Of a DNA stretch of 64,000 bases, positions 1 to 64,000 are shown in pieces. Both the position numbers and the translations under genes were made by a program. The first letter of the stretch is position 1, and each line of letters begins with the position of its first letter. This DNA is from Terriglobales bacterium (GTDB lineage Bacteria > Acidobacteriota > Terriglobia > Bryobacterales > Bryobacteraceae), in NCBI GenBank assembly GCA_027485675.1, contig JAIXQP010000042.1, positions 1 through 64,000 on the forward strand, given 5' to 3'. The notes below the pieces were generated by a model. That model saw only the letters and a program-made list of their open reading frames with translations. It made no database searches and was not told where the DNA came from.

Positions 1-346
1 ATTCTCATGGCCATGGCGTCGGCAGGGGCAGGTAATCGGCACGATGGGCCACGCCGCGGCCCGCCAGTGGGCGAGCAGCCGGCCCACGTTGGCCTCCGCT
101 TCGTAGCCCACGCCGGATCCTCAATGGCCCGCGGCAAATCGATCAGCGTGAGCGCCGGAGGCGTCACCCGATTCTCATGGCAATGGCGTCGGGCAGGGGC
201 AGGCAATAGGCACGATGGGCCACGCCGCGGCCCGCCAGTGGGCGAGCAGCCGGCCCACGTTGGCCTCCGCCTCGTTCGCCGTCGTTAGCCCACGCCGGAT
301 CCTCAATGGCCCGCTGCAGATCGATCAGGATGAGCGCCGCAGGCAT
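1..346 (-). pseudogene. Remnant of an isochorismatase-like cysteine hydrolase, broken within a tandem repeat
   Basis: The minus strand immediately after phnX opens with a start codon at 346 that overlaps the phnX stop (TGATG). It reads MPAALILIDLQRAIEDPAWA, a typical N-terminus of the isochorismatase/cysteine hydrolase family. After about 20 codons the frame is lost; the expected continuation (EAEANVGRLLAHWRAAAWPIV) appears in another frame, and the ORF then runs into a second copy of the phnX 3' end and stops at 164. A further degraded copy, whose start codon has become ACG, covers 1-170. The catalytic Cys region is not present in the window. I infer a formerly translation-coupled downstream gene of the phosphonate operon that was destroyed by tandem duplication; an assembly error is an alternative. 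Confidence 0.6.
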
Positions 347-391
347 CACCCGATTCTCATGGCAATGTCGTCGAGCAGGGGCAGGCAGTCG
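1..391. repeat. Tandem direct repeat of 170-182 bp units, running off the left edge
   Basis: Copy A is 1-170 and copy B 171-352; both begin ATTCTCATGGC and end GTCACCCG or ATCACCCG. Copy C starts at 353 but only its first 39 bp or so match, because it is the genuine 3' end of phnX. Copy B carries about 12 bp more than copy A. Each unit therefore fuses the last codons of phnX to the first 45 or so codons of the next gene. More copies may lie to the left. Confidence 0.85.
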
Positions 392-1128
392 GCCAGGCGC
401 TCGGCGAGATAGTCGGGCTGCGAGCGGCGCAGCGTCTGCTCGGCTTCGAGCGTCCGCGCGGCCCGTTCGCCGAACGAGAGCGCCCCATACTCGGCCGCCG
501 TCAGCCCCACCTCGTTGCCGCAACTCGTCAGGCCAATGGTCCACATGCCGGCGCTCTTGCCTTCGGCGATGTCGCTCGGGGTGTCGCCGATCTTCACGCA
601 CTGCGAAAGCGGATAGACGTCCAACAGTTGGGCGTTGCGAAACACCATCCACGGCGCGGGCCGGCCGCCGCCCACCTCGTCCGGGGTCACGCTCGCATCC
701 GGCGCGTAGCCGTCGCGGGCCGCCCGGCGCATCACGACGTCGAGCATCTCGCGGGTATACCCGGTCGTCGACCCGATGCGAATGCCCCGCCGCCGGCACT
801 CGGCGACGAACTCGACGACGCCCTCAATCACGCCCGAATGATGCTCCAGAATGCCCAGTTGCCGCGGAATGAAACTCTCAAACAGCGCCTGCACATCGTT
901 CTCCGATGGCGGGGCGCCGTGCCGGGTGGCCCAGGCTTCGGCCACGCGCGGCAGCGCGCAGATGGCGCGGATCTGGTCTTTCTTCAGCAGGCCCATCTGA
1001 TGGCGCGCCTCGCGCCGTTCGAGCGGCACCCCGCGCAGCGCAAAGATCTCCTGCAGCACCACCACCGGCGCCAAACAGCCATGGTCGACCGTCGTGCCGG
1101 CCCAATCGAGAATCAGGGCTTTAATCAT
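346..1128 (-). CDS. phnX: Phosphonoacetaldehyde hydrolase
   Basis: PhnX cleaves the C-P bond of phosphonoacetaldehyde to acetaldehyde and phosphate in the cytoplasm. The 260-residue product is a HAD-superfamily protein of normal length. It starts MIKALILDWAGTTVDHG, placing the nucleophilic Asp at residue 8, and the Schiff-base lysine is K49 in MGLLKKDQ, the same 41-residue separation as D12 and K53 of the Bacillus cereus enzyme. A later segment (GSTTGYTREML) and the acidic loop KIGDTPSD complete the HAD signature. The start at 1128 overlaps the stop of the upstream FAD oxidoreductase by 4 bp (ATGA), so translation is probably coupled. The longer in-frame extension lies inside that upstream gene and has no similarity. 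The C-terminus sits in the repeat at the left edge but is intact. Confidence 0.93.
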   Translation of the reverse strand: MIKALILDWAGTTVDHGCLAPVVVLQEIFALRGVPLERREARHQMGLLKKDQIRAICALPRVAEAWATRHGAPPSENDVQALFESFIPRQLGILEHHSGVIEGVVEFVAECRRRGIRIGSTTGYTREMLDVVMRRAARDGYAPDASVTPDEVGGGRPAPWMVFRNAQLLDVYPLSQCVKIGDTPSDIAEGKSAGMWTIGLTSCGNEVGLTAAEYGALSFGERAARTLEAEQTLRRSQPDYLAERLADCLPLLDDIAMRIG

Positions 1129-2252
1129 AGAGAAAGTGTCTCGGCCGCCAGCCCGAACGACAGCGTCATGCCGCTGCCGCCGGGGGCGGTGACCACCTGG
1201 ACGCCCGGCGCCGGCGCGAAGCGGCAATAAGGCTGGTCCGGATGTTTGGCGTAAACGCCGTGCCAGCGCTGCGTGATCGTCTGGTCCGGGAAGCGGGCGA
1301 AGGTCGCCAGATAGCGCAGGACCAGATCGTCAAGCTCGGGCTTATCGAAGATGTCGACCGCCAGGCCGTACTCATGCGTATCGCCGAGCGTGATCTCGCC
1401 GGCGGCGGTCTGCGAGACGAGTACGTGGATGCCCCACTGGTCGTACTCCGGCGTCTCGGCCGCGATGCGGGCCTTCAACTGCGGCAGCGAAGGGCACATG
1501 CCGAAGGAGCTGTAGAAGCGCAGCGTCAGACCGGCGGCCAGCGAAGGGCCCAACTGCCACTGGTTCGGCTGCGCGGCCGTCCGCAGCATCTGCAGCTTGC
1601 AGCGGGTGATGCCGCTCTCGGCGAAGACGGCCGGATAGAGCGTTTGGAAATCGTCGCCGCCGCAGACATACACCGTATCCACTTCCCAGGTTTCGCCGCC
1701 GGCGGTTACGCGCGGCAGATCGATGCTGGTGACGGCCGTGTTGTAGCGCAGCGTCACGCCAAGCTGCTCCGAGAGAAACGAGGGCAGCGTCCACAGCGTG
1801 ACGCGCGGGTCCACGACCACTTCGGTGGGCGACCAGAGGCCGCCGAGTAACCCCTCCGGCACCACGGCCGGGCTGCGTTCGAGCACCTGCGCCGCGTTGA
1901 GCCAGGTGACATCGAACCCCTGCGCCGGGGCCAGCGCGGCGAACTCCTGGGCGACGGTGGCTTCATCCTCCCGGTAAACCACATGCAGCGAGCCGGTGGG
2001 ATAGTGCGGCAGCTTCGCCGCGGCAATCACGTCGAGCCAGTGGCGGCGGCTGGTCATCGCCATCTGGTGCATCTTGCCGGCGGGTTGGCCCATGGGCCAC
2101 ACCATGCCGAAGTTGCGGATGGAGGCGCCCATGGCGCGCGGCGAGCGTTCGAACAGCACCACCCGTTTGCCGGCCTTGGCCGCGTGATAGGCATGGGCCA
2201 GACCCAGAATGCCGCCGCCAACAACGGCTACGTCTGCGCGGGTTTGAGACAT
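1125..2252 (-). CDS. Phosphonate-linked FAD-dependent amine oxidase (TIGR03364 type)
   Basis: A 375-residue DAO-fold flavoenzyme. The N-terminal dinucleotide motif ADVAVVGGGILGLAHAYHA binds FAD; SIRNFGMVWPMGQPAG follows at about residues 45-60, and the C-terminal APGGSGMTLSFGLA closes the FAD site. These features match the TIGR03364 family, which is known for clustering with phosphonate genes and is thought to act on 2-aminoethylphosphonate or N-alkyl derivatives. Here it sits directly before phnX with a 4-bp overlap and after an OPA-type carrier with a 25-bp overlap, so it plausibly supplies phosphonoacetaldehyde to PhnX. No phnW transaminase occurs in the window. The start MSQTRADVAV was chosen because the dinucleotide fold begins there. 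The substrate is inferred from context. Confidence 0.85.
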   Translation of the reverse strand: MSQTRADVAVVGGGILGLAHAYHAAKAGKRVVLFERSPRAMGASIRNFGMVWPMGQPAGKMHQMAMTSRRHWLDVIAAAKLPHYPTGSLHVVYREDEATVAQEFAALAPAQGFDVTWLNAAQVLERSPAVVPEGLLGGLWSPTEVVVDPRVTLWTLPSFLSEQLGVTLRYNTAVTSIDLPRVTAGGETWEVDTVYVCGGDDFQTLYPAVFAESGITRCKLQMLRTAAQPNQWQLGPSLAAGLTLRFYSSFGMCPSLPQLKARIAAETPEYDQWGIHVLVSQTAAGEITLGDTHEYGLAVDIFDKPELDDLVLRYLATFARFPDQTITQRWHGVYAKHPDQPYCRFAPAPGVQVVTAPGGSGMTLSFGLAAETLSL

Positions 2253-3487
2253 AGATCGGGACTTTCCTCCGGAACGCGAAACTTCCATTTCACCGTAAGG
2301 AGGAGTCCGCCCGCTACCGAGAGCGCAAAAAAGAACATAAACAGCGCGTCCCACCCGAAGCGCTGCACAACGCCCGCCACCAGGAACGGCGAGAGAAACT
2401 GGCCGGTGGAGCCGGTGCCGTTCACAAAGCCGGACGCCGTGGCGACGGTCTCCCGCGTCGACGAGTCCTGCACCGCGGCCCCGCCCAGCAGCGTATCCGG
2501 CCCCAGATTCAGCAGCCCGATCAGGGCGATGGACGGCACGATGATCCATGTTCCGGTGATGCCGGCCAGGGTCGGCAGCAGGCAGGCGCAGCCGAGGCCG
2601 ATCATCATCAGCGCGCCTACCGGGAAGCGGCGGCCCTGGAAGAGCTTGTCCGAGAAGTAGCCGCTCAGCACCACCCCGGCGAATCCGCCGAGTTCGAACA
2701 CGGAAGAGCTATAGCCGGCTTCGGCCGGGGTAAAGCCGAGCCGTTCGGTCAGATACACCGGCAGCCAGAACAGAAAGGCGTAGCGTGTCATCTTCAAACA
2801 AAAGTAGGCCCCGGCGATCACGCGAATGTTCGTGTTGCGGGCCACGCCCAGAAACTTCATCAGACTCTGGCGGGATTCGGCCTTGGTTTCGGTGGAGCCG
2901 GGGCCGTTGCGGACGAGAACGGAGAAGGCCACCGCCAGCAGCATCAACGCCGCGCCGGGCAACCAGGCGCCCCGCTGCCAGCTGGGGAAAAAGAGCAGTG
3001 AGCTGGTGGCGGCGAAGGTGGCGAACGTCGTAGCCAGGAAGGCGCCCAACGCGTAGTTCGTGCACCACCACCCCATCACCACGCCGCGATTGCGCGCCTC
3101 AAACCACGCCGACATGATCTTCAACAGGCCGGACCAGCCACAGGCCTGCGCCAATCCATTGATGGCCTGCAACGCAATCACCCAGGCCGTGTCCGTGTGG
3201 AAGGCCATCGCCACGCTGCTCGCCCCCGCTACGAACATGCCGGAGGTAACCACCCGCCGGGGACCGAAGCGATCCGACAGGGTGCCCATGACGAACTGGC
3301 CGAGCGAATACATCAGGCTGTATCCGAAAATGGCCGTCGCCAGTTCGTCCTTTGTAATGCCGGTGTACTGCTGCAACAGCGGCATCAGCACGCTGAAATT
3401 CTTGCGGCAAAGGTAGAAACCGGCGTAGGCAATCCAGGTGACGACGAAAATGCGGACGCGCCAAGCGTGGATTGACCCGATTGTCAT
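2228..3487 (-). CDS. MFS transporter, OPA/GlpT-UhpC-like, probable phosphonate uptake
   Basis: A 419-residue protein with about 12 hydrophobic segments. The first helix and loop (AYAGFYLCRKNFSVLMP) carry the RKNFS-like motif of the organophosphate:phosphate antiporter group (GlpT, UhpT, UhpC), and GTLSDRFGPRR is the MFS cytoplasmic loop 2-3 signature. Members exchange anionic phosphorylated compounds across the inner membrane. As the first gene of a three-gene unit with the FAD oxidase and phnX (25-bp overlap with the oxidase), it most likely imports a phosphonate such as 2-aminoethylphosphonate or an N-methylated form. The start follows a short 46-bp divergent region shared with the hydrolase gene at 3534. 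The substrate is inference. Confidence 0.85.
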   Translation of the reverse strand: MTIGSIHAWRVRIFVVTWIAYAGFYLCRKNFSVLMPLLQQYTGITKDELATAIFGYSLMYSLGQFVMGTLSDRFGPRRVVTSGMFVAGASSVAMAFHTDTAWVIALQAINGLAQACGWSGLLKIMSAWFEARNRGVVMGWWCTNYALGAFLATTFATFAATSSLLFFPSWQRGAWLPGAALMLLAVAFSVLVRNGPGSTETKAESRQSLMKFLGVARNTNIRVIAGAYFCLKMTRYAFLFWLPVYLTERLGFTPAEAGYSSSVFELGGFAGVVLSGYFSDKLFQGRRFPVGALMMIGLGCACLLPTLAGITGTWIIVPSIALIGLLNLGPDTLLGGAAVQDSSTRETVATASGFVNGTGSTGQFLSPFLVAGVVQRFGWDALFMFFFALSVAGGLLLTVKWKFRVPEESPDLCLKPAQT

Positions 3488-3533
3488 CAACCTTTGACTG
3501 TATCGCCTCCAGATTTCGAGATGATGAATCAAC

Positions 3534-4385
3534 ATGAAGAATCTGCTGCTGGTTCTCTTCTCCGCCGCGGTCGCTTGCGCGGCTCCCAAACACGTCGTCA
3601 TCATCGGGGTCGATGGTCTGAGTGTCGAAGCCTTCCGCAAGGCCGAAGTCCCCAACCTCAAGAAGCTGATGGCGCGCGGCGCCTGGACGCTGCACGCCCG
3701 CGGCGTCCTGCCCACGGTCTCAAGCCCCAACTGGATGTCCATCATCGCGGGCGCCGGGCCGGAGCAGCATGGCGTCGACTCGAACGAATGGGAGCGGTTC
3801 AACCACGCCATTGAACCCATCTGCGCGGGGCCGGAGAAGATCTTCCCCACGCTCTTCAGCCAGTGGAAGGCGCAACGCCCGCAGGCGCACCTGGCCGTGA
3901 TCCACGATTGGAAAGGCATGGGCCGCCTGGTGGAGCAAGGGTCGACCAAGGAGACCCGGCACGTGAAGGGTTCGCCGGAGGCCATGGCCGCCGCGATCGC
4001 CTATTGGAAGCAGCACAAGCCGGACCTGCTCTTCGTCCATCTCGACGATGTGGACCACGCGGGTCACGACAAAAGCTGGGAGTCGGCGGACTACGTGCGG
4101 GCCGTGGTGGAGGCGGACCGCTTAATCGGGGAGATGCTGGCCGCTCTTCCGCTCGACCAGACGCTGGTGGCGATCGTCGCCGACCACGGCGGAACGGAGA
4201 AACGGCACGGCAACCCGACGATGCGGGAGCTGGAGGTCCCCTGGATTCTCTCCGGACCGGGCGTAGCGAAGGGCCGGGAACTCACCGGACCCGTCTACTC
4301 CCTCGATACGGCGCCGACGGTGCTGGCCCTGATGGGCCTGCGGCCTCACGCCTGCTGGACGGGGCGGGCCGTACCGGTCAAGTGA
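3534..4385 (+). CDS. Exported alkaline-phosphatase-superfamily phosphodiesterase/hydrolase
   Basis: A 283-residue protein with a signal peptide (MKNLLLVLFSAAVACAAP, cleavage near residue 17). It has the nucleotide pyrophosphatase/phosphonoacetate hydrolase type of metal site: D27 in IIGVDG, the nucleophile loop LPTVSSPNWMSIIAG with Ser63 at the position usually held by Thr, DDVDHAGH at about 168-175 and VADHGG at about 217-222. It is expected to hydrolyse phosphoesters or phosphonates in the periplasm using two metal ions. It is divergent from the phosphonate carrier and its 3' end overlaps the HD oxygenase gene tail-to-tail by 40 bp. A role in freeing phosphonate from a larger molecule is possible but unproven; a general phosphodiesterase is the alternative. 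Confidence 0.82.
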   Translation: MKNLLLVLFSAAVACAAPKHVVIIGVDGLSVEAFRKAEVPNLKKLMARGAWTLHARGVLPTVSSPNWMSIIAGAGPEQHGVDSNEWERFNHAIEPICAGPEKIFPTLFSQWKAQRPQAHLAVIHDWKGMGRLVEQGSTKETRHVKGSPEAMAAAIAYWKQHKPDLLFVHLDDVDHAGHDKSWESADYVRAVVEADRLIGEMLAALPLDQTLVAIVADHGGTEKRHGNPTMRELEVPWILSGPGVAKGRELTGPVYSLDTAPTVLALMGLRPHACWTGRAVPVK

Positions 4386-4927
4386 CGGACGATCATCTCG
4401 CGGTAGGATTCGATCGGGCTGACCAGCCGGCTCGGGTCCTTGGCGAGCTCATCCCAATTCCGGAGCCGGAGGCAATCCTTTAGCTCGGGCGCCGCGCCGA
4501 AGGCCTCCGCTTCTTCGATCGACATCGGTCCGCCCTGATGCTTCAGGGTCTCGGTGCTGGCCGGAGAGAGGCGTTTGGCGTAGTTGGCGTTGGTCGTCAC
4601 CAGGTACCGCTTGGCGTCGACGTGGCCGCGGACCAGGGTCCGGAGCCGGGCGGAGAAGCCGCGTTCAGCGAGCCATTCCGCGCCGAGATCGTCGTGGTTG
4701 ATCACGCCGACCTCGCCGTGGCGAATGGCCCGCTCGTCGCTGATGTTATGGCCGATGTCATGGAGCAGGGCCGCGAGAATCAACTCCTCATCGGCGTTGG
4801 CATCGCGGGCGGATTGCGCCGCCTGCAGGGCGTGAGCCAATTGAGAGACAGCCTCGCCGTAGTAGTCGGCGTTGGCCGAGGCGGCGAGCAGGGAGATGAT
4901 TTCGTCGGCGGTCTGTTCCGGGGTCAT
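4346..4927 (-). CDS. phnZ: PhnZ-type HD-domain di-iron oxygenase
   Basis: PhnZ and TmpB cleave C-P bonds of 1-hydroxy-aminoalkylphosphonates using a mixed-valent di-iron centre. In this 193-residue protein the expected ligands are H32, H56, D57, H78, H102 and D159, each exactly two residues earlier than the published PhnZ ligands as I recall them (H34, H58, D59, H80, H104, D161). The lid residues Tyr and Glu are also present as Y22 and E25 in DYYGEAVSQLAHALQA. This supports an oxygenase rather than a phosphohydrolase. The gene lies 3 bp after ridA in the same direction. The partner 2-oxoglutarate dioxygenase (PhnY* or TmpA) is not in the window. A TmpB-like role on N-methylated substrates is possible. 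Confidence 0.85.
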   Translation of the reverse strand: MTPEQTADEIISLLAASANADYYGEAVSQLAHALQAAQSARDANADEELILAALLHDIGHNISDERAIRHGEVGVINHDDLGAEWLAERGFSARLRTLVRGHVDAKRYLVTTNANYAKRLSPASTETLKHQGGPMSIEEAEAFGAAPELKDCLRLRNWDELAKDPSRLVSPIESYREMIVRHLTGTARPVQQA

Positions 4928-4930
4928 GGG

Positions 4931-5317
4931 TTAGGCCAGGGGTTTGTAGGCGACACAGTCGATTTCGACGTGCATCGCGGGGTTGGGCATCACGGCCTGG
5001 ACGGTGGTCCGGGCCGGTTTCGCGGCGCCGAAAAACTCGCCGTACACCTCGTTCATGGCGCTGAACTCGGCGACGTCCTTGAGAAACACCGAGCACTTCA
5101 CCACGTCGGCCAGGGTAGCGCCGGCGCCTTCGAGAATCTTCTGGATGTTGGTGATGACGATGCGGGTCTCATGGCGGATATCGCCGATCTCGTACTGGCC
5201 GGTTTCGGTATTGAACGGGCCCTGGCCGCTGACATAAATGTAGTCACCGGCCCGGACGGCGTGGGAGTAGGGCCCGGCGGGCTTCGGCGCGCCGGGGATA
5301 TGGAAACGTTCGATCAT
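4931..5317 (-). CDS. ridA: RidA family imine/enamine deaminase
   Basis: A 128-residue Rid/YjgF/Tdcf protein with the characteristic sequences PAGPYSHAVRAGDYIYVSGQ near the N-terminus, the G-R/K-rich segment around KCSVFLKDVAEF, and PARTTVQAVMPNPAMHVEIDC with the conserved Arg that binds carboxylated imines. RidA proteins hydrolyse reactive enamine/imine intermediates to ketones and ammonia. It sits 3 bp upstream of the HD oxygenase and 12 bp downstream of the NYN gene. An imine-hydrolysing enzyme beside an amine oxidase locus makes chemical sense, but RidA is also a general housekeeping enzyme. Confidence 0.9.
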   Translation of the reverse strand: MIERFHIPGAPKPAGPYSHAVRAGDYIYVSGQGPFNTETGQYEIGDIRHETRIVITNIQKILEGAGATLADVVKCSVFLKDVAEFSAMNEVYGEFFGAAKPARTTVQAVMPNPAMHVEIDCVAYKPLA

Positions 5318-5329
5318 GGGAGGCTCCGA

Positions 5330-6709
5330 TTACTCCACCGGCTTGCGGGCCCGCGGGCGGCGCACGCTGGAGGATGCGGTCTTCTTGGCGGCGCTGGTGG
5401 AGGAGGAGGTGCGCTTCCGGGCCGAACTGGTGCGGCGGCCACCGGCGGGCTTCTCCTCTTCGGCCGCGGCGGGCGCGGCCTCGGCAGCGGGAGCTGCTTC
5501 GGTGGCGGACTCTTCGGCGAGCGACTCAGCCAGCACTTCGGCGGCCGAGGCGCCGGCCGCCATTTCGCGGACGGGTTCTGGCTGCGGTTCCGGCTCAGCG
5601 GCTTGTGGAGCCAGCTCCGCGCCAAGGAATACGGTCAAGCCGCGCTGCTCGTCCGGCTCCATCCGCACCATGAAGTTGTCCTGCGCGAAGTTCAGGAATT
5701 CGTTGAACTCCTGGAAGCCGTACTTCTTCATGTCGAAGTCGGCATGGATCTTGCTCATCCAGCCGGCGACGGTCTCGGCGCTGGCGCCGTCCTCGATGTC
5801 CAACTTATAGATATCGAGCACCTGGCGCAGCAGCGGCAGAGCATCATCCTTCTTATGCACCGCGCCACCGCTGGCGGATGCCGCGCTCGACAGCAGTTCG
5901 ATCGTGTACCGGCCTTCGGTGCCGTGCAGTTGAATAAAGCCGGCGCTCTTCATGCGGTCGATGAACTCGGAGAAGGCGCTGGCGCCGTAGGAGCGTTCGT
6001 TGAAGCTGGGGTCGAGCTGCTTCATCGTGCTCTTCAGGAGCCCCAGCTGCGGCTGCACGCCACGGCGTTGCAGGACGCTGAGGGCGCGTTCGACGAGCGG
6101 CATTGCCTGCGCCACTTCCAGCGGCTGCGGACGGCCCCGCCGGTACCCGCCCTGCTGCGGCGCCGGTCCGGCGGCCGGAGGGGCGGCTTGTTCGCGTGGC
6201 GGAACCGAGACGTACTTGCGTTCGGGGATCACGCGGACGTCGTCCGTCAGCAGGCTTTCATAGCTGATGAACTCGTGGCAGTTCTGCTGGAGGATGTTCG
6301 AGGTGAACGCCTTACCCCCAACGATGTAAATGGTTTTGCCGTAGGCCTTCAGCTTATTCACCAGCGGAATGAAGTCGCTGTCGCCGCTGATGATGGCGAA
6401 GGCGTTGACGTTCTTATGGGTGAAGGCCATCTCCAGCGCATCGAGGGCGAGGTTGATGTCCGCTCCGTTCTTATCCCCGCGCGGCGACGGGAGGCGTTGC
6501 ACCATCTGTACGGCGTTCTCCGCCATCTGACGGACGGCCGGCTCCTGCCGGCTCCAGTTGGCGTAAGCAAATTTTGCGACGATGTCGCCGCGCTCCTTGA
6601 GCGCATCGAGAGGAAGCGACACGTCGAATTCGCGGCGCAACGTCGATTTCACGCCGATTTCGATGTTGTCATAGTCCACGAATACGGCGATGTTTTGGCG
6701 TTCTTGCAT
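5330..6709 (-). CDS. NYN (LabA/DUF88) domain protein with two OST-HTH domains and a basic tail
   Basis: A 459-residue protein. Residues 1-165 form a NYN/PIN-like domain: NIAVFVDYDNIEIG, GADINLALDALEM and IISGDSDFIPLVNKL carry the acidic metal-binding residues of putative RNases. Two OST-HTH/LOTUS-type modules follow at about residues 195-275 and 285-365, each with the repeating pattern of a winged helix ending in a hydrophobic strand. The last 95 residues are Ala/Glu-rich and then Lys/Arg/Ser-rich (TSSARKRTSSSTSAAKK), suggesting nucleic acid binding. NYN plus OST-HTH architecture is known in bacteria with predicted RNA-related function. It is the first gene of the run NYN-ridA-phnZ, but a functional tie to phosphonates is not evident. 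An SD-like AAGGA lies upstream of the ATG. Confidence 0.85.
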   Translation of the reverse strand: MQERQNIAVFVDYDNIEIGVKSTLRREFDVSLPLDALKERGDIVAKFAYANWSRQEPAVRQMAENAVQMVQRLPSPRGDKNGADINLALDALEMAFTHKNVNAFAIISGDSDFIPLVNKLKAYGKTIYIVGGKAFTSNILQQNCHEFISYESLLTDDVRVIPERKYVSVPPREQAAPPAAGPAPQQGGYRRGRPQPLEVAQAMPLVERALSVLQRRGVQPQLGLLKSTMKQLDPSFNERSYGASAFSEFIDRMKSAGFIQLHGTEGRYTIELLSSAASASGGAVHKKDDALPLLRQVLDIYKLDIEDGASAETVAGWMSKIHADFDMKKYGFQEFNEFLNFAQDNFMVRMEPDEQRGLTVFLGAELAPQAAEPEPQPEPVREMAAGASAAEVLAESLAEESATEAAPAAEAAPAAAEEEKPAGGRRTSSARKRTSSSTSAAKKTASSSVRRPRARKPVE

Positions 6710-7100
6710 GTAGTCTTTAGTCCTTGGAGCGGTGCGGGAATCAGGTTTTTGCCCGAGTCCGATTGCGCCGCGGATGAGTTGCTCTTTCCTGTTAGGAGGA
6801 TGCGCGGGGGGCTACGCCTCCACGGTATCCGCCAAGTTTCTGTCCGGGGCCGGCAGAGTGATGCAGATTTCACCGCGCCTGGCTGCCACTTCTTTCCGGG
6901 GTAGACCAGCGCTGCTGCTAACTTCATCCAGCTGGGCCGCTTGTCAGAAGTATATCGCTTCCACGGGGTGCCGGGAGAGGCCTCCTTTCTGGACCAAGGT
7001 TCTATGGGTGTCCTGGTACCACAAGTACTCTGGCGCGAGTGGTTGGTACTTCTTTGCATTCCAAACTGGGTCATCCCAAAAACCTGTTCTGGAAAACGCT
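6710..7100. other. 391-bp intergenic region between divergent genes; nothing recognised
   Basis: The region separates the NYN gene from the glycosyltransferase gene and must hold both promoters. Open frames on either strand here have no protein-like composition. I see a possible imperfect hairpin at about 7018-7053 (GTACCAC pairing with GTGGTTGGTAC) and no match to tmRNA, RNase P, SRP RNA or a known riboswitch core. A structured leader RNA cannot be excluded. Confidence 0.5.
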
Positions 7101-7865
7101 ATGCCCAACCCCTTGGTCACGCTGATCGTCCCCTGCTATAACGAAGTCGAAGGACTGCCCCAATTGCTCTCCCGTCTCGACACGATGAGAGCCACCGGTT
7201 CGATGCACCGCTGGGAAGTTCTCTTCGTTAATGACGGTTCGCAGGACGCCACCGGCACCGTGCTCAACCAAATGATGGACCGCTATGACTGGATTCGCGT
7301 CGTCCATCATGGCAAGAATCGCGGTCTCGGCGCGGCGATCCGTACCGGCTTCCAGAATGCCGACTCCCCCTACATTTGCACGATGGATAGCGACTGCACC
7401 TTTGCCCCGGAGACTTTGCCGGGCATGGTGGAGATGCTGCAGCAGGGCGCCGACCTGGTGACGGCTTCGCCCTGGCACCCGGAAAGTGAAAAAGCGACGT
7501 GCCATCCGGTACGCGGCTTCCTGAGCCGCTCCGCCTCGCTGCTCTACACCTTCATCCTCGGCAATACGGTGCACAGCTACACCCCGATGCACCGGGCCTA
7601 TCGCCGTGGCGTCGTCAAGCGCATCCAGTTCCAGTCCAACGGCTTCTCGGCCGTGGCCGAAATCATGGTGAAGAGTCTGTTGCAGGGCTTCCGCGTGAAG
7701 GAGGTCCCGATGCCCGTCGCCAAGCGGCAGTTCGGCGAGTCGAAGATCAAGATCATGGACTCAATCATGGGTCACCTCTCCCTGATGAAGATGGCCACTT
7801 CGGCGGCGTTCACCGGTTGGGCCAAGCAGCGGCTGGCGTGGGGCCGGCTGGCGGTTGACGAATAA
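7101..7865 (+). CDS. Family 2 glycosyltransferase, dolichol-phosphate-mannose-synthase-like
   Basis: A 254-residue GT-A fold enzyme. LVTLIVPCYNEVEGLPQL opens the nucleotide-sugar fold, LFVNDGSQD holds the nucleotide-binding Asp, and TMDSDC provides the metal-binding DxD (D96, D98). The internal KNRGLGAAIRTGF and the late KRQFGESKIK match DPM1/polyprenyl-phosphate glycosyltransferases. No transmembrane anchor is visible, unlike some relatives. It probably moves a sugar to a lipid carrier or other acceptor at the membrane. The next gene begins 21 bp downstream. The start at 7101 was chosen because homology begins there; the upstream open extension is not protein-like. Confidence 0.85.
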   Translation: MPNPLVTLIVPCYNEVEGLPQLLSRLDTMRATGSMHRWEVLFVNDGSQDATGTVLNQMMDRYDWIRVVHHGKNRGLGAAIRTGFQNADSPYICTMDSDCTFAPETLPGMVEMLQQGADLVTASPWHPESEKATCHPVRGFLSRSASLLYTFILGNTVHSYTPMHRAYRRGVVKRIQFQSNGFSAVAEIMVKSLLQGFRVKEVPMPVAKRQFGESKIKIMDSIMGHLSLMKMATSAAFTGWAKQRLAWGRLAVDE

Positions 7866-7885
7866 CAACAACAAGGATTCCTGCC

Positions 7886-9238
7886 ATGACGACACAGCTC
7901 TCCCATCAGAACGTAGCCATCCTGGGTGGTGGTATCTCCGGCCTTGTCTCGGCCTACCGGCTCCTGCAGCAAGGGGTTGGCGCGACGATCTTTGAAGCGT
8001 CCAATGCGCTGGGTGGTCTGGGCGGAACCTTTGAATACAAGGGCGCCGTGATGGAGCAGTTCTATCACGTCATGCTGAATTCGGACGGGCCGCTGCTTGC
8101 CCTGCTCGAAGAGCTCGATCTGGCCTCCTCCATCCACTGGAAAGAGACCGGCATGGGCTTCCAATACGAAGAGGCCTTCTATCCCTTTAATACCCCGATG
8201 GACCTGCTGCGGTTCGGCGCGTTGACTATCCCCGAGCGGATCCGGACCGCCGTCGGCGCGGCCTACATCACCAAATTCGTCAAAGACGGCGCCGCCCTCG
8301 ACGGCATCACCGCCGCCGAATGGCTGACGAAGATCTTCGGCGCTTCGGTGTTCCGCAAACTCTGGCTACCGCTGTTGACCTCCAAGTTTGGCGACCGGTA
8401 TCCCACCGTGCCCGCCTACTGGTTTTGGAGCCGCCTCACCCGCGAGAAGGGCGGCGCGAAGGAAGTGAAGGGCTACGTCGAAGGTGGCTACCGCGCCATC
8501 GCCGACGCCATAGCCGAAAAGATCACGGCCATGGGCGGAAAAATTCTGTTGAATACGCCGGTGGAGGGTTTGCAGGAGACGGCGACCGGGGTGCGCGTGC
8601 AAGCCCATGGTACCTTCCTCGAGTTCTCTTCCGCCGTGTCCACGCTGCCGATGCCCCTGCTGCAGCGGATTGCGCGCGGCGAGCTGGCAACGGCGGTGCC
8701 CCACGCGAACCTGACCTATCAGGGTGTCGTCAACGTCGTGCTGATCCTGAAGGAGCGCCTGCAGCCGTACTACTGGAACGCCATCGTTAAGGAAGGCTTC
8801 CCCTTCCAGGGCCTGGTCGAGACGACGCAGGTGGTGCCGCTCGAACAGACCAACGGCCGTCATCTGGTCTACCTGATGAACTACTGCCACAAAGACAGCA
8901 ACGAGTTCCACCGGGGCGACCACGACTGGGAGTTCCAGGCCAAGAAAGCGTTGCAGGCGATGTACCCGGACTTTGATCAAAGCCTGGTGGAGGAAATCAA
9001 GGTCTTCCGCGCCCCCTATGTGGAGCCGGTTTGGCCGGTGAACTACCTCTCGGCGCGTCCGGCTTGCCGGATCGGTCAGGGTAATGTCTATTTGGCGACC
9101 ACGGCGCAGGCCTATCCCCGCGTCAACGCCTGGAACACGATGGTGGAGATCGCCTCGGAGACCGTCACGGCCATCCTGCAGGATCTGGCCAGCCGCCCGT
9201 CCGCTGTACCCGCCGCCGGTGAACTGGTAAACGCGTAG
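7886..9238 (+). CDS. FAD/NAD(P)-binding amine-oxidase-like oxidoreductase
   Basis: A 450-residue flavoprotein. The N-terminal VAILGGGISGLVSAYRL, an acidic strand end (ATIFEASNALGGLGG) and a further segment VEGGYRAIADAIAEK are typical of the protoporphyrinogen oxidase/phytoene desaturase/UDP-galactopyranose-mutase-like group. The C-terminus has the usual NVYLATTAQAYPR segment for the FAD site. An SD-like AAGGA precedes the ATG. It follows the GT2 gene by 20 bp, and such pairs commonly occur in cell-surface glycan loci, so it may oxidise or isomerise a sugar nucleotide or lipid-linked sugar. The exact reaction cannot be told from the sequence. Confidence 0.8.
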   Translation: MTTQLSHQNVAILGGGISGLVSAYRLLQQGVGATIFEASNALGGLGGTFEYKGAVMEQFYHVMLNSDGPLLALLEELDLASSIHWKETGMGFQYEEAFYPFNTPMDLLRFGALTIPERIRTAVGAAYITKFVKDGAALDGITAAEWLTKIFGASVFRKLWLPLLTSKFGDRYPTVPAYWFWSRLTREKGGAKEVKGYVEGGYRAIADAIAEKITAMGGKILLNTPVEGLQETATGVRVQAHGTFLEFSSAVSTLPMPLLQRIARGELATAVPHANLTYQGVVNVVLILKERLQPYYWNAIVKEGFPFQGLVETTQVVPLEQTNGRHLVYLMNYCHKDSNEFHRGDHDWEFQAKKALQAMYPDFDQSLVEEIKVFRAPYVEPVWPVNYLSARPACRIGQGNVYLATTAQAYPRVNAWNTMVEIASETVTAILQDLASRPSAVPAAGELVNA

Positions 9239-9247
9239 ACTGAGATC

Positions 9248-9547
9248 ATGCTTGCTCGACGTCTGGTCTGCCACGGCCTGTTCGCCGCCGCCGCCCTGGC
9301 GCAGTTTCAACCGCCGCAGACCCCGGTTACCTTTGACGGGACGCTGAAGGCCTACGACAAGAAGTTCCTGATTGTCGAGACCGCGCCGGAGCAGACCGTA
9401 CGGCTCGAGATCGACCGGAAGACGAAGCTGCTCGATGCCAAAGGCAAGTCGCTAACGAAGCCGCCCGAAGAGGGCAGCCAGGTGGCGGTCGACGGCATGA
9501 AGCGCCTGAACGGCGTGCTCGTGGCGCTCACCATTAAGGTTCTCTGA
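9248..9547 (+). CDS. Small secreted protein of unknown function
   Basis: A 99-residue product with an N-terminal signal peptide (MLARRLVCHGLFAAAALAQF, cleavage near residue 18). The mature part reads as a short beta-rich domain (VTFDGTLKAYDKKFLIVE, then VRLEIDRKTKLLD and ALTIKVL), resembling small OB-like secreted domains found in Acidobacteria. I do not recognise a family with certainty. It starts 9 bp after the FAD oxidoreductase stop and is probably co-transcribed with it. Confidence 0.65.
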   Translation: MLARRLVCHGLFAAAALAQFQPPQTPVTFDGTLKAYDKKFLIVETAPEQTVRLEIDRKTKLLDAKGKSLTKPPEEGSQVAVDGMKRLNGVLVALTIKVL

Positions 9548-9551
9548 ACCC

Positions 9552-9580
9552 TTGCGGCCTCCCGCGGAGTCTGCTACATT
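9552..9580 (+). promoter_or_regulatory. Sigma70-type promoter of the tetR gene
   Basis: TTGCGG at 9552-9557 and TACATT at 9575-9580 are separated by 17 bp. The expected transcription start near 9587 is only about 9 nt before the ATG at 9596, so the mRNA would be nearly leaderless. The -10 box touches the operator at 9578-9594. Confidence 0.6.
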
Positions 9581-9594
9581 GAACACTGTTCAAT
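9578..9594. promoter_or_regulatory. TetR operator 1 (17-bp palindrome)
   Basis: ATTGAACACTGTTCAAT is a perfect inverted repeat of two 8-bp arms around a central C. It ends one base before the tetR start codon and covers the predicted transcription start, which fits autorepression. The identical 17-mer occurs again before the pump genes at 10235-10251. Confidence 0.85.
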
Positions 9595-9595
9595 C

Positions 9596-10216
9596 ATGAT
9601 CCCGCAACGCCGCGCCGCGTATCGCGAATCTCTCCGCCGGGCCATCCTCGACGCTGCCCGGCCGCTCTTCGTCCAGGAAGGCTACGAGGCTACCTCCATC
9701 CGGGCCATCGCGACGAAGGCGGGGTGTTCGCCGGGAATTTTGTATCACTACTTCGCCGATAAGCAATCGATTCTGGCGGAACTGGTGGCGGAAACGTTTG
9801 CCATCCTCGGAACCCGGCTCAGCGCCATCCGCCGGGATGATTCTCCCGTGATGGACCGGCTCCGGCGTTGCCTGCGGACCTACATCGCTTTCGGATTGGA
9901 GCACCCGCATCACTACACTCTTTTGTTCATGAAACCGCAGAGCTGGGAAGAGAACGAGAAGGTGTTGGAGGTGTTCATGACGCAGGGCATGGACACGTTT
10001 GGTTGTCTGCGGGCCCTCAGTACCGAGGCGATGGAGGCGGGTGAACTGCGGCCGGCTATCCGCGACGGCAACGAGCTCGCGCAGTCTTTGTGGGTGGCCG
10101 TCCACGGGTTGGTGGCGGCGCAGATCGTCGTCTGTACCTTCCCCTGGGTGGAACAAACCCGCCTGGTAGACCGTTTAGTAGATGTCCTGATCGCAGGCGT
10201 GGAGCGTCGCGACTAG
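9596..10216 (+). CDS. TetR family transcriptional repressor
   Basis: A 206-residue TetR regulator. Residues 8-55 form the helix-turn-helix domain (RRAILDAARPLFVQEGYEAT followed by SIRAIATKAGCSPGILYHYF and the DKQSIL extension). The remaining residues form the ligand-binding dimer domain, with the C-terminal WVAVHGLVAAQIV typical of TetR_C regions. It presumably represses its own gene and the efflux operon that begins 53 bp downstream, because the same palindrome precedes both. The inducing ligand is unknown. The ATG lies directly next to the operator, leaving no room for a ribosome binding site; translation may therefore be leaderless. Confidence 0.92.
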   Translation: MIPQRRAAYRESLRRAILDAARPLFVQEGYEATSIRAIATKAGCSPGILYHYFADKQSILAELVAETFAILGTRLSAIRRDDSPVMDRLRRCLRTYIAFGLEHPHHYTLLFMKPQSWEENEKVLEVFMTQGMDTFGCLRALSTEAMEAGELRPAIRDGNELAQSLWVAVHGLVAAQIVVCTFPWVEQTRLVDRLVDVLIAGVERRD

Positions 10217-10234
10217 GCTTTTTTTTGCACCTTA

Positions 10235-10251
10235 ATTGAACACTGTTCAAT
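10235..10251. promoter_or_regulatory. TetR operator 2, upstream of the ABC efflux operon
   Basis: The palindrome ATTGAACACTGTTCAAT is identical to operator 1. It is followed by AGGAG at 10253-10257, 12 nt before the ATG at 10270. TTGAAC (10237-10242) and TACAGT (10260-10265) are 17 bp apart and could be promoter boxes that overlap the operator, but this pairing is weaker evidence than the palindrome. Confidence 0.85.
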
Positions 10252-10269
10252 CAGGAGAATACAGTTCAT

Positions 10270-11409
10270 ATGAGATACATCGCCTGGCAAATGTTAACCG
10301 GAGATCGCGCCAAGTATCTGGGCCTGATCTTCGCCATCGCATTCTCCACCTTTCTGATGTCGCATCAAGTCTCCATCTTCTGCGGCTTGATGAACCGAAC
10401 GGCCTCGCAAATCGACGACGTCCACGACGCCAGCATCTGGGTGATGGACGCCAAGACCCAATACCTGGACGAGGTGAAGGCGCTTACCGATCAGGATCTC
10501 TACCGGATTCGGGGCGTTGAGGGGGTGCAATGGGCGGTTCCTCTGTTCAAGGGCACCTCGCGGGCCAAGGCGCCGGACGGGAAGTTCCGCGGCGTGATCC
10601 TGATGGGTTTGGATGACGCTTCGCTGGTCGGACTCCCGCGCAGCGTCCGCCTGGGGGATCCGCGGCAACTGCGCGACCCGGAGACGATCGCCATCGACGA
10701 GACCGGCTACCGCTTCTTCTTCCCGGGTGAGCCCTATGCGCTGGGGCGGACGCTCGATCTGAACGATCACACGTTGAAGATCGTCGCCATCATCAACTCC
10801 TCGGCGCCGTTCGTGAACCTGCCGGTGGTCTACACGAGATACACCCAGGCGCGGGACCTGGTCGGCCGGGAGCGGAATCAGCTCTCCTTCGTGCTGGCGC
10901 AGGCGGCGCCGGGCGTGACGGATGCCGAAGTCACCCGGCGGATCACGGAGCGGACCGGCTTAAAGGCGTTGACGGGGAATGCGTTCGGCTGGGAGACCAT
11001 CTGGTATTACATCCAAAACACCGGCATTCCGATCAATTTCGGCATCACGGTGGTGATCGCGCTCGTCGTGGGCACGGTGGTGGCCGGCCAGACGTTCTAC
11101 CTGTTCACCGTCGAGAACCTGAAGCAGTTCGGCGCCCTGAAGGCGATCGGCGTCAGCGATTGGCGGATCGTGGGCATGATTCTGATGCAGGCGCTGATTG
11201 TCGGCGCGGTGGGCTACGGGCTGGGCATTGCGATGACGGCGGGCTTCTTCGTGGCGACGGCGGATAACCTCGACCTCCGCGGCTTCCGGATGATGCCGGA
11301 GATCATGCTCGGCACCGCGGCCGCCGTCTTTCTGATCGTGTTTTTGGCGAGCGCGGTGAGCGTCCGCCGGGTGGTGGTGCTCGAACCGGCCGTGGTTTTC
11401 CGAGGATAA
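10270..11409 (+). CDS. ABC transporter permease, FtsX/DevC-like
   Basis: A 379-residue inner membrane protein with one N-terminal membrane segment (about residues 17-38), a periplasmic region of about 220 residues, and three C-terminal segments (about 256-280, 310-335, 345-368). This is the MacB/DevC topology. NLKQFGALKAIGVSDWRIV is the conserved FtsX-domain segment contacting the ATPase. It forms the transmembrane part of a tripartite pump with the next three genes, spaced 4 bp, -7 bp and 1 bp apart. Expression is probably controlled by the TetR protein through the palindrome just upstream. The substrate is unknown. Confidence 0.88.
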   Translation: MRYIAWQMLTGDRAKYLGLIFAIAFSTFLMSHQVSIFCGLMNRTASQIDDVHDASIWVMDAKTQYLDEVKALTDQDLYRIRGVEGVQWAVPLFKGTSRAKAPDGKFRGVILMGLDDASLVGLPRSVRLGDPRQLRDPETIAIDETGYRFFFPGEPYALGRTLDLNDHTLKIVAIINSSAPFVNLPVVYTRYTQARDLVGRERNQLSFVLAQAAPGVTDAEVTRRITERTGLKALTGNAFGWETIWYYIQNTGIPINFGITVVIALVVGTVVAGQTFYLFTVENLKQFGALKAIGVSDWRIVGMILMQALIVGAVGYGLGIAMTAGFFVATADNLDLRGFRMMPEIMLGTAAAVFLIVFLASAVSVRRVVVLEPAVVFRG

Positions 11410-11413
11410 TGCG

Positions 11414-12121
11414 ATGACACAAACCGCTGTTCACTGCCGCGAACTGTGCAAGACCTTTGGCGCCGGAGAGGATGCCGTGAAGGTGCTGCGCGGCGTCAAC
11501 TTCGAAGTCCCCCGCGGGGAGATGACCTTTCTCGTCGGCCCCTCCGGCTGCGGGAAGACCACGCTGCTGAGCGTGATTGCGGGGCTGCTGAACCCGAGTC
11601 AAGGTCACCTGGAGGTGCTGGGCACGCCTCTCGCGCAACTGAAAGGGGCGAGCGCCGTCGAGTTTCGCCGCAAGAATCTGGGCTTCGTCTTCCAGCAGTT
11701 CAACCTGCTGCCGGCGCTGACGGCGGCGGAAAACGCGGCCGTCCCGCTGCTGGCCGCGGGCTGGAAGCGGAGGGCGGCCGTGGAGAAGGCCGAGACGATT
11801 CTTAGCGACCTGGGCCTGGCAACTCGCACCCGGGCCCTGCCCAATCAGCTCTCCGGCGGCCAACAGCAGCGGGTGGCGTTTGCCCGCGCGCTGATTCATG
11901 AGCCGCAACTCATCGTCTGCGATGAGCCCACCTCCGCGCTCGACGCCGAAACCGGCCATCACGTGATGGAGCTCCTGCGCAAAGCCGCCTTGCGTCCGGA
12001 CCGCGCCGTCCTGGTCGTCACCCACGATAGCCGAATTTTCCCCTTTGCCGACCGGATCGCTCACATGAACGACGGTCTGGTGGACAAGATCGAAATCAAC
12101 TCTGGAGTGCTCCCATGCTAG
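11414..12121 (+). CDS. ABC transporter ATP-binding protein, MacB/DevA/LolD-like
   Basis: A 235-residue ATPase with Walker A GPSGCGKTT (42-50), Q-loop VFQQFNLLPAL, signature LSGGQQQRVAFARAL, Walker B LIVCDEPTSALD and the switch histidine in VVTHD. It powers the pump formed with the upstream permease and the HlyD-like adaptor, whose gene overlaps its 3' end by 7 bp. Confidence 0.93.
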   Translation: MTQTAVHCRELCKTFGAGEDAVKVLRGVNFEVPRGEMTFLVGPSGCGKTTLLSVIAGLLNPSQGHLEVLGTPLAQLKGASAVEFRRKNLGFVFQQFNLLPALTAAENAAVPLLAAGWKRRAAVEKAETILSDLGLATRTRALPNQLSGGQQQRVAFARALIHEPQLIVCDEPTSALDAETGHHVMELLRKAALRPDRAVLVVTHDSRIFPFADRIAHMNDGLVDKIEINSGVLPC

Positions 12122-13167
12122 TCCGTTACGGAATGCCTGTCCTTGCGATTTTTGCCCTTGCCTTCGCGGTGATCTCCACCAACCGCGCCACCCCGAACAT
12201 CGTCCATGCCGAGCCGCCGTTACCCCCGCCGGCGCCGGCCTACGCCAATCAGCTCGGCGCCGTGGGCCTGGTGGAGGCCGCCAGCGAAAACATCGCCGTC
12301 AGCGTGCCGGTGCCCGGATTGGTCACCCGCGTGGCCGTGCAGGTGGGGGACACCGTGCAGGCCGGCCAACTGCTCTTCTCTCTCGACGACCGCGACCTGC
12401 GCGCGGAGCTGGCCCTGCGCCAGTCGGCGGTGGCCTTGGCGCAGTCGAAGCTTACCAAGCTGGAAGCGTCGCCGCGGCCGGAGGAGATTCCGCCGGCGCA
12501 GTCGCGGATCGACGAGGCGAAGGCCCAACTCGAAGACGCCGCTCTGCAGTTGCGGCTCATGGAGTCGGTGAAAGACCCGCGGGCAATTAAGCAGGAGGAC
12601 CTGTTGCGGCGGCGCCGGGCCGTCGAGAGCGCGGCGGCGCGGGTGCGGCAGGCCGAATCGAGCATGAAGCTGCTGCTGGCGGGCACGTGGAAGCCGGACC
12701 TCGAAGTGGCGCGGGCTGAACTGCGGCAGGCGCAGGCGCAGGTGGCACGGATTGAGACCGATCTCGAACGGCTGCGGGTGACCGCGCCGATCAGCGGCAA
12801 GATTTTGCAGTGCAAGGTGCGTCCGGGCGAGTATGCGGCCAGCGGGACGCTGCCGCAACCGCTCATCCTGATGGGACGCGTGGACCAATTGCATCTGCGC
12901 GCCGATATCGACGAGAAAGAGGCCTGGCGATTCGCGCCCGGCACCGAAGCCACCGCCTCCGTGCGCGGCAACGCCCAGCTGAAGTATGAGCTGACCTTCG
13001 TCCGCGTGGAACCGTACGTCGTGCCCAAAAAGAACCTCACGGGCGAAGCGACCGAGCGGGTGGATACCCGGGTACTGCAAGCGATCTATGCGCTGCCGAA
13101 AGGGGCGCAGCTCTATCCCGGCCAGCAGATGGATCTCTCCATCCGGGCCCAGGAGGCGGCGCACTAA
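12115..13167 (+). CDS. HlyD/DevB-family periplasmic adaptor
   Basis: A 350-residue membrane fusion protein. An N-terminal membrane anchor (MLVRYGMPVLAIFALAFAVI) is followed by a biotinyl-lipoyl half-domain (VPVPGLVTRVAVQVGDTVQ), a long coiled-coil hairpin between about residues 95 and 215 rich in Ala/Glu/Arg, the returning lipoyl strand (VTAPISGKILQCKVRPGEY) and a beta-barrel. It links the ABC permease to the outer membrane channel encoded 1 bp downstream. Gene order regulator-permease-ATPase-adaptor-channel gives a complete exporter. Confidence 0.9.
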   Translation: MLVRYGMPVLAIFALAFAVISTNRATPNIVHAEPPLPPPAPAYANQLGAVGLVEAASENIAVSVPVPGLVTRVAVQVGDTVQAGQLLFSLDDRDLRAELALRQSAVALAQSKLTKLEASPRPEEIPPAQSRIDEAKAQLEDAALQLRLMESVKDPRAIKQEDLLRRRRAVESAAARVRQAESSMKLLLAGTWKPDLEVARAELRQAQAQVARIETDLERLRVTAPISGKILQCKVRPGEYAASGTLPQPLILMGRVDQLHLRADIDEKEAWRFAPGTEATASVRGNAQLKYELTFVRVEPYVVPKKNLTGEATERVDTRVLQAIYALPKGAQLYPGQQMDLSIRAQEAAH

Positions 13168-13168
13168 C

Positions 13169-14488
13169 ATGCTGACGCCCCTGATTCTCTTTGCTCTCGC
13201 CCTCGATCCGGCAACCTGGTGGACGGTCTATCAGGATCCGGAGCTGAACCGGCTGGTTGAGACCGTGGCCGCGCGCAACCTGGACCTGCGGACGGCCGCG
13301 CAGCGGATCGCCGAAGCCCGCGCGGTGACGGGCCAATCCCGCAGCAAGCTTGGCCCGGAGATCAACCTGACCGGCGGCGGCCAGCGGCTCCGCGGCGGCT
13401 TCACGCAGGGCGTGGCGCGGATTCCGACGCCGTCGGGTCAACAGCCCACGGGCTCGTTCGTCGCCCCGTTCGAAACGGGCATTCTGCAGGCCGGCCTCGA
13501 TATGCGGTGGGAGATGGATCTGTTTGGGTCGAACCGCGCGGGCGTCGCGGCGGCCCGGGCGGACGTCCTGGCGGCGGAGGCGCGGCGGGAGGATCTGCTG
13601 GTTACCGTGACCGCCGAAGCCGCCCGCTACTACCTGGAACTGCGCGGCATTGAAGAGCGTCTGGCGATTACGCGCCGCAACATCGCGGCCCAGAAAGACC
13701 TGCTGGCGCTAACGGAAGACCGCGCCCGCGCGGGCCTCGCCTCGCAACTGGATATCGAACGGCAGCGGACGCTGCTGGCGAACACGGAAGCCGGCGTGCC
13801 GCCGCTCGAAAGCGATCTCGCCGCGCACCGGCATCGCCTGGCGCTGTTGACGGAGGACGCGAGTTATCAGGTCGCTCCGGCGCAGGGTCCGGCCATGCCG
13901 AGCGTGAACGGCACCTATTCGAGCGAGCTGCTCGAACGGCGGCCGGACGTCCGCGCGGCGGAAGCGCGGCTGACGGCCGCCATGGCCCGGTTGAAACAGG
14001 CCCGCACGGACCTCTATCCGAAGATCACGTTGAACGGGTTGCTGGGCCGCCAGGGCACGGCGCTGAGCAACATCTCCTTCGGTGGCGGCAACTTCTTCAA
14101 TCTGGGTCCGCAGGTGCAGCTGCCGCTCTTCAATAGCGGCAGGATCAGGGCCAACATTGCGACGCAGGAAGCGCGGGTGCAACAGGAGCGTCTCGCCTAC
14201 CGGCAGGAGATTCTGGCGGCGATCGAAGAGGCCGCGAACGCTTTGGCGGCCGTGCAGCGGCAGCAGGAGCGGGAGGGGAAACTGGCCGAAGCGGTGGATT
14301 CCGCGCGGCGTTCGCTTGATCTCGCCGCGGACCTGCAACGGGCGGGCTTAACCGATTTTCTGGCGGTGCTCGACGCCGAGCGGGCGACCCTCGACGCCGA
14401 GTATCAGCGCTCGACGGCGCGGACGCAGGCTTTTGTGGAATCCGTGGCGTTGTTCAAGGCCTTGGCCGGCGGCTGGCCCCAGCCGTAA
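13169..14488 (+). CDS. TolC/NodT-family outer membrane efflux channel
   Basis: A 439-residue outer membrane factor. It begins with a short leader (MLTPLILFALALDPATWW) and the NodT-type motif WWTVYQDPELNRLVETV, followed by two repeats of long amphipathic helices; GLDMRWEMDLFGSNR and GPQVQLPLFNSGRIRANI are the conserved half-barrel segments. No lipobox cysteine is seen, so it is probably not a lipoprotein. The start at 13169 is 1 bp after the adaptor stop; the longer reading frame upstream lies within the adaptor gene. It is the last gene of the TetR-controlled pump operon. Confidence 0.9.
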   Translation: MLTPLILFALALDPATWWTVYQDPELNRLVETVAARNLDLRTAAQRIAEARAVTGQSRSKLGPEINLTGGGQRLRGGFTQGVARIPTPSGQQPTGSFVAPFETGILQAGLDMRWEMDLFGSNRAGVAAARADVLAAEARREDLLVTVTAEAARYYLELRGIEERLAITRRNIAAQKDLLALTEDRARAGLASQLDIERQRTLLANTEAGVPPLESDLAAHRHRLALLTEDASYQVAPAQGPAMPSVNGTYSSELLERRPDVRAAEARLTAAMARLKQARTDLYPKITLNGLLGRQGTALSNISFGGGNFFNLGPQVQLPLFNSGRIRANIATQEARVQQERLAYRQEILAAIEEAANALAAVQRQQEREGKLAEAVDSARRSLDLAADLQRAGLTDFLAVLDAERATLDAEYQRSTARTQAFVESVALFKALAGGWPQP

Positions 14489-14494
14489 CCGGCA

Positions 14495-15487
14495 TTACTT
14501 CTGCGGGGTTAGGCCCTCGTCCGGGCCCAACCCCTTGCTCAGCCAGCCGGGGTACCAGCGGAAGACGTTGCCGGTGAGACTGCCGATGAAGATCAAATTG
14601 TCCGGCGTAACGCAAATCCAGTGGCCGGGCGACTCCATGGCGCCGAGGATCTTGCCGTTCTTCCGGTCGACGCGCATGATGCGCCCGGCCAGTGTGTCGT
14701 AGGTCAGGTTCTCGATGTTGTCCCGATGGGTGATCACCCACACCTCATCTTTCGGGGTGATAAAGATCCCCTGAGTGGCGCCGAGATGCTTCCACATGCG
14801 GCGAAACTTGCCGTCCGCCGAGAAGATCTGAATCCGGTTGTTCTCGCGGTCGCTGACGTAGACATCGCCGGCGCTATCGACGGCCAGGTTGTGCACGGTG
14901 TTGAACTGTCCCGGTCCCTTGCCCGGCGTTCCCCAGGTGAGTTCGTACCTCCCGTCGTAGGAGAACCGGACCACGCGGGCGTTGCCGTACCCATCGCTAA
15001 CGTAAACATGGCGTCCGTCCGGGGAGAAGGCGACATCGGTGGGCCGGTTGAAGGTTTCGGGGGTTGTGCCCGGCAGCTTCTTCTTGCCGAGGGTCAGCTC
15101 CAACTGGCCGTCCCGTGAGAAGCGCATCACTTGGTGGTCGCCGTTATCCGTCACCCAGATCTTGCCGCGCGGGTCCACCCGCAGCCCGTGGGGATTGCCG
15201 AACATTCCTTTGCCCCAGGAACGCAGATACTTGCCCTTGGCGTCGAAGACGACGATTGGGTCGGCTTTCTTGCCGCGCTGGTAGACATAGACCTCGCCGG
15301 CCGCATCGACGGCAACGGCGGAAACGCGGCCGAACTTCCAACCCTCGGGCATGGTGTCCGGCTCTTCGCCGAAACGGATGCCGACACGGTACTCGAGCCT
15401 GCCGCCTTCGTGGGGATACCAGCCGGCCGGCTGCTGTGCGTTTGCGAACCAAACGGGCAGGAGGAGCCAGGCAGGTGACAGTTTCAT
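14495..15487 (-). CDS. Secreted NHL-repeat beta-propeller protein (peptidylamidoglycolate-lyase-like)
   Basis: A 330-residue protein with a signal peptide (MKLSPAWLLLPVWFANAQ). At least five NHL-type blades follow, visible as repeated NPHGLRVDPRGKIWVTD, RPTDVAFSPDGRHVYVSD and VHNLAVDSAGDVYVSD segments. This arrangement resembles the peptidyl-alpha-hydroxyglycine amidating lyase family, but many bacterial relatives have no known activity. It is convergent with the efflux operon. The start was set at 15487 because the signal peptide begins there and a promoter with a 7-nt gap lies just upstream; an in-frame ATG at 15499 falls within that promoter. Confidence 0.78.
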   Translation of the reverse strand: MKLSPAWLLLPVWFANAQQPAGWYPHEGGRLEYRVGIRFGEEPDTMPEGWKFGRVSAVAVDAAGEVYVYQRGKKADPIVVFDAKGKYLRSWGKGMFGNPHGLRVDPRGKIWVTDNGDHQVMRFSRDGQLELTLGKKKLPGTTPETFNRPTDVAFSPDGRHVYVSDGYGNARVVRFSYDGRYELTWGTPGKGPGQFNTVHNLAVDSAGDVYVSDRENNRIQIFSADGKFRRMWKHLGATQGIFITPKDEVWVITHRDNIENLTYDTLAGRIMRVDRKNGKILGAMESPGHWICVTPDNLIFIGSLTGNVFRWYPGWLSKGLGPDEGLTPQK

Positions 15488-15494
15488 GGGCCGT

Positions 15495-15523
15495 ATCATA
15501 CGCCCAGCCGCCGGGTGGGGCAA
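15495..15523 (-). promoter_or_regulatory. Promoter of the NHL protein gene, apparently leaderless
   Basis: On the minus strand TTGCCC (15523-15518) and TATGAT (15500-15495) are 17 bp apart, a near-consensus sigma70-type arrangement. The -10 box ends 7 nt before the ATG at 15487, so transcription should start at or within a base or two of the start codon. Confidence 0.65.
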
Positions 15524-15528
15524 TCGGG

Positions 15529-15729
15529 CTAGCTCTGGGACTTGCGATAGTCGTCGGTTAGCATGCCGGCGAAGCCCCAGTTTTCGTCGGCGATCTCTTG
15601 AATCACAATGTGGGTGTGCTCGGGCCGCTTATTGAGCACGCGAACCAACGTATCAGTGAACTCGGAGACGATCTGGGCCTTCTGCTCCCGGGTGGCGCCT
15701 TGGGTAATCTGCAGGTTGATGTACGGCAT
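15529..15729 (-). CDS. Tautomerase family protein (4-oxalocrotonate tautomerase-like)
   Basis: A 66-residue protein starting MPYINLQITQGATREQKAQI. Removal of Met exposes the catalytic N-terminal proline that defines this family, and Arg12-like residues are present in the first helix. Members tautomerise 2-hydroxymuconate-type compounds or dehalogenate small acids; the substrate here is unknown. Its 5' end overlaps the 3' end of the histidine kinase gene by 77 bp in another frame. The purine-rich AGGAG sits directly against the ATG, closer than usual. Confidence 0.82.
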   Translation of the reverse strand: MPYINLQITQGATREQKAQIVSEFTDTLVRVLNKRPEHTHIVIQEIADENWGFAGMLTDDYRKSQS

Positions 15730-17758
15730 CTCCTGATGATCGCAAAGCCACTGAGTCCGAGGTGGGTTGCAGGGCCTCCAGCAGATTCAACAGGTCCTCG
15801 GCGCGGAACGGCTTGGCGAGAAAGTGATTCATGCCGGCCTCTTGACAGCGGTTTCGGTCCTCGGCCAACGCCCCGGCGGTAAGCGCTACGATGGGCACAC
15901 TACCGGCCGATCCATCCAAGGCGCGGATCCGCTGGGCGGCGGTGAATCCATCCATCACTGGCATGTGGCAATCCATCAGAACCACGTCGAATTCGCCCTG
16001 TTGCAGACACTCGACCGCTAGCGCGCCATTCTCGACGACGGTGTACGAGCAGCCGGTGCGCTTCAGGATGCCGGTCACCACCTTCTGATTCACCCGGTTG
16101 TCTTCGGCCAACAGAACGCGCAGGCCTGGCAAATTTGCTGGAATGGGGACAAACTCGCTCTGGCGGACCAACGCACCGGGTCCCAGGATCGTCGCCGACC
16201 GGCTGAGCCGCAGGCGCTCCAAGGTCTCCATCAGCTCCCGCTGCCGCACCGGCTGCCGGAGCCAGGCCTGGAATCCCAGCCGCTCGGCCTCCGGCCCCAC
16301 CCGGGGACTCGGATCCCGGCTCAACAACAACCGTCGCGCGCTCCGCAGTCCCGGCGCGGGAATCACCGGCAGGTCGGCAAGCCACAGTTCGGGGGCGACG
16401 TCGGTGACGGCCCCGCCGTGCGCCGTCAGCCACCGCTCCACCATCTTCCGCAGGCGCGGCGCTTCGATGTCCCACCACACCCGCACCCCGGGCAACCGGG
16501 GCACAAATTCCGTTCGCTTCGCCCGGTCGAGCTCGAGACGAACGAGAAACCAGAAGACAGACCCGGTGCCCGGGGTACTGCGAACGCCAATCTCGCCACC
16601 CATCGCATCGACGATCTTTTTTGAAAGCGCAAGCCCCAGACCGGTGCCGCCGAATTGCCGCTGCGTTCCCGGTTCGGCCTGCTCAAACGGTTGGAACAGC
16701 CGGGCGGCTTGCGCGTTGGTCATGCCGATGCCGGAGTCCTCCACCTCCACGAGAAACTCGCAGAAGAGCTCGTTCGGCATCCCCGTCACGCGAACTTCGA
16801 CGAATCCGGCTTCGGTAAACTTCAGAGCATTCCCCACCAGGTTTAAGACCACTTGGCGGAGGCGCCCCGCGTCGCCGAAGTAGTGGGCCGGCAAGTTGGG
16901 TGGAAAGTCGAACAAAAACTCCCGGTCCTTGGTGCGGGCGATCGGAGCCAGCAGGTCCATCACCTCTTCGAAAACCGCCGGCAGATCGAAGCTCTCTCTC
17001 GCCAGCTCGAGTTTGCCCGCCTCAATCCGGCTCAGATCGAGAATATCGTTCAGAATCGTGAGCAGCGACTCCGCGGAGTGCTGAATGGTACAAGCCTGGT
17101 CGCGCTGCTCCAAACTGAGCGGGGTTTCCAGCAACAGACGCGTCATGCCCAGGATGCCATTCATCGGCGTCCGAATCTCGTGGCTCATGTTGGCGAGGAA
17201 AATACTCTTGGCCAAGGCGCTCGACTCGGCCGCCAGACGAGCCCGCTCCATCTCCTGCTGCAGGCGAATGCGTTGCGTGATGTCCCGGCCAATCGCCTGG
17301 AGGCCGGTTTGAAATCCCCCATCTTCCAGCATCCGGCAGTTCAATTCGAGAGTCACCGGCTCGCCCTCGGGTCCAATCAGATCCCGCTCCACGCGGATGG
17401 CGCCCAATTGCCGGACCTCGTCCAGGATGTCAAAGTACCAACCGGGGTCGTCGGTGGAGAAGAGCTCTTCCACAAACTGGTTCTCGAGTCCGGCTCCGCT
17501 CCGGTCGAGCAACTGGTTGGCGGCCCGGTTGGCGGTCACCAGCCGCCCATCGAGATTCATCTGCAGAATCACGTCGCTCGCGTTGGTAAATAGCTCCCCA
17601 TACCGTTCGCGCGAATGCCGTTCCGCCGCGAGAGCATCCTCAAGCAGCCGGGTCTGCTGCAAAAGATGTTGGCGCAGCCGCCGGTACATCACTCCACCCC
17701 CAACCAGGAGGAGTAAGCCCGCCACCAGAATCAACTCGATAGCCAGAGAACCTATCAC
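15653..17758 (-). CDS. Hybrid sensor histidine kinase (PAS-HisKA-HATPase-REC-REC)
   Basis: A 701-residue membrane sensor. One N-terminal membrane helix (3-24), a PAS domain (about 50-165), the phospho-acceptor H193 in MSHEIRTPMNG, an HATPase with NLVGNALKF, DSGIGM and GGTGLGLALSKKI, then a receiver-like domain (about 410-500) lacking the phospho-acceptor Asp, and a complete receiver (about 530-650) with VVLMDCHMPVMDG and the KPF lysine. It likely phosphorylates its own receiver and then a separate partner. The start is GTG at 17758. The last 25 or so residues run into the tautomerase gene and look non-conserved, suggesting loss of the original stop. No response regulator gene is adjacent. Confidence 0.88.
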   Translation of the reverse strand: MIGSLAIELILVAGLLLLVGGGVMYRRLRQHLLQQTRLLEDALAAERHSRERYGELFTNASDVILQMNLDGRLVTANRAANQLLDRSGAGLENQFVEELFSTDDPGWYFDILDEVRQLGAIRVERDLIGPEGEPVTLELNCRMLEDGGFQTGLQAIGRDITQRIRLQQEMERARLAAESSALAKSIFLANMSHEIRTPMNGILGMTRLLLETPLSLEQRDQACTIQHSAESLLTILNDILDLSRIEAGKLELARESFDLPAVFEEVMDLLAPIARTKDREFLFDFPPNLPAHYFGDAGRLRQVVLNLVGNALKFTEAGFVEVRVTGMPNELFCEFLVEVEDSGIGMTNAQAARLFQPFEQAEPGTQRQFGGTGLGLALSKKIVDAMGGEIGVRSTPGTGSVFWFLVRLELDRAKRTEFVPRLPGVRVWWDIEAPRLRKMVERWLTAHGGAVTDVAPELWLADLPVIPAPGLRSARRLLLSRDPSPRVGPEAERLGFQAWLRQPVRQRELMETLERLRLSRSATILGPGALVRQSEFVPIPANLPGLRVLLAEDNRVNQKVVTGILKRTGCSYTVVENGALAVECLQQGEFDVVLMDCHMPVMDGFTAAQRIRALDGSAGSVPIVALTAGALAEDRNRCQEAGMNHFLAKPFRAEDLLNLLEALQPTSDSVALRSSGDAVHQPADYPRRHPGAEGPDRLRVH

Positions 17759-17807
17759 TCAAAGTGGGTATCGGCTAACGGCGGGGAACTATTAGAAAAA
17801 CAAAAGC

Positions 17808-18392
17808 CTAAGGCTCATTAACGTTACTTACTTCCCCGGAAAGCCGGGAGGCCAGCGGGCTCGTCTGTCCGGCATACTTGTTCCCCGGCTTGGAGCGATA
17901 CGGCACCGAGACGGGCGTCGTCAACTGCTCAAAGGTAAACGAACAGATCCGCATACCCGGATACAGCGCCACCGGAACCCGGCCCAAATTCGATAACTCG
18001 AGCGTGGCTTTTCCGGTCCAACCCGGATCGAAAAGTCCAGCGGTGCCGTGTACGATGATGCCAATCCGGCCTAAACTCGACCGTCCTTCCAGGCGCCCGA
18101 GAACATCATCGGCCAAGTCGAGCCGCTCTTCGGTAATCGCCAGACAGAAGTCGCGCGGTTGCAGAATAAACGGTTCCCCGGGCGGCACGATGATCGTGCG
18201 CATCATGTCCTGGATCGCGCCCCGATCGCGAGGATCGATAAAGGCGAACCGGGAATGCTCAAACACGCTGAATTCGTTGCCGAGACGAAAATCCACCGAG
18301 CAGGAGCCATATTGCTCCGCTGGCAACTCCGGTTCAATCCGGATTTTGCCCTCCGCCATATAGCGCTTAATATCAACGTCCGAAAGGACCAT
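17808..18392 (-). CDS. dcd: dCTP deaminase
   Basis: A 194-residue trimeric dUTPase-fold enzyme that deaminates dCTP to dUTP for dTMP synthesis. MVLSDVDIKRYMAEGKI is the family N-terminus; GRLEGRSSLGRIGI, HGTAGLFDPGWTG and ATLELSN form the active site, with the Glu of ATLELSN corresponding to the catalytic Glu138 of E. coli Dcd. The C-terminal segment with YRSKPGNKYAGQ is the lid that closes on the triphosphate. It is a single gene between the histidine kinase and a tRNA. Bifunctional dCTP deaminase/dUTPase activity cannot be ruled out. Confidence 0.93.
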   Translation of the reverse strand: MVLSDVDIKRYMAEGKIRIEPELPAEQYGSCSVDFRLGNEFSVFEHSRFAFIDPRDRGAIQDMMRTIIVPPGEPFILQPRDFCLAITEERLDLADDVLGRLEGRSSLGRIGIIVHGTAGLFDPGWTGKATLELSNLGRVPVALYPGMRICSFTFEQLTTPVSVPYRSKPGNKYAGQTSPLASRLSGEVSNVNEP

Positions 18393-18410
18393 GGAAATGC
18401 CGGAGGATTT

Positions 18411-18486
18411 TGGTGGACGACATGGGACTCGAACCCACGACCCCCACGATGCGAACGTGGTGCTCTCCCAACTGAGCTAGTCGCCC
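18411..18486 (-). tRNA. tRNA-Ala (anticodon CGC), CCA encoded
   Basis: The minus strand folds into a full cloverleaf: acceptor GGGCGAC/GTCGTCC with a G3-U70 pair (the alanine identity element), D arm CTAGCTCAGTTGGGAGAG, anticodon stem CCACG/CGTGG with loop TTCGCAT, T loop GTGGGTTCGAGTCCCAT, discriminator A and genomic CCA. It reads GCG codons. Confidence 0.96.
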
Positions 18487-18533
18487 ACGCGACTTTTACC
18501 AGTATACAAAAGAGAAGGCCGTCGTGGGCACGC

Positions 18534-18539
18534 TACAAT
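18534..18539 (+). promoter_or_regulatory. Possible -10 box of the methyltransferase gene
   Basis: TACAAT lies 11 nt before the ATG at 18551. No convincing -35 hexamer is found at 16-18 bp, so this is tentative. If used, the transcript would have a leader of about 5 nt. Confidence 0.35.
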
Positions 18540-18550
18540 GAACTTTTCTG

Positions 18551-19216
18551 ATGGCTGACAACATCCTCTCCAAAATGCGGGCCGAATGGGACGCCCGCGC
18601 TCGCGAAAACGCCCGCTACTACGTCAATACCGCCAACCAGAATTGGACCGACGACGAGTTTTTCCAGTCCGGTGAGCGCACCGTGGCCGAAGAAATCCTC
18701 ACGGACATGACCAATATCTGCCAGGGTAAAGACCCCAAAGCGATGCGCGTGCTCGAAATCGGGTGCGGCGCCGCCCGCGTCACCCGCGCCCTCGCGGGCC
18801 TCTTTGGCGAGGTCCACGCCGTCGATATCAGCCCGGAGATGGTCGCCCAAGCCACCGCGGCGCTCGCCGGCTTCCCCCACGCTCACGTCTACCAGAACAA
18901 CGGCACCGATCTCAGCGTGATCCCGGCCGCCGACTTCGACTTCGCTTTCTCCACCATCGTCTTTCAACACATCCCCAGCCGCGAAGTGATTGAAAACTAT
19001 GTCCGGGATGTCTCCCGGCTTCTCCGCCCCGGCGCACTCTTTAAGTTCCAGGTCCAAGGCGACGTTACCATTAGCAGCACCCCGGATGACACCTGGCTGG
19101 GCGTACCCTTCTCGCAGGAACAGGCGCTGGCCATGGCGGAGCGCTGCGGATTCGAAATGCGCTATAACCACGGCGCCGGCCAGCAATACTTCTGGCTCTG
19201 GTTCTTTAAGCGCTAG
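18551..19216 (+). CDS. Class I SAM-dependent methyltransferase
   Basis: A 221-residue protein with a Rossmann methyltransferase core: motif I VLEIGCGAARVTRALAG at about residues 73-89, the acidic residue of motif II in VHAVDISPEMV, and later LLRPGALFKFQVQG. The substrate is not evident; the family includes methyltransferases acting on small molecules and lipids. It lies alone, downstream of a divergent tRNA gene, with its 3' end overlapping the small gene on the other strand by 4 bp. Confidence 0.85.
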   Translation: MADNILSKMRAEWDARARENARYYVNTANQNWTDDEFFQSGERTVAEEILTDMTNICQGKDPKAMRVLEIGCGAARVTRALAGLFGEVHAVDISPEMVAQATAALAGFPHAHVYQNNGTDLSVIPAADFDFAFSTIVFQHIPSREVIENYVRDVSRLLRPGALFKFQVQGDVTISSTPDDTWLGVPFSQEQALAMAERCGFEMRYNHGAGQQYFWLWFFKR

Positions 19217-19416
19217 CCGCCGCCTTCCCGCCGACTCTCCCAGTATCGCCGCATCCGCTCGGAAACCTGTTTCCGCTCCTCTTCGTTCATCGACTTTCGA
19301 CCCCGGCGGCGCACCGGAGCCTCGAGCGCGCGGCTCTGATTTTCCAGTGCCGCAATGGCTTGGTCGAGGCGCCGTTTCTCCTCATAGAGCTCTTGAATTG
19401 CTTGGTATAAGTCCAT
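19213..19416 (-). CDS. Small coiled-coil protein of unknown function
   Basis: A 67-residue highly charged product. Residues 1-34 (LYQAIQELYEEKRRLDQAI and following) should form a coiled coil; residues 35-67 are basic with RRRGRKSMNEEERKQVSERM, reminiscent of short proteins carrying a DNA/RNA-binding AT-hook-like or histone-like patch. No family is recognised. It overlaps the methyltransferase gene tail-to-tail by 4 bp, and the compact fit with sensible codon use supports it being real. Confidence 0.55.
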   Translation of the reverse strand: MDLYQAIQELYEEKRRLDQAIAALENQSRALEAPVRRRGRKSMNEEERKQVSERMRRYWESRREGGG

Positions 19417-19530
19417 CAGGGTCCACCGCTATCGAGGCAGTTCCCTTGCAGGATAACCCGGCTTAATTCAATTTACATGGAGGGAAAGTACTTCTTCCGG
19501 AAGGAGTTAGTACTAAACGGGTGGGGTAAT

Positions 19531-20718
19531 TCACCGCACCAGGAACGGCCAGGTCGGCACGAGTTTATAGCCATACTGCGACATTGCCACCCAGAAAAGT
19601 CCCGCGATAACGGCTAATAGGGAGGCGACAATCACCAACACCGAAGCCCACGGGAAGCTCTCGTCGTTGCGGCGAAGTTCGAGCAGGTAGCTTGCGAACA
19701 CCCCGATGAAGTACAGGAACACCATCGGCACCGAGAAGATCATCAAGTTAAAGATGTCCGGCGTTGGGGTGACCACTGCCGCCAGGATGACGATGATCAG
19801 AATGGCGTACCGCGAGTTCTCGAGTAGGAACTTGGCCGTTGTAATCCGCAGGAACGTCAGGAAAAATACGGCCACCGGCATTTCAAATACCAGGCCGATG
19901 CCCAGCGAGACGTTCACGAACAGGTCGAAGTAATCAACCAGGTTAATCGCCGGCTCTACGTTGATGTCCTTGCCTAAGCCGAGCAGGAACTCGAGGCCGA
20001 ACCGAAACGCCACAAAGTAGGCAAACAAACCGCCCATCACGAACAGACCAGCCGTACACAGGATAAACGGCGCGGCAAATCGCCGTTCTTTCTTATAGAG
20101 ACCCGGCGCAATAAACGACCAGACCTGATAAAGGATCCAAGGCGAGGAAAGGAACGTCGCGGTGAGCAGCGGGACCTTCATCCAGATCACCGTAAAGGCG
20201 TCCGTCGGGCTCAACTGCTTCAGGGTAGGAGCGTAACCCAACCGCGCCAACGCCTCGGCGGCCGGGTCCGAGATCGCTTTCCAGATCTCGTTGGCGAAAA
20301 TCATCGACAGCAGGAACGCAACGCCCACCCCGCCCAACGCCTTGATCAACCGGCTCCGCAGCTCTTCGAGGTGTTCGAGGAAGCTCATCCGCAGCATGCC
20401 GTCGTCCTCTTCGTCCTCCTCGTCGGGAGTTGAAGAGGGAGGAGGCGTGGCGCCGCCGCCCGCGGAGGCGGGTACCAGCGGGGCGGCTACGGCCGTGGTC
20501 GTCGCGGGCACGTTGTCGACCTGCGAATATGGGTCGTCGTAGGTGTAACCGTCGTAGTAATGCGAATCGTGGTCCGCATCCGTCGTCTGCTCGTGCGAGA
20601 CGTGGGTCACTTCGGACGCAGAGGGGTCCTCGCCGGTCTTCGCGACCGCCGTGCTTTCCGGTTCTACCGGCACAAGTTCACTTTCGGGGACGGGCCCCTT
20701 CTGCTCTTCCGATGACAT
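19531..20718 (-). CDS. tatC: Sec-independent translocase TatC with a long acidic N-terminal extension
   Basis: TatC is the substrate-binding core of the twin-arginine export pathway. The C-terminal 260 residues show six membrane segments and the conserved start of the domain (MSFLEHLEELRSRLIKAL) and FEMPVAVFFL. The first 130 residues are an unusual extension rich in Ser, Thr, Pro, Ala and acids, with YYDGYTYDDPYSQ and a DEEDEEDDG run directly before the TatC domain. The whole protein is 395 residues against about 250 usually. It follows tatA by 15 bp. Several proteins in this window have Tat-type leaders that would use this system. Confidence 0.9.
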   Translation of the reverse strand: MSSEEQKGPVPESELVPVEPESTAVAKTGEDPSASEVTHVSHEQTTDADHDSHYYDGYTYDDPYSQVDNVPATTTAVAAPLVPASAGGGATPPPSSTPDEEDEEDDGMLRMSFLEHLEELRSRLIKALGGVGVAFLLSMIFANEIWKAISDPAAEALARLGYAPTLKQLSPTDAFTVIWMKVPLLTATFLSSPWILYQVWSFIAPGLYKKERRFAAPFILCTAGLFVMGGLFAYFVAFRFGLEFLLGLGKDINVEPAINLVDYFDLFVNVSLGIGLVFEMPVAVFFLTFLRITTAKFLLENSRYAILIIVILAAVVTPTPDIFNLMIFSVPMVFLYFIGVFASYLLELRRNDESFPWASVLVIVASLLAVIAGLFWVAMSQYGYKLVPTWPFLVR

Positions 20719-20733
20719 AAGGTACGGTTTGGA

Positions 20734-21210
20734 TTAACTAGCCACTGAGTTTTGCGACACGGTGCCTTCGGCCGCTTTCACCACCAACGGAGACGGCGTC
20801 TCCGGGATGGCTTCGGCAGCAATGTCGCCTGGCGTCTCAACTACTGTGGTCTGTTCAGCGCCCTGAGGTGCGGATGCGCTTACCGTGGATGAAGAGGTTG
20901 CGGTTGAATCTGTCAACTGCGGGGTCGATTCCCCGTAGTCGTAATAAGACGAGTCGTCGTAGTTCGTGATCTCGTTCTGGAACTCACGCGTTACATCCCG
21001 GAGCTCATTCAGCTCCTTCATCGATCCGTTATCCCGCTCCAAGGAGTTCATTTCGCGCTCGAACGTGGACCGTAACTCCGACGATGCCCGCCGGAATTCG
21101 CCCATCGCTCTGGCTACTGTCCTGCCCAATTCCGGTAACTTTTTAGGACCGAAAACCAGCAGGGCCAGAATGAAAATCAGGATCATCTCCTGAGTGCCGA
21201 GCGAGCCCAT
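20734..21210 (-). CDS. tatA: Sec-independent translocase TatA/TatB family protein
   Basis: A 158-residue protein with the TatA/B layout: a short membrane helix (EMILIFILALLVF), the hinge FGPKKLPELGR, an amphipathic helix, then a long charged tail. The tail contains TNYDDSSYYDYGESTPQ followed by a Ser/Thr/Ala-rich stretch. It is closer to TatA than TatB in the hinge, but the tail length is TatB-like, and the two cannot be separated by eye. AAAGGAGG lies 11 nt before the ATG. It is transcribed ahead of tatC. Confidence 0.88.
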   Translation of the reverse strand: MGSLGTQEMILIFILALLVFGPKKLPELGRTVARAMGEFRRASSELRSTFEREMNSLERDNGSMKELNELRDVTREFQNEITNYDDSSYYDYGESTPQLTDSTATSSSTVSASAPQGAEQTTVVETPGDIAAEAIPETPSPLVVKAAEGTVSQNSVAS

Positions 21211-21278
21211 GGATTGGTGTTACCTCCTTTGCAGAATGAGAATTCTGCTTCAGTCTATCACAGGGTATCCTGGAGCCG

Positions 21279-22154
21279 ATGCTCTACGCGGCCATCGACC
21301 TGGGCGGAACCAAGATCGCCGGAGCCCTCGGAACGTCCGATGGCGACCTGCTCGCCGAGCAGACTATCCCCACCGAGGCCGCCGCCGGGCCCGACCAGGT
21401 CATCGGCCGGATTGCCGCCCTCGTCCGCTCGCTCGGCGGCGCCCCGGCCGCCCTCGGCATCGGCGTGCCGGGTCTCGTCGACCGCGCCACCGGCCAAACC
21501 CTCTTCCTGCCCAACCTCGCCACCCAGTGGCGCGGCGTCCCCCTGGCCGCCCGGCTCACCGCCGAACTCGGCATCCCCGTCCGCATTCTGAACGACGCCC
21601 GCGCCGCCACCCTCGGCGAGTTTCGTTTCGGCCACTCCGCCCCCAACATGCTCCTCTACACCCTGGGCACCGGCGTCGGCGGCGGGGTGGTCGTCGATGG
21701 CCGCCTCCGCCTCGGCCCCTTCGGCGCAGCCGGCGAACTCGGCCACCAGACGATGGAACCGAACGGCGAACTCTGCAACTGCGGCAGCCGCGGGTGCCTC
21801 GAAACCCTCGTTAGTGGTCCCGCGCTCGCCCGCGCCGGCACCGCCCTGCTCGGCCAGCCGGTCACCGTCGCCGAAATGGCGGAGCTGCCGGAGTGCCGGC
21901 CGCTGTTCACCCGCGCCGGCGAGTATCTCGGCATCGCCGTGGCCAATATGATCAGCGCCCTCCATCCGGACCTCGTCGTCTTCGGCGGCGGCCTCTCCAC
22001 GCTCGGCGACCTTCTCCTCGGTCCCGTTCCGCCCACGGTCGCTGCCCGCGTCCGCATGTTTTCTCCCGCCGCCGTTCGCCTGGAACGCTCGGCGCTCGGG
22101 GAGAAAGCCGGCGTTCTCGGCGCCCTCGCCCTCGCTTCGCTAGACTTGACCTAA
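21279..22154 (+). CDS. ROK family sugar kinase (glucokinase-like)
   Basis: A 291-residue ROK protein with the ATP-binding IDLGGTKIAGAL at the N-terminus, catalytic Asp in NDARAATLGEF, TLGTGVGGG, the substrate-binding GELGH and the zinc site CNCGSRGCLE. All signatures of a functional hexokinase-type ROK kinase (glucokinase, NagK or ManK) are present and no helix-turn-helix is attached, so it is an enzyme rather than a repressor. deoC starts 6 bp downstream, suggesting a sugar-catabolic unit. Confidence 0.88.
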   Translation: MLYAAIDLGGTKIAGALGTSDGDLLAEQTIPTEAAAGPDQVIGRIAALVRSLGGAPAALGIGVPGLVDRATGQTLFLPNLATQWRGVPLAARLTAELGIPVRILNDARAATLGEFRFGHSAPNMLLYTLGTGVGGGVVVDGRLRLGPFGAAGELGHQTMEPNGELCNCGSRGCLETLVSGPALARAGTALLGQPVTVAEMAELPECRPLFTRAGEYLGIAVANMISALHPDLVVFGGGLSTLGDLLLGPVPPTVAARVRMFSPAAVRLERSALGEKAGVLGALALASLDLT

Positions 22155-22160
22155 GCGCAT

Positions 22161-22886
22161 ATGTCTGACTTTACTTACCTTGATGTCGCCAAGATGATCG
22201 ATCATTCGCTCCTGAATCCAACGCTTACCGCCGCGGATCTCGAGCAGGGCATTCAACTCGCCAAGGACTATGACGTCGCCAGCGTTTGTATCCTTCCTTA
22301 TGCGCTCAAGCGCTGCGCCGAGTTGCTCCAGGGCACGGCCGTCAAGGCCAGCACCACCATCGGCTTCCCCCACGGCGGCCACACCACCGCCATCAAGCTG
22401 GCCGAAACGAAGCAGGCCCTCGCCGACGGCGGCGAAGAGCTCGACATGGTCGTCAACATCAGCCAGGTGCTCTCCGGCAACTGGGACTATGTCGCCACCG
22501 ATATCCGCGCCGTCGTCGAAACGACCCACGCCGCCGGCCAGAAGGTGAAGGTGATCTTTGAAAACGCCTACCTCAACGACGAGCAGAAGATCCGCCTCTG
22601 TGGAATCTGCAGCGAGATCGGCGCCGACTGGGTGAAGACCTCCACCGGTTACGCCCCCTCCGGCGCCACGCACGCCGACCTCATCCTGATGCGCCAACAC
22701 GCCGCGCCCCACATTCAAGTGAAGGCCGCCGGCGGTGTCCGCGATCTCGACGCCCTGCTCGCCGTCCGCGCCCTCGGCGTCACCCGTTGCGGCGCCACCC
22801 GCACGGCCACGATGATGGACGACGCCCGTGTCCGTCTCGGCCTCCCGCCCATTGTGACGACGAAGGCCGAGGTCGCCGGTTACTGA
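22161..22886 (+). CDS. deoC: Deoxyribose-phosphate aldolase
   Basis: DeoC cleaves 2-deoxyribose 5-phosphate to glyceraldehyde 3-phosphate and acetaldehyde. The 241-residue TIM barrel carries the Schiff-base Lys159 in DWVKTSTGY, the proton-relay Lys in VKAAGGVRD and the early MIDHSLLNP strand with its Asp/His. Length and motifs are normal. It follows the ROK kinase by 6 bp and overlaps the MOSC gene start by one base (TGATG), so the three genes probably form an operon. Confidence 0.95.
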   Translation: MSDFTYLDVAKMIDHSLLNPTLTAADLEQGIQLAKDYDVASVCILPYALKRCAELLQGTAVKASTTIGFPHGGHTTAIKLAETKQALADGGEELDMVVNISQVLSGNWDYVATDIRAVVETTHAAGQKVKVIFENAYLNDEQKIRLCGICSEIGADWVKTSTGYAPSGATHADLILMRQHAAPHIQVKAAGGVRDLDALLAVRALGVTRCGATRTATMMDDARVRLGLPPIVTTKAEVAGY

Positions 22887-23509
22887 TGCGCGTCGATTCC
22901 GTCCAGACCGGAAAGGTGCAGGACCTCGGCGATTGGACGACGGCGACCTACAAGTATCCGGTTGCCGGACCGGTTTTCGTCCACCGTCTCGGCGTCACCG
23001 GTGACGAGTTCGCCAACACCAAGAACCACGGCGGCGTCGATAAAGCCGTCCTCGCCGCCGCCGCCGGGCAGTATCCGCTCTGGCGGCAGGAGACCGACAA
23101 TCCGGACTGGTCCGGCGGCGCGCTCGGCGAAAATTTGACGATCGCCGAACTCGACGAAACCGTGGTTTGCGTCGGGGACACCTGGCGGATTGGCGAGACG
23201 CTAACCCTCGAGATCAGCCAACCCCGCCAGCCCTGTTGGAAACAGGCCAAGCGCTGGGGGATCCCGGACCTGGTCGTGCGGATGATCGAAACCGGCCGCA
23301 CCGGCTGGTACCACCGGGTTCTCGTCGAAGGCCCCGCCGCGGCTGGCGATGCGCTGACGTTGCTCGCCCGGCCGCACCCGGCTTGGACGGTCGCCCGCGC
23401 CAACCACGTGATGCACGCTGAAAAGACCAATGCGGATGCGGCGCGCGCGTTGTGGGAGCTTCCCGAACTCTCGGCGAGTTGGAAGCACGAACTCGCGCGC
23501 CGCTTCTGA
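22886..23509 (+). CDS. MOSC domain protein, YiiM-like
   Basis: A 207-residue protein with the MOSC fold: NHGGVDKAV, WSGGALGENLTI and the conserved cysteine (C117) in SQPRQPCWKQ, which binds molybdenum cofactor in the family. The C-terminal region matches the YiiM three-helix extension. YiiM-type proteins reduce N-hydroxylated substrates. The start at 22886 overlaps the deoC stop (TGATG), and in-frame sequence further upstream is inside deoC. Confidence 0.87.
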   Translation: MRVDSVQTGKVQDLGDWTTATYKYPVAGPVFVHRLGVTGDEFANTKNHGGVDKAVLAAAAGQYPLWRQETDNPDWSGGALGENLTIAELDETVVCVGDTWRIGETLTLEISQPRQPCWKQAKRWGIPDLVVRMIETGRTGWYHRVLVEGPAAAGDALTLLARPHPAWTVARANHVMHAEKTNADAARALWELPELSASWKHELARRF

Positions 23510-24286
23510 CTACTGGTTCACGCCGCTCGCCAGGAACCCGCCGTCCACGGCGATGCACTGGCCCGTGATGTAGCTGGCCGCGTCGGACGCGAGCAGCAGT
23601 GCCGCGCCCAGCAGCTCCTGCCGCTGACCAAAGCGCTTCATCGGCGTCCGCATCAGGAACTCCTTGCCGCGTTCGGTGCCATCGAGCAACGCCGCGTTGA
23701 GCTCCGTGCGGAAGACGCCCGGCGCGATCGCGTTCACGTTGATGCCTTCCTTGGCCCACTCGACGGCCAGCTGCCGCGTCAACTGCAACACAGCGGCCTT
23801 CGAAGTCGCATAGGCCGTCACTTCGAGCAACCCGACGTAAGAGCTGAGCGAAGCGATGTTGATGACGCGGCCCGCGCCGTGCGCCTTCAGCGCCTCATAG
23901 AAGCTTTGGCAGGCCCGCAGGGTGCCGGTGACGTTGACGTCCATCAGCCGGTTCCATTCGGCCTCTTCCACCTGCGCGGTCTTCTTCCGGAAGGTCATTC
24001 CCGCGACGTTGAGCAGGATGTCCACGCGGCCAAACTTCGCGAGCACCGCATCGCGCAGCGAGTCGATCGACTCCCGCTTCTGCACGTCGCAAGCCTGCCG
24101 CAGCGTCTTGCCGCCGAGCGCTTCAATCTGGTCGCAGACTGCCTGCAGTTCGGCCTCGCGCCGGCCCGTCGGCACCACGGTCGCCCCGGCCTCGGCCAAG
24201 CCCACTGCCAGCACCGCGCCGATCCCCGACGTCCCGCCCATTACGACCGCCACGCGGCCCGTCAAATCCATGAAATTCTTTGCCAT
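23510..24286 (-). CDS. SDR family oxidoreductase, KduD/gluconate dehydrogenase-like
   Basis: A 258-residue classical short-chain dehydrogenase. VAVVMGGTSGIG is the nucleotide-binding loop, LLNVAGMT the NAG-type motif, and the catalytic Ser, Tyr and Lys lie in ASLSSYVGLLEVTAYATSK. The C-terminus ITGQCIAVDGGF is typical. The closest subfamily by pattern is gluconate 5-dehydrogenase/2-deoxy-D-gluconate 3-dehydrogenase, which is only suggestive. The stop abuts the stop of the MOSC gene. Confidence 0.88.
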   Translation of the reverse strand: MAKNFMDLTGRVAVVMGGTSGIGAVLAVGLAEAGATVVPTGRREAELQAVCDQIEALGGKTLRQACDVQKRESIDSLRDAVLAKFGRVDILLNVAGMTFRKKTAQVEEAEWNRLMDVNVTGTLRACQSFYEALKAHGAGRVINIASLSSYVGLLEVTAYATSKAAVLQLTRQLAVEWAKEGINVNAIAPGVFRTELNAALLDGTERGKEFLMRTPMKRFGQRQELLGAALLLASDAASYITGQCIAVDGGFLASGVNQ

Positions 24287-24308
24287 AACTCTCCCAGCAG
24301 TATATCGC

Positions 24309-24337
24309 TTGACTCCCGGCCCGACCTGCCCTAGACT
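24309..24337 (+). promoter_or_regulatory. Promoter of the padR-ADOP pair
   Basis: TTGACT (24309-24314) and TAGACT (24332-24337) are 17 bp apart, 22 bp before the padR start codon. AGGAGA lies immediately against the ATG at 24360. Confidence 0.65.
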
Positions 24338-24359
24338 TCTACCCTAGAGACATAGGAGA

Positions 24360-24668
24360 ATGCCACCACTTGAACTCCTGATTCTAAAAACACTCGCCCG
24401 TACGCCCAACCACGGCTTCGGCATCACGCTGCACATCCAGGAAGCCTCCTCCGGCCTGCTTTCGGTGGAGGAAGGCTCGCTCTATCCCGCCCTCCATCGC
24501 CTGGAGCGCGAGGGGCTGCTTTCGAGCGAATGGGGCGTCACTCCGAACGCCCGCAAAGCCAAGTTCTACAAGCTCACCCCCGCCGGCCGCAAGCGCCTCG
24601 TGCAGGCCGAAGAGGCTTGGCTCCAAACCGCCAAAGGCGTTTCGAAACTCCTGAGGTTCGCCCAATGA
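24360..24668 (+). CDS. PadR family transcriptional regulator
   Basis: A 102-residue winged-helix regulator. [19 protein letters not shown] is the first helix region, [18 protein letters not shown] the recognition helix, and [12 protein letters not shown] the wing. Its stop overlaps the start of the permease gene by 4 bp (ATGA). PadR-ADOP pairs of this kind are widespread in Acidobacteria; the regulator presumably controls the permease operon. The ligand is unknown. Confidence 0.92.
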
Positions 24669-27130
24669 GCAAACACGAAGACGATTGGCAGGAAGAGCTC
24701 GAATCCCATCTCGCCCTCCGCGCCGACCACGGCGCAACGCCCGCCGAAGCCCGCCGCCGCTTCGGCAACCGCCTGCAGATCTCGGAAGCTGTCCGCGCCG
24801 TCCACGTCCCGGTCTACCTCGATCACCTTCAGCAGGACCTCCGCTACGCCCTCCGCGGCCTCCGCCACTCCCCCTTATTCACCGCCGCCGCCCTGCTCAC
24901 CTTGGCGCTTGGCCTCGGCGCCTCCACCGCCGTCTTCTCCGTCGTCGACCGCATCCTCTTCCGGCCCCTCCCTTACGCCGAACCGGACCGCCTCGTCTGG
25001 CTCGGCATGGCCGCGCCTATCGATCCCAACGAATTTCTCCTCAGCCCGGACTACCTCGCCTGGCGCAAAACCCAAACTGTCCTGACTCACCTGACCGCCA
25101 CCCGCGGCAACACCGATTGCGACGTCACGAGCGGTGATCCCGTGCGCTACCGCTGCGCCCAAGTGGACGACAACTTCCTGACTACGCTCGGCGTCCGCCC
25201 CCTGCTCGGTCGAGACCTGCAGGAGTCCGATGGCGCCGACACCGCCCTGATCTCGCACCGCCTTTGGCTCTCCCGCTATGGCGCCAACCCCGCCCTGCTC
25301 AACCAGACGATCGAGATCAACCGCCAACCGGTCCGCATCGTCGGCGTCCTGCCTCCCGGCTTTGAACTCCCCACATTGCAGCCCTTCGATCTCCTCCAGC
25401 GGATGACGATCCGCCAGACCGCGCCGGGCCGGCCCAGGTTCTTCCTCACCGCCTTTGGCCGCCTCCGTCCCGGCCAGACCGCCGCCCAAGCGCGAGACCA
25501 GTTCCAGCCCCTCTTCGCCGAGGCGCTCAAATCCGTTCCGCCCGACTTCCGCAACGAGGTCGCCCTGAAAGTCCACTCGCTGCGCGACCGCCAAACGCGG
25601 GACTCGCGCCGCTCCGCCCTCCTGCTCCTCGGCGCCGTCGCGCTGATGCTGCTCATCGCCTGCGCCAACGTCGCCAACCTGCTGCTCGCCCGCGCCCATG
25701 CCCGCCAGCGCGAATGGTCCATCCGCCAAGCCATCGGCGCCAGCCACGGCCGACTCCTGCGCCAGTCGATTACGGAAAGCCTGCTCCTTGCCAGCTTGGG
25801 TGCCGCCGCCGGGCTGCTCGTCGCACGCTCTCTGCTGGCCGTCTTCGTGCACTTCGCCCCCGACGGAATCCCACGCCTGGCCCAAGCCACGATCGACCTC
25901 CGAGTGCTCCTCATCGCCATCGCTATCACCATCGGCTGCAGCCTGCTGTTCGGCCTCGCCCCACTTCTGCTCCGGCGCGGCCAGTGGTTCCGCTCTGGCC
26001 TCGTGGTCGCTCAGATCGCGGTGACGGTGGTCCTGCTCGCCTCGGCCGTGAACCTGCTGCAGTCGCTCCTCGTGCAACTGCAAACCCCGCTGGGGCTCCG
26101 CCCGGACGGCCTGCTGGTGGCGGAAGTCGGCCTCCATCGGGATCGTTACCCGCAACCCGAGCAACAGCTTCAATTCTTTGAAGCCCTCGAGGAGCGCCTA
26201 GCGGCCATTCCCGGGGTGCAAGCCGTTGCTCTCGCCGATGCACTGCCGCCGCACGGCCGGATCATGACCACCATCTTCTCTACCCTTCAAGTGGAAGGCC
26301 GACCCGCCAATACCGGCGCTCCCACCGGCGGCATGGTGGTCCACCGCCAGATCACGCCGCACTACTTCTCCATCCTCGGCATCCCCATCGTCCGCGGCCG
26401 CGCCTTCACCGAAGAAGACCGGCGCGGCCCAGAGGATCTCGTAATCATCAGCGAATCCCTCGCCCGCCGCCTCTTTCCCCAGCAGAACCCCATCGGCCAA
26501 CGGATGCGCGCTTTTGACGGGCCTTTCCGTCCCATCCTCGGCGTCGCCGCCGATGTGCGCAACGCCGGACTGACCGGAAAGGACGACCCGGAATACTACG
26601 AACTCCGCCGCCACCATCCCTCCGCGGGCCGTGGCCACTCACAGATCCTGATTCAATCTACCGCCGACCCCGCCAAACTCACTGCCGCCGTCCGCAACGA
26701 ACTCCGGCAGCTCGATCCGCATCTCCCAGCCGAAATCTACCCGCTCGCCCGCAAGGTCGACGCCCTCACCGCCCAGCCCCGCTTCCAGTCGGCCCTGCTG
26801 AGCGGCTTCGCCCTCTCTGGCCTTATCCTCGCCGCCATCGGGCTCTACGGCGTCCTCGCCTTTCTCGTCGCCCGGCGCGCCCGGGAGATCGCCGTTCGCA
26901 TGGCCCTGGGCGCCACCCCAGCTCAGGTTCGCGGCCTCGTCCTCCGTCAGGCCCTGCTCTGGACCTCCCTCGGCCTCGGCCTTGGCTCCGCGGCCGCCGT
27001 CGCGCTTAACCTCCAGCAAAGCCTGGCCCTCACGGCTGCCGTGCTCGCCTTGGCCGCCCTGTTCGCCGCTTGGTGGCCCAGTGCTCGCGCCGCCCGAGTG
27101 GACCCGGCGACGGCCCTCCGTTGGGAGTAA
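24665..27130 (+). CDS. Acidobacterial duplicated orphan permease (ADOP), MacB/FtsX-like
   Basis: An 821-residue membrane protein. A short N-terminal helical region (about 1-60) precedes the duplicated FtsX module: first membrane segment with [19 protein letters not shown], a MacB-like periplasmic domain, two further segments around 320-360 ([23 protein letters not shown]), then a second copy ending in [17 protein letters not shown] and DPATALRWE. ADOPs have no adjacent ATPase, and none is here. The start ATG overlaps the padR stop. A role in efflux or envelope stress is supposed but unproven. Confidence 0.9.
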
Positions 27131-27164
27131 CGGCTCTCCAAGCGCCGGGTATATTCTATTTAAT

Positions 27165-28430
27165 ATGGAACAGAACCCTCGCCGTGATTTCTTGAAGTCC
27201 GGAGCCCTCATCCTCGGCGCCCCCGCCGTCCTCTCCGCCCTGCAAGGCGGCAAGTCCATCAAAGTAGGTCTCGTCGGCTGCGGCGGACGCGGCACCGGCG
27301 CCGCCGCCCAGGCCCTCAAAGCCGATGACTTCGCCAACCTCACCGTCATGGCCGACGTGTTCCAGGAACGCATCGACGAATCCGTCGACCGCCTCAAGAA
27401 AATCCACGGCGACAAGGTCAAAGTCGAAAAGGCCAACATGTTCGTCGGCCTCGACGCCTACGAAAAACTCATCAACTCCGACGTCGACGTCGTCCTCCTC
27501 GCCACCCCTCCCGGCTTCCGCCCCGCCCAGCTCCGCTACGCCATCGAAAAGGGCAAGCACGTCTTCTGCGAAAAACCCATGGCCGTGGACGTCCCCGGCA
27601 TCCGCCACGTCATGGAAACCGCCAAGATGGCCAAGGATAAGAACCTCTCCCTCGTGGCCGGCTTCTGCTGGCGGTATTCGAACTACATCGTCGAAACCTT
27701 CAACAAGATCAAGGGCGGCGCCATCGGCGACATCGTCTCCTACTACGGCACCTACTACACCAATCCCGTCAAGCCCATGCCCCCGGCCGACACCCGGCCC
27801 GCCGGCATGTCCGACGTCGAATGGCAGATCCGCAACTGGTACAACTTCCAGTGGCTCTGCGGCGATTCCCTCGTCGAACAGGCCATCCACACCGTCGACA
27901 AAGTCGCCTGGGCCTTCAACGATCAGCCCCCCGTCTCCTGCGTCGCCACCGGCGGCCGCCAGATTCCCGCCGAAGGCGGCAACATCTACGACCACTTCTC
28001 GGTCAACTACCTCTATCCCAACAACGTCCGCGCCTTCGTCTCCAACCGCCAGATGGAAGGCTGCTACAACGAAAACGCCGACTACATCATGGGCACCAAA
28101 GGCCAGGCCATCATCGGCCGCGGCCCGAACCCCCGCATCGTCGGCGAAAACCCCTGGACCTTCTCCGGCCAGAAGTACGACATGTACCAGAAGGAACACG
28201 ACGACCTGTTCGCCGGCATCCGCAAAGGCGCCCCGCTCAACGACGGCGAACGCATGTGCACGTCGACCCTCCTCGGCATCATGGGCCGCATGGCCGCTTA
28301 CACCGGCCAGCAGATCACCTGGGAGCAGGTGATGAACTCCCAGCACCGCATCTTCCCGGACAAGGTGGAATGGTCCGGCACCGTGCAGAACGAACCCATG
28401 CCGCTCCCCGGCCGCACCAAGTTCCTCTAA
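27165..28430 (+). CDS. Gfo/Idh/MocA family oxidoreductase, Tat-exported type
   Basis: A 421-residue protein. MEQNPRRDFLKSGALILG is a Tat leader with the twin-arginine RRDFLK. The NAD(P) domain follows (IKVGLVGCGGRGTG), with the catalytic-domain motif FCEKPMAVDVPGIRHV at about residues 140-155 and a C-terminal alpha/beta dimerisation domain. Such exported Gfo/Idh proteins are common in Acidobacteria and Planctomycetes and act on sugars or inositol derivatives. It opens a run of three overlapping genes (1-bp TAATG overlap with the next). The start ATG is preceded by an AT-rich stretch. Confidence 0.88.
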   Translation: MEQNPRRDFLKSGALILGAPAVLSALQGGKSIKVGLVGCGGRGTGAAAQALKADDFANLTVMADVFQERIDESVDRLKKIHGDKVKVEKANMFVGLDAYEKLINSDVDVVLLATPPGFRPAQLRYAIEKGKHVFCEKPMAVDVPGIRHVMETAKMAKDKNLSLVAGFCWRYSNYIVETFNKIKGGAIGDIVSYYGTYYTNPVKPMPPADTRPAGMSDVEWQIRNWYNFQWLCGDSLVEQAIHTVDKVAWAFNDQPPVSCVATGGRQIPAEGGNIYDHFSVNYLYPNNVRAFVSNRQMEGCYNENADYIMGTKGQAIIGRGPNPRIVGENPWTFSGQKYDMYQKEHDDLFAGIRKGAPLNDGERMCTSTLLGIMGRMAAYTGQQITWEQVMNSQHRIFPDKVEWSGTVQNEPMPLPGRTKFL

Positions 28431-29650
28431 TGCGACTGAGTCTCTTCTTTCTCCCGCTCCTCGCCCTGGCGCAGACGCCCGAGTTCGGCCAGGTTCTGGA
28501 GCAGCAGTGCCTCTCCTGCCACGGCGCCGAACGCGGCCTCTCCGGCCTCCGGCTCCACACCCGCGCCGCCGCCCTCAAAGGCGGTACGCGCGGGCCGGCG
28601 CTCGTCCCTGGCGACCCCGCCAAGTCGCTTCTCTATACGACCACCGAACTCGCCCCCGGCACCTCGATGGCCATGCCGCCGGGCGGCCAGCAGATCCCGG
28701 CCGGCCAGCGCGCCATCCTCAAAGCCTGGATCGCCGCCGGTGCCCCGTGGCCCGAGAACCTCACGCTGAAGCTCCCGGTGCCGAAGATCAAGGACGACCA
28801 GGCCCTCGTCGCCCGCATCCACCCGAAAATGGAGCAGGCTACCGAGCTCACGCCCTATAAACGCACCATCCCGAACTCGACCGTCGAGTTCGAAATGGTC
28901 CCCGTCCCCGGCGATTCGAAGGTCGCGCCGTTCTGGATGGGCGCGAAGGAAGTCACCTGGGACGAGTACCGCCTCTTCATGTTCCAGAACCTCGCCAACG
29001 AGGTCCGCGGCGCCAACCCCGTCGTCGAAGCCATCTCCCGGCCCACCAAGCCCTACGTCGAAATGTCGTTCGGCATGGGCATCAACGGCTACCCGGCGAT
29101 CTCCATGACCCAGCACGCGGCCAACAAGTACGCGCAGTGGCTCTCGGCCAAGACCGGCCAGTTCTACCGCCTGCCCACGGAAGCCGAATGGGAATACGCC
29201 TGCCGCCTCGGCGAAACCGAAGCGACGCCCATAAACGAGCGTTCCTGGTACACCGACAACGCGCCCGAGAAGTACGAGCAGGTCGGCAAGAAGAACCCGA
29301 ACAAGCTCGGCATCTTCGACATGCTCGGCAACGTGGCGGAATGGACCCTCGATCAGTACGACGAGAAGGCCTACGGCAAGCCGCTCCCGCCCGAAGGCTA
29401 CATCCCGTCCACCAAGCCGTATCCGCATGTCGCCAAGGGCGGCGCCTGGTCCGACCCGGCCGAAAAGCTCGGCTGCGGCCAGCGCATCTGGTCCGACCCC
29501 CAGTGGAAGATGCAGGATCCGCAACTGCCCAAGTCCATCTGGTATCTCACGGACGCGCAGTTCCTGGGCTTCCGCCTCGTCCGTCCGTTGAAGGTTCCCA
29601 GTGCTGCGCAGATGTTTCGTTATTGGAATAACGGCGTCGAGCGCGAGTAG
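28430..29650 (+). CDS. Secreted cytochrome c / formylglycine-generating-enzyme-fold fusion protein
   Basis: A 406-residue protein with a signal peptide (MRLSLFFLPLLALAQ), a haem-binding CLSCHG at residues 27-32 in a planctomycete-type cytochrome domain (about 20-108), and a C-terminal FGE/SUMF1-fold domain (about 145-395) with RLPTEAEWEYACR, FDMLGNVAEWTLDQY, GGAWSDP and LGFRLVRP. I do not see a clear catalytic cysteine pair, so formylglycine formation is doubtful. It overlaps the Gfo/Idh gene by one base and the ApbE gene by 50 bp. The haem may pass electrons in a periplasmic oxidation, but this is inference. Confidence 0.85.
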   Translation: MRLSLFFLPLLALAQTPEFGQVLEQQCLSCHGAERGLSGLRLHTRAAALKGGTRGPALVPGDPAKSLLYTTTELAPGTSMAMPPGGQQIPAGQRAILKAWIAAGAPWPENLTLKLPVPKIKDDQALVARIHPKMEQATELTPYKRTIPNSTVEFEMVPVPGDSKVAPFWMGAKEVTWDEYRLFMFQNLANEVRGANPVVEAISRPTKPYVEMSFGMGINGYPAISMTQHAANKYAQWLSAKTGQFYRLPTEAEWEYACRLGETEATPINERSWYTDNAPEKYEQVGKKNPNKLGIFDMLGNVAEWTLDQYDEKAYGKPLPPEGYIPSTKPYPHVAKGGAWSDPAEKLGCGQRIWSDPQWKMQDPQLPKSIWYLTDAQFLGFRLVRPLKVPSAAQMFRYWNNGVERE

Positions 29651-30455
29651 CGCCGCCCCGGCGCTCGAACGGTTCGAAGCGGTGGAGCCGCATCTCGGCA
29701 CCCTCGTCGGCATCACGGCGTACGCCCGGAATGTCGACGAGGCCCGCGCCGCCTTCCGCCGCGCCTGGGCCCGCATCGCGGCGCTGAACCAGATCCTCTC
29801 GGACTACCTGCCCAACTCCGAACTCAACCAGATCTCGACGACACCCCGCCCGATCTCCCCCGAACTCGCCCTCGTCCTCCGCACCGCCCAGGAAATTGCG
29901 GAACGAACCCAAGGCGCTTTCGATATCACTGCCGGCGCGCTCATCCGCCACTGGCGGAAAACCAAAACGTTCCCTCCGGCCCACCTGCCCTCCGGCTACC
30001 AGCACCTCCATCTCCAAGGCAACATGGCCTGGCTCGATGATCCCGGCATCCGCCTCGACGTGGGCGGCCTCGGCAAGGGCTACATTGCCGACGAGGCGCT
30101 CCGAGCCCTCGGCCTCCCCCGCGCGTTGATCGCCATCAGCGGCGACATCGTCTGCGGCGCCCCGCCCCCCGGCCAGCGCGGTTGGCGCGTCCAGGCCGCG
30201 GGCCGCGTGTTCACGCTCAAGCACGCCGCCGTCTCCACCGCCGGCGACGCCGAGCAGTACACGATCATCGACGGCCAGCGCTACTCCCACATTCTCGACC
30301 CCCGCACCCGCCGGCCTCTCTCCACGCCCCGTCAAGTCACCGTCATCGCCCCCACCGGCCTCCTCGCCGACGCCCTCGATACCGCCATCTGCGTTACGGG
30401 CGACCCCCGCCTTACCCGCCATTACCGCCACACCCGTGCTTTCATTCGGTCGTAA
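29601..30455 (+). CDS. apbE: FAD:protein FMN transferase (ApbE family)
   Basis: A 284-residue periplasmic ApbE protein. The N-terminus looks like a signal peptide ending at SSAAPALE. LDVGGLGKGYIADEALRAL and ISGDIVCG form the FAD site, and YSHILDPRTRRPL and DALDTAICVTGD complete the metal site. ApbE covalently attaches FMN to Thr/Ser of a partner flavoprotein. No RnfG/NqrC-like target is in the window. The start lies 50 bp within the upstream gene; a later start would remove the signal peptide. Confidence 0.87.
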   Translation: MLRRCFVIGITASSASSAAPALERFEAVEPHLGTLVGITAYARNVDEARAAFRRAWARIAALNQILSDYLPNSELNQISTTPRPISPELALVLRTAQEIAERTQGAFDITAGALIRHWRKTKTFPPAHLPSGYQHLHLQGNMAWLDDPGIRLDVGGLGKGYIADEALRALGLPRALIAISGDIVCGAPPPGQRGWRVQAAGRVFTLKHAAVSTAGDAEQYTIIDGQRYSHILDPRTRRPLSTPRQVTVIAPTGLLADALDTAICVTGDPRLTRHYRHTRAFIRS

Positions 30456-30511
30456 TCGGCATTTCAACCGATCCTAATGCGTGCGTAACCCCGGGCCGCT
30501 ATCCTCGCCGC

Positions 30512-33500
30512 ATGAATTCTCTGTGGAATCGTCTTTTCCTGCTGGCTGCCCTGCCGGTGTCCCTCCTGGCCCAAGGCTCCACCGGCTCCGTCACTGGCCT
30601 CGTTCTGGACCCCTCCAGCTCCGCCGTCGCCAACGCCGCCGTACTCCTCAAGAACACCGCCACCAACGACGAACTCCGCACCACTACCACCTCCGCCGGC
30701 GTCTTTTCCTTCCCTAGCGTCCGCATTGGCGCCTACTCTCTTACCATCGAAGCGGCCGGCTTCCGCCGTTCCCTCCTCGAAGACCTGCGCGTCGAAACGG
30801 CTTCCGTCACCCGCCTCAACGTCTCCCTCCAAGTTGGCGCCGTCACCGAAAGTGTGTCGGTCACTGCCGAACTCCCCCTTCTCCAGACGGAGACCTCCTC
30901 GCTCGGAACCGTCGTCAATCGCTCCCTTCTTGACAAGGTGCCCTTCCAACTTTCCGGCACCAATCGCGACGTTCTCTCCTTCATTCGTCTGGTGCCCGGC
31001 GTCGGCGGAAACGTCGGCAACTTCAACGTCATCATCACGGGCGGCCGCCAGCACACCACCGAGGTGCTCGTCGATGGCGTCACTAACAACTACCGCGGCG
31101 GCATCGCCTCGCCCTTCTCCATCCGCCCTTCGATGACCAGTGTCAGCGAGTTCCGCGTCGAAACGGCCATCGCTCCCGCCGAGTTCGGCCGCACCTCCTC
31201 CGGCGTCGTCATCATGACCACCAAGTCCGGCACCAACGAGTTCCACGGCAACGCCGAATTTCTTCTCCGCAACAACGTCTTTGACGCGCGCCGCTTCAAT
31301 GCCCGCATCGCGGACATCACGCGCCAAGGCGAAGGCGCCCTCAACCTCGGCGGCCCCGTATTGATCCCGAAACTCTACAACGGCAAGAATCGTACCTTCT
31401 TCTTCACGGACCTCACCGTCTTCCGCCGCATCAACGAACCCCAGGGCGTCACCCGCACTATCGCCACCGCCCCCATGCGTACCGGCGATTTCAGCGCCTT
31501 CGCCCAGCCCATCTTCGATCCCGCCACCGGCGGCGCCGGCCAAGCCCGCCTCCAATTCCCCGGCAACCGCATTCCCGCGGACCGCATCACCGCCTTCGCC
31601 CGCGCCGCCCTCGGCGCCATCCCCGCCCCGAACCTGGCCACCGCCGAAAACAACTTTGTCGGCGCCCAACGCAACATCGAGAAGATGACGGTCTTCCTCC
31701 TCAAGTTCGATCACCGCTTTAACGACCGCCACATCCTCACCGCCTCCGGCCGCCCCTCCTGGAACGTTCGCGACAATTTCAACGGCCCCTACGCCGAGCG
31801 CCTCGAAGGCTTCTTCGACAAGCCCTACGCCCCCCAGATCACTCTCAACCACGACTTCATCGTCCGCCCCAACCTGCTCAATAAGTCCACCTTTGGCTAC
31901 GTCAACTGGTTCAGCCTCTTCCTCCAAACGCCCGCCCTCTCCTACCAGGTGCCCGGCGCCTACGGCCCTGGCTTCCCGGCCCTCCGCTTCGCCGGCCAAG
32001 GCCTGTCGATGATCGGGGAAAACGTCGACCGTACCGTCGGCTCCAACAACTTCAACTTCCAGAACGCCACCTCCTGGACCACCGGCCGCCACAACTTCAA
32101 GTTCGGCTTCCGCTACGACTGGCTCGAAGACAACACCCAAACCCTCGGCAACCAGAACGGCACCTATACCTTCTCACCCTTCACCACCGGCCAGCCGGGC
32201 ACCGCGGCGACGGGACACTCCTTCGCCTCGCTCCTCCTCGGCGCCCCCTCTGCCGCCAACATGCAGTTTGGCCTCCCGCTGCTCGGCCGCTCCCAGTCCT
32301 ACGCCTTCTACGCCCAGGACGATTGGAAGTTCTCGAACCGCCTCACCTTGAACCTCGGTCTCCGTTACGACATCCAGGTGCCCTTCTACGACCACAACGG
32401 CAACACCTCCAGCCTCGATCTCAATGCCCCGAATCCTGCCGCCGGCAATCTGCCCGGCATCGCTATCTTTGACGGCGAAGGCACTGGCCGGTCTGGTTCC
32501 CGCAAGTTCATCAACAACTTCTATGGCGGCTGGGGTCCGCGCGGCGGCCTCTCTTATCAACTCCTCTCGAACACCGTTCTCCGCGCCGGTTTCGGCATCT
32601 TCTATGCGCCCCGCATCGTCAACGTGAACACCGAGGGCTTCTCTTCGAACGTCACCCTTTCGAGCCTCGACGGTGGCGCCACCCCCGCCTTCTACCTCGA
32701 CCGCGGCTGGCCCACTGGCGTCGCCGTCCAGCCCCCGTTCGTCAGTCCCACTCTCGTCAACAATCGCGCCGCCGGCTACGTCAACCCCGACGCCGTCAAC
32801 GGCTCCGGCCGCCTCTCCCACACCAACCAGTTCCAGGTCAGCGTCCAGCACCGTATCAAGTCCGCGTCCCTGGAACTCGGCTGGGTCTCCACGCAAGCCC
32901 GCCACATCCCCAATTCCACGCTTGAAAATCTCAACCAGGTGCCCTCTCGCTTCCTCTCGCTCGGTGACCTCCTGCGCCAGCCCATCGGAGCCGCCGCCGT
33001 GGCCGCCGCCGGTTTTCGTCCGCCGTACCCCGGCTTCACCGGCACCCTCGCCCAAGCTCTCCGCCCATTCCCGCAGTTCCAGGGCATTACCTATCGAGAC
33101 TCCCCCTCCGGCAGTTCGTCCTATCATGCCCTGCTCTTCAAGTACGAGCAGCGCTTCTCGAACGGCCTCGCCCTCCTCGGCTCGTACACCCGGTCGAAGT
33201 TCATCTCCGACGTCATCGGCACCACCACCTTGCAGGATGTCGCCGACCGCCGCGTCGAACGCTCCGTCACCAACTCCGACATTCCCAACCGCTTCATCGG
33301 CAGCGTCGCCTACGACCTCCCCTTCGGCCCCGGTAAAGCCTTCCTTACGAGCGGCCCCGCCTCCTGGATCCTCGGCGGCTGGTCGGTCTCGGGAATCTTT
33401 ACCTATGAAAGCGGCACCCCGCTCTCCATTACGACTCCCAACGGGCTGCCGATCTTCAACGGCGTCCTCCGCCCCAATCTCGTCGCCGGGGTCGCCCCCA

Positions 33501-33856
33501 TGCTGACCACCAGCCATGGCAGCTTCAATCCCTTCAATGCCCTCAGCGGAGACCGTGGCGACCTCCAACTGAACCGCGCGGCATTCGCCACCCCGGCGCC
33601 CTTCACGTTCGGCAACCTTGGCCCCGTGCTTCCCTACGTCCGCGGCTTCGGATTCGCGAACGAGGACATCTCCCTCGCCAAGCGGTTTCGGTTCAAAGAA
33701 AGCCAGTTCTTTGAGTTCCGCACCGACTGGTTCAACGCTCCGAACCGCCGCCAGCTCACCAACCCCATCACGGACCTTACTAGCGTCAACTTCGGCCGCA
33801 TCACCGGCCAGAAGTCGGCGCGTGTCATCCAGTTCGGCGTCCGCTACGCTTTCTAG
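30512..33856 (+). CDS. Oar-like TonB-dependent outer membrane protein with CarboxypepD-reg domain
   Basis: A 1114-residue outer membrane protein. A signal peptide (MNSLWNRLFLLAALPVSLLAQ) precedes a carboxypeptidase regulatory-like beta-sandwich (about 22-105, STGSVTGLVLDPSSSAVANA), a plug domain (about 115-230), and a large beta-barrel ending in Phe (QFGVRYAF), as needed for BAM insertion. This is the expanded Oar/TonB-dependent group of Acidobacteria, thought to import oligosaccharides or be involved in adhesion. It is followed 6 bp later by the propeller phosphoesterase, with which it is probably co-transcribed. Confidence 0.92.
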   Translation: MNSLWNRLFLLAALPVSLLAQGSTGSVTGLVLDPSSSAVANAAVLLKNTATNDELRTTTTSAGVFSFPSVRIGAYSLTIEAAGFRRSLLEDLRVETASVTRLNVSLQVGAVTESVSVTAELPLLQTETSSLGTVVNRSLLDKVPFQLSGTNRDVLSFIRLVPGVGGNVGNFNVIITGGRQHTTEVLVDGVTNNYRGGIASPFSIRPSMTSVSEFRVETAIAPAEFGRTSSGVVIMTTKSGTNEFHGNAEFLLRNNVFDARRFNARIADITRQGEGALNLGGPVLIPKLYNGKNRTFFFTDLTVFRRINEPQGVTRTIATAPMRTGDFSAFAQPIFDPATGGAGQARLQFPGNRIPADRITAFARAALGAIPAPNLATAENNFVGAQRNIEKMTVFLLKFDHRFNDRHILTASGRPSWNVRDNFNGPYAERLEGFFDKPYAPQITLNHDFIVRPNLLNKSTFGYVNWFSLFLQTPALSYQVPGAYGPGFPALRFAGQGLSMIGENVDRTVGSNNFNFQNATSWTTGRHNFKFGFRYDWLEDNTQTLGNQNGTYTFSPFTTGQPGTAATGHSFASLLLGAPSAANMQFGLPLLGRSQSYAFYAQDDWKFSNRLTLNLGLRYDIQVPFYDHNGNTSSLDLNAPNPAAGNLPGIAIFDGEGTGRSGSRKFINNFYGGWGPRGGLSYQLLSNTVLRAGFGIFYAPRIVNVNTEGFSSNVTLSSLDGGATPAFYLDRGWPTGVAVQPPFVSPTLVNNRAAGYVNPDAVNGSGRLSHTNQFQVSVQHRIKSASLELGWVSTQARHIPNSTLENLNQVPSRFLSLGDLLRQPIGAAAVAAAGFRPPYPGFTGTLAQALRPFPQFQGITYRDSPSGSSSYHALLFKYEQRFSNGLALLGSYTRSKFISDVIGTTTLQDVADRRVERSVTNSDIPNRFIGSVAYDLPFGPGKAFLTSGPASWILGGWSVSGIFTYESGTPLSITTPNGLPIFNGVLRPNLVAGVAPMLTTSHGSFNPFNALSGDRGDLQLNRAAFATPAPFTFGNLGPVLPYVRGFGFANEDISLAKRFRFKESQFFEFRTDWFNAPNRRQLTNPITDLTSVNFGRITGQKSARVIQFGVRYAF

Positions 33857-33862
33857 GTGCCG

Positions 33863-36127
33863 ATGCTCTTCACTCTCCTTCTGGCCGCCGTCACTCTACC
33901 CACCGGCTGGCGCCTTGATCCAGCCGGTGTCGAGATTCCGGTCGACACCTTCCCCGTCCACGCCCAGCTTCTGCCCGGCAACCAGCACGCCCTGCTGCTC
34001 CACTCGGGCTTCAAGCCGCCATCCCTCGCTGTCCTCCATCTAGCCTCCCGCAAAATCGTCCACTCGCTGCCGCTACCGGAGGCCGGCACCGACTTCGCCT
34101 TTGACCCCGCCACCCGCCGTGTCTTTGTCCCGCTCGGACACGCCGCCGGGCTCGCCGTCGTCGCCCTCTCTGCGTCGAACCAGCTCAGCCTCTCGAAGAC
34201 GGTCTCTACCCCCGCCGGCCATGCCGCCACCGCCGCTTACCAGGGCGGCCTCGTCGCCCTCAGCCACACCCTCAGCGACACTGTCGCCCTCGTCGACCCT
34301 TCCAACGGCGCCGAAGCCCGCCGCCTCGCCGTCCCCCGTCCCACCCGGTCACTCTTCCATCGGAACCACCTCTACGTCCTCAGTCACGAACCCGCGTCCC
34401 TACACGTCTTCAGCCTCCCGAACTTCGAAGCTGTCACCACCGTTCCCCTCTCCCGCGGTCCCTCGTCCCTCGCCGTCCATCAGGACCGCCTCTACATCAC
34501 CGCCTCGCTTTCGAACCATCTCGACATCCTCTCGCTCGCCGATCCCGCCCGGCCCAAGCCCGTCGAACGGCTCAACCTCGCCCCAACACCCACCTGGCCC
34601 GTCGGCCTCAGTCCCACCGCCGTCACCGTCGACCCCGCCGCCAACCGCCTCTACATCGCCTGCTCCGATGCCAACGCCATCGCCGTGTACGATGCCGCAT
34701 CCCGCAAGCTCTCCGCCTACGTCCCCGCCGCCTGGTACCCAACCTTCGCGCTTCCCCTACCCCGCCGCGGGCTCCTCGTGCTCAACGGCAAGGGAGAACG
34801 CTCCTACCCCAATCCCCAGGGTCCCAACCCCACGGTGCACCGCACCATGACCCCGCAGCCGCCCTCCCCCATCCAGTACACGCCCCTCATCCAACTCGGC
34901 TCCGCGCGCCTGCTGACCAACCTCACCCCGGCCGCCCTGCGGCAACACTCTCAGACCTACGCCAACCTGACCCCGTCCATCACCCCGGCCCCCGCCGGGC
35001 CCCTGCCGCCCATCCGTCACGTCGTCTACATCATGAAGGAGAATCGCACCTACGATCAGGTTCTCGGCGATCTCCCCGCCGGCAACGGTGACCCCTCCCT
35101 CTGCCTCTTCCCGGAAAACATCACCCCCAACCATCACAAGCTCGCCCGCGAGTTCGTGCTCTTCGACAACTTCTATGTCAACGCCGACGTCTCTTCGGAA
35201 GGATGGATGTGGTCCTCCGCCGCCATCACCCCGCCGGCCGTCATGCGCGCCTGGCCCGCGGCCTACGCCGGCCGCTCCCGCCCCGCGCCCAAGCCCATCA
35301 ACGATACACCCGGCGGCTTCCTCTGGACATCGGCCCTCCAGGCCGGCGTCTCCTTCCGCAATTTCGGCTTCTTCGTCTCCAACCGCCCCGGCGCCAAACC
35401 TGGAGAGCCCATCGTCGCCGGCGTCTCCGATCCCGCTCTCCTGCCCCACACCAACCCGCTCTACGCCGGCTACGACCCCGACTTCCCCGATGTCGAACGC
35501 GCCCGCATCTTCATCGAGGAGCTGGAACGCACCGGCACCCTGCCGCAACTGACCGTCATGGTGCTGCCCAATGACCATACCTGGGGCACCTCCCCCGGCA
35601 AGCTAACGCCGAACGCCTCCATGGCCGATAACGACATCGCGCTCGGCCGGATCGTCGAGGCCATCTCGAAGTCGCCGGTCTGGCCACACACCGCGATCTT
35701 TGTTCTCGAAGACGATGCGCAGAACGGTCCCGACCATGTCGACTCCCATCGCTCCCCCGCGTTCGTCATCAGTCCGTACACCCGCCGCGCCGCGGTCGAC
35801 CACACGTTCTACAACACCACCTCCATGCTCCGCACCATGGAGATGCTGCTGAAGCTCCCGCCGCTCACCCACTACGACGCGACTGCCGCTGTGATGTTCC
35901 CCGCCTTCTCCGCCACCCCCGATCTCCGCCCGTACCTTGCGGAAGCTGCTCGCGTCCCCCTCGGTACGAAGAACCCGCCTCGTCCCTCCGCCTCGGCCCG
36001 TCTCGACTTCTCGGCGCCGGACCGCATCGACGATGACGTGCTCACGGCTATTCTTTGGCGGGCCCTCCGCGGCGTTCCGCCTCCGCCGCCCACCCGCGCT
36101 GCGTTTCTCTCTTATTCCCCTGATTGA
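33863..36127 (+). CDS. YncE-like beta-propeller fused to a phosphoesterase domain, copy 1
   Basis: A 754-residue exported protein. After a leader (MLFTLLLAAVTLPTGWR) comes a beta-propeller of YncE/WD-like strands (about 20-330, e.g. TAVTVDPAANRLYIACSD), followed by an alkaline-phosphatase-superfamily phosphoesterase domain (about 385-690) with VVYIMKENRTYDQVLGDL, LVDNFYV-like FDNFYVNADVSSEG, MVLPNDHTWGT and VLEDDAQNGPDHVDSH. This domain resembles phospholipase C/acid phosphatase-type enzymes. A paralogue lies at 42681-45353. The ATG at 33863 was chosen over the GTG at 33857, which abuts the upstream stop. Confidence 0.82.
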   Translation: MLFTLLLAAVTLPTGWRLDPAGVEIPVDTFPVHAQLLPGNQHALLLHSGFKPPSLAVLHLASRKIVHSLPLPEAGTDFAFDPATRRVFVPLGHAAGLAVVALSASNQLSLSKTVSTPAGHAATAAYQGGLVALSHTLSDTVALVDPSNGAEARRLAVPRPTRSLFHRNHLYVLSHEPASLHVFSLPNFEAVTTVPLSRGPSSLAVHQDRLYITASLSNHLDILSLADPARPKPVERLNLAPTPTWPVGLSPTAVTVDPAANRLYIACSDANAIAVYDAASRKLSAYVPAAWYPTFALPLPRRGLLVLNGKGERSYPNPQGPNPTVHRTMTPQPPSPIQYTPLIQLGSARLLTNLTPAALRQHSQTYANLTPSITPAPAGPLPPIRHVVYIMKENRTYDQVLGDLPAGNGDPSLCLFPENITPNHHKLAREFVLFDNFYVNADVSSEGWMWSSAAITPPAVMRAWPAAYAGRSRPAPKPINDTPGGFLWTSALQAGVSFRNFGFFVSNRPGAKPGEPIVAGVSDPALLPHTNPLYAGYDPDFPDVERARIFIEELERTGTLPQLTVMVLPNDHTWGTSPGKLTPNASMADNDIALGRIVEAISKSPVWPHTAIFVLEDDAQNGPDHVDSHRSPAFVISPYTRRAAVDHTFYNTTSMLRTMEMLLKLPPLTHYDATAAVMFPAFSATPDLRPYLAEAARVPLGTKNPPRPSASARLDFSAPDRIDDDVLTAILWRALRGVPPPPPTRAAFLSYSPD

Positions 36128-36207
36128 ATTCGCCCACGATTCTCACACTGTCCCGGTGAGACCAGCGGAATTCCGAATTACCGCCCCGGTTCTACAGGAG
36201 AATCTTC

Positions 36208-37239
<1,032 letters not shown>

Positions 37240-37248
37240 CCCAACCGC

Positions 37249-37275
37249 CCGGACGGCCGCCCCGCGGCCGTCCGG
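37249..37275 (+). terminator. GC-rich hairpin, possible terminator without a clear U-tract
   Basis: CCGGACGGCCGC (37249-37260) and GCGGCCGTCCGG (37264-37275) form a perfect 12-bp stem with a 3-nt loop, 10 bp after the prepilin gene stop. The downstream sequence CCCTACA lacks the U-run of a classical terminator, so termination may be Rho-assisted or the hairpin may stabilise mRNA ends. Confidence 0.5.
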
Positions 37276-37289
37276 CCCTACACTGGAGC

Positions 37290-38048
37290 ATGGCCGCCCT
37301 TCGCATCGCTCTTGCCACGCTGCCGTTTCCCTCCCATCCCACCGAAGCCGTCTCTCTCGCCTCCCAAGCCATCTCCGATGCCGGCCAAGCGGATGCGCGC
37401 ATCGTTTGTTTCCCCGAGTGTTCCGTCCCCGGCTACCGCGACCCCGCCCGTTCCCTCCCGCCGCCCGACCCCCGGTTTCTGGAGTCCGCCTGGACCACCC
37501 TCGCCGCTGCCGCCGCCTGCGCCGGAGTCGCGGTCATCCTCGGCACGGAGCGAGTCGAAGACGACTCCCTCTATGCCTCTGCCCTCGTCTTGAACGCCGA
37601 CGGCAGCCGCGCCGGCTTCCAGGACAAGGTGCAGATCGATCCCTCCGAAGAAGGGGTCTACACCCCCGGCGCCAGCCGCCAACTCTTCCAGGCCGGGCCG
37701 CTGACGTTCGGCGTCACCATCTGCCATGAAGGCTGGCGCTATCCGGAGACGGTTCGCTGGGCCGCCCGCCGCGGGGCCCACGTGGTCTTCCATCAGCAGT
37801 ATCACGCCCCCAGTCCAACCGCGTCCTTTCACCAAAGCGCCGTCGCCTGCCGAGCTGCTGAGAACACCTGCTACTTTGCCACCGTGAACTACGCCTTTCC
37901 CGGCGCGCCTACCTGCTCCGCCGTCGCCGCGCCCGACGGCGTCGTGATCGTCAGCCGGCCCTCCGGCGCACCCGGCCTGCTCCTCGCCGACCTCGATCTC
38001 ACCCAGGCCACCGGCCTTCTCGCCCGCCGCTATAGACCCATCGAATAG
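37290..38048 (+). CDS. Carbon-nitrogen hydrolase (nitrilase family)
   Basis: A 252-residue nitrilase-superfamily amidase with the catalytic triad visible as E43 (CFPECSVPGY), K113 (QDKVQID) and C145 (VTICHEGW). The length and motifs fit a small cytoplasmic amidase. The substrate cannot be predicted: the family includes N-carbamoyl amino acid and omega-amidases. It starts 15 bp after a strong hairpin and the next gene begins 1 bp after its stop. Confidence 0.88.
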   Translation: MAALRIALATLPFPSHPTEAVSLASQAISDAGQADARIVCFPECSVPGYRDPARSLPPPDPRFLESAWTTLAAAAACAGVAVILGTERVEDDSLYASALVLNADGSRAGFQDKVQIDPSEEGVYTPGASRQLFQAGPLTFGVTICHEGWRYPETVRWAARRGAHVVFHQQYHAPSPTASFHQSAVACRAAENTCYFATVNYAFPGAPTCSAVAAPDGVVIVSRPSGAPGLLLADLDLTQATGLLARRYRPIE

Positions 38049-38049
38049 C

Positions 38050-39021
38050 ATGCTCTCCCCCGCGCCAGCTAACATCTCGCTCCTGGTCGTCTTGGAGGCG
38101 CTGCTATTCCTGAACTATCCGGTCTGGGAGCGGGTCACAGCCTACGCCAGTCCCGATGACTTCGGGCTGCAACTGGGCTTCGCTGCTGTCGCCGCCACCC
38201 TCATCTGCCACGTCGGCCCCGCCACCCTCGCCGCTCACTGGAGCCCGCCTCAGTGGCTCTTCCGCGTTCTCGGTTCCTGGATTATCCTTGGCAATCTTCT
38301 GGTCATCGGCCTCCTGGCGTTCCGCCTCGACTATCCCGCAGGTCTCGTCATCCTGGTAGCCCTCTTCGCGGTCGGCATCGCCCCCTTTCGCAGCGTCCTC
38401 GCCTTGCTCTTTCTCGCTTGCGGGCTGGTGCTGCTCCTTTGGGCTCTCTACGATAAGCGCGAAGGACTCGGCTACTGGACGGTTCCCAACGTTCGTATGC
38501 CGCGCATGCAATGGGGCCGAGAATTGATTCTGGAACTGCTGCTCGCGGCAGCGCCCGCGCTCCCCCTGGCCTGGCTGATTGGCAGAAGGACCGCAGAAAG
38601 AAAGACGATCTGGCTCACGGGACTCTCTGGCGTTGCGCTCCCTCTGCTCTTCTCCTGCGCGACCGCAATGGCGGCACTGAACGCGGGTTGGGAGCTGCAT
38701 GCTCGCTCGAAGCTGTATCTTGGCTTCGCCTGGGCGCTTCTCCCGCCGCCTGGACTCGAGGGTTGGCATTTCGCTGCCATCAATCTCTCGACTGCCTGGC
38801 CCATGCTCCCCGCCGTGATCGTGATCCAGGAATTGCTCCCGCCCGGCCGTCGCCTGCTCCACACCCTCTGGCCGGCCGCCCTCGCCGCCCTCCTCGGCTA
38901 CATCGGCTCCCACTCCCACTGGGAAGGCAACGCCGACCGCGCCTGGGCCCTCTCCCTGCTCCTCCTTGGCCTTCTCTCCCCGATCGTCTACTTCGCGTGG
39001 AGACGGAAGTACCGCACATAA
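38050..39021 (+). CDS. Integral membrane protein of unknown function
   Basis: A 323-residue hydrophobic protein with about eight predicted membrane segments, for example LGSWIILGNLLVIGLLAF and LVILVALFAVGIAPF. Charged loops are short (WALYDKREGLGY, RRTAERKTIW). A C-terminal YFAWRRKYRT would be cytoplasmic. I do not recognise a family. Its start is 1 bp after the nitrilase-family gene, so the two are probably translated together. Confidence 0.7.
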   Translation: MLSPAPANISLLVVLEALLFLNYPVWERVTAYASPDDFGLQLGFAAVAATLICHVGPATLAAHWSPPQWLFRVLGSWIILGNLLVIGLLAFRLDYPAGLVILVALFAVGIAPFRSVLALLFLACGLVLLLWALYDKREGLGYWTVPNVRMPRMQWGRELILELLLAAAPALPLAWLIGRRTAERKTIWLTGLSGVALPLLFSCATAMAALNAGWELHARSKLYLGFAWALLPPPGLEGWHFAAINLSTAWPMLPAVIVIQELLPPGRRLLHTLWPAALAALLGYIGSHSHWEGNADRAWALSLLLLGLLSPIVYFAWRRKYRT

Positions 39022-39113
39022 CGCGCCACCCACGGGTTCTCCACCTCAATCACTCGACCCGCCTCCTCAACTCCACCCAACCGCCCGCGTCCGGCCAAAG
39101 GACCTGCCACGCG

Positions 39114-40010
39114 TCATCGCCCCGCCTCACTAACCCAGCGCCGCCGCGCCAAGCCCAGAAAATGCCGCAGCGGCGTCCCCTCCACCGCTTCCCGCCGCCA
39201 TGCCATCCCCACCGTCCACGCCGCCTCCGCCACGCCCACTTCCATCATCCGCAACCCCGCAATCCCCATCGCCGCCACCGAGCCCGGCAACAAACTCACC
39301 CCCACGCCCGCCTGCACCAGCGCCAGCGCCGTCAGCAACTGATTCGTCTCCTGCCCCACCCGCGGCGTCACCCCCACCGCCCGGCACGTCGCCAACACAT
39401 GGTCATGAAACGTCGGCGAAACGCTCCGCGACAACATCACAAACGGGCTCGCCCACAACGCCCGCCGGCTCCGCGGACCCTTCGCCGACACCACCAGCCG
39501 CAACTCCTCCCGCCGCATCGCCTCCACCTCCAACCCCGGCCCCGCCGCGTCCAACCGCAAAAAACCCACGTCCAACTCGCCCCGCCGCAGCGCCTCCGCC
39601 TGCTCCCCGCTCGCCATGTCCCGCACCGTCAAACGCACCTCCGGATACCGGCGGTGGAACGCGCCCAACACCTCCGGCAGCCCCGCGAACAGCGTCGTCA
39701 ACCCCGCGCCAATCCGCAGCTCCCCGCTCGTCCCCCGCAGCACCCCGCGCGCTCGCGCTTCGGCCTCCTCCGCTTCGGCCAGCACCAGCCGCGCCCGCTC
39801 CGCCAACGCCGCGCCGGCGGCCGTCAACCGCACGCCCCGTGCCAGCCGTTCAAACAAGCGCCCGCCAATCCGCTCCTCCACCAGCCGGATCCGCTTGGTC
39901 AACGCCGGTTGCGATACCCCCAGCCGCTCCGCCGCCCGGCCGAAATGTCCCAGCTCGGCCAGCGCCGCCACCGCCTGAAAATCGTCAAGAGCAAGGGCTG
40001 CCATAACCAT
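39114..40010 (-). CDS. LysR family transcriptional regulator
   Basis: A 298-residue LysR protein. The helix-turn-helix (residues 5-60) reads DFQAVAALAELGHFGRAAERL with LGVSQPALTKRIRLVEERIG, and the effector domain (from about 90) begins LRIGAGLTTLFAGLPEV. It is divergently placed 56 bp from the ROK/MFS pair and most likely controls it, with the operator in the shared intergenic region. The inducer is unknown; candidate inducers are sugars handled by the adjacent ROK protein. Confidence 0.9.
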   Translation of the reverse strand: MVMAALALDDFQAVAALAELGHFGRAAERLGVSQPALTKRIRLVEERIGGRLFERLARGVRLTAAGAALAERARLVLAEAEEAEARARGVLRGTSGELRIGAGLTTLFAGLPEVLGAFHRRYPEVRLTVRDMASGEQAEALRRGELDVGFLRLDAAGPGLEVEAMRREELRLVVSAKGPRSRRALWASPFVMLSRSVSPTFHDHVLATCRAVGVTPRVGQETNQLLTALALVQAGVGVSLLPGSVAAMGIAGLRMMEVGVAEAAWTVGMAWRREAVEGTPLRHFLGLARRRWVSEAGR

Positions 40011-40066
40011 AGGTTATCGAGACCCGCGCGCCGGTGTATTGGACGCTATCGCCCGCCTCCCTGACA

Positions 40067-40864
40067 ATGAAAGATATGCCCCCCATTCCCCTCGGCGTTG
40101 ACCTCGGCGGCACGAAGCTGCTCATCCTCGCCGAAACTCCCGCGGGCGAACGCACCTGGAAGTTCCCCACCGGTCCCGCCTTTACCCCGGCCGACCTCGA
40201 GGCCCACCTCGCGACCGTTCGCGCCGAACTCGCTCCGGCCGAGGTCTCCCTCGGCATCGCCGTACCAGGTCTCGTCGGCGACGATGGCGTCGTGGGGCCC
40301 TGTGACGTCCTGCCTCTGCTCAACGGTTGGAAGCCCACCGCTGCGGCCGTCCTGAACGACGGCCAGGCCGCTCTCACCGCCTACGCCGCCGGCGCCGCAC
40401 CCGGCGCGACGCTCGCCATCGTCGGCTCCGGCACGGCCATCGCCGCCGCCATCCAGATCGCCGGCCACCGCGTCCCCGCCACCGAACTCGGCTACGTCCC
40501 GTACGGCCCCCAGGCCACTCTCGATGACGCTGCCTCCGGCGTCGCTCTCCTCGCCCGCCTCGGGGTCACCGCGCCCGAGCTCACCGAACGCCTCAGCCGC
40601 CACGACCCCGCCGCCACCGCCGCCGTCCGCGCCGCCGGCGAGGCCTTCGGCGCCGCTCTCGCCACGCTCATCAATCTCTTCCGCCCCGAACGCATCGGCC
40701 TCTACGGCGGCACCCTCTCCTATCGCGGCTATCTCACCGCCGCGCTCTCCGCTGTGGACCGCCGCGCCCTGCCGGCGCTCCGCTCCGCCTGCCGCGTCGA
40801 ACTGGCCCCGCAGCCGGAACTCATCGCCGCGCGCGGCGCCCTCCTGGCTGGCCAATCCGCATGA
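40067..40864 (+). CDS. ROK-like kinase/regulatory protein lacking the zinc motif
   Basis: A 265-residue ROK-fold protein with GVDLGGTKLLILAE at the N-terminus, VLNDGQAALTAYAAG, and AIVGSGTAIAAA in place of the TGTGVG loop. The canonical CxCGxxGCxE zinc site is absent; the corresponding region reads TELGYVPYGPQATLDDAA. It may still be a sugar kinase of the BadF/ROK periphery, or an inactive relative. The adjacent MFS gene overlaps by 4 bp (ATGA), so import and phosphorylation of a common substrate is likely. An ATG at 40076 is an alternative start. Confidence 0.72.
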   Translation: MKDMPPIPLGVDLGGTKLLILAETPAGERTWKFPTGPAFTPADLEAHLATVRAELAPAEVSLGIAVPGLVGDDGVVGPCDVLPLLNGWKPTAAAVLNDGQAALTAYAAGAAPGATLAIVGSGTAIAAAIQIAGHRVPATELGYVPYGPQATLDDAASGVALLARLGVTAPELTERLSRHDPAATAAVRAAGEAFGAALATLINLFRPERIGLYGGTLSYRGYLTAALSAVDRRALPALRSACRVELAPQPELIAARGALLAGQSA

Positions 40865-42072
40865 ACAACCCCTGGCGCGTCGCGCTCGTCTCCGCCGTCC
40901 TGCTCGGCCTCACGGTCGGATTGCCCTATTACGCGATCTCCTTCTTCTACGACTACTGGGAAACTGGCTTCGGCTGGTCGCGTTCGGCCATCATGCTGGG
41001 GCTGCCCCTGGGAACGCTGGTTACTTTGGCCTTGGGCCCGCTGTACGTCCGCCGCCTCTCGCCCCGCCACTCGATTACGGGCGGATCCGTTCTGGTCGCT
41101 GCATCGCTGGCCGGCTTCGGGTTGATGCCGCCCAACATCCTCGCCTATTACGGTCTCTGGGTCCTCTACATGGCCGGCTGGACCTTCGCCGGTCCGCTCG
41201 CCCATCAGATCCTGCTGACGGAGCTCTTCGCCGAAAAGCGCAGCTCCGCGCTCGCCGTCGCCTACTTTGGCATCAGCCTCTTTGGGGCTCTATCCGTGGC
41301 GACCCTCGCCCGGCCCCTGACCCTCGCCTATGGTTATCAGACCGCTCTGCTCCTGCTCGGCGGTCTCATCGCTCTCGCTGTGCCGCTCTCTTATTGGGGC
41401 CTCCCGGCCACGGAGCCGGACCACAATCCGAAATCTACCCCGGCGCCCGTACCCCGCAACCGCGCGTTCTGGCTGCTGCTGGCCGGGACCACCATCTCCA
41501 TTGCCGGGGTCGGCGGCATCAGTCAGCACTTGAAGCTCATCCTGCGCGAGGCGAACTATCCCACGCAGTCCCGTCTCGACGCCGTCTTTGGCGTGACGGT
41601 TCTCATCATGCTGCTCACCGGCTCAGCCGGCCGGTTCCTCTTCGCCTGGTGTGTTGACCGCTTTCCGAAGCGGCCCATCCTCACGGCCGCCTTCGGTCTC
41701 ATGGCCGGGTCGATGCCGCTCCTCCTCGTCGTGGAATGGGCGCCGGATCACCTGCCGTACCTCTTCGCCCTCATCTTCGGCCTGGGCATGAGTGTCGATT
41801 CCCTGCTGCTGCCCATCGTCGCGGCCGAACATTTTGGGAGCCGTTCGCTTGCCCCGGTGCTGGGAATCATTGTGCCGGTAAACGTGGTGGGTCAGACGTG
41901 GTTCCCCTCGCTGCTGACCCTCCTTTGGTCGATCACCGGCAACTACACCGTTCCGTTGCTCGTCACGTTTGCGTTTATCTTGACCGGACGGTTCCTCCTC
42001 GCCGCCATGCCCCCGCCAGGAGCAGTCCGCCACCCAGCAGCAGAAACGTCCCCGGCTCCGGCAACTCGTTGA
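40861..42072 (+). CDS. MFS transporter
   Basis: A 403-residue protein with 12 hydrophobic segments. GLTVGLPYYAISFFYDYW opens the first helix and GRFLFAWCVDRFPKR is the loop between helices 8 and 9 typical of the major facilitator superfamily; the N-terminal pattern suggests the oxalate/formate-antiporter-like group. It is translationally coupled to the ROK gene. Its last 98 bp overlap the PEP-CTERM gene on the other strand, so the C-terminal tail (about residues 375-403) is probably dispensable. Confidence 0.86.
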   Translation: MNNPWRVALVSAVLLGLTVGLPYYAISFFYDYWETGFGWSRSAIMLGLPLGTLVTLALGPLYVRRLSPRHSITGGSVLVAASLAGFGLMPPNILAYYGLWVLYMAGWTFAGPLAHQILLTELFAEKRSSALAVAYFGISLFGALSVATLARPLTLAYGYQTALLLLGGLIALAVPLSYWGLPATEPDHNPKSTPAPVPRNRAFWLLLAGTTISIAGVGGISQHLKLILREANYPTQSRLDAVFGVTVLIMLLTGSAGRFLFAWCVDRFPKRPILTAAFGLMAGSMPLLLVVEWAPDHLPYLFALIFGLGMSVDSLLLPIVAAEHFGSRSLAPVLGIIVPVNVVGQTWFPSLLTLLWSITGNYTVPLLVTFAFILTGRFLLAAMPPPGAVRHPAAETSPAPATR

Positions 42073-42625
42073 CCACCAACGCCGACGCCGAGGTGAAGCC
42101 GAACAGCGTCTGCGAATAGCTCGCCCCCTGCAGCGGGATATAGAAGCTCACCCCGGAGGCCGCCTGCCCCGCACTCGCTGAGAGCATCGTATTGGCCAGC
42201 GCGAGGATCGCGGAGTCGGTGGAGGACCGGGCTTGCAGGCGGCCCGCCGTGAAGCCGTCACCGGCATCGAGCACCACATCCCACGCCGCAAACTGCAGCG
42301 CCGCGGCCTGCGGGCCCGAGCTGAGGGAGCTGCCATAGTTCTGGAGCAGCCACGCCAGACGCGGGCCATAGGACAACGAACTCGCCGGAACAGCGGTAAC
42401 GGCCACCGCCTCGTTCCGCAACCAGATCAACGGATCGGCGCAGAAGAGCAGTGCGGGCGAACCGTTGTCGAACCGGACGCCGATCTGCCCGGCGTAGTAG
42501 GAAGTAGAAATGCCATCGAGAGAAAGATCAATACTCCGATGGAGCGCGGGAATGGAGCCATCCGGAGTGATCGTCAGCGCAAAACAGGGGGAAATTGCGA
42601 TCGCAATCGCAAACAAAGCTTTCAT
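41975..42625 (-). CDS. PEP-CTERM sorted secreted protein
   Basis: A 216-residue protein with a signal peptide (MKALFAIAIAISPCFA) and a C-terminal PEP-CTERM anchor: PEPGTFLLLGGGLLLAG followed by AWRRGG. PEP-CTERM proteins are cleaved by an exosortase (EpsH) and usually belong to exopolysaccharide or surface-anchored systems; no exosortase gene is in the window. The mature region is hydrophobic-residue-rich and unknown in function. It overlaps the MFS gene by 98 bp tail-to-tail. The Met at 42625 was chosen because it begins the signal peptide. Confidence 0.82.
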   Translation of the reverse strand: MKALFAIAIAISPCFALTITPDGSIPALHRSIDLSLDGISTSYYAGQIGVRFDNGSPALLFCADPLIWLRNEAVAVTAVPASSLSYGPRLAWLLQNYGSSLSSGPQAAALQFAAWDVVLDAGDGFTAGRLQARSSTDSAILALANTMLSASAGQAASGVSFYIPLQGASYSQTLFGFTSASALVVNELPEPGTFLLLGGGLLLAGAWRRGGTVRSR

Positions 42626-42680
42626 GCCTTGTTGGAGGGCAAGATTGGGGCCAATTGACAACCCCTTTCGAGTGATGGGG

Positions 42681-45353
42681 TTACGGCTTCTGGAGTTCCT
42701 TCAGCGCCCGCGGGTCATCCATTTTGGGTCCCGGCTTGGGATCGAGCGGCTCCCGCGCCTTGGCCGGGTCGAACAGCTCCGGCCGCACGGAGAGCAGCTT
42801 ATAGGGCGCGAAGTCCGGGTTGGCGGTGGAGAAGCAGTCCGACAGGTCCGCGGCGGCGGCGTCGTAGAGGTTGAGCGGAGGCAACCCCAGCAGGCGGAAC
42901 GCAGTCTTTAACAGGCCGGGGAAGCTCGTGTTGACCTTCGAGACGTAGTTCTTCTTGGCGTAGGGGCTCGCGACCATCATGACGGTGCGGTGCGAATCGA
43001 CGTGGTCGACGCCGCCCTGCGAATCATCCTCGGTGATGAGTACGGCCATCTGCTTCCACCAGGGGCTCTTTGAGAGGAACTCGATGATACGGCCGAGCGC
43101 GATGTCGTTGTCGGCCACGTAGGAGGCCTGGTAGGGGTAACCGTCCTCGGGGCGCGGCTTGGCCATGTGGTCGTTGGGCAGGTGGATGAAGAGGAAGCGG
43201 GGAAACTCCGCGTGGCCTTCAATGTAGAGCCGCTCGATCTCTTTGATGAACTGCGTCGCGCGGAACTGGTCCGGGATGTTGGTGTTGTAGTTGGGATAGT
43301 CGCGGGACGTGTTGCGATAGAGCGGGTCCGGCATGGGGACGTTGGTCAGGAACCGGACGCCGGTCGGCTTGAGGCCCTCGCCTTCGTCGCCGCCGGCGAG
43401 TTCAAAGCCCTCGCCGAAATTCCGGAAGCTGATCTTATGCTTTTCGAGGTGATGCCACAGCGCCCCGGCTTCGAGCTGCTCCTCGGGATGCACCGACGAG
43501 TTGCTGCCGGTAAAGAGCAGGCGTCCCGGCGCCGCCGTGGGGAAGCGGAAGTTCTTCTGGCCTCCATACGCGGCCATCAGGGTCGACTCGGTCCAGGCGT
43601 TCGGATAGGAGCCGGCGATCCAATGATGCCCGTCGACGGAGACCTCCGAATCGGCGTAGAAGTTATCGGAGAAGGCGTAGCGCTCGATCAGCGAACGGTG
43701 GTTCGGCGTCACGGCGATGTTCCGCAGCTCGGCGCGATTCTGCAGCGTCCCGCGTTCGGACTGCACGATGGCGTACTGCCCTAAGCGCGCCAGGTCCCAG
43801 GCCGAGTTCACCGCGCCGTTCGAGGCGGTGACGACGTCGCCGAACACCTCGTCGAACGTCCGGTTCTCCTTCACGATGACGACGACGTATTGAATCTCTT
43901 TCGGCAGCGCCGGCGCCGCGGCCGCCTGCGGGATAAAGCCGTTCAACTGCATCACCTTCGCCGTATGCGTGGCGAACTCGCTCGCGGCCGGCACCGGGTA
44001 GATAGAGATCGTGCCCCGGCGGAGTTCGGCGTTGAAGCTGCGGTCAAACGCCTTGGTCATCGAAGCGTTCGGCCCGGTGCCGTGGCCCTTGGCGTTGCCC
44101 ACGTGCACGACGCCCTCGTGGACGACGACCCGGGTGGGGAACCAACCGGCCGGCAGATGCGCGATATGCTTCTGCTGCTTGAGGTCAATCACGCCGATGG
44201 CGTTGATGCCGGACTCGGCTACCAGCAGCGAATCGCCGTGGACGGCCATGCCGGTCGGCAGCACGCCGCGCAGGGACTCGAGGCCCGGAATGCGGATCTC
44301 GATCTCCCGCTCGACAGCGAGTGACTTGGCGTTGATGACGGTGATCGAGTCGTTATGCCCGTTGGCGACATAGACATGGTCCCCGTGGGCGAGGACGCCG
44401 CTCGGGCTGGAGCCGCCTTGGATCCCATTGCCGAACGGCTTGCCGGTGGGGATGAATTCGACCACCTTCGGCGCGGCGGGGTCGGCGACATCGACGACGG
44501 TGAGCGAGTTGGCTTCCTTGACGTTCGGGCTGCCGAGTCCGGGAACGGCGACGGAGGCGCCGGAGGCGTTCTGCCGCGTCGCGCCCTGCTCGGCCTCCGC
44601 GCTCGGGAAGCCGAAGGCGGGGAAGGGCAAGCCGGTCAGCCGGGCCGCTTTGGCATCGGCGCCAGGGACGGCACTGTACTCGAACATGCCGATATTGGTT
44701 ACGTACGCCCGGCGGGCGTCCGGCGATAGGGTAATGGCGAAGGGGAGGCGCCCTGTACGAAACGAACCCACCGTTCGCCTTTTCTTCGTATCGAAGATCA
44801 CCACGCGGAAGTTGGCCTGGTCGACGACGTAGAGGAGGCCGCGAGTGGAGTCGAGGGCGAGGTCGCCGGAGTAGGAGTCGGCGAAGCCGTTGCCGTTCAG
44901 CTCGAAGATCTGCTTTCGTTTGCCGGTGGCGATGTCGACGAGGCGGACCCGGCCGGAGTTGCCTTCGCTGGCCCAGATCTCGTGGTTGTTTTCGAACGCC
45001 AGGCCCATGAAGACGCTACGGAACTCGTCGTCATCGTCCTCCGGCTTGGGTCGGGAGCCGAGGGCTTCGACGGTATGGATGCGGTAGGTTCCGGAGCCCT
45101 GGTCGAGGACGGTGAGGGAGTAGCGATTGGGTCCGCCGTCGGAGGAGACGACGTGGCGGCCGTCGGGAGAGACGGCGAGGCCCCAGATGCCGGGGCCGGT
45201 CTGGAACTGGCGGCCGAGCGGGGCGAGCATGCGGCCGCCGGGCAGGACGGTCTCGCCGCCGGGCCGTCGCACGGCGGGGCGGGTGCCGGCGGGGGTGCGG
45301 TAGTCGGCCGCGAAAAGGGCGAGGGGAAGCAGGAATCCAATTGCGGCGCGCAT
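42681..45353 (-). CDS. YncE-like beta-propeller fused to a phosphoesterase domain, copy 2
   Basis: An 890-residue exported protein with a signal peptide (MRAAIGFLLPLALFAA), a propeller region (about 50-480: WGLAVSPDGRHVVSSDGG, FAITLSPDARRAYVTN) and a phosphoesterase domain (about 500-860) with VVVIVKENRTFDEVFGD, FSDNFYADSEVSVDGH, IHLPNDHMAKP and LITEDDSQGGVDHVDSH. The order and motifs match the copy at 33863-36127, but this one is longer and its neighbours differ. The activity and substrate are unknown. Confidence 0.84.
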   Translation of the reverse strand: MRAAIGFLLPLALFAADYRTPAGTRPAVRRPGGETVLPGGRMLAPLGRQFQTGPGIWGLAVSPDGRHVVSSDGGPNRYSLTVLDQGSGTYRIHTVEALGSRPKPEDDDDEFRSVFMGLAFENNHEIWASEGNSGRVRLVDIATGKRKQIFELNGNGFADSYSGDLALDSTRGLLYVVDQANFRVVIFDTKKRRTVGSFRTGRLPFAITLSPDARRAYVTNIGMFEYSAVPGADAKAARLTGLPFPAFGFPSAEAEQGATRQNASGASVAVPGLGSPNVKEANSLTVVDVADPAAPKVVEFIPTGKPFGNGIQGGSSPSGVLAHGDHVYVANGHNDSITVINAKSLAVEREIEIRIPGLESLRGVLPTGMAVHGDSLLVAESGINAIGVIDLKQQKHIAHLPAGWFPTRVVVHEGVVHVGNAKGHGTGPNASMTKAFDRSFNAELRRGTISIYPVPAASEFATHTAKVMQLNGFIPQAAAAPALPKEIQYVVVIVKENRTFDEVFGDVVTASNGAVNSAWDLARLGQYAIVQSERGTLQNRAELRNIAVTPNHRSLIERYAFSDNFYADSEVSVDGHHWIAGSYPNAWTESTLMAAYGGQKNFRFPTAAPGRLLFTGSNSSVHPEEQLEAGALWHHLEKHKISFRNFGEGFELAGGDEGEGLKPTGVRFLTNVPMPDPLYRNTSRDYPNYNTNIPDQFRATQFIKEIERLYIEGHAEFPRFLFIHLPNDHMAKPRPEDGYPYQASYVADNDIALGRIIEFLSKSPWWKQMAVLITEDDSQGGVDHVDSHRTVMMVASPYAKKNYVSKVNTSFPGLLKTAFRLLGLPPLNLYDAAAADLSDCFSTANPDFAPYKLLSVRPELFDPAKAREPLDPKPGPKMDDPRALKELQKP

Positions 45354-45375
45354 AGAGGTAATCTCAATTATTATC

Positions 45376-46029
45376 GTGCTTCGTCAACCTTCGCCAAATC
45401 AGAAAACTCAGCTCTACGTGCTGGAGCAGTTTGTGTTGCATCAGGGTCCGCAGGGTCCCTCGGTGCACCAGTGGATTCAAGACACCTGGCTGCCGGCGCA
45501 TCCGGGCCCGGCCATGGTGCTGGACGCCGTGGTGGCGGCGCAGATGCCGCAGGTGGCGACCATCCGCGGGTACGGCTCGGTGCAGGAGTGGTTCGATAGC
45601 CGCGTGGAGGCACCGGCGACGGCGGACTGCTCCGTGACGCTGCTGCAGCCGACGAGTTATTCGCCGGAGCTGGAGTTGGGGGGTGGCGAGAAGGGCCGGA
45701 TCTTTGAGATGCGGTTGTACCATTCGCCGTCGTGGCCGCAGTTGGAGCTGTTGCACGAGCGCTTCGCCGGGCCGGAGATTGGGATCTTCCACCGGCTCGG
45801 GATCCGTCCGGTGCTGTACACTAGCACGCTGGCGGGCAAGCATCTACCCAATTTGGTGTACGTCACGCCGTTTGCCGATCTCGGGGAGCGGGAGCGTGCG
45901 TGGGCGGCGTTTATGGCCGATCCGGAGTGGCACCAGGTGCGGGCGGAGAGTGTGGAGCGGGGCGGGCAGATCTCGCAATGGATGGAGATTACGCTGTGGC
46001 GGGCGGCGGCGTATTCGCCGGTGCGCTAG
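45376..46029 (+). CDS. NIPSNAP family protein
   Basis: A 217-residue product beginning at a GTG codon (45376). GRIFEMRLYHSPSWPQLELL and LVYVTPFADLGERERAWAAF are the ferredoxin-like repeats of NIPSNAP domains, and the first half contains a weaker duplicate. Function is unknown; family members occur as dimeric alpha-beta barrels. It is divergent from the propeller phosphoesterase with a 22-bp gap. Downstream lies a repeat tract rather than a gene. Confidence 0.7.
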   Translation: MLRQPSPNQKTQLYVLEQFVLHQGPQGPSVHQWIQDTWLPAHPGPAMVLDAVVAAQMPQVATIRGYGSVQEWFDSRVEAPATADCSVTLLQPTSYSPELELGGGEKGRIFEMRLYHSPSWPQLELLHERFAGPEIGIFHRLGIRPVLYTSTLAGKHLPNLVYVTPFADLGERERAWAAFMADPEWHQVRAESVERGGQISQWMEITLWRAAAYSPVR

Positions 46030-46856
46030 GGTTGCCGCTGGGGGCAAGGTGCTCCTAAAGGCACCTCGCAAGCGGCCGCTGCATGGATTGGCGGAACGCG
46101 TGACGTGAGGGGGACGCTGGTGCCGTCGGAGCGCGGCTCCGGCTTTTTGGGCTGCGCCAGCGCCCTCCGGGTTCGCGAGCAGCGACGTCGCCGTTGACAG
46201 GATGATCCGGGGTGCAGGGATTGCGGCGTGCTTCTCCTTGCCGGACTGTGCTGGGGCCCGTGATCGCGAAGGCTCGCCGGCGTGGACGACCGGGGCGGAG
46301 GGGACCCCGACTCGCGGCTGATTGCTCTCGCCTCTCGAGTTCCGCGCCCCGCTTCGTTTGTACGGGTCAGCGGAGAAGTACGCCGGGTCGCAAGGATTGC
46401 GGCTTGCATCGTCGCGAAGGCTCGCGGGCCTGGACGACAGAGGCGGAGGGGTTCCGGCTCGCGGCTGATTGCTCTCGCCTCTGGAGTTCCGCGCCCCGCT
46501 TCGTTTGTCCGGGTCAGCGGAGAAGTACGCCGGGTCGCAAGGATTGCGGCGTGCATCGTCCCGAAAGCTCGTGGGCCTGGACGACCGAGGCTCGCGGCTG
46601 ATTGCTCTGGCCCCTGGAGTTCCGCGCCCCCCTTCGTTTGTACGGGTCAGCGGAGAAGTACGCCGGGTCGCAAGGATTGCTGCTTGCATCGTCGCGAAGG
46701 CTCGCGGGCGTGGACGACCGAGGCTCGCGGCTGATTGCTCTCGCCCCTGGAGTTGGGCGCCGCGCTTTAGTTGTACGGGCCCGCTGAGCAGTACGCCGGG
46801 TCGCAAGGATTGCGGCTGGCAACGTCGCGAAGGCGGGGACCCCGGGCCGCGGAGAA
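46030..46856. repeat. 827-bp gene-free region with five tandem repeat copies of 133-176 bp
   Basis: The core GGATTGCGG or GGATTGC recurs at 46218, 46394, 46541, 46674 and 46807, giving periods of 176, 147, 133 and 133 bp. Shared blocks are CGGCTGATTGCTCTCGCC, CGTTTGTACGGGTCAGCGG and AGAAGTACGCCGGGTCGCAA. The last copy is diverged near its 5' end. Long frames stay open on both strands through the copies, but they are repeats of the same translated segment and have no support as genes. I see no CRISPR-like spacing. Confidence 0.85.
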
Positions 46857-47111
46857 CTACGCCGGCGGGGCGGCGGGCGGCGTGGGCGGGGCCGGGACGA
46901 TCCGCGTCGCCGGGATCCCCGCCCGCTTCAGATTGTTCTCCACCTTGTCCACCGACAGCCGAGACGCGTCGTACTCGACGAGAATCTCCTCGAGCGAAGG
47001 CTGCAGTTTGATCTGCTCAATGCCGTAGATGGCATGCGCGTTGTTAATGCTCTTCATCAGAGCCTCATCAACCGGTTTCAGAAGCTGGTAGCGAAGTTGG
47101 ACGCGGGTCAT
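46857..47111 (-). CDS. HMA-like small protein without metal-binding cysteines
   Basis: An 84-residue product. RVQLRYQLLKPVDEALMKSI, IEQIKLQPSLEEILVEYD and VDKVENNLKRAGIPA fit the beta-alpha-beta-beta-alpha-beta pattern of heavy-metal-associated domains, but the usual CxxC is absent. The tail is Pro/Ala-rich (PAPPTPPAAPPA). AAGGAG sits directly against the ATG at 47111; a GTG at 47132 is an alternative start. It begins 12 bp before the end of the DUF1501 gene region, overlapping none or just a few bases of it depending on the start. Confidence 0.6.
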   Translation of the reverse strand: MTRVQLRYQLLKPVDEALMKSINNAHAIYGIEQIKLQPSLEEILVEYDASRLSVDKVENNLKRAGIPATRIVPAPPTPPAAPPA

Positions 47112-47122
47112 CTCCTTCGATT

Positions 47123-48481
47123 TTAGCCCCACAACTCGTGAATCGGTTTGTACAACCCCTCACTCGCATACGGCACATACTCAAAGCCCCGGCCAAAGGG
47201 ATCGTCAAACCGCACATTCGTCCAGTTAATCCCCAACGCCGAGTAGATCGTCGCCTCAATATCCTCCACCCGGATATCCCGCTGCTCCGACCAGCCGAAC
47301 TCCGTCGTCCGCGCTCCCTGCGCATCCGTCTCGCCAATCGCCCGGCCACCCTTCACGCCGCCGCCCGCAAACACCGCGAACTGCTGCGTGTAATGATCCC
47401 GGCCCGCCTGATCGTTCAACGCGCCCACCGTCCGGCCAAACTCGCCCATCATCACCACCAACGTCTCTTCAAGCAGACCCGCCGCCTTCAAATCCGCAAT
47501 CAACGCCGCGTAGCCGTTATCGAGCGTCCGGCCCAACGTGAACATGCTGTTGCCATTGGCCGCATAGATGCCGGAGTGCATGTCCCAGCCGCCCAGGGTC
47601 ACCTGGATGTACCGCGTCCCGGAGTTGGCCGCCAACACCTGCTTGGCCGTCAGCAACGCATTGCCAAACGCCGTGTTGCCGTAGCGGGCGCTGTCCGCCG
47701 TCGTGTATTTGAACGCCCGGTCCACCGTGGGGTTGTACATCAACCCGCGAGCCGACTGATAAAACGCGCCGTAGTCCTCCATCACCTCGGAGTACGGCGA
47801 GTCGACGCGCAGCGGCGTATCAAGCCGTTCGAGCAGGTCGTACTTGGCCGCAAACCGCGTCGCCCCGTCGGGGTTGGTGGTGTTCGCCAGGCCGTTGGCG
47901 TTCGGCGCCGCCTTGAAGGGCTCGTAGGTCGCCGGCAGATAGCCGGAGCCGACGGCGTTATCGGCGTTCAAGGCAAGGAACGTCGGAAACAGTTGACCCG
48001 GCGTCCGCTCCGGCCGCTTCTCGATCGCAACGATCGAGCCGATATTCGGCGCGACGTCGCCCAGCACCGCGGCCGGGCTGCGGCCGATCTGCACCCAGGT
48101 CTGCGACAGCGTATGCTGCGCGGCCCAGGCGCGGACGCTGCGCACAATGGCGATATCGTCCAACTGCGCGGCGATCTTTGGGAAAACGCCGGTATTGAAG
48201 CGCAGGCCCTTGATCGTCTCGGGCTGAAACGCCGTGGGGGTGATGCCGTCGAGGAACTTGAGGTCAAAGGTATCGACGTGCGACGGCGCGCCGGTGAGCA
48301 GAATAAAGATCACGTTCTTCGCCGTGTTCTTCGTCGTGACGTTCTGGCTGCGGATTAGCTCCGCCTGGGCGTTGCTGGCCAGGAACGAACCCGACACGCC
48401 GGCGCCCAGCAGACGGAAGAACTCGCGGCGCGAAGCAAACGGCCGCCGAAAGAAGGGGATGTGAGGATGGGAAGGGATCAT
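47123..48481 (-). CDS. DUF1501 family protein, Tat-exported
   Basis: A 452-residue protein with a Tat-type leader (SRREFFRLLGAG, about residues 17-28) and the family segments NVIFILLTGAPSHVDTFDLK, VRSVRAWAAQHTLSQTWV, GGWDMHSGIYAANGNSM and VVMMGEFGRTV. DUF1501 proteins belong to the alkaline-phosphatase/sulfatase superfamily and always accompany DUF1549/DUF1553 partners in Planctomycetes and Acidobacteria; the partner starts 12 bp upstream here. The function is unknown. Confidence 0.9.
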   Translation of the reverse strand: MIPSHPHIPFFRRPFASRREFFRLLGAGVSGSFLASNAQAELIRSQNVTTKNTAKNVIFILLTGAPSHVDTFDLKFLDGITPTAFQPETIKGLRFNTGVFPKIAAQLDDIAIVRSVRAWAAQHTLSQTWVQIGRSPAAVLGDVAPNIGSIVAIEKRPERTPGQLFPTFLALNADNAVGSGYLPATYEPFKAAPNANGLANTTNPDGATRFAAKYDLLERLDTPLRVDSPYSEVMEDYGAFYQSARGLMYNPTVDRAFKYTTADSARYGNTAFGNALLTAKQVLAANSGTRYIQVTLGGWDMHSGIYAANGNSMFTLGRTLDNGYAALIADLKAAGLLEETLVVMMGEFGRTVGALNDQAGRDHYTQQFAVFAGGGVKGGRAIGETDAQGARTTEFGWSEQRDIRVEDIEATIYSALGINWTNVRFDDPFGRGFEYVPYASEGLYKPIHELWG

Positions 48482-48492
48482 GGCGGGGCTCC

Positions 48493-50427
48493 TTAGTAAT
48501 TAAAGGTGAAATCCACTTTGTTATAGAGGGTCCACAGGAGGTTTTCCGCCTGCTGGGTGCGGTTGCCGCTACTCAGTGCGTTGATGGCGGCCGTCCGCTC
48601 GCCCTCGCCGGGATAGCGCGAGAGCACCGAGAGGAAGAGCGTATCGACGAGCTGCCGGCTTTCGAAGTTCAACACCTGACGGAGCAGACTGGCGGTGGGT
48701 CCGGCGCCGGCGGCACGGGTCCGGTTCATCACGAAGCTGTTGTTCATCAGTCCGAGCGCCTGCTGGTCGGAGCCATCCCGCCGCCGCTCGTTATCCTCAC
48801 GGTCGCCGGGGTAGAACAAGTTCAGGAAACCGGCGGAGCCGCCGCGGGCGTTCGGCGCCGGGACCTGCATGGCCCAGTTCACGGTGCGGGTCTGGGTCCG
48901 GTCGTTCGAATTGACGCCGAAGGTGATCACCGCCGGCATGTTGCTGGTCTGCGCGATCGCATCGTGCAGCTCTTCGGCGCTCAGCCGGCGGACCAGGCGG
49001 CGGGCATGGAGCGTATCCCAGGAAGGGTTCCATTCGCCGTCGTAGCGGGCCGAGAGCTGGTAGGCCTCCGAGTTGGCGATCAGGCGCATCACGGCCTTCA
49101 AATCGAAGTTATTCGCGGCGAAGAAGTCGCCCAACTCTTTCAGCAGACGGGCGTTGGTCGGCTGGAGCGTCCAGGGATCCGGCGGGGGATTGTCGGGATC
49201 GAGCCGGGCGGGGTCGAGCTGATTGGCGGGCTCGACCAACCCGCGCACCATCAACTCACGCCACAGGTAGTTCACCGTAGCCCGGGCAAACAGCGGATCC
49301 CGCACGACGCTCCGCGCCGCGGCCTGCCGCCAGTCTTCTCCGGCAGCCACCGGCACGGCGGCCTCCGCGGTGAACGGATACTCCGGGGCGACGGTCCGGC
49401 TGGGGCCGAACTGGGTCCGCGCTGGGCGGTTGCCGGTGGTGGTGCCGAGCGTATATGCGCCGCGCTGGTTAAAGTTCACATTCCAGGAGAAGTAGTTTAC
49501 GCCGGGGACGGGGCGAACCGTCGCGAGGGCGGTCTGCGAGAAGTAAGCCGCGAATCCGTAGGCCTGCGCGCGGGAGGCGCTGCGGCCCCACAGCGAAAGC
49601 GTATCGACGTGCCCCCGGCCGTTGTGGCACAGAATGCAGTTGAAGTGGCTGACGCCCAGGAAGGTCTCGGCCGTCATGGCGGCCATCTGGTCGTACATAT
49701 CCTGCGCCGGGCCGTTGGTGACGCGGTTGCCCACCTGCCAGTTCAATTCGCCCCGCTCGAAGGAGTTCGTCCCCTGCGCGGCGATCAGGGTGGACGCCAT
49801 TTGACTGTAGGGGGTATTGGCGGTTAACGATTCCTTAATCCAGCGATAGAAAGCCTCCCGACCGTCGGCGAAGCGGTTGGTGTTGGTGGCCCGCACCAGG
49901 TCGGTGTTCCGGTACAGATCGCCAAAAAACATCGTCCACTTGTCCACCCACTCCGGGCTCGCCAGCAACTCGTCGATCACCTTGGTCCGTTTGTTCGGGT
50001 CCGGGTCGGCGACGAAGGCAGTGAGTTTGTCGACGGTCGGCACCCGGCCGGTCAGGTCCAGGCTGACCCGGCGGAGAAACTCGTAGTCATTGGAGCGCGA
50101 AGCCGGAGTAATCCCTTTCTCGCGCAGGACGCCAAAGATATTGCGATCCACCAGATTGTCACTACCACTGGTAGTGGCTCGCCCCGTGCCACCGATTCCG
50201 CTGAGCAGGGCGGCGATACTGGCCGTCTCCTGGCCCAGCCGGCCGACGCGCGCGGCGTTGCTCCGGTCCGCCCGCAGTTTCATCCCTGGCGCGCTGAAGT
50301 AGCTGCATTCGGCGTGTTCCACGGGGAGAAGACCTACTATCTCCTGCCCGCCTGTCTCCTGCCCGCTCTCTTGCCCGCTGAGGGCGGAGGTTAACAAAAG
50401 GGCCGTAGCCCAGTGCATTCGCTTCAT
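48493..50427 (-). CDS. DUF1549/DUF1553 protein with a cytochrome-type CxxCH
   Basis: A 644-residue secreted protein. The leader MKRMHWATALLLTSALSGQ is followed by a DUF1549 region (about 100-300) containing FLRRVSLDLTGRVPT and, in the middle, FNCILCHNGRGH with a haem-attachment CxxCH. The C-terminal DUF1553 region has RDPLFARATVNYLWRELM, and LHARRLVRRLSAEELHDAIA. Such proteins are paired with DUF1501 and are suspected to act in polysaccharide or haem-linked oxidation. The Met at 50427 was chosen as the signal peptide start; sequence further upstream is not conserved and lies across the divergent efflux gene start. Confidence 0.87.
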   Translation of the reverse strand: MKRMHWATALLLTSALSGQESGQETGGQEIVGLLPVEHAECSYFSAPGMKLRADRSNAARVGRLGQETASIAALLSGIGGTGRATTSGSDNLVDRNIFGVLREKGITPASRSNDYEFLRRVSLDLTGRVPTVDKLTAFVADPDPNKRTKVIDELLASPEWVDKWTMFFGDLYRNTDLVRATNTNRFADGREAFYRWIKESLTANTPYSQMASTLIAAQGTNSFERGELNWQVGNRVTNGPAQDMYDQMAAMTAETFLGVSHFNCILCHNGRGHVDTLSLWGRSASRAQAYGFAAYFSQTALATVRPVPGVNYFSWNVNFNQRGAYTLGTTTGNRPARTQFGPSRTVAPEYPFTAEAAVPVAAGEDWRQAAARSVVRDPLFARATVNYLWRELMVRGLVEPANQLDPARLDPDNPPPDPWTLQPTNARLLKELGDFFAANNFDLKAVMRLIANSEAYQLSARYDGEWNPSWDTLHARRLVRRLSAEELHDAIAQTSNMPAVITFGVNSNDRTQTRTVNWAMQVPAPNARGGSAGFLNLFYPGDREDNERRRDGSDQQALGLMNNSFVMNRTRAAGAGPTASLLRQVLNFESRQLVDTLFLSVLSRYPGEGERTAAINALSSGNRTQQAENLLWTLYNKVDFTFNY

Positions 50428-50530
50428 GTCGAAAATCCCCGTTACTTCACAGTCTACGGGTCCGAACCCAAAACCGAGCAGAGAGTTTCTCTGCCTAAGG
50501 CAATTTTCATGGTCTGGTAAGATCACTCCA

Positions 50531-51739
50531 TTGCGCGTTCTTGTCCTGATCTTTGTTGCAAAAATATGTCTGGCTGAGCCGCTGTCGTTGCCGCAGGCTC
50601 TGGCGGAGACTGTGGCGCGCCATCCGTTGCTTGCGGCGGCCGACGGCCGCATCTCGACGGCGCAAGGGCTGCTCGAACAGGCGGCGCTCCGCCCGAATCC
50701 CCGATTGGCGCTTCAGATTGAGAACCTCCGCGGCGGCTGGCAGGGCCCGTTCCAATACGCCCGGGATACGGACAACTTCGTCTGGCTTCAGCAAACGATC
50801 GAAACGGCCAAGAAGCGCCAGCACCGGACGGAACTGGCGAGCGTCAACCGGCAGGTGGCCGAAAGCGCCCGGCTGCTGCTGCGGCAGCAACTGGTGGCCC
50901 GGGTGAAGCAGGCCTGGTGGGCCGCGATTGGCGCGGAACGGGCCCGACGCATCTATGACGAAACCCGCCGTACCTTTGCCCAGATCGTGGAGTACCACCA
51001 GATTCGGGTCCGGGAGGGGGCCATGGCGGAAGCCGACCTGATCCGCGTGCGCCTGGAGGCCGAGCGCTTCGCCCTGGCGGCCAATAACGCGGACCTGGCG
51101 GCGGAACGGGCGAAAATCACCCTGCTGCGGGAGATGGGGCGGAGCGAATTCGGCCCGGTGGAGCTGGCGGACGAACTGGAAGCGCCGGTGACGGCCCCCG
51201 CGGCCGACGCCGAAAAGGCGCTGAACGAACGCGGCGAACTGGCGGTGGCCCGGCGCGTGATTGCCGCGGCGCGCGCCAATCAACAGGTGCAGGTAGCCCA
51301 GGCGCGGCCGAACTACGACGTGCTGGGCGGCTATAAGCGAACCCTGGCGCAGGATACCGCGCTGGTGGGCCTGCAGATCGATCTGCCGTTCAACAATCGC
51401 AACCAGGGCAACATCGCGGCAGCCGTGGCCGAGATCCGGGTGGCCGAGAACGACTTGAAGGCCGGCGAGGCGCTGGTGAAAGCCGAGCTCCAGACGGCAG
51501 CGACGGAGGTGCGTCTGCGCCGGAAGCAGGTGGAGGAAACGCTCGGCCCGCTCCGCCGGCAAGCCGCCGAGACGGCGCGGATTGCCGAGGCGGCGTACCG
51601 GGAGGGCGGCACCGACCTGCTGCGGCTGCTGGACGCCCAACGGCTGCAACTGGAAACCCAGTTGGTTTTCGTGCAGGCGCTGGTGGAGTACCGGCTGGCG
51701 ATGGTGAGCCTGGAGACGGCGATGGGAGCAAACCAATGA
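50531..51739 (+). CDS. TolC family outer membrane channel of an RND metal efflux system (CusC/CzcC-like)
   Basis: The outer membrane factor of the RND system. From a TTG start at 50531 the product is about 402 residues, opening with the signal peptide RVLVLIFVAKICLAEPLSL. Long amphipathic helices follow and LQIDLPFNNRNQGNIAAA is the conserved half-repeat segment of CzcC-type proteins. The alternative ATG at 50426 would add 35 residues before the signal sequence and would put the start codon inside the divergent DUF1553 start region. The next gene overlaps by 4 bp (ATGA). Confidence 0.83.
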   Translation: MRVLVLIFVAKICLAEPLSLPQALAETVARHPLLAAADGRISTAQGLLEQAALRPNPRLALQIENLRGGWQGPFQYARDTDNFVWLQQTIETAKKRQHRTELASVNRQVAESARLLLRQQLVARVKQAWWAAIGAERARRIYDETRRTFAQIVEYHQIRVREGAMAEADLIRVRLEAERFALAANNADLAAERAKITLLREMGRSEFGPVELADELEAPVTAPAADAEKALNERGELAVARRVIAAARANQQVQVAQARPNYDVLGGYKRTLAQDTALVGLQIDLPFNNRNQGNIAAAVAEIRVAENDLKAGEALVKAELQTAATEVRLRRKQVEETLGPLRRQAAETARIAEAAYREGGTDLLRLLDAQRLQLETQLVFVQALVEYRLAMVSLETAMGANQ

Positions 51740-52938
51740 GGTATTTGTGCCTGGCGGGAATGCTGATGCTGGCCGGCTGCAGCAAAGAGGCGCCGAAGCC
51801 GGAACCGGCCAAGGCGGAGGAGAAGCGGGCGCCGGGCGAGGTGCAGTTGGACGCCGCGATGGTGAAGAGCGGCAACATCGTCTCGGTCACCGTCGAGACG
51901 CGGAGCCAGCCGGCGGTGCTGCGGGCGAATGGGCGGCTGACCGTGAACGAGGAACGCACCTGGCATGTCGATTCTTTGGTGGACGGCCGCGTGTTGCAAC
52001 TGCTGGTGAACGTCGGCGACCGCGTGAGCGCGGGACAAGTGGTGGCGAAGATGCATTCGCACGAAGTCCACGAAGCCCGCAGCGAATACCAGCGGGCCAA
52101 GACGGACCTGGCCAAGGCGCAATCCCAACGCAGCTTCGCCGAGCGGACGCGCGACCGGGTGAAGCGGCTCTATGACCTGAAGGCCGCCTCGCTCGAACAG
52201 ACCGAGCACGCCGAATCGCAACTGCGTGATGCCGTGTCCGCCGTGAAAAACGCTGAGATTGAACTCGAACGGACGCGGGTGCATCTTGTCGAGTTTCTCG
52301 ACGTTTCGGCGGACGACCATCCGGACCATAAGCCGGGCGAGTTCATCCACGAAGAGGACCTGGTGCCGGTGAAGTCGCGGAACGGCGGCGTGGTTACCAA
52401 GCGCGACACCTCGGTGGGCGCCGTGCTGAAGGCTGCGGATCTGGTGCTCGAAGTCAGCGACCTCTCCGCGGTGTGGATGATTGCGGCGCTGCCCGAAGAG
52501 TACCTCGGGAAAGTGAAAACCGGGATGACCGCGGCGGTGCATGTGCAGGCCTATCCGGACGAGGTGTTTTCAGGAAAGATTGCCCGGCTCGGCGACCAGT
52601 TGGACGCTGAGACGCGGACGGTGCCGGTGCGCATTGTGCTCGCTAATCCCGGGCAGCGGCTGCGTCCGGAGATGTACGCCGTGGCGGAGATTGCCGCCGG
52701 GGGCGCCGCCGAGGCGCTGTTCGTGCCGCAATCGGCGCTGCAGGATCTGAACGGGCAGGCCGTGGTCTTCCTCGATCAGGGCGGTGGGAAATACGCCGTG
52801 CGGCCCGTGCGGACGGGGCGGATTCAGGGGGCGAACGTCGAGGTGCTCGAAGGGTTGGCGGCCGGGGAGCGCGTCGTCAGCCGCGGGGGCTTCGTGCTGA
52901 AGTCGCAGATGTTCAAGTCGTCGCTGGCGGAGGAGTAG
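51736..52938 (+). CDS. RND efflux periplasmic adaptor (CusB/CzcB-like lipoprotein)
   Basis: A 400-residue membrane fusion protein with lipobox LAGC at residues 15-18 (MLMLAGC, Cys18 lipidated). It has a split lipoyl region (VDGRVLQLLVNVGDRVSAGQ), a coiled-coil hairpin, and beta-barrel and membrane-proximal domains (VQAYPDEVFSGKIARLGDQL). A His/Asp-rich insert DDHPDHKPGEFIHEED at about residues 195-210 could bind metal. It is the middle gene of a three-gene RND operon, with an overlap of 4 bp upstream and a 2-bp gap downstream. Confidence 0.88.
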   Translation: MRYLCLAGMLMLAGCSKEAPKPEPAKAEEKRAPGEVQLDAAMVKSGNIVSVTVETRSQPAVLRANGRLTVNEERTWHVDSLVDGRVLQLLVNVGDRVSAGQVVAKMHSHEVHEARSEYQRAKTDLAKAQSQRSFAERTRDRVKRLYDLKAASLEQTEHAESQLRDAVSAVKNAEIELERTRVHLVEFLDVSADDHPDHKPGEFIHEEDLVPVKSRNGGVVTKRDTSVGAVLKAADLVLEVSDLSAVWMIAALPEEYLGKVKTGMTAAVHVQAYPDEVFSGKIARLGDQLDAETRTVPVRIVLANPGQRLRPEMYAVAEIAAGGAAEALFVPQSALQDLNGQAVVFLDQGGGKYAVRPVRTGRIQGANVEVLEGLAAGERVVSRGGFVLKSQMFKSSLAEE

Positions 52939-52940
52939 GC

Positions 52941-55900
52941 ATGGCGGCGTTGATCGACTTCGCCCTCCGCAATCGCTTGCTGGTGCTGGGTTTCCTGCTG
53001 GCGGTGATGGGCTACGGCCTCTACTGTCTGAACGAGATTCCAATTGAAGCCTTTCCGGACTTGACGAACAATCAGGTGAGCGTGATCACCGAATGTCCGG
53101 CCATGGCGGCCACGGAAGTGGAGCAGATGGTGAGCTATCCGATTGAGACGACGCTGCTGGGCATTCCACGCAATAACGGCGTGCGGAGTGTCTCGAAGTT
53201 CGGCCTGTCGATTGTCACCGTGATGTTCGAAGACGACGTGAACACGCTGGTGGCCCGGCAGTTCATCAACGAACGGCTGCAAGAGGTGCGGACGCGCCTG
53301 CCCAAGGGTTTGGAGCCGGGGCTGGGACCAATGGCCACCGTGTTCGGCGAGGTGTATCAGTATACGGTCGAGACCGACAAGCTTTCGCCGCTTGCCCGGA
53401 AGACGCTGCAGGAGTGGCAGATCAAGCCGCAGTTGCGCAGTGTGCGCGGCATCAACGAAGTGGACTCCTGGGGCGGCGAGACGGAGCAGGTGCAGGTGGA
53501 GGTGGACCCGCGGGCGCTGGAACAGTACGGGCTGACGGTGAAAGACGTTTTTGACCGCATCACCGAGAACAACGAAAACTTTGGCGGCGGCTACATTGAA
53601 CACGCCTCTGAGCAGTACACGATTATCGGCCTGGGCCGCGTGCGGCAGCGCGAGAATCTGAGCAAGATTGTGCTGAAGACCATGGCCGGGACGCCGGTGC
53701 TGCTCGGCAACGTGGCGCAGATCAAGACGGGCGGTATGCAGCGGCAGGGCGCCATTCTGCGGAACGGCAAGGGCGAGACGGTGGGCGGTGTCGCCGTGAT
53801 GCTGAAGGGCGAGAACGGGCGCAACGTGATTGAGCGGGTGAAGCAGCGGCTCTCGCAGATCCGCGTGCCCGAGGGCGTGAAGCTGACGCCGTTCTACGAC
53901 CAGAGCGAAGTGATCAACCGGACGATTTCCACCGTGCGGCGGAACCTGATTGAGGCCGGCGTGCTGGTGGTTCTGGTGCTGCTCGTGTTTCTCGGCAACG
54001 TGCGGGCCGCGCTTCTCGTCGCGCTGGTGATTCCGCTCTCGATGCTGGTGGGCTTCATCGGCATGCGCTACTTCGGCATTTCGGCGAACCTGATGAGCCT
54101 GGGCGCCGTGGATTTCGGCATGATTGTGGACGGCGCCGTGGTGATGATGGAGAGCGCCGTGGCGCGGCTGGCGCTGCGGGAGCACGAATCCGTGATCGAC
54201 ACGCTGCGCCATGCGGCGCAGGACGTGGCGCGGCCGATTGTCTTTGCCGTGGGCATCATCATCGCCGTTTATCTGCCGCTGTTCTTCCTCGAAGGCCTGG
54301 AGGGACGGCTGTTCCGGCCGATGGCCGTGACGGTGTGTTCGGCGCTGCTCGGCAGCCTGGTGCTGGCGCTGGTGGCGATGCCGGTGCTGGCGAGTTTCGT
54401 GCTGGCCGGGGGGGTGAAGCCGCACTCCGAGGAGGGCTGGTTTGAGAAGCTGCGGCAGCTGTACAGCCGCATTCTCGACGCCGTGCTGCACCACCGGCAA
54501 CTGACCGTGGCGTTCGGCGCGCTGCTGGCGATGGGGGCGATTGCGTCTCTCGGCTTCATTGGTACGGAGTTTATGCCGCGCCTTGAAGAGGGCTCGATTC
54601 TGATTCAGTCGAAGAAGCTGCCGGGCATCTCGCTGAGCGAATCCGTGGCGCTGAGCACGGAGGTGGAGAAAGTCGTGTTGACCTTCCCCGAGGTGACGGG
54701 CGTCGTGACGAAGCTCGGCCGCAGCGACCTGGCGCTGGACGCGATGAGCATCAGCGAAGGGGACGTTTATATCCTACTCAAGCCGGTGGAGGAGTGGACC
54801 ACGGCGAAGACGAAAGAGGGGCTGATCGCCAAGCTCGACGAGCGGCTGCAGGCCGTGCCGGGCGTGGCGTACAACTTCACGCAGCCGATGGCGATGCGTT
54901 TGGACGAGACCATCTCCGGCATCAAGGCGGACGTGGCCGTGAAGATCTTCGGCGAGAATCCGGAGATGCTCGAACAGTTGGCGCAGAAGGCGCTGCGGGC
55001 GCTGGAGCAGACGCCGGGGGCGGCGGATACGCAGATGGAGGTGATTTCGGGCACGGCGGAGCTGCGCGTGGAGCCGGACGTGGTGGCGCTGGCGCGCTAC
55101 GGCATGAACGTTTCGGACGTACGGGCGGTGGTGGAGTCCGCGGTGAGCGGGCAGCAGGTTTCCGAGATGATCGAGGGGCAGCGGCGCTTCCCGATTGTGA
55201 TCAAGCTGCCGGAGGAGTACCGGCGGACGCCGGACGCGCTGAACCAGATCCGGATGCGGGCGCCGGGCGGGGAGCGGGTGACGCTGGGGCAGGTGGCGAA
55301 GGTGAGCGTGGCGCGCGGGCCGGAGATGGTGAACCGGGAGAACGGGCAGCGGCGCATCGTGGTGCAGTCCAACGTGCGCGGCCGGGACTTGGGCAGCTTC
55401 GTGGCGGAGGCGCAGCAGCGGGTGGCGGCGGCGATGCCGGTGCCGGCGGGCTACTTCGTGGACTGGGGCGGCCAGTTCGAGAACCAGGAGCGGGCGACGA
55501 AGCGGCTGGCGCTGGTGCTGCCGGCGTCGCTGGCGTTAATCTTCGGCCTGCTTTATTTGACGTTCAACTCGTTCCGGCAGGCGATGCTGATTCTGGCGAA
55601 TGTGCCGTTCGCGCTGGTGGGCGGGGTGGCGGCGTTGTGGCTGCGGGAGATGAACCTGAACCTGTCGGCTTCGATCGGCTTTATTGCGTTGTTCGGGGTG
55701 GCGGTGCTGAACGGGATTGTGATGGTGAGCCAGATTAATCGGCTGCTCGAAGAGAGTGGCGGGGACGTGGAGCACGCCATCCGGGCGGGGGCGGCGGCAA
55801 GATTGCGGCCGGTGCTGATGACGGCGTTGGTGGCGGCGTTGGGCTTTCTGCCGATGGCGCTTTCGACGTCAGCGGGCTCTGAGGTGCAGCGCCCGCTTGC

Positions 55901-55991
55901 GACCGTGGTGATTGGCGGACTGGCTTCGTCCACCGTGTTGACGTTGTTTTTGCTGCCGGCGATGTACGGCTGGTTCCGGAAGCGGGCTTGA
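52941..55991 (+). CDS. RND heavy-metal efflux pump, CusA/CzcA-type
   Basis: A 1016-residue inner membrane transporter with 12 membrane segments and two large periplasmic loops. FRN-type start LIDFALRNRLLVLGFLLAV, the relay motif DFGMIVDGAVVMMES in the fourth helix (the HME-type acidic pair), and IGFIALFGVAVLNGIVMVSQ near the end identify the heavy-metal (HME) RND branch rather than the drug (HAE) branch. Together with the two upstream genes it makes a full proton-driven pump across both membranes. No regulator lies in the operon. The metal (Cu/Ag versus Zn/Co/Cd) cannot be told by eye. Confidence 0.9.
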   Translation: MAALIDFALRNRLLVLGFLLAVMGYGLYCLNEIPIEAFPDLTNNQVSVITECPAMAATEVEQMVSYPIETTLLGIPRNNGVRSVSKFGLSIVTVMFEDDVNTLVARQFINERLQEVRTRLPKGLEPGLGPMATVFGEVYQYTVETDKLSPLARKTLQEWQIKPQLRSVRGINEVDSWGGETEQVQVEVDPRALEQYGLTVKDVFDRITENNENFGGGYIEHASEQYTIIGLGRVRQRENLSKIVLKTMAGTPVLLGNVAQIKTGGMQRQGAILRNGKGETVGGVAVMLKGENGRNVIERVKQRLSQIRVPEGVKLTPFYDQSEVINRTISTVRRNLIEAGVLVVLVLLVFLGNVRAALLVALVIPLSMLVGFIGMRYFGISANLMSLGAVDFGMIVDGAVVMMESAVARLALREHESVIDTLRHAAQDVARPIVFAVGIIIAVYLPLFFLEGLEGRLFRPMAVTVCSALLGSLVLALVAMPVLASFVLAGGVKPHSEEGWFEKLRQLYSRILDAVLHHRQLTVAFGALLAMGAIASLGFIGTEFMPRLEEGSILIQSKKLPGISLSESVALSTEVEKVVLTFPEVTGVVTKLGRSDLALDAMSISEGDVYILLKPVEEWTTAKTKEGLIAKLDERLQAVPGVAYNFTQPMAMRLDETISGIKADVAVKIFGENPEMLEQLAQKALRALEQTPGAADTQMEVISGTAELRVEPDVVALARYGMNVSDVRAVVESAVSGQQVSEMIEGQRRFPIVIKLPEEYRRTPDALNQIRMRAPGGERVTLGQVAKVSVARGPEMVNRENGQRRIVVQSNVRGRDLGSFVAEAQQRVAAAMPVPAGYFVDWGGQFENQERATKRLALVLPASLALIFGLLYLTFNSFRQAMLILANVPFALVGGVAALWLREMNLNLSASIGFIALFGVAVLNGIVMVSQINRLLEESGGDVEHAIRAGAAARLRPVLMTALVAALGFLPMALSTSAGSEVQRPLATVVIGGLASSTVLTLFLLPAMYGWFRKRA

Positions 55992-56948
55992 TTACTTGGA
56001 AGAGGACCACTTCTTGTAGTTGTCGGCGAGCTTGGCGGAGTCGGCGTCGCCGGGGTGGATGACGACGCGATAGCGGAAGCGGAGCTTTTCGCCGGCGGCG
56101 AGCTTCAGTTCGCCGTTCTTAGTCTTGTCGTTCTCGAAATCGTGAATGCCGAAGGGGTTGGCGGCGAAGAGGCCGTAGGCGCGGGAGTGCCAGTACGTGG
56201 GGTGGCGAGGGTTGGTGGGGTGGTCAAAGATCGCGACGCCGAGCGCTTCGCCGGCGACAGTGCCCGCGTAGTCGACCCAGGGCGAACGTTTGCCCCACAC
56301 GGCCTTTTCGCCAATTTTGCCATCGGCGGTGCGCATTTTGCCGGTGTGCTTCTCTTCGAGGTCGGTGGTGAGGCGGATGGCGAAGGTGCCTTCTTTGGTG
56401 TCGCCGAAGGTGACCGGGGCGGCGGCGGTGACGGTGATGTCGAAGTCGATCCAGCGCTCGGTGGGGTGGGAGTAGAAGGTCATCGTGCGGGTTTCATCGA
56501 GGAGCGTCTGGCCCTTCAGGTCCTGCCAGGCGAAAGTGGAGGCGATGGTGCCGGACTTCTTGCCGCTCTTGACGTCGGTGATGCGGCGGGTGATGACGAC
56601 GCCCCGGCCGTTGGTGCCGGCGCCTTTCTGATTCTTTTCGTTGGCCCAGAAATCGTACTGATTGACGAGGCCGTGGGTGAACCAGAGGCCGCGGTGGTGC
56701 GGATGGTCCTTGGCTTCGCCTTCGACCACGTCCATGGGGAAGGAGCGGGTGACAATCTTGCCGCTGGCGGCGCGGAGGGGGTGGAGGTAGGGCTTGGGAA
56801 CGTCCGACCCGACGAAGAACTCGGTGAAGGGTTTCCCGTCGATCTCCACGGAGATCCGATCGGAGCTTTGCTTCAACTTCACCTGGGAGAATGCGGCCGT
56901 GGCGAGGGCCAGAGAGAGGATACCTATCCGGAAGTGCATCACCGTCAT
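55992..56948 (-). CDS. DUF6807 family secreted protein (PmoA-like annotation)
   Basis: A 318-residue protein with a signal peptide (RIGILSLALATAAFSQ). DHPHHRGLWFTHGLVN, with its histidines, and TRTMTFYSHPTERWIDFDIT are the family signatures, and the strands are those of a galactose-mutarotase-like beta-sandwich. Databases often name this family PmoA from remote similarity, which does not imply methane oxidation. It is divergent from the TIM-barrel gene and is probably involved in sugar metabolism. Confidence 0.8.
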   Translation of the reverse strand: MTVMHFRIGILSLALATAAFSQVKLKQSSDRISVEIDGKPFTEFFVGSDVPKPYLHPLRAASGKIVTRSFPMDVVEGEAKDHPHHRGLWFTHGLVNQYDFWANEKNQKGAGTNGRGVVITRRITDVKSGKKSGTIASTFAWQDLKGQTLLDETRTMTFYSHPTERWIDFDITVTAAAPVTFGDTKEGTFAIRLTTDLEEKHTGKMRTADGKIGEKAVWGKRSPWVDYAGTVAGEALGVAIFDHPTNPRHPTYWHSRAYGLFAANPFGIHDFENDKTKNGELKLAAGEKLRFRYRVVIHPGDADSAKLADNYKKWSSSK

Positions 56949-56969
56949 TGGATCACAGGTGAGGATGGA

Positions 56970-57869
56970 ATGGAGAAGCGATATGATCGTGGCATGACCC
57001 GGCGTACACTGCTCAGCGCATCCGCGGCTTTGGCTGCGACCCCCCTGGCGGCGGCCAATCGGCTGCCTATCAAGAAGGGGGTGTTAATTACGATGCTACC
57101 CGCGAAATTGTCCTATGAAGAGCGGTTTCAGATGGCCAAGGATACCGGGTTCGATGCGATTGAAGGCAAGACGACGGAGGACCCGGCCGAGGTGGACGCC
57201 ATCCGGAAGGCGTCCGAGAAGACCGGCGTGAAGATCCACTCGGTGATGAACATGGCGCACTGGAACTATCCGCTGTCGTCGGCGGACCCGGCGGCGGTGG
57301 AGACCAGCATGAAGGGCATGGAGACCAGCCTGCGGAATGCCGCGGCCTGGGGCGCCGATACGGTGCTGCTGGTGCCGGCCGTGGTAAACGAAAACGTCCG
57401 GTACGCCGATGCCTACTCGCGGAGTGTGGTGCAGGTGAAGAAGCTGATCCCGCTGGCCGAGAAGCTGAAGGTGAAGATCTGTATCGAGAACGTCTGGAAC
57501 AAGTTCCTGCTTTCGCCGATGGAGTTCGCGCAGTACGTGGACCAGTTCAAGAGCCCCTACGTGCAGGCCTACTTCGATGTGGGCAACATTCTGCTCTACG
57601 GTTACCCGCAGGATTGGGTCCGCACGCTGGGCAAGCGGATTGCGAAGGTGCATTTCAAGGATTTCAAGAACCAGAACAACGCGTTGATCCGGAAGCGGGT
57701 GCCGGAGTTCGTGGACCTGCGCGAAGGCGACCTCGATTGGAAAGAGGTGCACAAGGCGCTGGGGGAGACCGGCTTCTCCAGTTATGCGACAGTGGAATTA
57801 CCGGGTGGCGACGCGAAGTATTTGCGCGAAGTGAGTAACCGGGTGGATCTGATTCTGAACGGCGAGTAA
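56970..57869 (+). CDS. Sugar phosphate isomerase/epimerase-like TIM-barrel protein, Tat leader
   Basis: A 299-residue protein. The leader contains TRRTLLSASAALAATPLAAA, a Tat signal. The barrel has SVMNMAHWNYPLSSADP, VKICIENVWNKFLLSP, YFDVGNILLYGY and VHFKDFKNQNN, typical of xylose-isomerase-like/hydroxypyruvate-isomerase-like enzymes with a metal-binding Glu-Asp-His-Glu. The ATG at 56970 was chosen because AGGTGAGG lies five bases upstream; ATG 56994 is the alternative. It starts 4 bp before sppA in the same direction and faces the DUF6807 gene. Confidence 0.82.
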   Translation: MEKRYDRGMTRRTLLSASAALAATPLAAANRLPIKKGVLITMLPAKLSYEERFQMAKDTGFDAIEGKTTEDPAEVDAIRKASEKTGVKIHSVMNMAHWNYPLSSADPAAVETSMKGMETSLRNAAAWGADTVLLVPAVVNENVRYADAYSRSVVQVKKLIPLAEKLKVKICIENVWNKFLLSPMEFAQYVDQFKSPYVQAYFDVGNILLYGYPQDWVRTLGKRIAKVHFKDFKNQNNALIRKRVPEFVDLREGDLDWKEVHKALGETGFSSYATVELPGGDAKYLREVSNRVDLILNGE

Positions 57870-57872
57870 TTC

Positions 57873-59600
57873 ATGAAGAAATTTCTGATTGGCTTAGTGG
57901 TTGGCCTGGTGCTGGCAGGCATGTTTCTGTTGATTGGTGTGCTGGCGATGGCGAAATTGGGCGATCAGAAGCCAACGGTGGCCAAGGATGCGACGCTCGT
58001 GCTGCGCCTGGAAGGGGAGATCCCCGAAAAGGCGCCGCTCGATATGGGGATTCCGTTTCTGCAGGAGACCCCGCCGGCGACGGTGATCGATATCTGGCAG
58101 AGTTTGCAGCGGGCGGCCGCGGATCCGAAGATTAAGGCCGTCGTGCTGATGCCGCGGAATATGGCGGTGGGTTGGGCGAAGTTGCAGGAGTTACGCAGCG
58201 ACTTAGTCGAGTTCAAGAAGTCCGGTAAGCCGCTGCTCGTGTATCTGCGGGCGCCGCGGACGCCGGAGTATTACCTGGCGACGGCGGCGGACAAGATCTA
58301 CCTGGTGCCGGAAGACATGCTCGATATGAAGGGCGTGCGGGTGGAGATGACCTACTTCAAGGGTGCGCTCGACAAGATCGGCGCGAAGATGGAGGCCGAG
58401 CACGCGGGCAAGTACAAGGACGCGCTCGATACCTATACCCGGACCGGCATGACGCCGGAGACCCGCGAGGTGTTGAACTCGGTGCTCGACGGGCTCTACG
58501 GGCACCTGATTGAGACGATCAGCAGCGCCCGGAAGATGAGCGTGGCGGAGGCGAAGGCGGCCATCGACCAGGGGCCATTTCTGGCCGGGCAGGCCGTGAA
58601 GCTGAAACTGGCCGACGCGGCGCTGTATGAGGATCAGTTCTTCGACGAGGTGAAGAAGGCGATCGGCGGGGCCGAGGTGAAGAAGGTGAGCCTGCGGGAC
58701 TATGTGCGGTCCGGCAGCAGCGAAGGGAAGAGCCGGGTGGCGATTATCGTCACCGACGGGACGATCATCCGCGGCAGCTCCGGCGGCAACGCGTTCGGCG
58801 AAGAGGAGTCGATCACGGTGGCCAACTCCGTGAAAATGCTGCGGGAGGTGGGAGAGAGCGAGTCGATTAAAGGGGTGATCCTCCGCGTGGATTCGCCGGG
58901 CGGCGATGCGGTGGCCTCTGACGAGATTCTGCGCGAGGTGAAGCTGCTGAGCAAGAAGAAGCCGATGGTGATCTCGATGTCGGACGTGGCGGCCTCCGGT
59001 GGGTATTACATTTCGATGACCGGCGACCCGGTTTTGGCGTATCCCAATACGATAACCGGTTCGATTGGAGTGATTTACGGGAAGGTCAACCTGAAGGGTC
59101 TGTATGACAAGCTGGGATTGACGAAGGAGCTGCTCCAGCGCGGGGAGAACGCGGCAATCGATTCCGAGTACTACGAATTGACGCCCGGCGGCCGGAAGAA
59201 GCTGCGGGAAGGGGTGGACGAGGTCTATAAGTCGTTCGTCAGTATCGTGGCGGAGAGCCGGAAGAAGAGCTTTGAGGAGATCCACGAACTGGCGCAGGGC
59301 CGGGTTTGGCTGGGGAGCCAGGCGAAGGAGAGGGCGCTGGTGGATGAGCTCGGCGGGTTAGACAAGGCCGTCGCCATGGTCAAGGAGCGGGCCAAGATCG
59401 CCAAGGACGAGAAGGTGCGCGTGGTGGTCTATCCGCAGAAGCGGACGCTGCTCGAACAGTTGCTGAGCCAGAATGCGCCGTCGGTGGAGCTGCGGGCGAC
59501 CCGTGCCGCCATTCGAGAGTTGACCGGTGGAATGCCGCTCGAACTGCTGCAGCAGGGTGGCCTGATGAAGCTGATGCCGTACCGGATTGGCGTTCGTTAG
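57873..59600 (+). CDS. sppA: Signal peptide peptidase SppA, 67-kDa type
   Basis: A 575-residue membrane-anchored serine protease (N-terminal helix 3-28). The tandem S49 domains place the catalytic lysine at K182 (AGKYKDALDTYTRTG, equivalent to E. coli K209) and the serine at S375 (SDVAASGGYYIS, equivalent to S409), so both residues needed for activity are present. It degrades cleaved signal peptides in the inner membrane. It begins 3 bp after the TIM-barrel gene. Confidence 0.94.
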   Translation: MKKFLIGLVVGLVLAGMFLLIGVLAMAKLGDQKPTVAKDATLVLRLEGEIPEKAPLDMGIPFLQETPPATVIDIWQSLQRAAADPKIKAVVLMPRNMAVGWAKLQELRSDLVEFKKSGKPLLVYLRAPRTPEYYLATAADKIYLVPEDMLDMKGVRVEMTYFKGALDKIGAKMEAEHAGKYKDALDTYTRTGMTPETREVLNSVLDGLYGHLIETISSARKMSVAEAKAAIDQGPFLAGQAVKLKLADAALYEDQFFDEVKKAIGGAEVKKVSLRDYVRSGSSEGKSRVAIIVTDGTIIRGSSGGNAFGEEESITVANSVKMLREVGESESIKGVILRVDSPGGDAVASDEILREVKLLSKKKPMVISMSDVAASGGYYISMTGDPVLAYPNTITGSIGVIYGKVNLKGLYDKLGLTKELLQRGENAAIDSEYYELTPGGRKKLREGVDEVYKSFVSIVAESRKKSFEEIHELAQGRVWLGSQAKERALVDELGGLDKAVAMVKERAKIAKDEKVRVVVYPQKRTLLEQLLSQNAPSVELRATRAAIRELTGGMPLELLQQGGLMKLMPYRIGVR

Positions 59601-60397
59601 AACGCCCGGCTTGAACGGATCCCGGCTTCCTGGAGGACGTTCGCCATCTTCTCGAGGGCGGTCTTGTGGATCTGCGAGACGCGGCTTTCGTTAATGCCGA
59701 GCATGCCGCCGATCTCTTTCATCGTCATTTCGTTCGAGTAGTAGAGGAACACGACCTTCTGGTAGCGCTCCGGCAGGGTCTTCATGGCGGTAGAGAGCAC
59801 ACCGCGCAGCTCCTCCTGGGCGCAAATCCGGTCGGGCTGGCTTTCGGGCTTCGCCGGGAAGTCCGGGGCCGGCATGTCTTCCTGCTCGACGGGACGGGTG
59901 GAGGCCGAGATGAGGCCGACGTTGCGGAGGTCGAGCACCATCTGACGCCAACGGTCTACCTCCACACCCATGCGGGTGGCCAGTTCGGCCTCCGACGGAG
60001 AGCGCTGCAACTCGCTCGTCAGTTCCCGGGTGACGTTCTCAATCTGCTTGTGGCGGCGGCGGAGATCCCGGCTCGCCCAATCGAGCTGGCGGAGGCTGTC
60101 GAGGATGGCGCCCTTGATCCGGTGCTTGGCGTAGCTCGAAAAGGAAACCATCTTCTGGTCGTCAAACTTCGTCGCGGCGTCGAACAGGCCGAGGATACCG
60201 GCGTGAACCAGATCGTCGAGATCGACGTGAACGGGCAGATTCTCGTGGACGCGAACGGCAATGGCCTTGACGAGCGGCAAATGTTCCAGAATGATGGCAT
60301 CCCGCTTAGCGTTCTTGTCCGGCTTGACGGGGTTCCCCTTGACGGCGCTCGGCTTGGCGGCGGAGCGGGTTTTGGCGGGAGCGGCGGCAGTGAGCAT
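59597..60397 (-). CDS. FliA/WhiG-type RNA polymerase sigma factor
   Basis: A 266-residue group 3 sigma factor: sigma2 core with DLDDLVHAGILGLFDAATKF and FSSYAKHRIKGAILDSLRQL, sigma3 region SPSEAELATRMGVEVD, and sigma4 with LPERYQKVVFLYYSNEMTMK and RVSQIHKTALEKM. The start at 60397 is supported by AGGAAAG shortly before the ATG; two earlier in-frame starts (60520, 60535) would add a low-complexity extension of 41-46 residues. FliA homologues direct flagellar genes, but no flagellar genes are visible. It overlaps sppA by 4 bp tail-to-tail. Confidence 0.9.
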   Translation of the reverse strand: MLTAAAPAKTRSAAKPSAVKGNPVKPDKNAKRDAIILEHLPLVKAIAVRVHENLPVHVDLDDLVHAGILGLFDAATKFDDQKMVSFSSYAKHRIKGAILDSLRQLDWASRDLRRRHKQIENVTRELTSELQRSPSEAELATRMGVEVDRWRQMVLDLRNVGLISASTRPVEQEDMPAPDFPAKPESQPDRICAQEELRGVLSTAMKTLPERYQKVVFLYYSNEMTMKEIGGMLGINESRVSQIHKTALEKMANVLQEAGIRSSRAF

Positions 60398-60854
60398 CGG
60401 TCTTTCCTCAGTCGGCGTTTCGGGCGTTTCATCCTGCGGTGTTGTCGGCGGGATGCCAGAGCTAATGCATCCATCGAACCATTCGGAAGTAAGACCAGAA
60501 GTAGACTGTAAGGTACTCATGCGAATCGAAGCCAAACGATTGAAAAGGTTGGAGTTATAGGCGAATTTCGACGCCCTTGCGTCAACGCCGCACCGCGAGT
60601 CCCAACCGGCGCGTGTTCCAGTTTGAAACGGGACTCTCCCTATGCTTTGCCAGATCGGTACCGGGCCGTTTCAGAGCGGAACAGCCTAGTACTTCTAGAG
60701 CCGCTTTTGCGTTGACTAAGGCGATCGTAACAGCTAAGGCGGGATTTACCTGCGCGTAAGAGTGCTGCCTTAGAGGAGGAAAAGTGCCTTAGAAAATGCC
60801 ACGCCGGGAGGGGTGGCGGAGTACGCAAATGGGGGTATTCCCTGTACTTTGGGA
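60398..60854. other. 457-bp region between the sigma factor gene and a small membrane protein gene
   Basis: It holds the leader of the sigma gene on the minus strand, with TTGACG (60585-60580) and TATAAC (60559-60554) 20 bp apart, a spacing too long to be convincing as a promoter. Between about 60600 and 60850 I see a purine-rich patch (GAGGAGGAAAAG near 60774) flanked by direct copies of GTGCCTTAGA or TGCCTTAGA, and no gene. Confidence 0.5.
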
Positions 60855-61046
60855 CTACTCTTCGTCGACGGGCAGACGCTCCCGCTCCGCCTGCCGATAC
60901 TGCAGCTCCGCGATCCACGTCTTCACCGCCAAAGCCGCCAGCAGCACCAGTACCGCCGCACGCAACCGCGGCTCCTCCACCACCAAAACTCCCACGGCGG
61001 CGAGCAGAGCGTAAGCGCCCAGAGCGACAGGAAACTTTCTTCGCAT
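60855..61046 (-). CDS. Small membrane protein of unknown function
   Basis: A 63-residue product with two hydrophobic segments (VALGAYALLAAVGVLVVEE and AVLVLLAALAVKTWIAELQY) and a charged C-terminus RQAERERLPVDEE, giving a hairpin topology. It is divergent from the secreted gene at 61104. No family is recognised; hydrophobicity pattern and start codon context make it plausible. Confidence 0.55.
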   Translation of the reverse strand: MRRKFPVALGAYALLAAVGVLVVEEPRLRAAVLVLLAALAVKTWIAELQYRQAERERLPVDEE

Positions 61047-61103
61047 GAATTTCCAGGATACTGCCGCAACTGTTTTTGCGAGTTGGAGTTTAGACCGTCA
61101 GTT

Positions 61104-61412
61104 ATGAAACCTCTACTCGTAGCAGTCACCTTCGCGCTGGCCCTGGGGAGCACCGGGAGCCTGGCGCAGCGCATTGAGAACCGGAAGGACCGCCAGGAGG
61201 TTCGCACCAATCAGGGAGTCCGCTCCGGCGAGCTGACCAACAAGGAAGCGGCCCGGTTGAAGGCCCGTCAGGCGAACCTGAACCAGAAAATCCGGCAGGA
61301 CCGCAAGGACGGCCCGGGTTTGACGGCGGCCGAGCGCGCCCGGATTGAACAGCGCCAGGACAACATCAGCCGCGACATCTACCGCCAGAAGAACGACGGC
61401 CAAAAGAAGTAA
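61104..61412 (+). CDS. Small secreted basic helical protein
   Basis: A 102-residue product with a signal peptide (KPLLVAVTFALALGSTGSLA). The mature part is almost all charged and helical, with repeated tripeptide blocks RIENRKDRQEVRTNQG, EAARLKARQANLNQKIRQDR and ERARIEQRQDNISRDIY, spaced about 25-30 residues. Similar proteins in Acidobacteria are sometimes called Spy-like or periplasmic-stress-related, but I cannot assign one. Its stop lies 3 bp from the stop of the TonB gene on the other strand. Confidence 0.65.
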   Translation: MKPLLVAVTFALALGSTGSLAQRIENRKDRQEVRTNQGVRSGELTNKEAARLKARQANLNQKIRQDRKDGPGLTAAERARIEQRQDNISRDIYRQKNDGQKK

Positions 61413-61414
61413 GT

Positions 61415-62470
61415 TCAGCGGATGCCGCTGTTCTGCTGGTTATAGGTAAAAGTGAACTGCAGCCGGATCTGCTCGCCTTTGAACTCGGCGGGCAGGGGCG
61501 GGAAGGGGTTCGAGGCGCTGATGCCCGCCACGGCCGCCCGGTCGAGCGGCGGGGCGCCGGAGGGCCCGGCGATCACCAGCTTCGGAACCGACCCGTCCCG
61601 CGCCACGGCGAACTGGACGACCACGCGGCCCCGCTGGCCCATCCGGGCGCTCTCCGGAATCACGGCCTGCCAGTTCCGGCGCACGGCGGCGAGGATCCGG
61701 ATGAGATAGGGCCGGAAATCGACGCCCATCGGATCGCTTAGCAGTTCGAGGTTGCTTCCGGTGCGCCCCGGCGAGGGCGGCAGGTTCACGCCTGGCCCCA
61801 CGCCGCCAATCCCTTCGCCGGTGCTATCGCCCACGACGATGCCGCCGCCGGTGCGGTTCGAGTTCCGCGCCACCTCGCTAACGGAGCGCGACGGCGGCAA
61901 CGGCACGGTGCCGGCCCCCGTGCCGGGGCTGACGCCGGAGGCCGACATCGACCCGATGGACTCGAACTGAATCTTCGGCCGCTCCGGCGGCGGCGGGGCG
62001 GCGGGCAGGCCGACGGCACCCGGCGCGATCACCTTCGCCTGCTGCGGTTCGGCCTCAATCTTGGGCGGCTCCGGCAGGCGGGCGGGTTCCGGCTGGCCGG
62101 TCACCGGCGCGGGAATCCGCGCGGCCGCGCGGGTGGTGGAGGGCTGCCCCTGCGGAATCTGAATGTTCGGCCGCGGCTTCAGACTGTTTTCGTCAAACGT
62201 CCGGTTGATCTTGTTCCGATTGGGATCCGTCTGCGTCGGTTCGAGATTGGGCAGGTAGAGCGGGGTCACGTTGCGGGCCACCTGCTGCTCCACCAGCCGG
62301 GCGGTCCGCGCTTCGAAAATCGGCACGTCGCGCAGCAGGATCGCCAGGACGAGATGCAGGCCCACCGACCCGCCGATGATCTTGCCCCAAGGCCGCGGCT
62401 CCAGACGCGAATCCACCCCGTAGAGGGTGGGTAGTTCGTTCTGTAGCGGCCTCGGATCGGATGGTGCCAT
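61415..62470 (-). CDS. TonB family energy transducer-like protein
   Basis: A 351-residue protein with a cytoplasmic head, one membrane helix (about 31-46, IIGGSVGLHLVLAILL), a long Pro-rich linker (about 85-245) including PPKIEAEPQQAKVI, and a C-terminal TonB-like domain (about 250-351) with RILAAVRRNWQAVIPE and VVVQFAVARDGSVPKLVIAG. TonB transfers proton-motive force to outer membrane receptors such as the Oar-like protein; ExbB/ExbD are not in the window. Its ATG overlaps the dehydrogenase gene stop by one base (TAATG). Confidence 0.87.
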   Translation of the reverse strand: MAPSDPRPLQNELPTLYGVDSRLEPRPWGKIIGGSVGLHLVLAILLRDVPIFEARTARLVEQQVARNVTPLYLPNLEPTQTDPNRNKINRTFDENSLKPRPNIQIPQGQPSTTRAAARIPAPVTGQPEPARLPEPPKIEAEPQQAKVIAPGAVGLPAAPPPPERPKIQFESIGSMSASGVSPGTGAGTVPLPPSRSVSEVARNSNRTGGGIVVGDSTGEGIGGVGPGVNLPPSPGRTGSNLELLSDPMGVDFRPYLIRILAAVRRNWQAVIPESARMGQRGRVVVQFAVARDGSVPKLVIAGPSGAPPLDRAAVAGISASNPFPPLPAEFKGEQIRLQFTFTYNQQNSGIR

Positions 62471-63432
62471 TACGGTTGAATCTGGTGCGCCGCCAGCGTG
62501 GCGCTAATCGTGCGGGCGTGGACCTCGATGTGGTGGAGAATGTCGATCGACACCGCCAGTGCTTTCCGGGCCTCTATCCCATCGACGCGGGGGGTGGTCC
62601 GGGCGGTTACACAATCAACAAAGTGGGCGAGTTCGAGCGCCAGCGGCTCGGCCTTGGTGATCCGGAACTGATCGTAGCCGATCTGCCGGTCCCCGGAGAC
62701 GGAGAACGCCACGGCCTCCTGTTTGTGATAGTCGAGTGAGATGTACTGATGCGGCTGAAACAGACGCATTTTGCGGACGCGTTCAGTATAAACGCGGCTG
62801 GCCGTGACATTGGCGATGCAGCCGCCGGGGAAGGCGAGCCGGACGTTGGCGATGTCCACCTTTTCGGACAGAATCGAAATCCCGGCGGCCCGCACCTCCT
62901 CCGGCATCTTGCCGGTGAGCGCCAGCAGGATATCGATATCGTGGATCATCAGGTCCAACACGACATCCACGTCCAAGGCCCGCGGGGTGAACATGCTCAG
63001 CCGGTGAATCTCGAAGAACAGCGGCACGCTGATGCGTTCCGAGAGCGCCGTGATGGCGGGGTTGAACCGTTCGAGATGGCCCACCTGCAGAATGCGGCCG
63101 TGCCGCGCCGCGGCCTCAATCAGCGCGTCCGCTTCGGCCAGGGTCGGCGCGATGGGCTTTTCCACCAGCACGTCGATCCCCGCGGCGAGCAACGCGCAAC
63201 CGACTTCGGCATGCACCGACGTCGGCACGGCCACCACGGCGGCGTCGATGGCCCCGGCGAGTTCGCCGAGCGGCAGCGCCCGGGTGGCAAATTCGGCCGC
63301 CGCCGCGGCGGCCCGGTCCGCGTCGGCGTCGCAGACTGCGGCGAGTTCCGCGTTCGGCAGGGACCGGATCACCCGCATATGATTGCGGCCGAAGGCGCCC
63401 GCGCCCACGACGGCAATTCGAAGTTTACTCAT
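62470..63432 (-). CDS. Gfo/Idh/MocA dehydrogenase, candidate UDP-GlcNAc 3-dehydrogenase (GnnA-like)
   Basis: A 320-residue cytoplasmic oxidoreductase. LRIAVVGAGAFGRNHMRVIR is the NAD(P)-binding fold, VLVEKPIAPTLAEADALI carries the EKP motif, and a C-terminal alpha/beta domain follows. It overlaps lpxI (8 bp) upstream and the TonB-family gene downstream. Beside a lipid A gene, an oxidoreductase of this family suggests GnnA, which forms the 3-keto sugar that becomes GlcN3N for amide-linked lipid A; the partner transaminase GnnB is not seen here. Other sugar dehydrogenases are possible. Confidence 0.82.
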   Translation of the reverse strand: MSKLRIAVVGAGAFGRNHMRVIRSLPNAELAAVCDADADRAAAAAAEFATRALPLGELAGAIDAAVVAVPTSVHAEVGCALLAAGIDVLVEKPIAPTLAEADALIEAAARHGRILQVGHLERFNPAITALSERISVPLFFEIHRLSMFTPRALDVDVVLDLMIHDIDILLALTGKMPEEVRAAGISILSEKVDIANVRLAFPGGCIANVTASRVYTERVRKMRLFQPHQYISLDYHKQEAVAFSVSGDRQIGYDQFRITKAEPLALELAHFVDCVTARTTPRVDGIEARKALAVSIDILHHIEVHARTISATLAAHQIQP

Positions 63433-64000
63433 CTGTTTTGTAGCCTACTATGCAGATGCCCGCGGCGTTGGCCTGGGCGATCATTTCGTCCTTGTCGAGC
63501 AGCAGGGTGCGGCCCGCATCGCAGGCGAGAATCGTCGAGTTCGTCTCCCGCATGGTGGCGATGGTGCCGAGGCCGGCCACGGGCACGTCGAACAGCATGT
63601 GCTGGCGGCGCCGCGAGCTCTTGATGAGCCGCAGCGGATGGCCATTCGAAAGCGAAGCGGCCCGGCGCAGCATGGCGTCCGTACCCTCCATCGCCTCCAG
63701 CGCCACGCAAGCGCGGTTGCTGATCACCACCGCCTGCCCCACGTCGAACTCCGCCAGCGCGGCGGCGATGCGGCGGCCGTAGCGCACCTCCTTCTCCTCG
63801 TCCGCGTTCGGCTTCCGCTTGGTCAGCACCCCTTCGCCGGCCAGCAGCGGCTTCAGCAGCAGCGTCGAATCGACGAGACGAATCCCTTCGCCGGCCAGCA
63901 CCCCGGCCACCCCGCCGATCAACGCCTCCGTGTTCTTTTCCTTGAGCGAAAACAGCAGTTTCGCCAGCCGCCAGTCCGGCGCGATCGACGAAAAAATCGA
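63425..64000 (-). CDS. lpxI: UDP-2,3-diacylglucosamine diphosphatase LpxI (DUF1009), 5' end beyond window
   Basis: The C-terminal part of LpxI, open to the right edge. The visible residues include WRLAKLLFSLKEKNTEALIG, LVDSTLLLKPLLAGEGVLT, DVGQAVVISNRACVALEAME, and FDVPVAGLGTIATM, matching the two-domain LpxI family that hydrolyses UDP-2,3-diacylglucosamine to lipid X on the alpha-phosphate side. The stop lies at 63425 and overlaps the next gene's start by 8 bp. LpxI replaces LpxH in many Gram-negatives, so lipid A is made here. Confidence 0.88.
   Translation of the reverse strand, partial: SIFSSIAPDWRLAKLLFSLKEKNTEALIGGVAGVLAGEGIRLVDSTLLLKPLLAGEGVLTKRKPNADEEKEVRYGRRIAAALAEFDVGQAVVISNRACVALEAMEGTDAMLRRAASLSNGHPLRLIKSSRRRQHMLFDVPVAGLGTIATMRETNSTILACDAGRTLLLDKDEMIAQANAAGICIVGYKTDE

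Follow-up and report, generated by a model that had tools for sequence, protein, structure and literature searches.

How does a PhnZ-type oxygenase obtain its substrate when no hydroxylase is encoded beside it? The question is raised by the window analysed here, a 64,000-nucleotide stretch from an uncultured Terriglobales bacterium (Acidobacteriota), whose first base is the start of its contig. The PhnZ of bacterium HF130_AEPn_1 (PDB 4MLM) is described as acting after the hydroxylase PhnY* (PMC10574752, PMC8177086). By contrast, the window holds no convincing PhnY* and has instead genes for an FAD-dependent oxidase (PbfD), a phosphonoacetaldehyde hydrolase (PhnX) and an MFS transporter. The initial annotation had named three possible supplies: a phosphonate imported already hydroxylated, a partner encoded elsewhere, or feeding by another enzyme such as the FAD oxidase.

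Gene order and identity of the window PhnZ

The span 4346-5317, given in the initial annotation, comprises two genes, phnZ and, 3 bp upstream of it, ridA. The features of the locus are:

1..345, minus strand: residual 5' part of an isochorismatase-like hydrolase gene (from translation and direct repeats)
346..1128, minus strand: phnX, phosphonoacetaldehyde hydrolase (TIGR01422, 319 bits, cut-off 220)
1125..2252, minus strand: pbfD/hpnW, FAD-dependent oxidoreductase (TIGR03364, 423 bits, cut-off 285.1)
2228..3535, minus strand: GlpT/PgtP-type MFS transporter, candidate importer of phosphonates (TIGR00881, PF07690; start putative)
3534..4385, plus strand: type I phosphodiesterase/nucleotide pyrophosphatase (PF01663, E 7.9e-30)
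4346..4927, minus strand: phnZ, PhnZ-clade oxygenase with an HD domain, 193 aa (TIGR03276, PDB PhnZ, metal ligands, lid and tree)
4931..5317, minus strand: ridA, Rid-family hydrolase, 128 aa (TIGR00004, 120.6 bits, cut-off 106.25)
5330..6709, minus strand: NYN/OST-HTH protein gene, upstream of ridA (PF01936, PF12872)

The PF01663 gene is convergent with phnZ, overlaps it by 40 bp and has a likely signal peptide (judged by eye). The transporter reached 203 bits on TIGR00881, under the cut-off of 407.75. The block formed by ridA, phnZ, the phosphodiesterase gene, the MFS gene, pbfD and phnX was kept in all eight relatives whose PhnZ is approximately 79-93% identical to that of the window; in one of them, L036, phnZ and the MFS gene are split in frame.

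In a phmmer search against PDB sequences, the window protein matched three PhnZ sequences (4mlm/4mln, 4n71 and 4n6w, best E 1.8e-46) and, more weakly, TmpB (6npa, E 2.6e-25). It was identical to the solved PhnZ at 83 of 176 residues (47%), and the alignment was ungapped over these 176 residues, so the offset between the two numberings is a constant two. Y22, E25, H32, H56, D57, H78, H102 and D159 correspond to PhnZ residues as had been proposed, and they provide both the metal-ligand motif H...HD...H...H...D (H32, H56, D57, H78, H102, D159) and the YxxE lid (Y22, E25). H60, K106, S124, T127, Q131 and R156 were also kept, and the single difference among the 15 positions compared (14 kept) was PhnZ Y132, which is H130 in the window protein. 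The six ligands were invariant and Y22 nearly so in a 19-sequence alignment. The Y24/E27 numbering and the ligand motif follow PMC8177086, which describes YxxE as the substrate lid of PhnZ.

None of the curated cut-offs was passed: the window PhnZ scored 199.6 bits on TIGR03276 (Phn-HD, NCBIfam; cut-off 214.6), 129.3 bits on the TmpB model of NCBIfam (cut-off 300) and 115.1 bits on NF052439 (hydroxymethylphosphonate dioxygenase; cut-off 300). The ligand motif by itself does not prove an oxygenase, and it is the identity to PhnZ, together with the lid, that carries the assignment. An HD phosphohydrolase in place of an oxygenase appears extremely improbable: the protein matches the Pfam HD family, and some bimetallic phosphohydrolases carry the six-ligand motif as well (PMC11203657), but 47% identity to a solved oxygenase, the lid and the phosphonate gene context argue against it. 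The complete ligand set, the lid and this identity support the predicted PhnZ-type C-P oxygenase of the initial annotation.

A tree of 70 rows was built with a quick IQ-TREE search, and the window PhnZ grouped with the characterised HF130 PhnZ rather than with TmpB, in a 33-row branch with an SH-aLRT support of 98 (SH-aLRT was the only support measure, with no bootstrap). TmpB, forms linked to C-P lyase and 11 members above the TIGR03276 cut-off from the phylum and order samples were among the remaining 37 rows. L160 (weakest PhnZ score) and L042 (a fragment) were left out, and the L036 PhnZ, split in two frames, entered as a part. Context labels were assigned to the rows by hand from reading their neighbours; the C-P lyase label of L130 refers to just a PhnM-like gene beside phnZ. 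In the 33-row branch, 22 rows were linked to phnX/pbfD, 10 were labelled 'other' and one, HF130, carried a hydroxylase label, taken from the literature. No hydroxylase was found within 8 kb for the 32 rows other than HF130, several of these loci ending at contig ends. Since the window PhnZ branches with HF130 and with mostly phnX/pbfD-linked rows, (R)-1-hydroxy-2-aminoethylphosphonate (R-HAEP) would be its likeliest substrate.

Another ready-made alpha-hydroxyphosphonate, for example hydroxymethylphosphonate, is an unlikely substrate. PhnZ relatives do differ in the alpha-hydroxyphosphonate that they use (PMC10574752), and NF052439 was matched, but at 115 bits this match is far under its cut-off and also under the 129 bits of the TmpB model. 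The tree unites the window protein with HF130 PhnZ, and the neighbouring genes are those of aminoethylphosphonate (AEP) breakdown.

Search for a hydroxylase in the genome and across the phylum

As initially annotated, no 2-oxoglutarate hydroxylase is encoded in the window, and the whole of its contig lacked PhyH (PF05721) and TauD (PF02668) matches. The genome-wide search for PhnY*/TmpA that had been suggested was run on an assembly of 6.59 Mb in 54 contigs, 97.4% complete, so that the absence of a partner is not absolute. It revealed a single PhnZ and no convincing candidate; a PhnY*/TmpA-type hydroxylase, as the two-enzyme PhnY*/PhnZ pathway uses, was not found encoded in this assembly. TauD-family proteins had no match anywhere in the genome. 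Four PhyH proteins exceeded the Pfam cut-off, all on other contigs. With the PhnY model NF052437 the best of them scored 57 bits; it adjoins a Gfo/Idh-like gene (by eye) and had a leucine hydroxylase as its top PDB match (E 8e-27), which says little on PhnY*. The cut-off of this model (500) is strict, as even our yardstick, a PhyH protein from a Dietzia plasmid whose gene lies immediately upstream of a phnZ homologue, reached 261 bits. No protein exceeded this cut-off across 257 genomes of the order. The top scores, 110 bits in G567 and 100 bits in G604, came from genomes that are not among the 45 bearing PhnZ, while in G052 (73 bits) and G666 (69 bits) PhnZ lay on a different contig.

A hydroxylase encoded elsewhere, either one of the four PhyH proteins or a gene in the missing 3% of the genome, might convert AEP into R-HAEP for PhnZ. 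Besides the PhyH proteins themselves, the incompleteness of the assembly and the position of the cluster at a contig start are the weak points of the observed absence. We nevertheless consider this supply rather improbable, given the distance of the best PhyH protein from the Dietzia yardstick and its Gfo/Idh-like neighbour, the lack of TauD, and the finding of the highest PhnY-model scores of the order in genomes not listed with PhnZ. In addition, the relative L029 (G017) keeps the block inside a 577-kb contig, and no hydroxylase was recognised in the 20 kb examined there.

PhnZ was found in 17 of 101 relatives, in 6 of 396 genomes sampled across the phylum and in 45 of 257 genomes of the order (own genome included); 10 of these 45 exceeded the TIGR03276 cut-off. 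Fifty acidobacterial loci were compared (the window, 16 relatives, 5 from the phylum and 28 more from the order). Their neighbours were scored with HMMs built for this analysis, with which divergent partners could be missed, and L032, where RidA and PhnZ share one frame, was placed by hand. A hydroxylase lay within 6 kb of phnZ at one of the 50 loci, while pbfD or phnX did so at 33 (both at 26; pbfD, counted alone, at 28), an MFS gene at 31, the phosphodiesterase gene at 14 and ridA at 9. Flanks of 3 kb or more on each side were available at 36 loci, of which 25 had pbfD or phnX and one a hydroxylase. A lax limit brought no additional PhyH or TauD at the acidobacterial loci; the PhyH HMM recovered two PhyH proteins of the genome that were outside its training (6e-17 and 4e-9, a small set). 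Consequently, phnZ without a hydroxylase is the norm among the acidobacterial loci sampled, and in this phylum the premise of the initial annotation that a missing PhnY* is odd fails.

Both pbfD and phnX were absent within 6 kb at 17 of the 50 loci, some of them in unrelated surroundings. Eleven of the 17 were viewed by eye on ORF calls and had mixed surroundings with no shared partner. The exception was an SDR gene, examined with Pfam in L150, that immediately precedes phnZ in two related genomes (L150 737-2112 and L152 7605-8977) and whose product could in principle act on hydroxyphosphonates. The sole hydroxylase locus, L143 (approximately 8000-13000), comes from the same order and family. 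It brings together pbfD, phnX, an MFS gene, a TmpA-like dioxygenase (356 bits, cut-off 400) and phnZ, whose product groups with the TmpB rows in the tree, and constitutes a natural test case of partner use.

Outside the phylum, 28 plasmid records had a PhnZ match, and 20 were examined, several of them unannotated and assessed by HMM only. A hydroxylase adjoined phnZ at 8 of the 20 loci (six TauD, two PhyH), phnX and pbfD were present at two, and phnZ was within or next to a C-P lyase operon at two (L121 and L124). The pairing of phnZ with a hydroxylase is thus common outside Acidobacteriota. TmpB, an HD oxygenase from the same family as the window PhnZ, belongs to the other tree branch and its plasmid relatives adjoin a TauD-type gene, whereas the window has no TauD-type gene. 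On the Nostoc plasmid L124 (5992-6552), phnZ lies within a C-P lyase operon with a PhnM-like gene and phnJ on either side. The Hymenobacter plasmid L057 carries an MFS-PhnZ pair with SusC/SusD, an alkaline-phosphatase-family gene and a PhnX-like HAD (165 bits on TIGR03351, under the cut-off); a TIGR03364 gene is located approximately 9 kb from phnZ, and no hydroxylase is annotated within 18.5 kb.

The ridA gene and the history of the locus

The initial annotation had suggested that RidA would fit a pathway that makes imines. However, of ten genomes from the same genus in which the block is missing at ridA, nine still had the NYN gene beside ridA. With one genome of another genus, this adjacency was seen at 10 of the 21 block-less RidA loci fetched. 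Six of those nine genomes had no PhnZ match at E 1e-20. The PF01663 phosphodiesterase gene was likewise near ridA without the block at six loci (L070-L075). These arrangements indicate that neither ridA nor the phosphodiesterase gene needs phosphonate genes to be present. The NYN/OST-HTH gene is outside the phosphonate pathway, because its adjacency to ridA persists without the block, and it is speculative that the PF01663 protein releases head groups of phosphonates, as its gene stays near ridA in the six block-less relatives.

RidA as a pathway gene was not taken as the main reading once the NYN neighbourhood was found without the block. All nine acidobacterial loci with ridA near phnZ belong to the window's own clade, and our literature search found no paper joining phnZ, phosphonate and RidA. 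In favour of a link between the two genes, one MAG, that of the relative G016, carries an in-frame RidA-PhnZ fusion (L032 9886-10866, minus strand, an open frame of 326 aa), and a PhnZ relic adjoins ridA in three of the nine block-less ridA-NYN genomes. The fusion and the relics suggest that the link between ridA and phnZ may be old in the genus. RidA as a pathway partner is weakly supported.

In these three genomes (G004, G010 and G014), the relic is the C-terminal part of an isochorismatase-like gene located between ridA and the phosphodiesterase gene:

L070 499-1497, L071 493-1491 and L075 499-1497, minus strand: isochorismatase-like hydrolase with a degenerate PhnZ domain

The relics matched the window PhnZ at 57, 56 and 44 bits (three-sequence search), retain at most one of the six metal ligands and have the same QQA end. 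Against L075, dN/dS was 0.30 and 0.33 in the relic part and 0.05 and 0.06 in the isochorismatase part; the relic part is under weaker constraint, with dN/dS still below 1. Given the relic beside ridA in all three genomes, PhnZ was probably beside ridA in an ancestor and decayed in this line. In the window's line, an open isochorismatase-like gene follows phnX in four of eight close relatives; in the window itself it is reduced to broken 5' pieces (1-345). Within positions 1-400, direct repeats (108 nt, 91% identical; 84 nt, 96% identical) duplicate the end of phnX and the start of the isochorismatase-like gene at the contig start. They came from a separate repeat search; a tandem repeat finder revealed no repeats in 1-1500.

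Substrate supply and significance of the cluster

Phosphonoacetaldehyde, on which PhnX acts, is the demonstrated product of PbfD enzymes; PbfD2 forms it from AEP and N-methyl-AEP, and pbfD genes other than pbfD1 are most commonly accompanied by phnX alone (PMC10590968). The TIGR03364 oxidase, called HpnW in the Achromobacter paper (PMC11203657), fits PbfD of PMC10590968 by context, phnX being present and phnW not; its equation with PbfD2 comes from this context and from that paper rather than from a tree. The oxidase and PhnX exceeded their cut-offs (423 and 319 bits), and no PhnW in the genome did so (best 184 vs. 360.8 bits). Without a PhnW above cut-off, PbfD and PhnX can form a complete AEP/N-methyl-AEP route, with no need of PhnZ.

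PbfD might also feed PhnZ by deaminating HAEP, RidA clearing the imine and PhnZ cleaving the hydroxylated phosphonoacetaldehyde. The proximity of pbfD to phnZ at 28 of the 50 loci and the single in-frame RidA-PhnZ fusion would fit such feeding. Against it, the product demonstrated for PbfD enzymes is phosphonoacetaldehyde, HAEP did not appear among the PbfD substrates that we saw in PMC10590968, and ridA keeps its NYN neighbour without the block, its proximity to phnZ being confined to the window's clade. We regard this supply as very unlikely, and a single oxidative line from HAEP through PbfD, RidA and PhnZ, with C-P cleavage free of any 2-oxoglutarate hydroxylase, as more improbable still.

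Among the three supplies initially proposed, a ready-hydroxylated substrate fits best. A partner elsewhere lacks a good candidate, and supply through the FAD oxidase is disfavoured, since the enzyme is of the TIGR03364 type and the PbfD product, phosphonoacetaldehyde, is destined for PhnX (PMC10590968). We consider it reasonably probable that PhnZ acts on an imported, already hydroxylated phosphonate, likeliest R-HAEP, in parallel to MFS-PbfD-PhnX. The alpha-hydroxyphosphonate would be taken up in hydroxylated form, and PhnZ, without a hydroxylase of its own, would convert R-HAEP and O2 into phosphate and glycine at a mixed-valent diiron centre. AEP and N-methyl-AEP would be imported and degraded through phosphonoacetaldehyde by MFS-PbfD-PhnX, and with two parallel routes the cluster would cover the aminoethylphosphonate family. 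HAEP, its enantiomer not established, is reported from membranes of Bdellovibrio stolpii (PMC12366243).

Several observations count against import of R-HAEP for PhnZ. PhnZ relatives take various alpha-hydroxyphosphonates, the 17 loci mentioned above lack pbfD and phnX, the window protein is below the TIGR03276 cut-off, and partners are present at 8 of 20 plasmid loci. The C-P lyase of the genome could serve HAEP too. This C-P lyase includes a PhnJ of 419 bits (G000:C7:137265-138074, L191).

The locus resembles several known systems. It shares with HF130 PhnZ the ligands, the lid and the tree branch. The Achromobacter cluster phnHD-hpnW-phnX, published in 2024 (PMC11203657), also combines phosphonatase, HpnW (TIGR03364) and a TIGR03276 HD oxygenase with no PhnW in the operon, so that a similar gene set has already been described; the window differs in its MFS gene, its convergent PF01663 gene and ridA, and the Achromobacter PhnHD is 30% identical to PhnZ, compared to 47% for the window protein. 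The authors of PMC11203657 remarked on the missing PhnY* in such bacteria, and that paper reports pseudomonads that combine TIGR03276 proteins with PhnW and PhnX and lack PhnY*. The PbfD2-PhnX pathway (PMC10590968) likewise has such an FAD oxidase with phnX and no phnW, and in the window PhnZ is added to it.

The helper-less phnZ is real but not exotic, being the usual arrangement in relatives. Our literature search found no published count showing phnZ without a hydroxylase as the rule in Acidobacteriota, including the characterised PhnZ clade. In surveys summarised by PMC10574752, phnZ alone serves as a gene marker; if our reading is true, such a marker would misread genomes that are unable to hydroxylate AEP. 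R-HAEP would gain a second fate besides PbfA, and, if PhnZ serves imported R-HAEP, hydroxylated aminophosphonates would be a real phosphorus source for acidobacteria.
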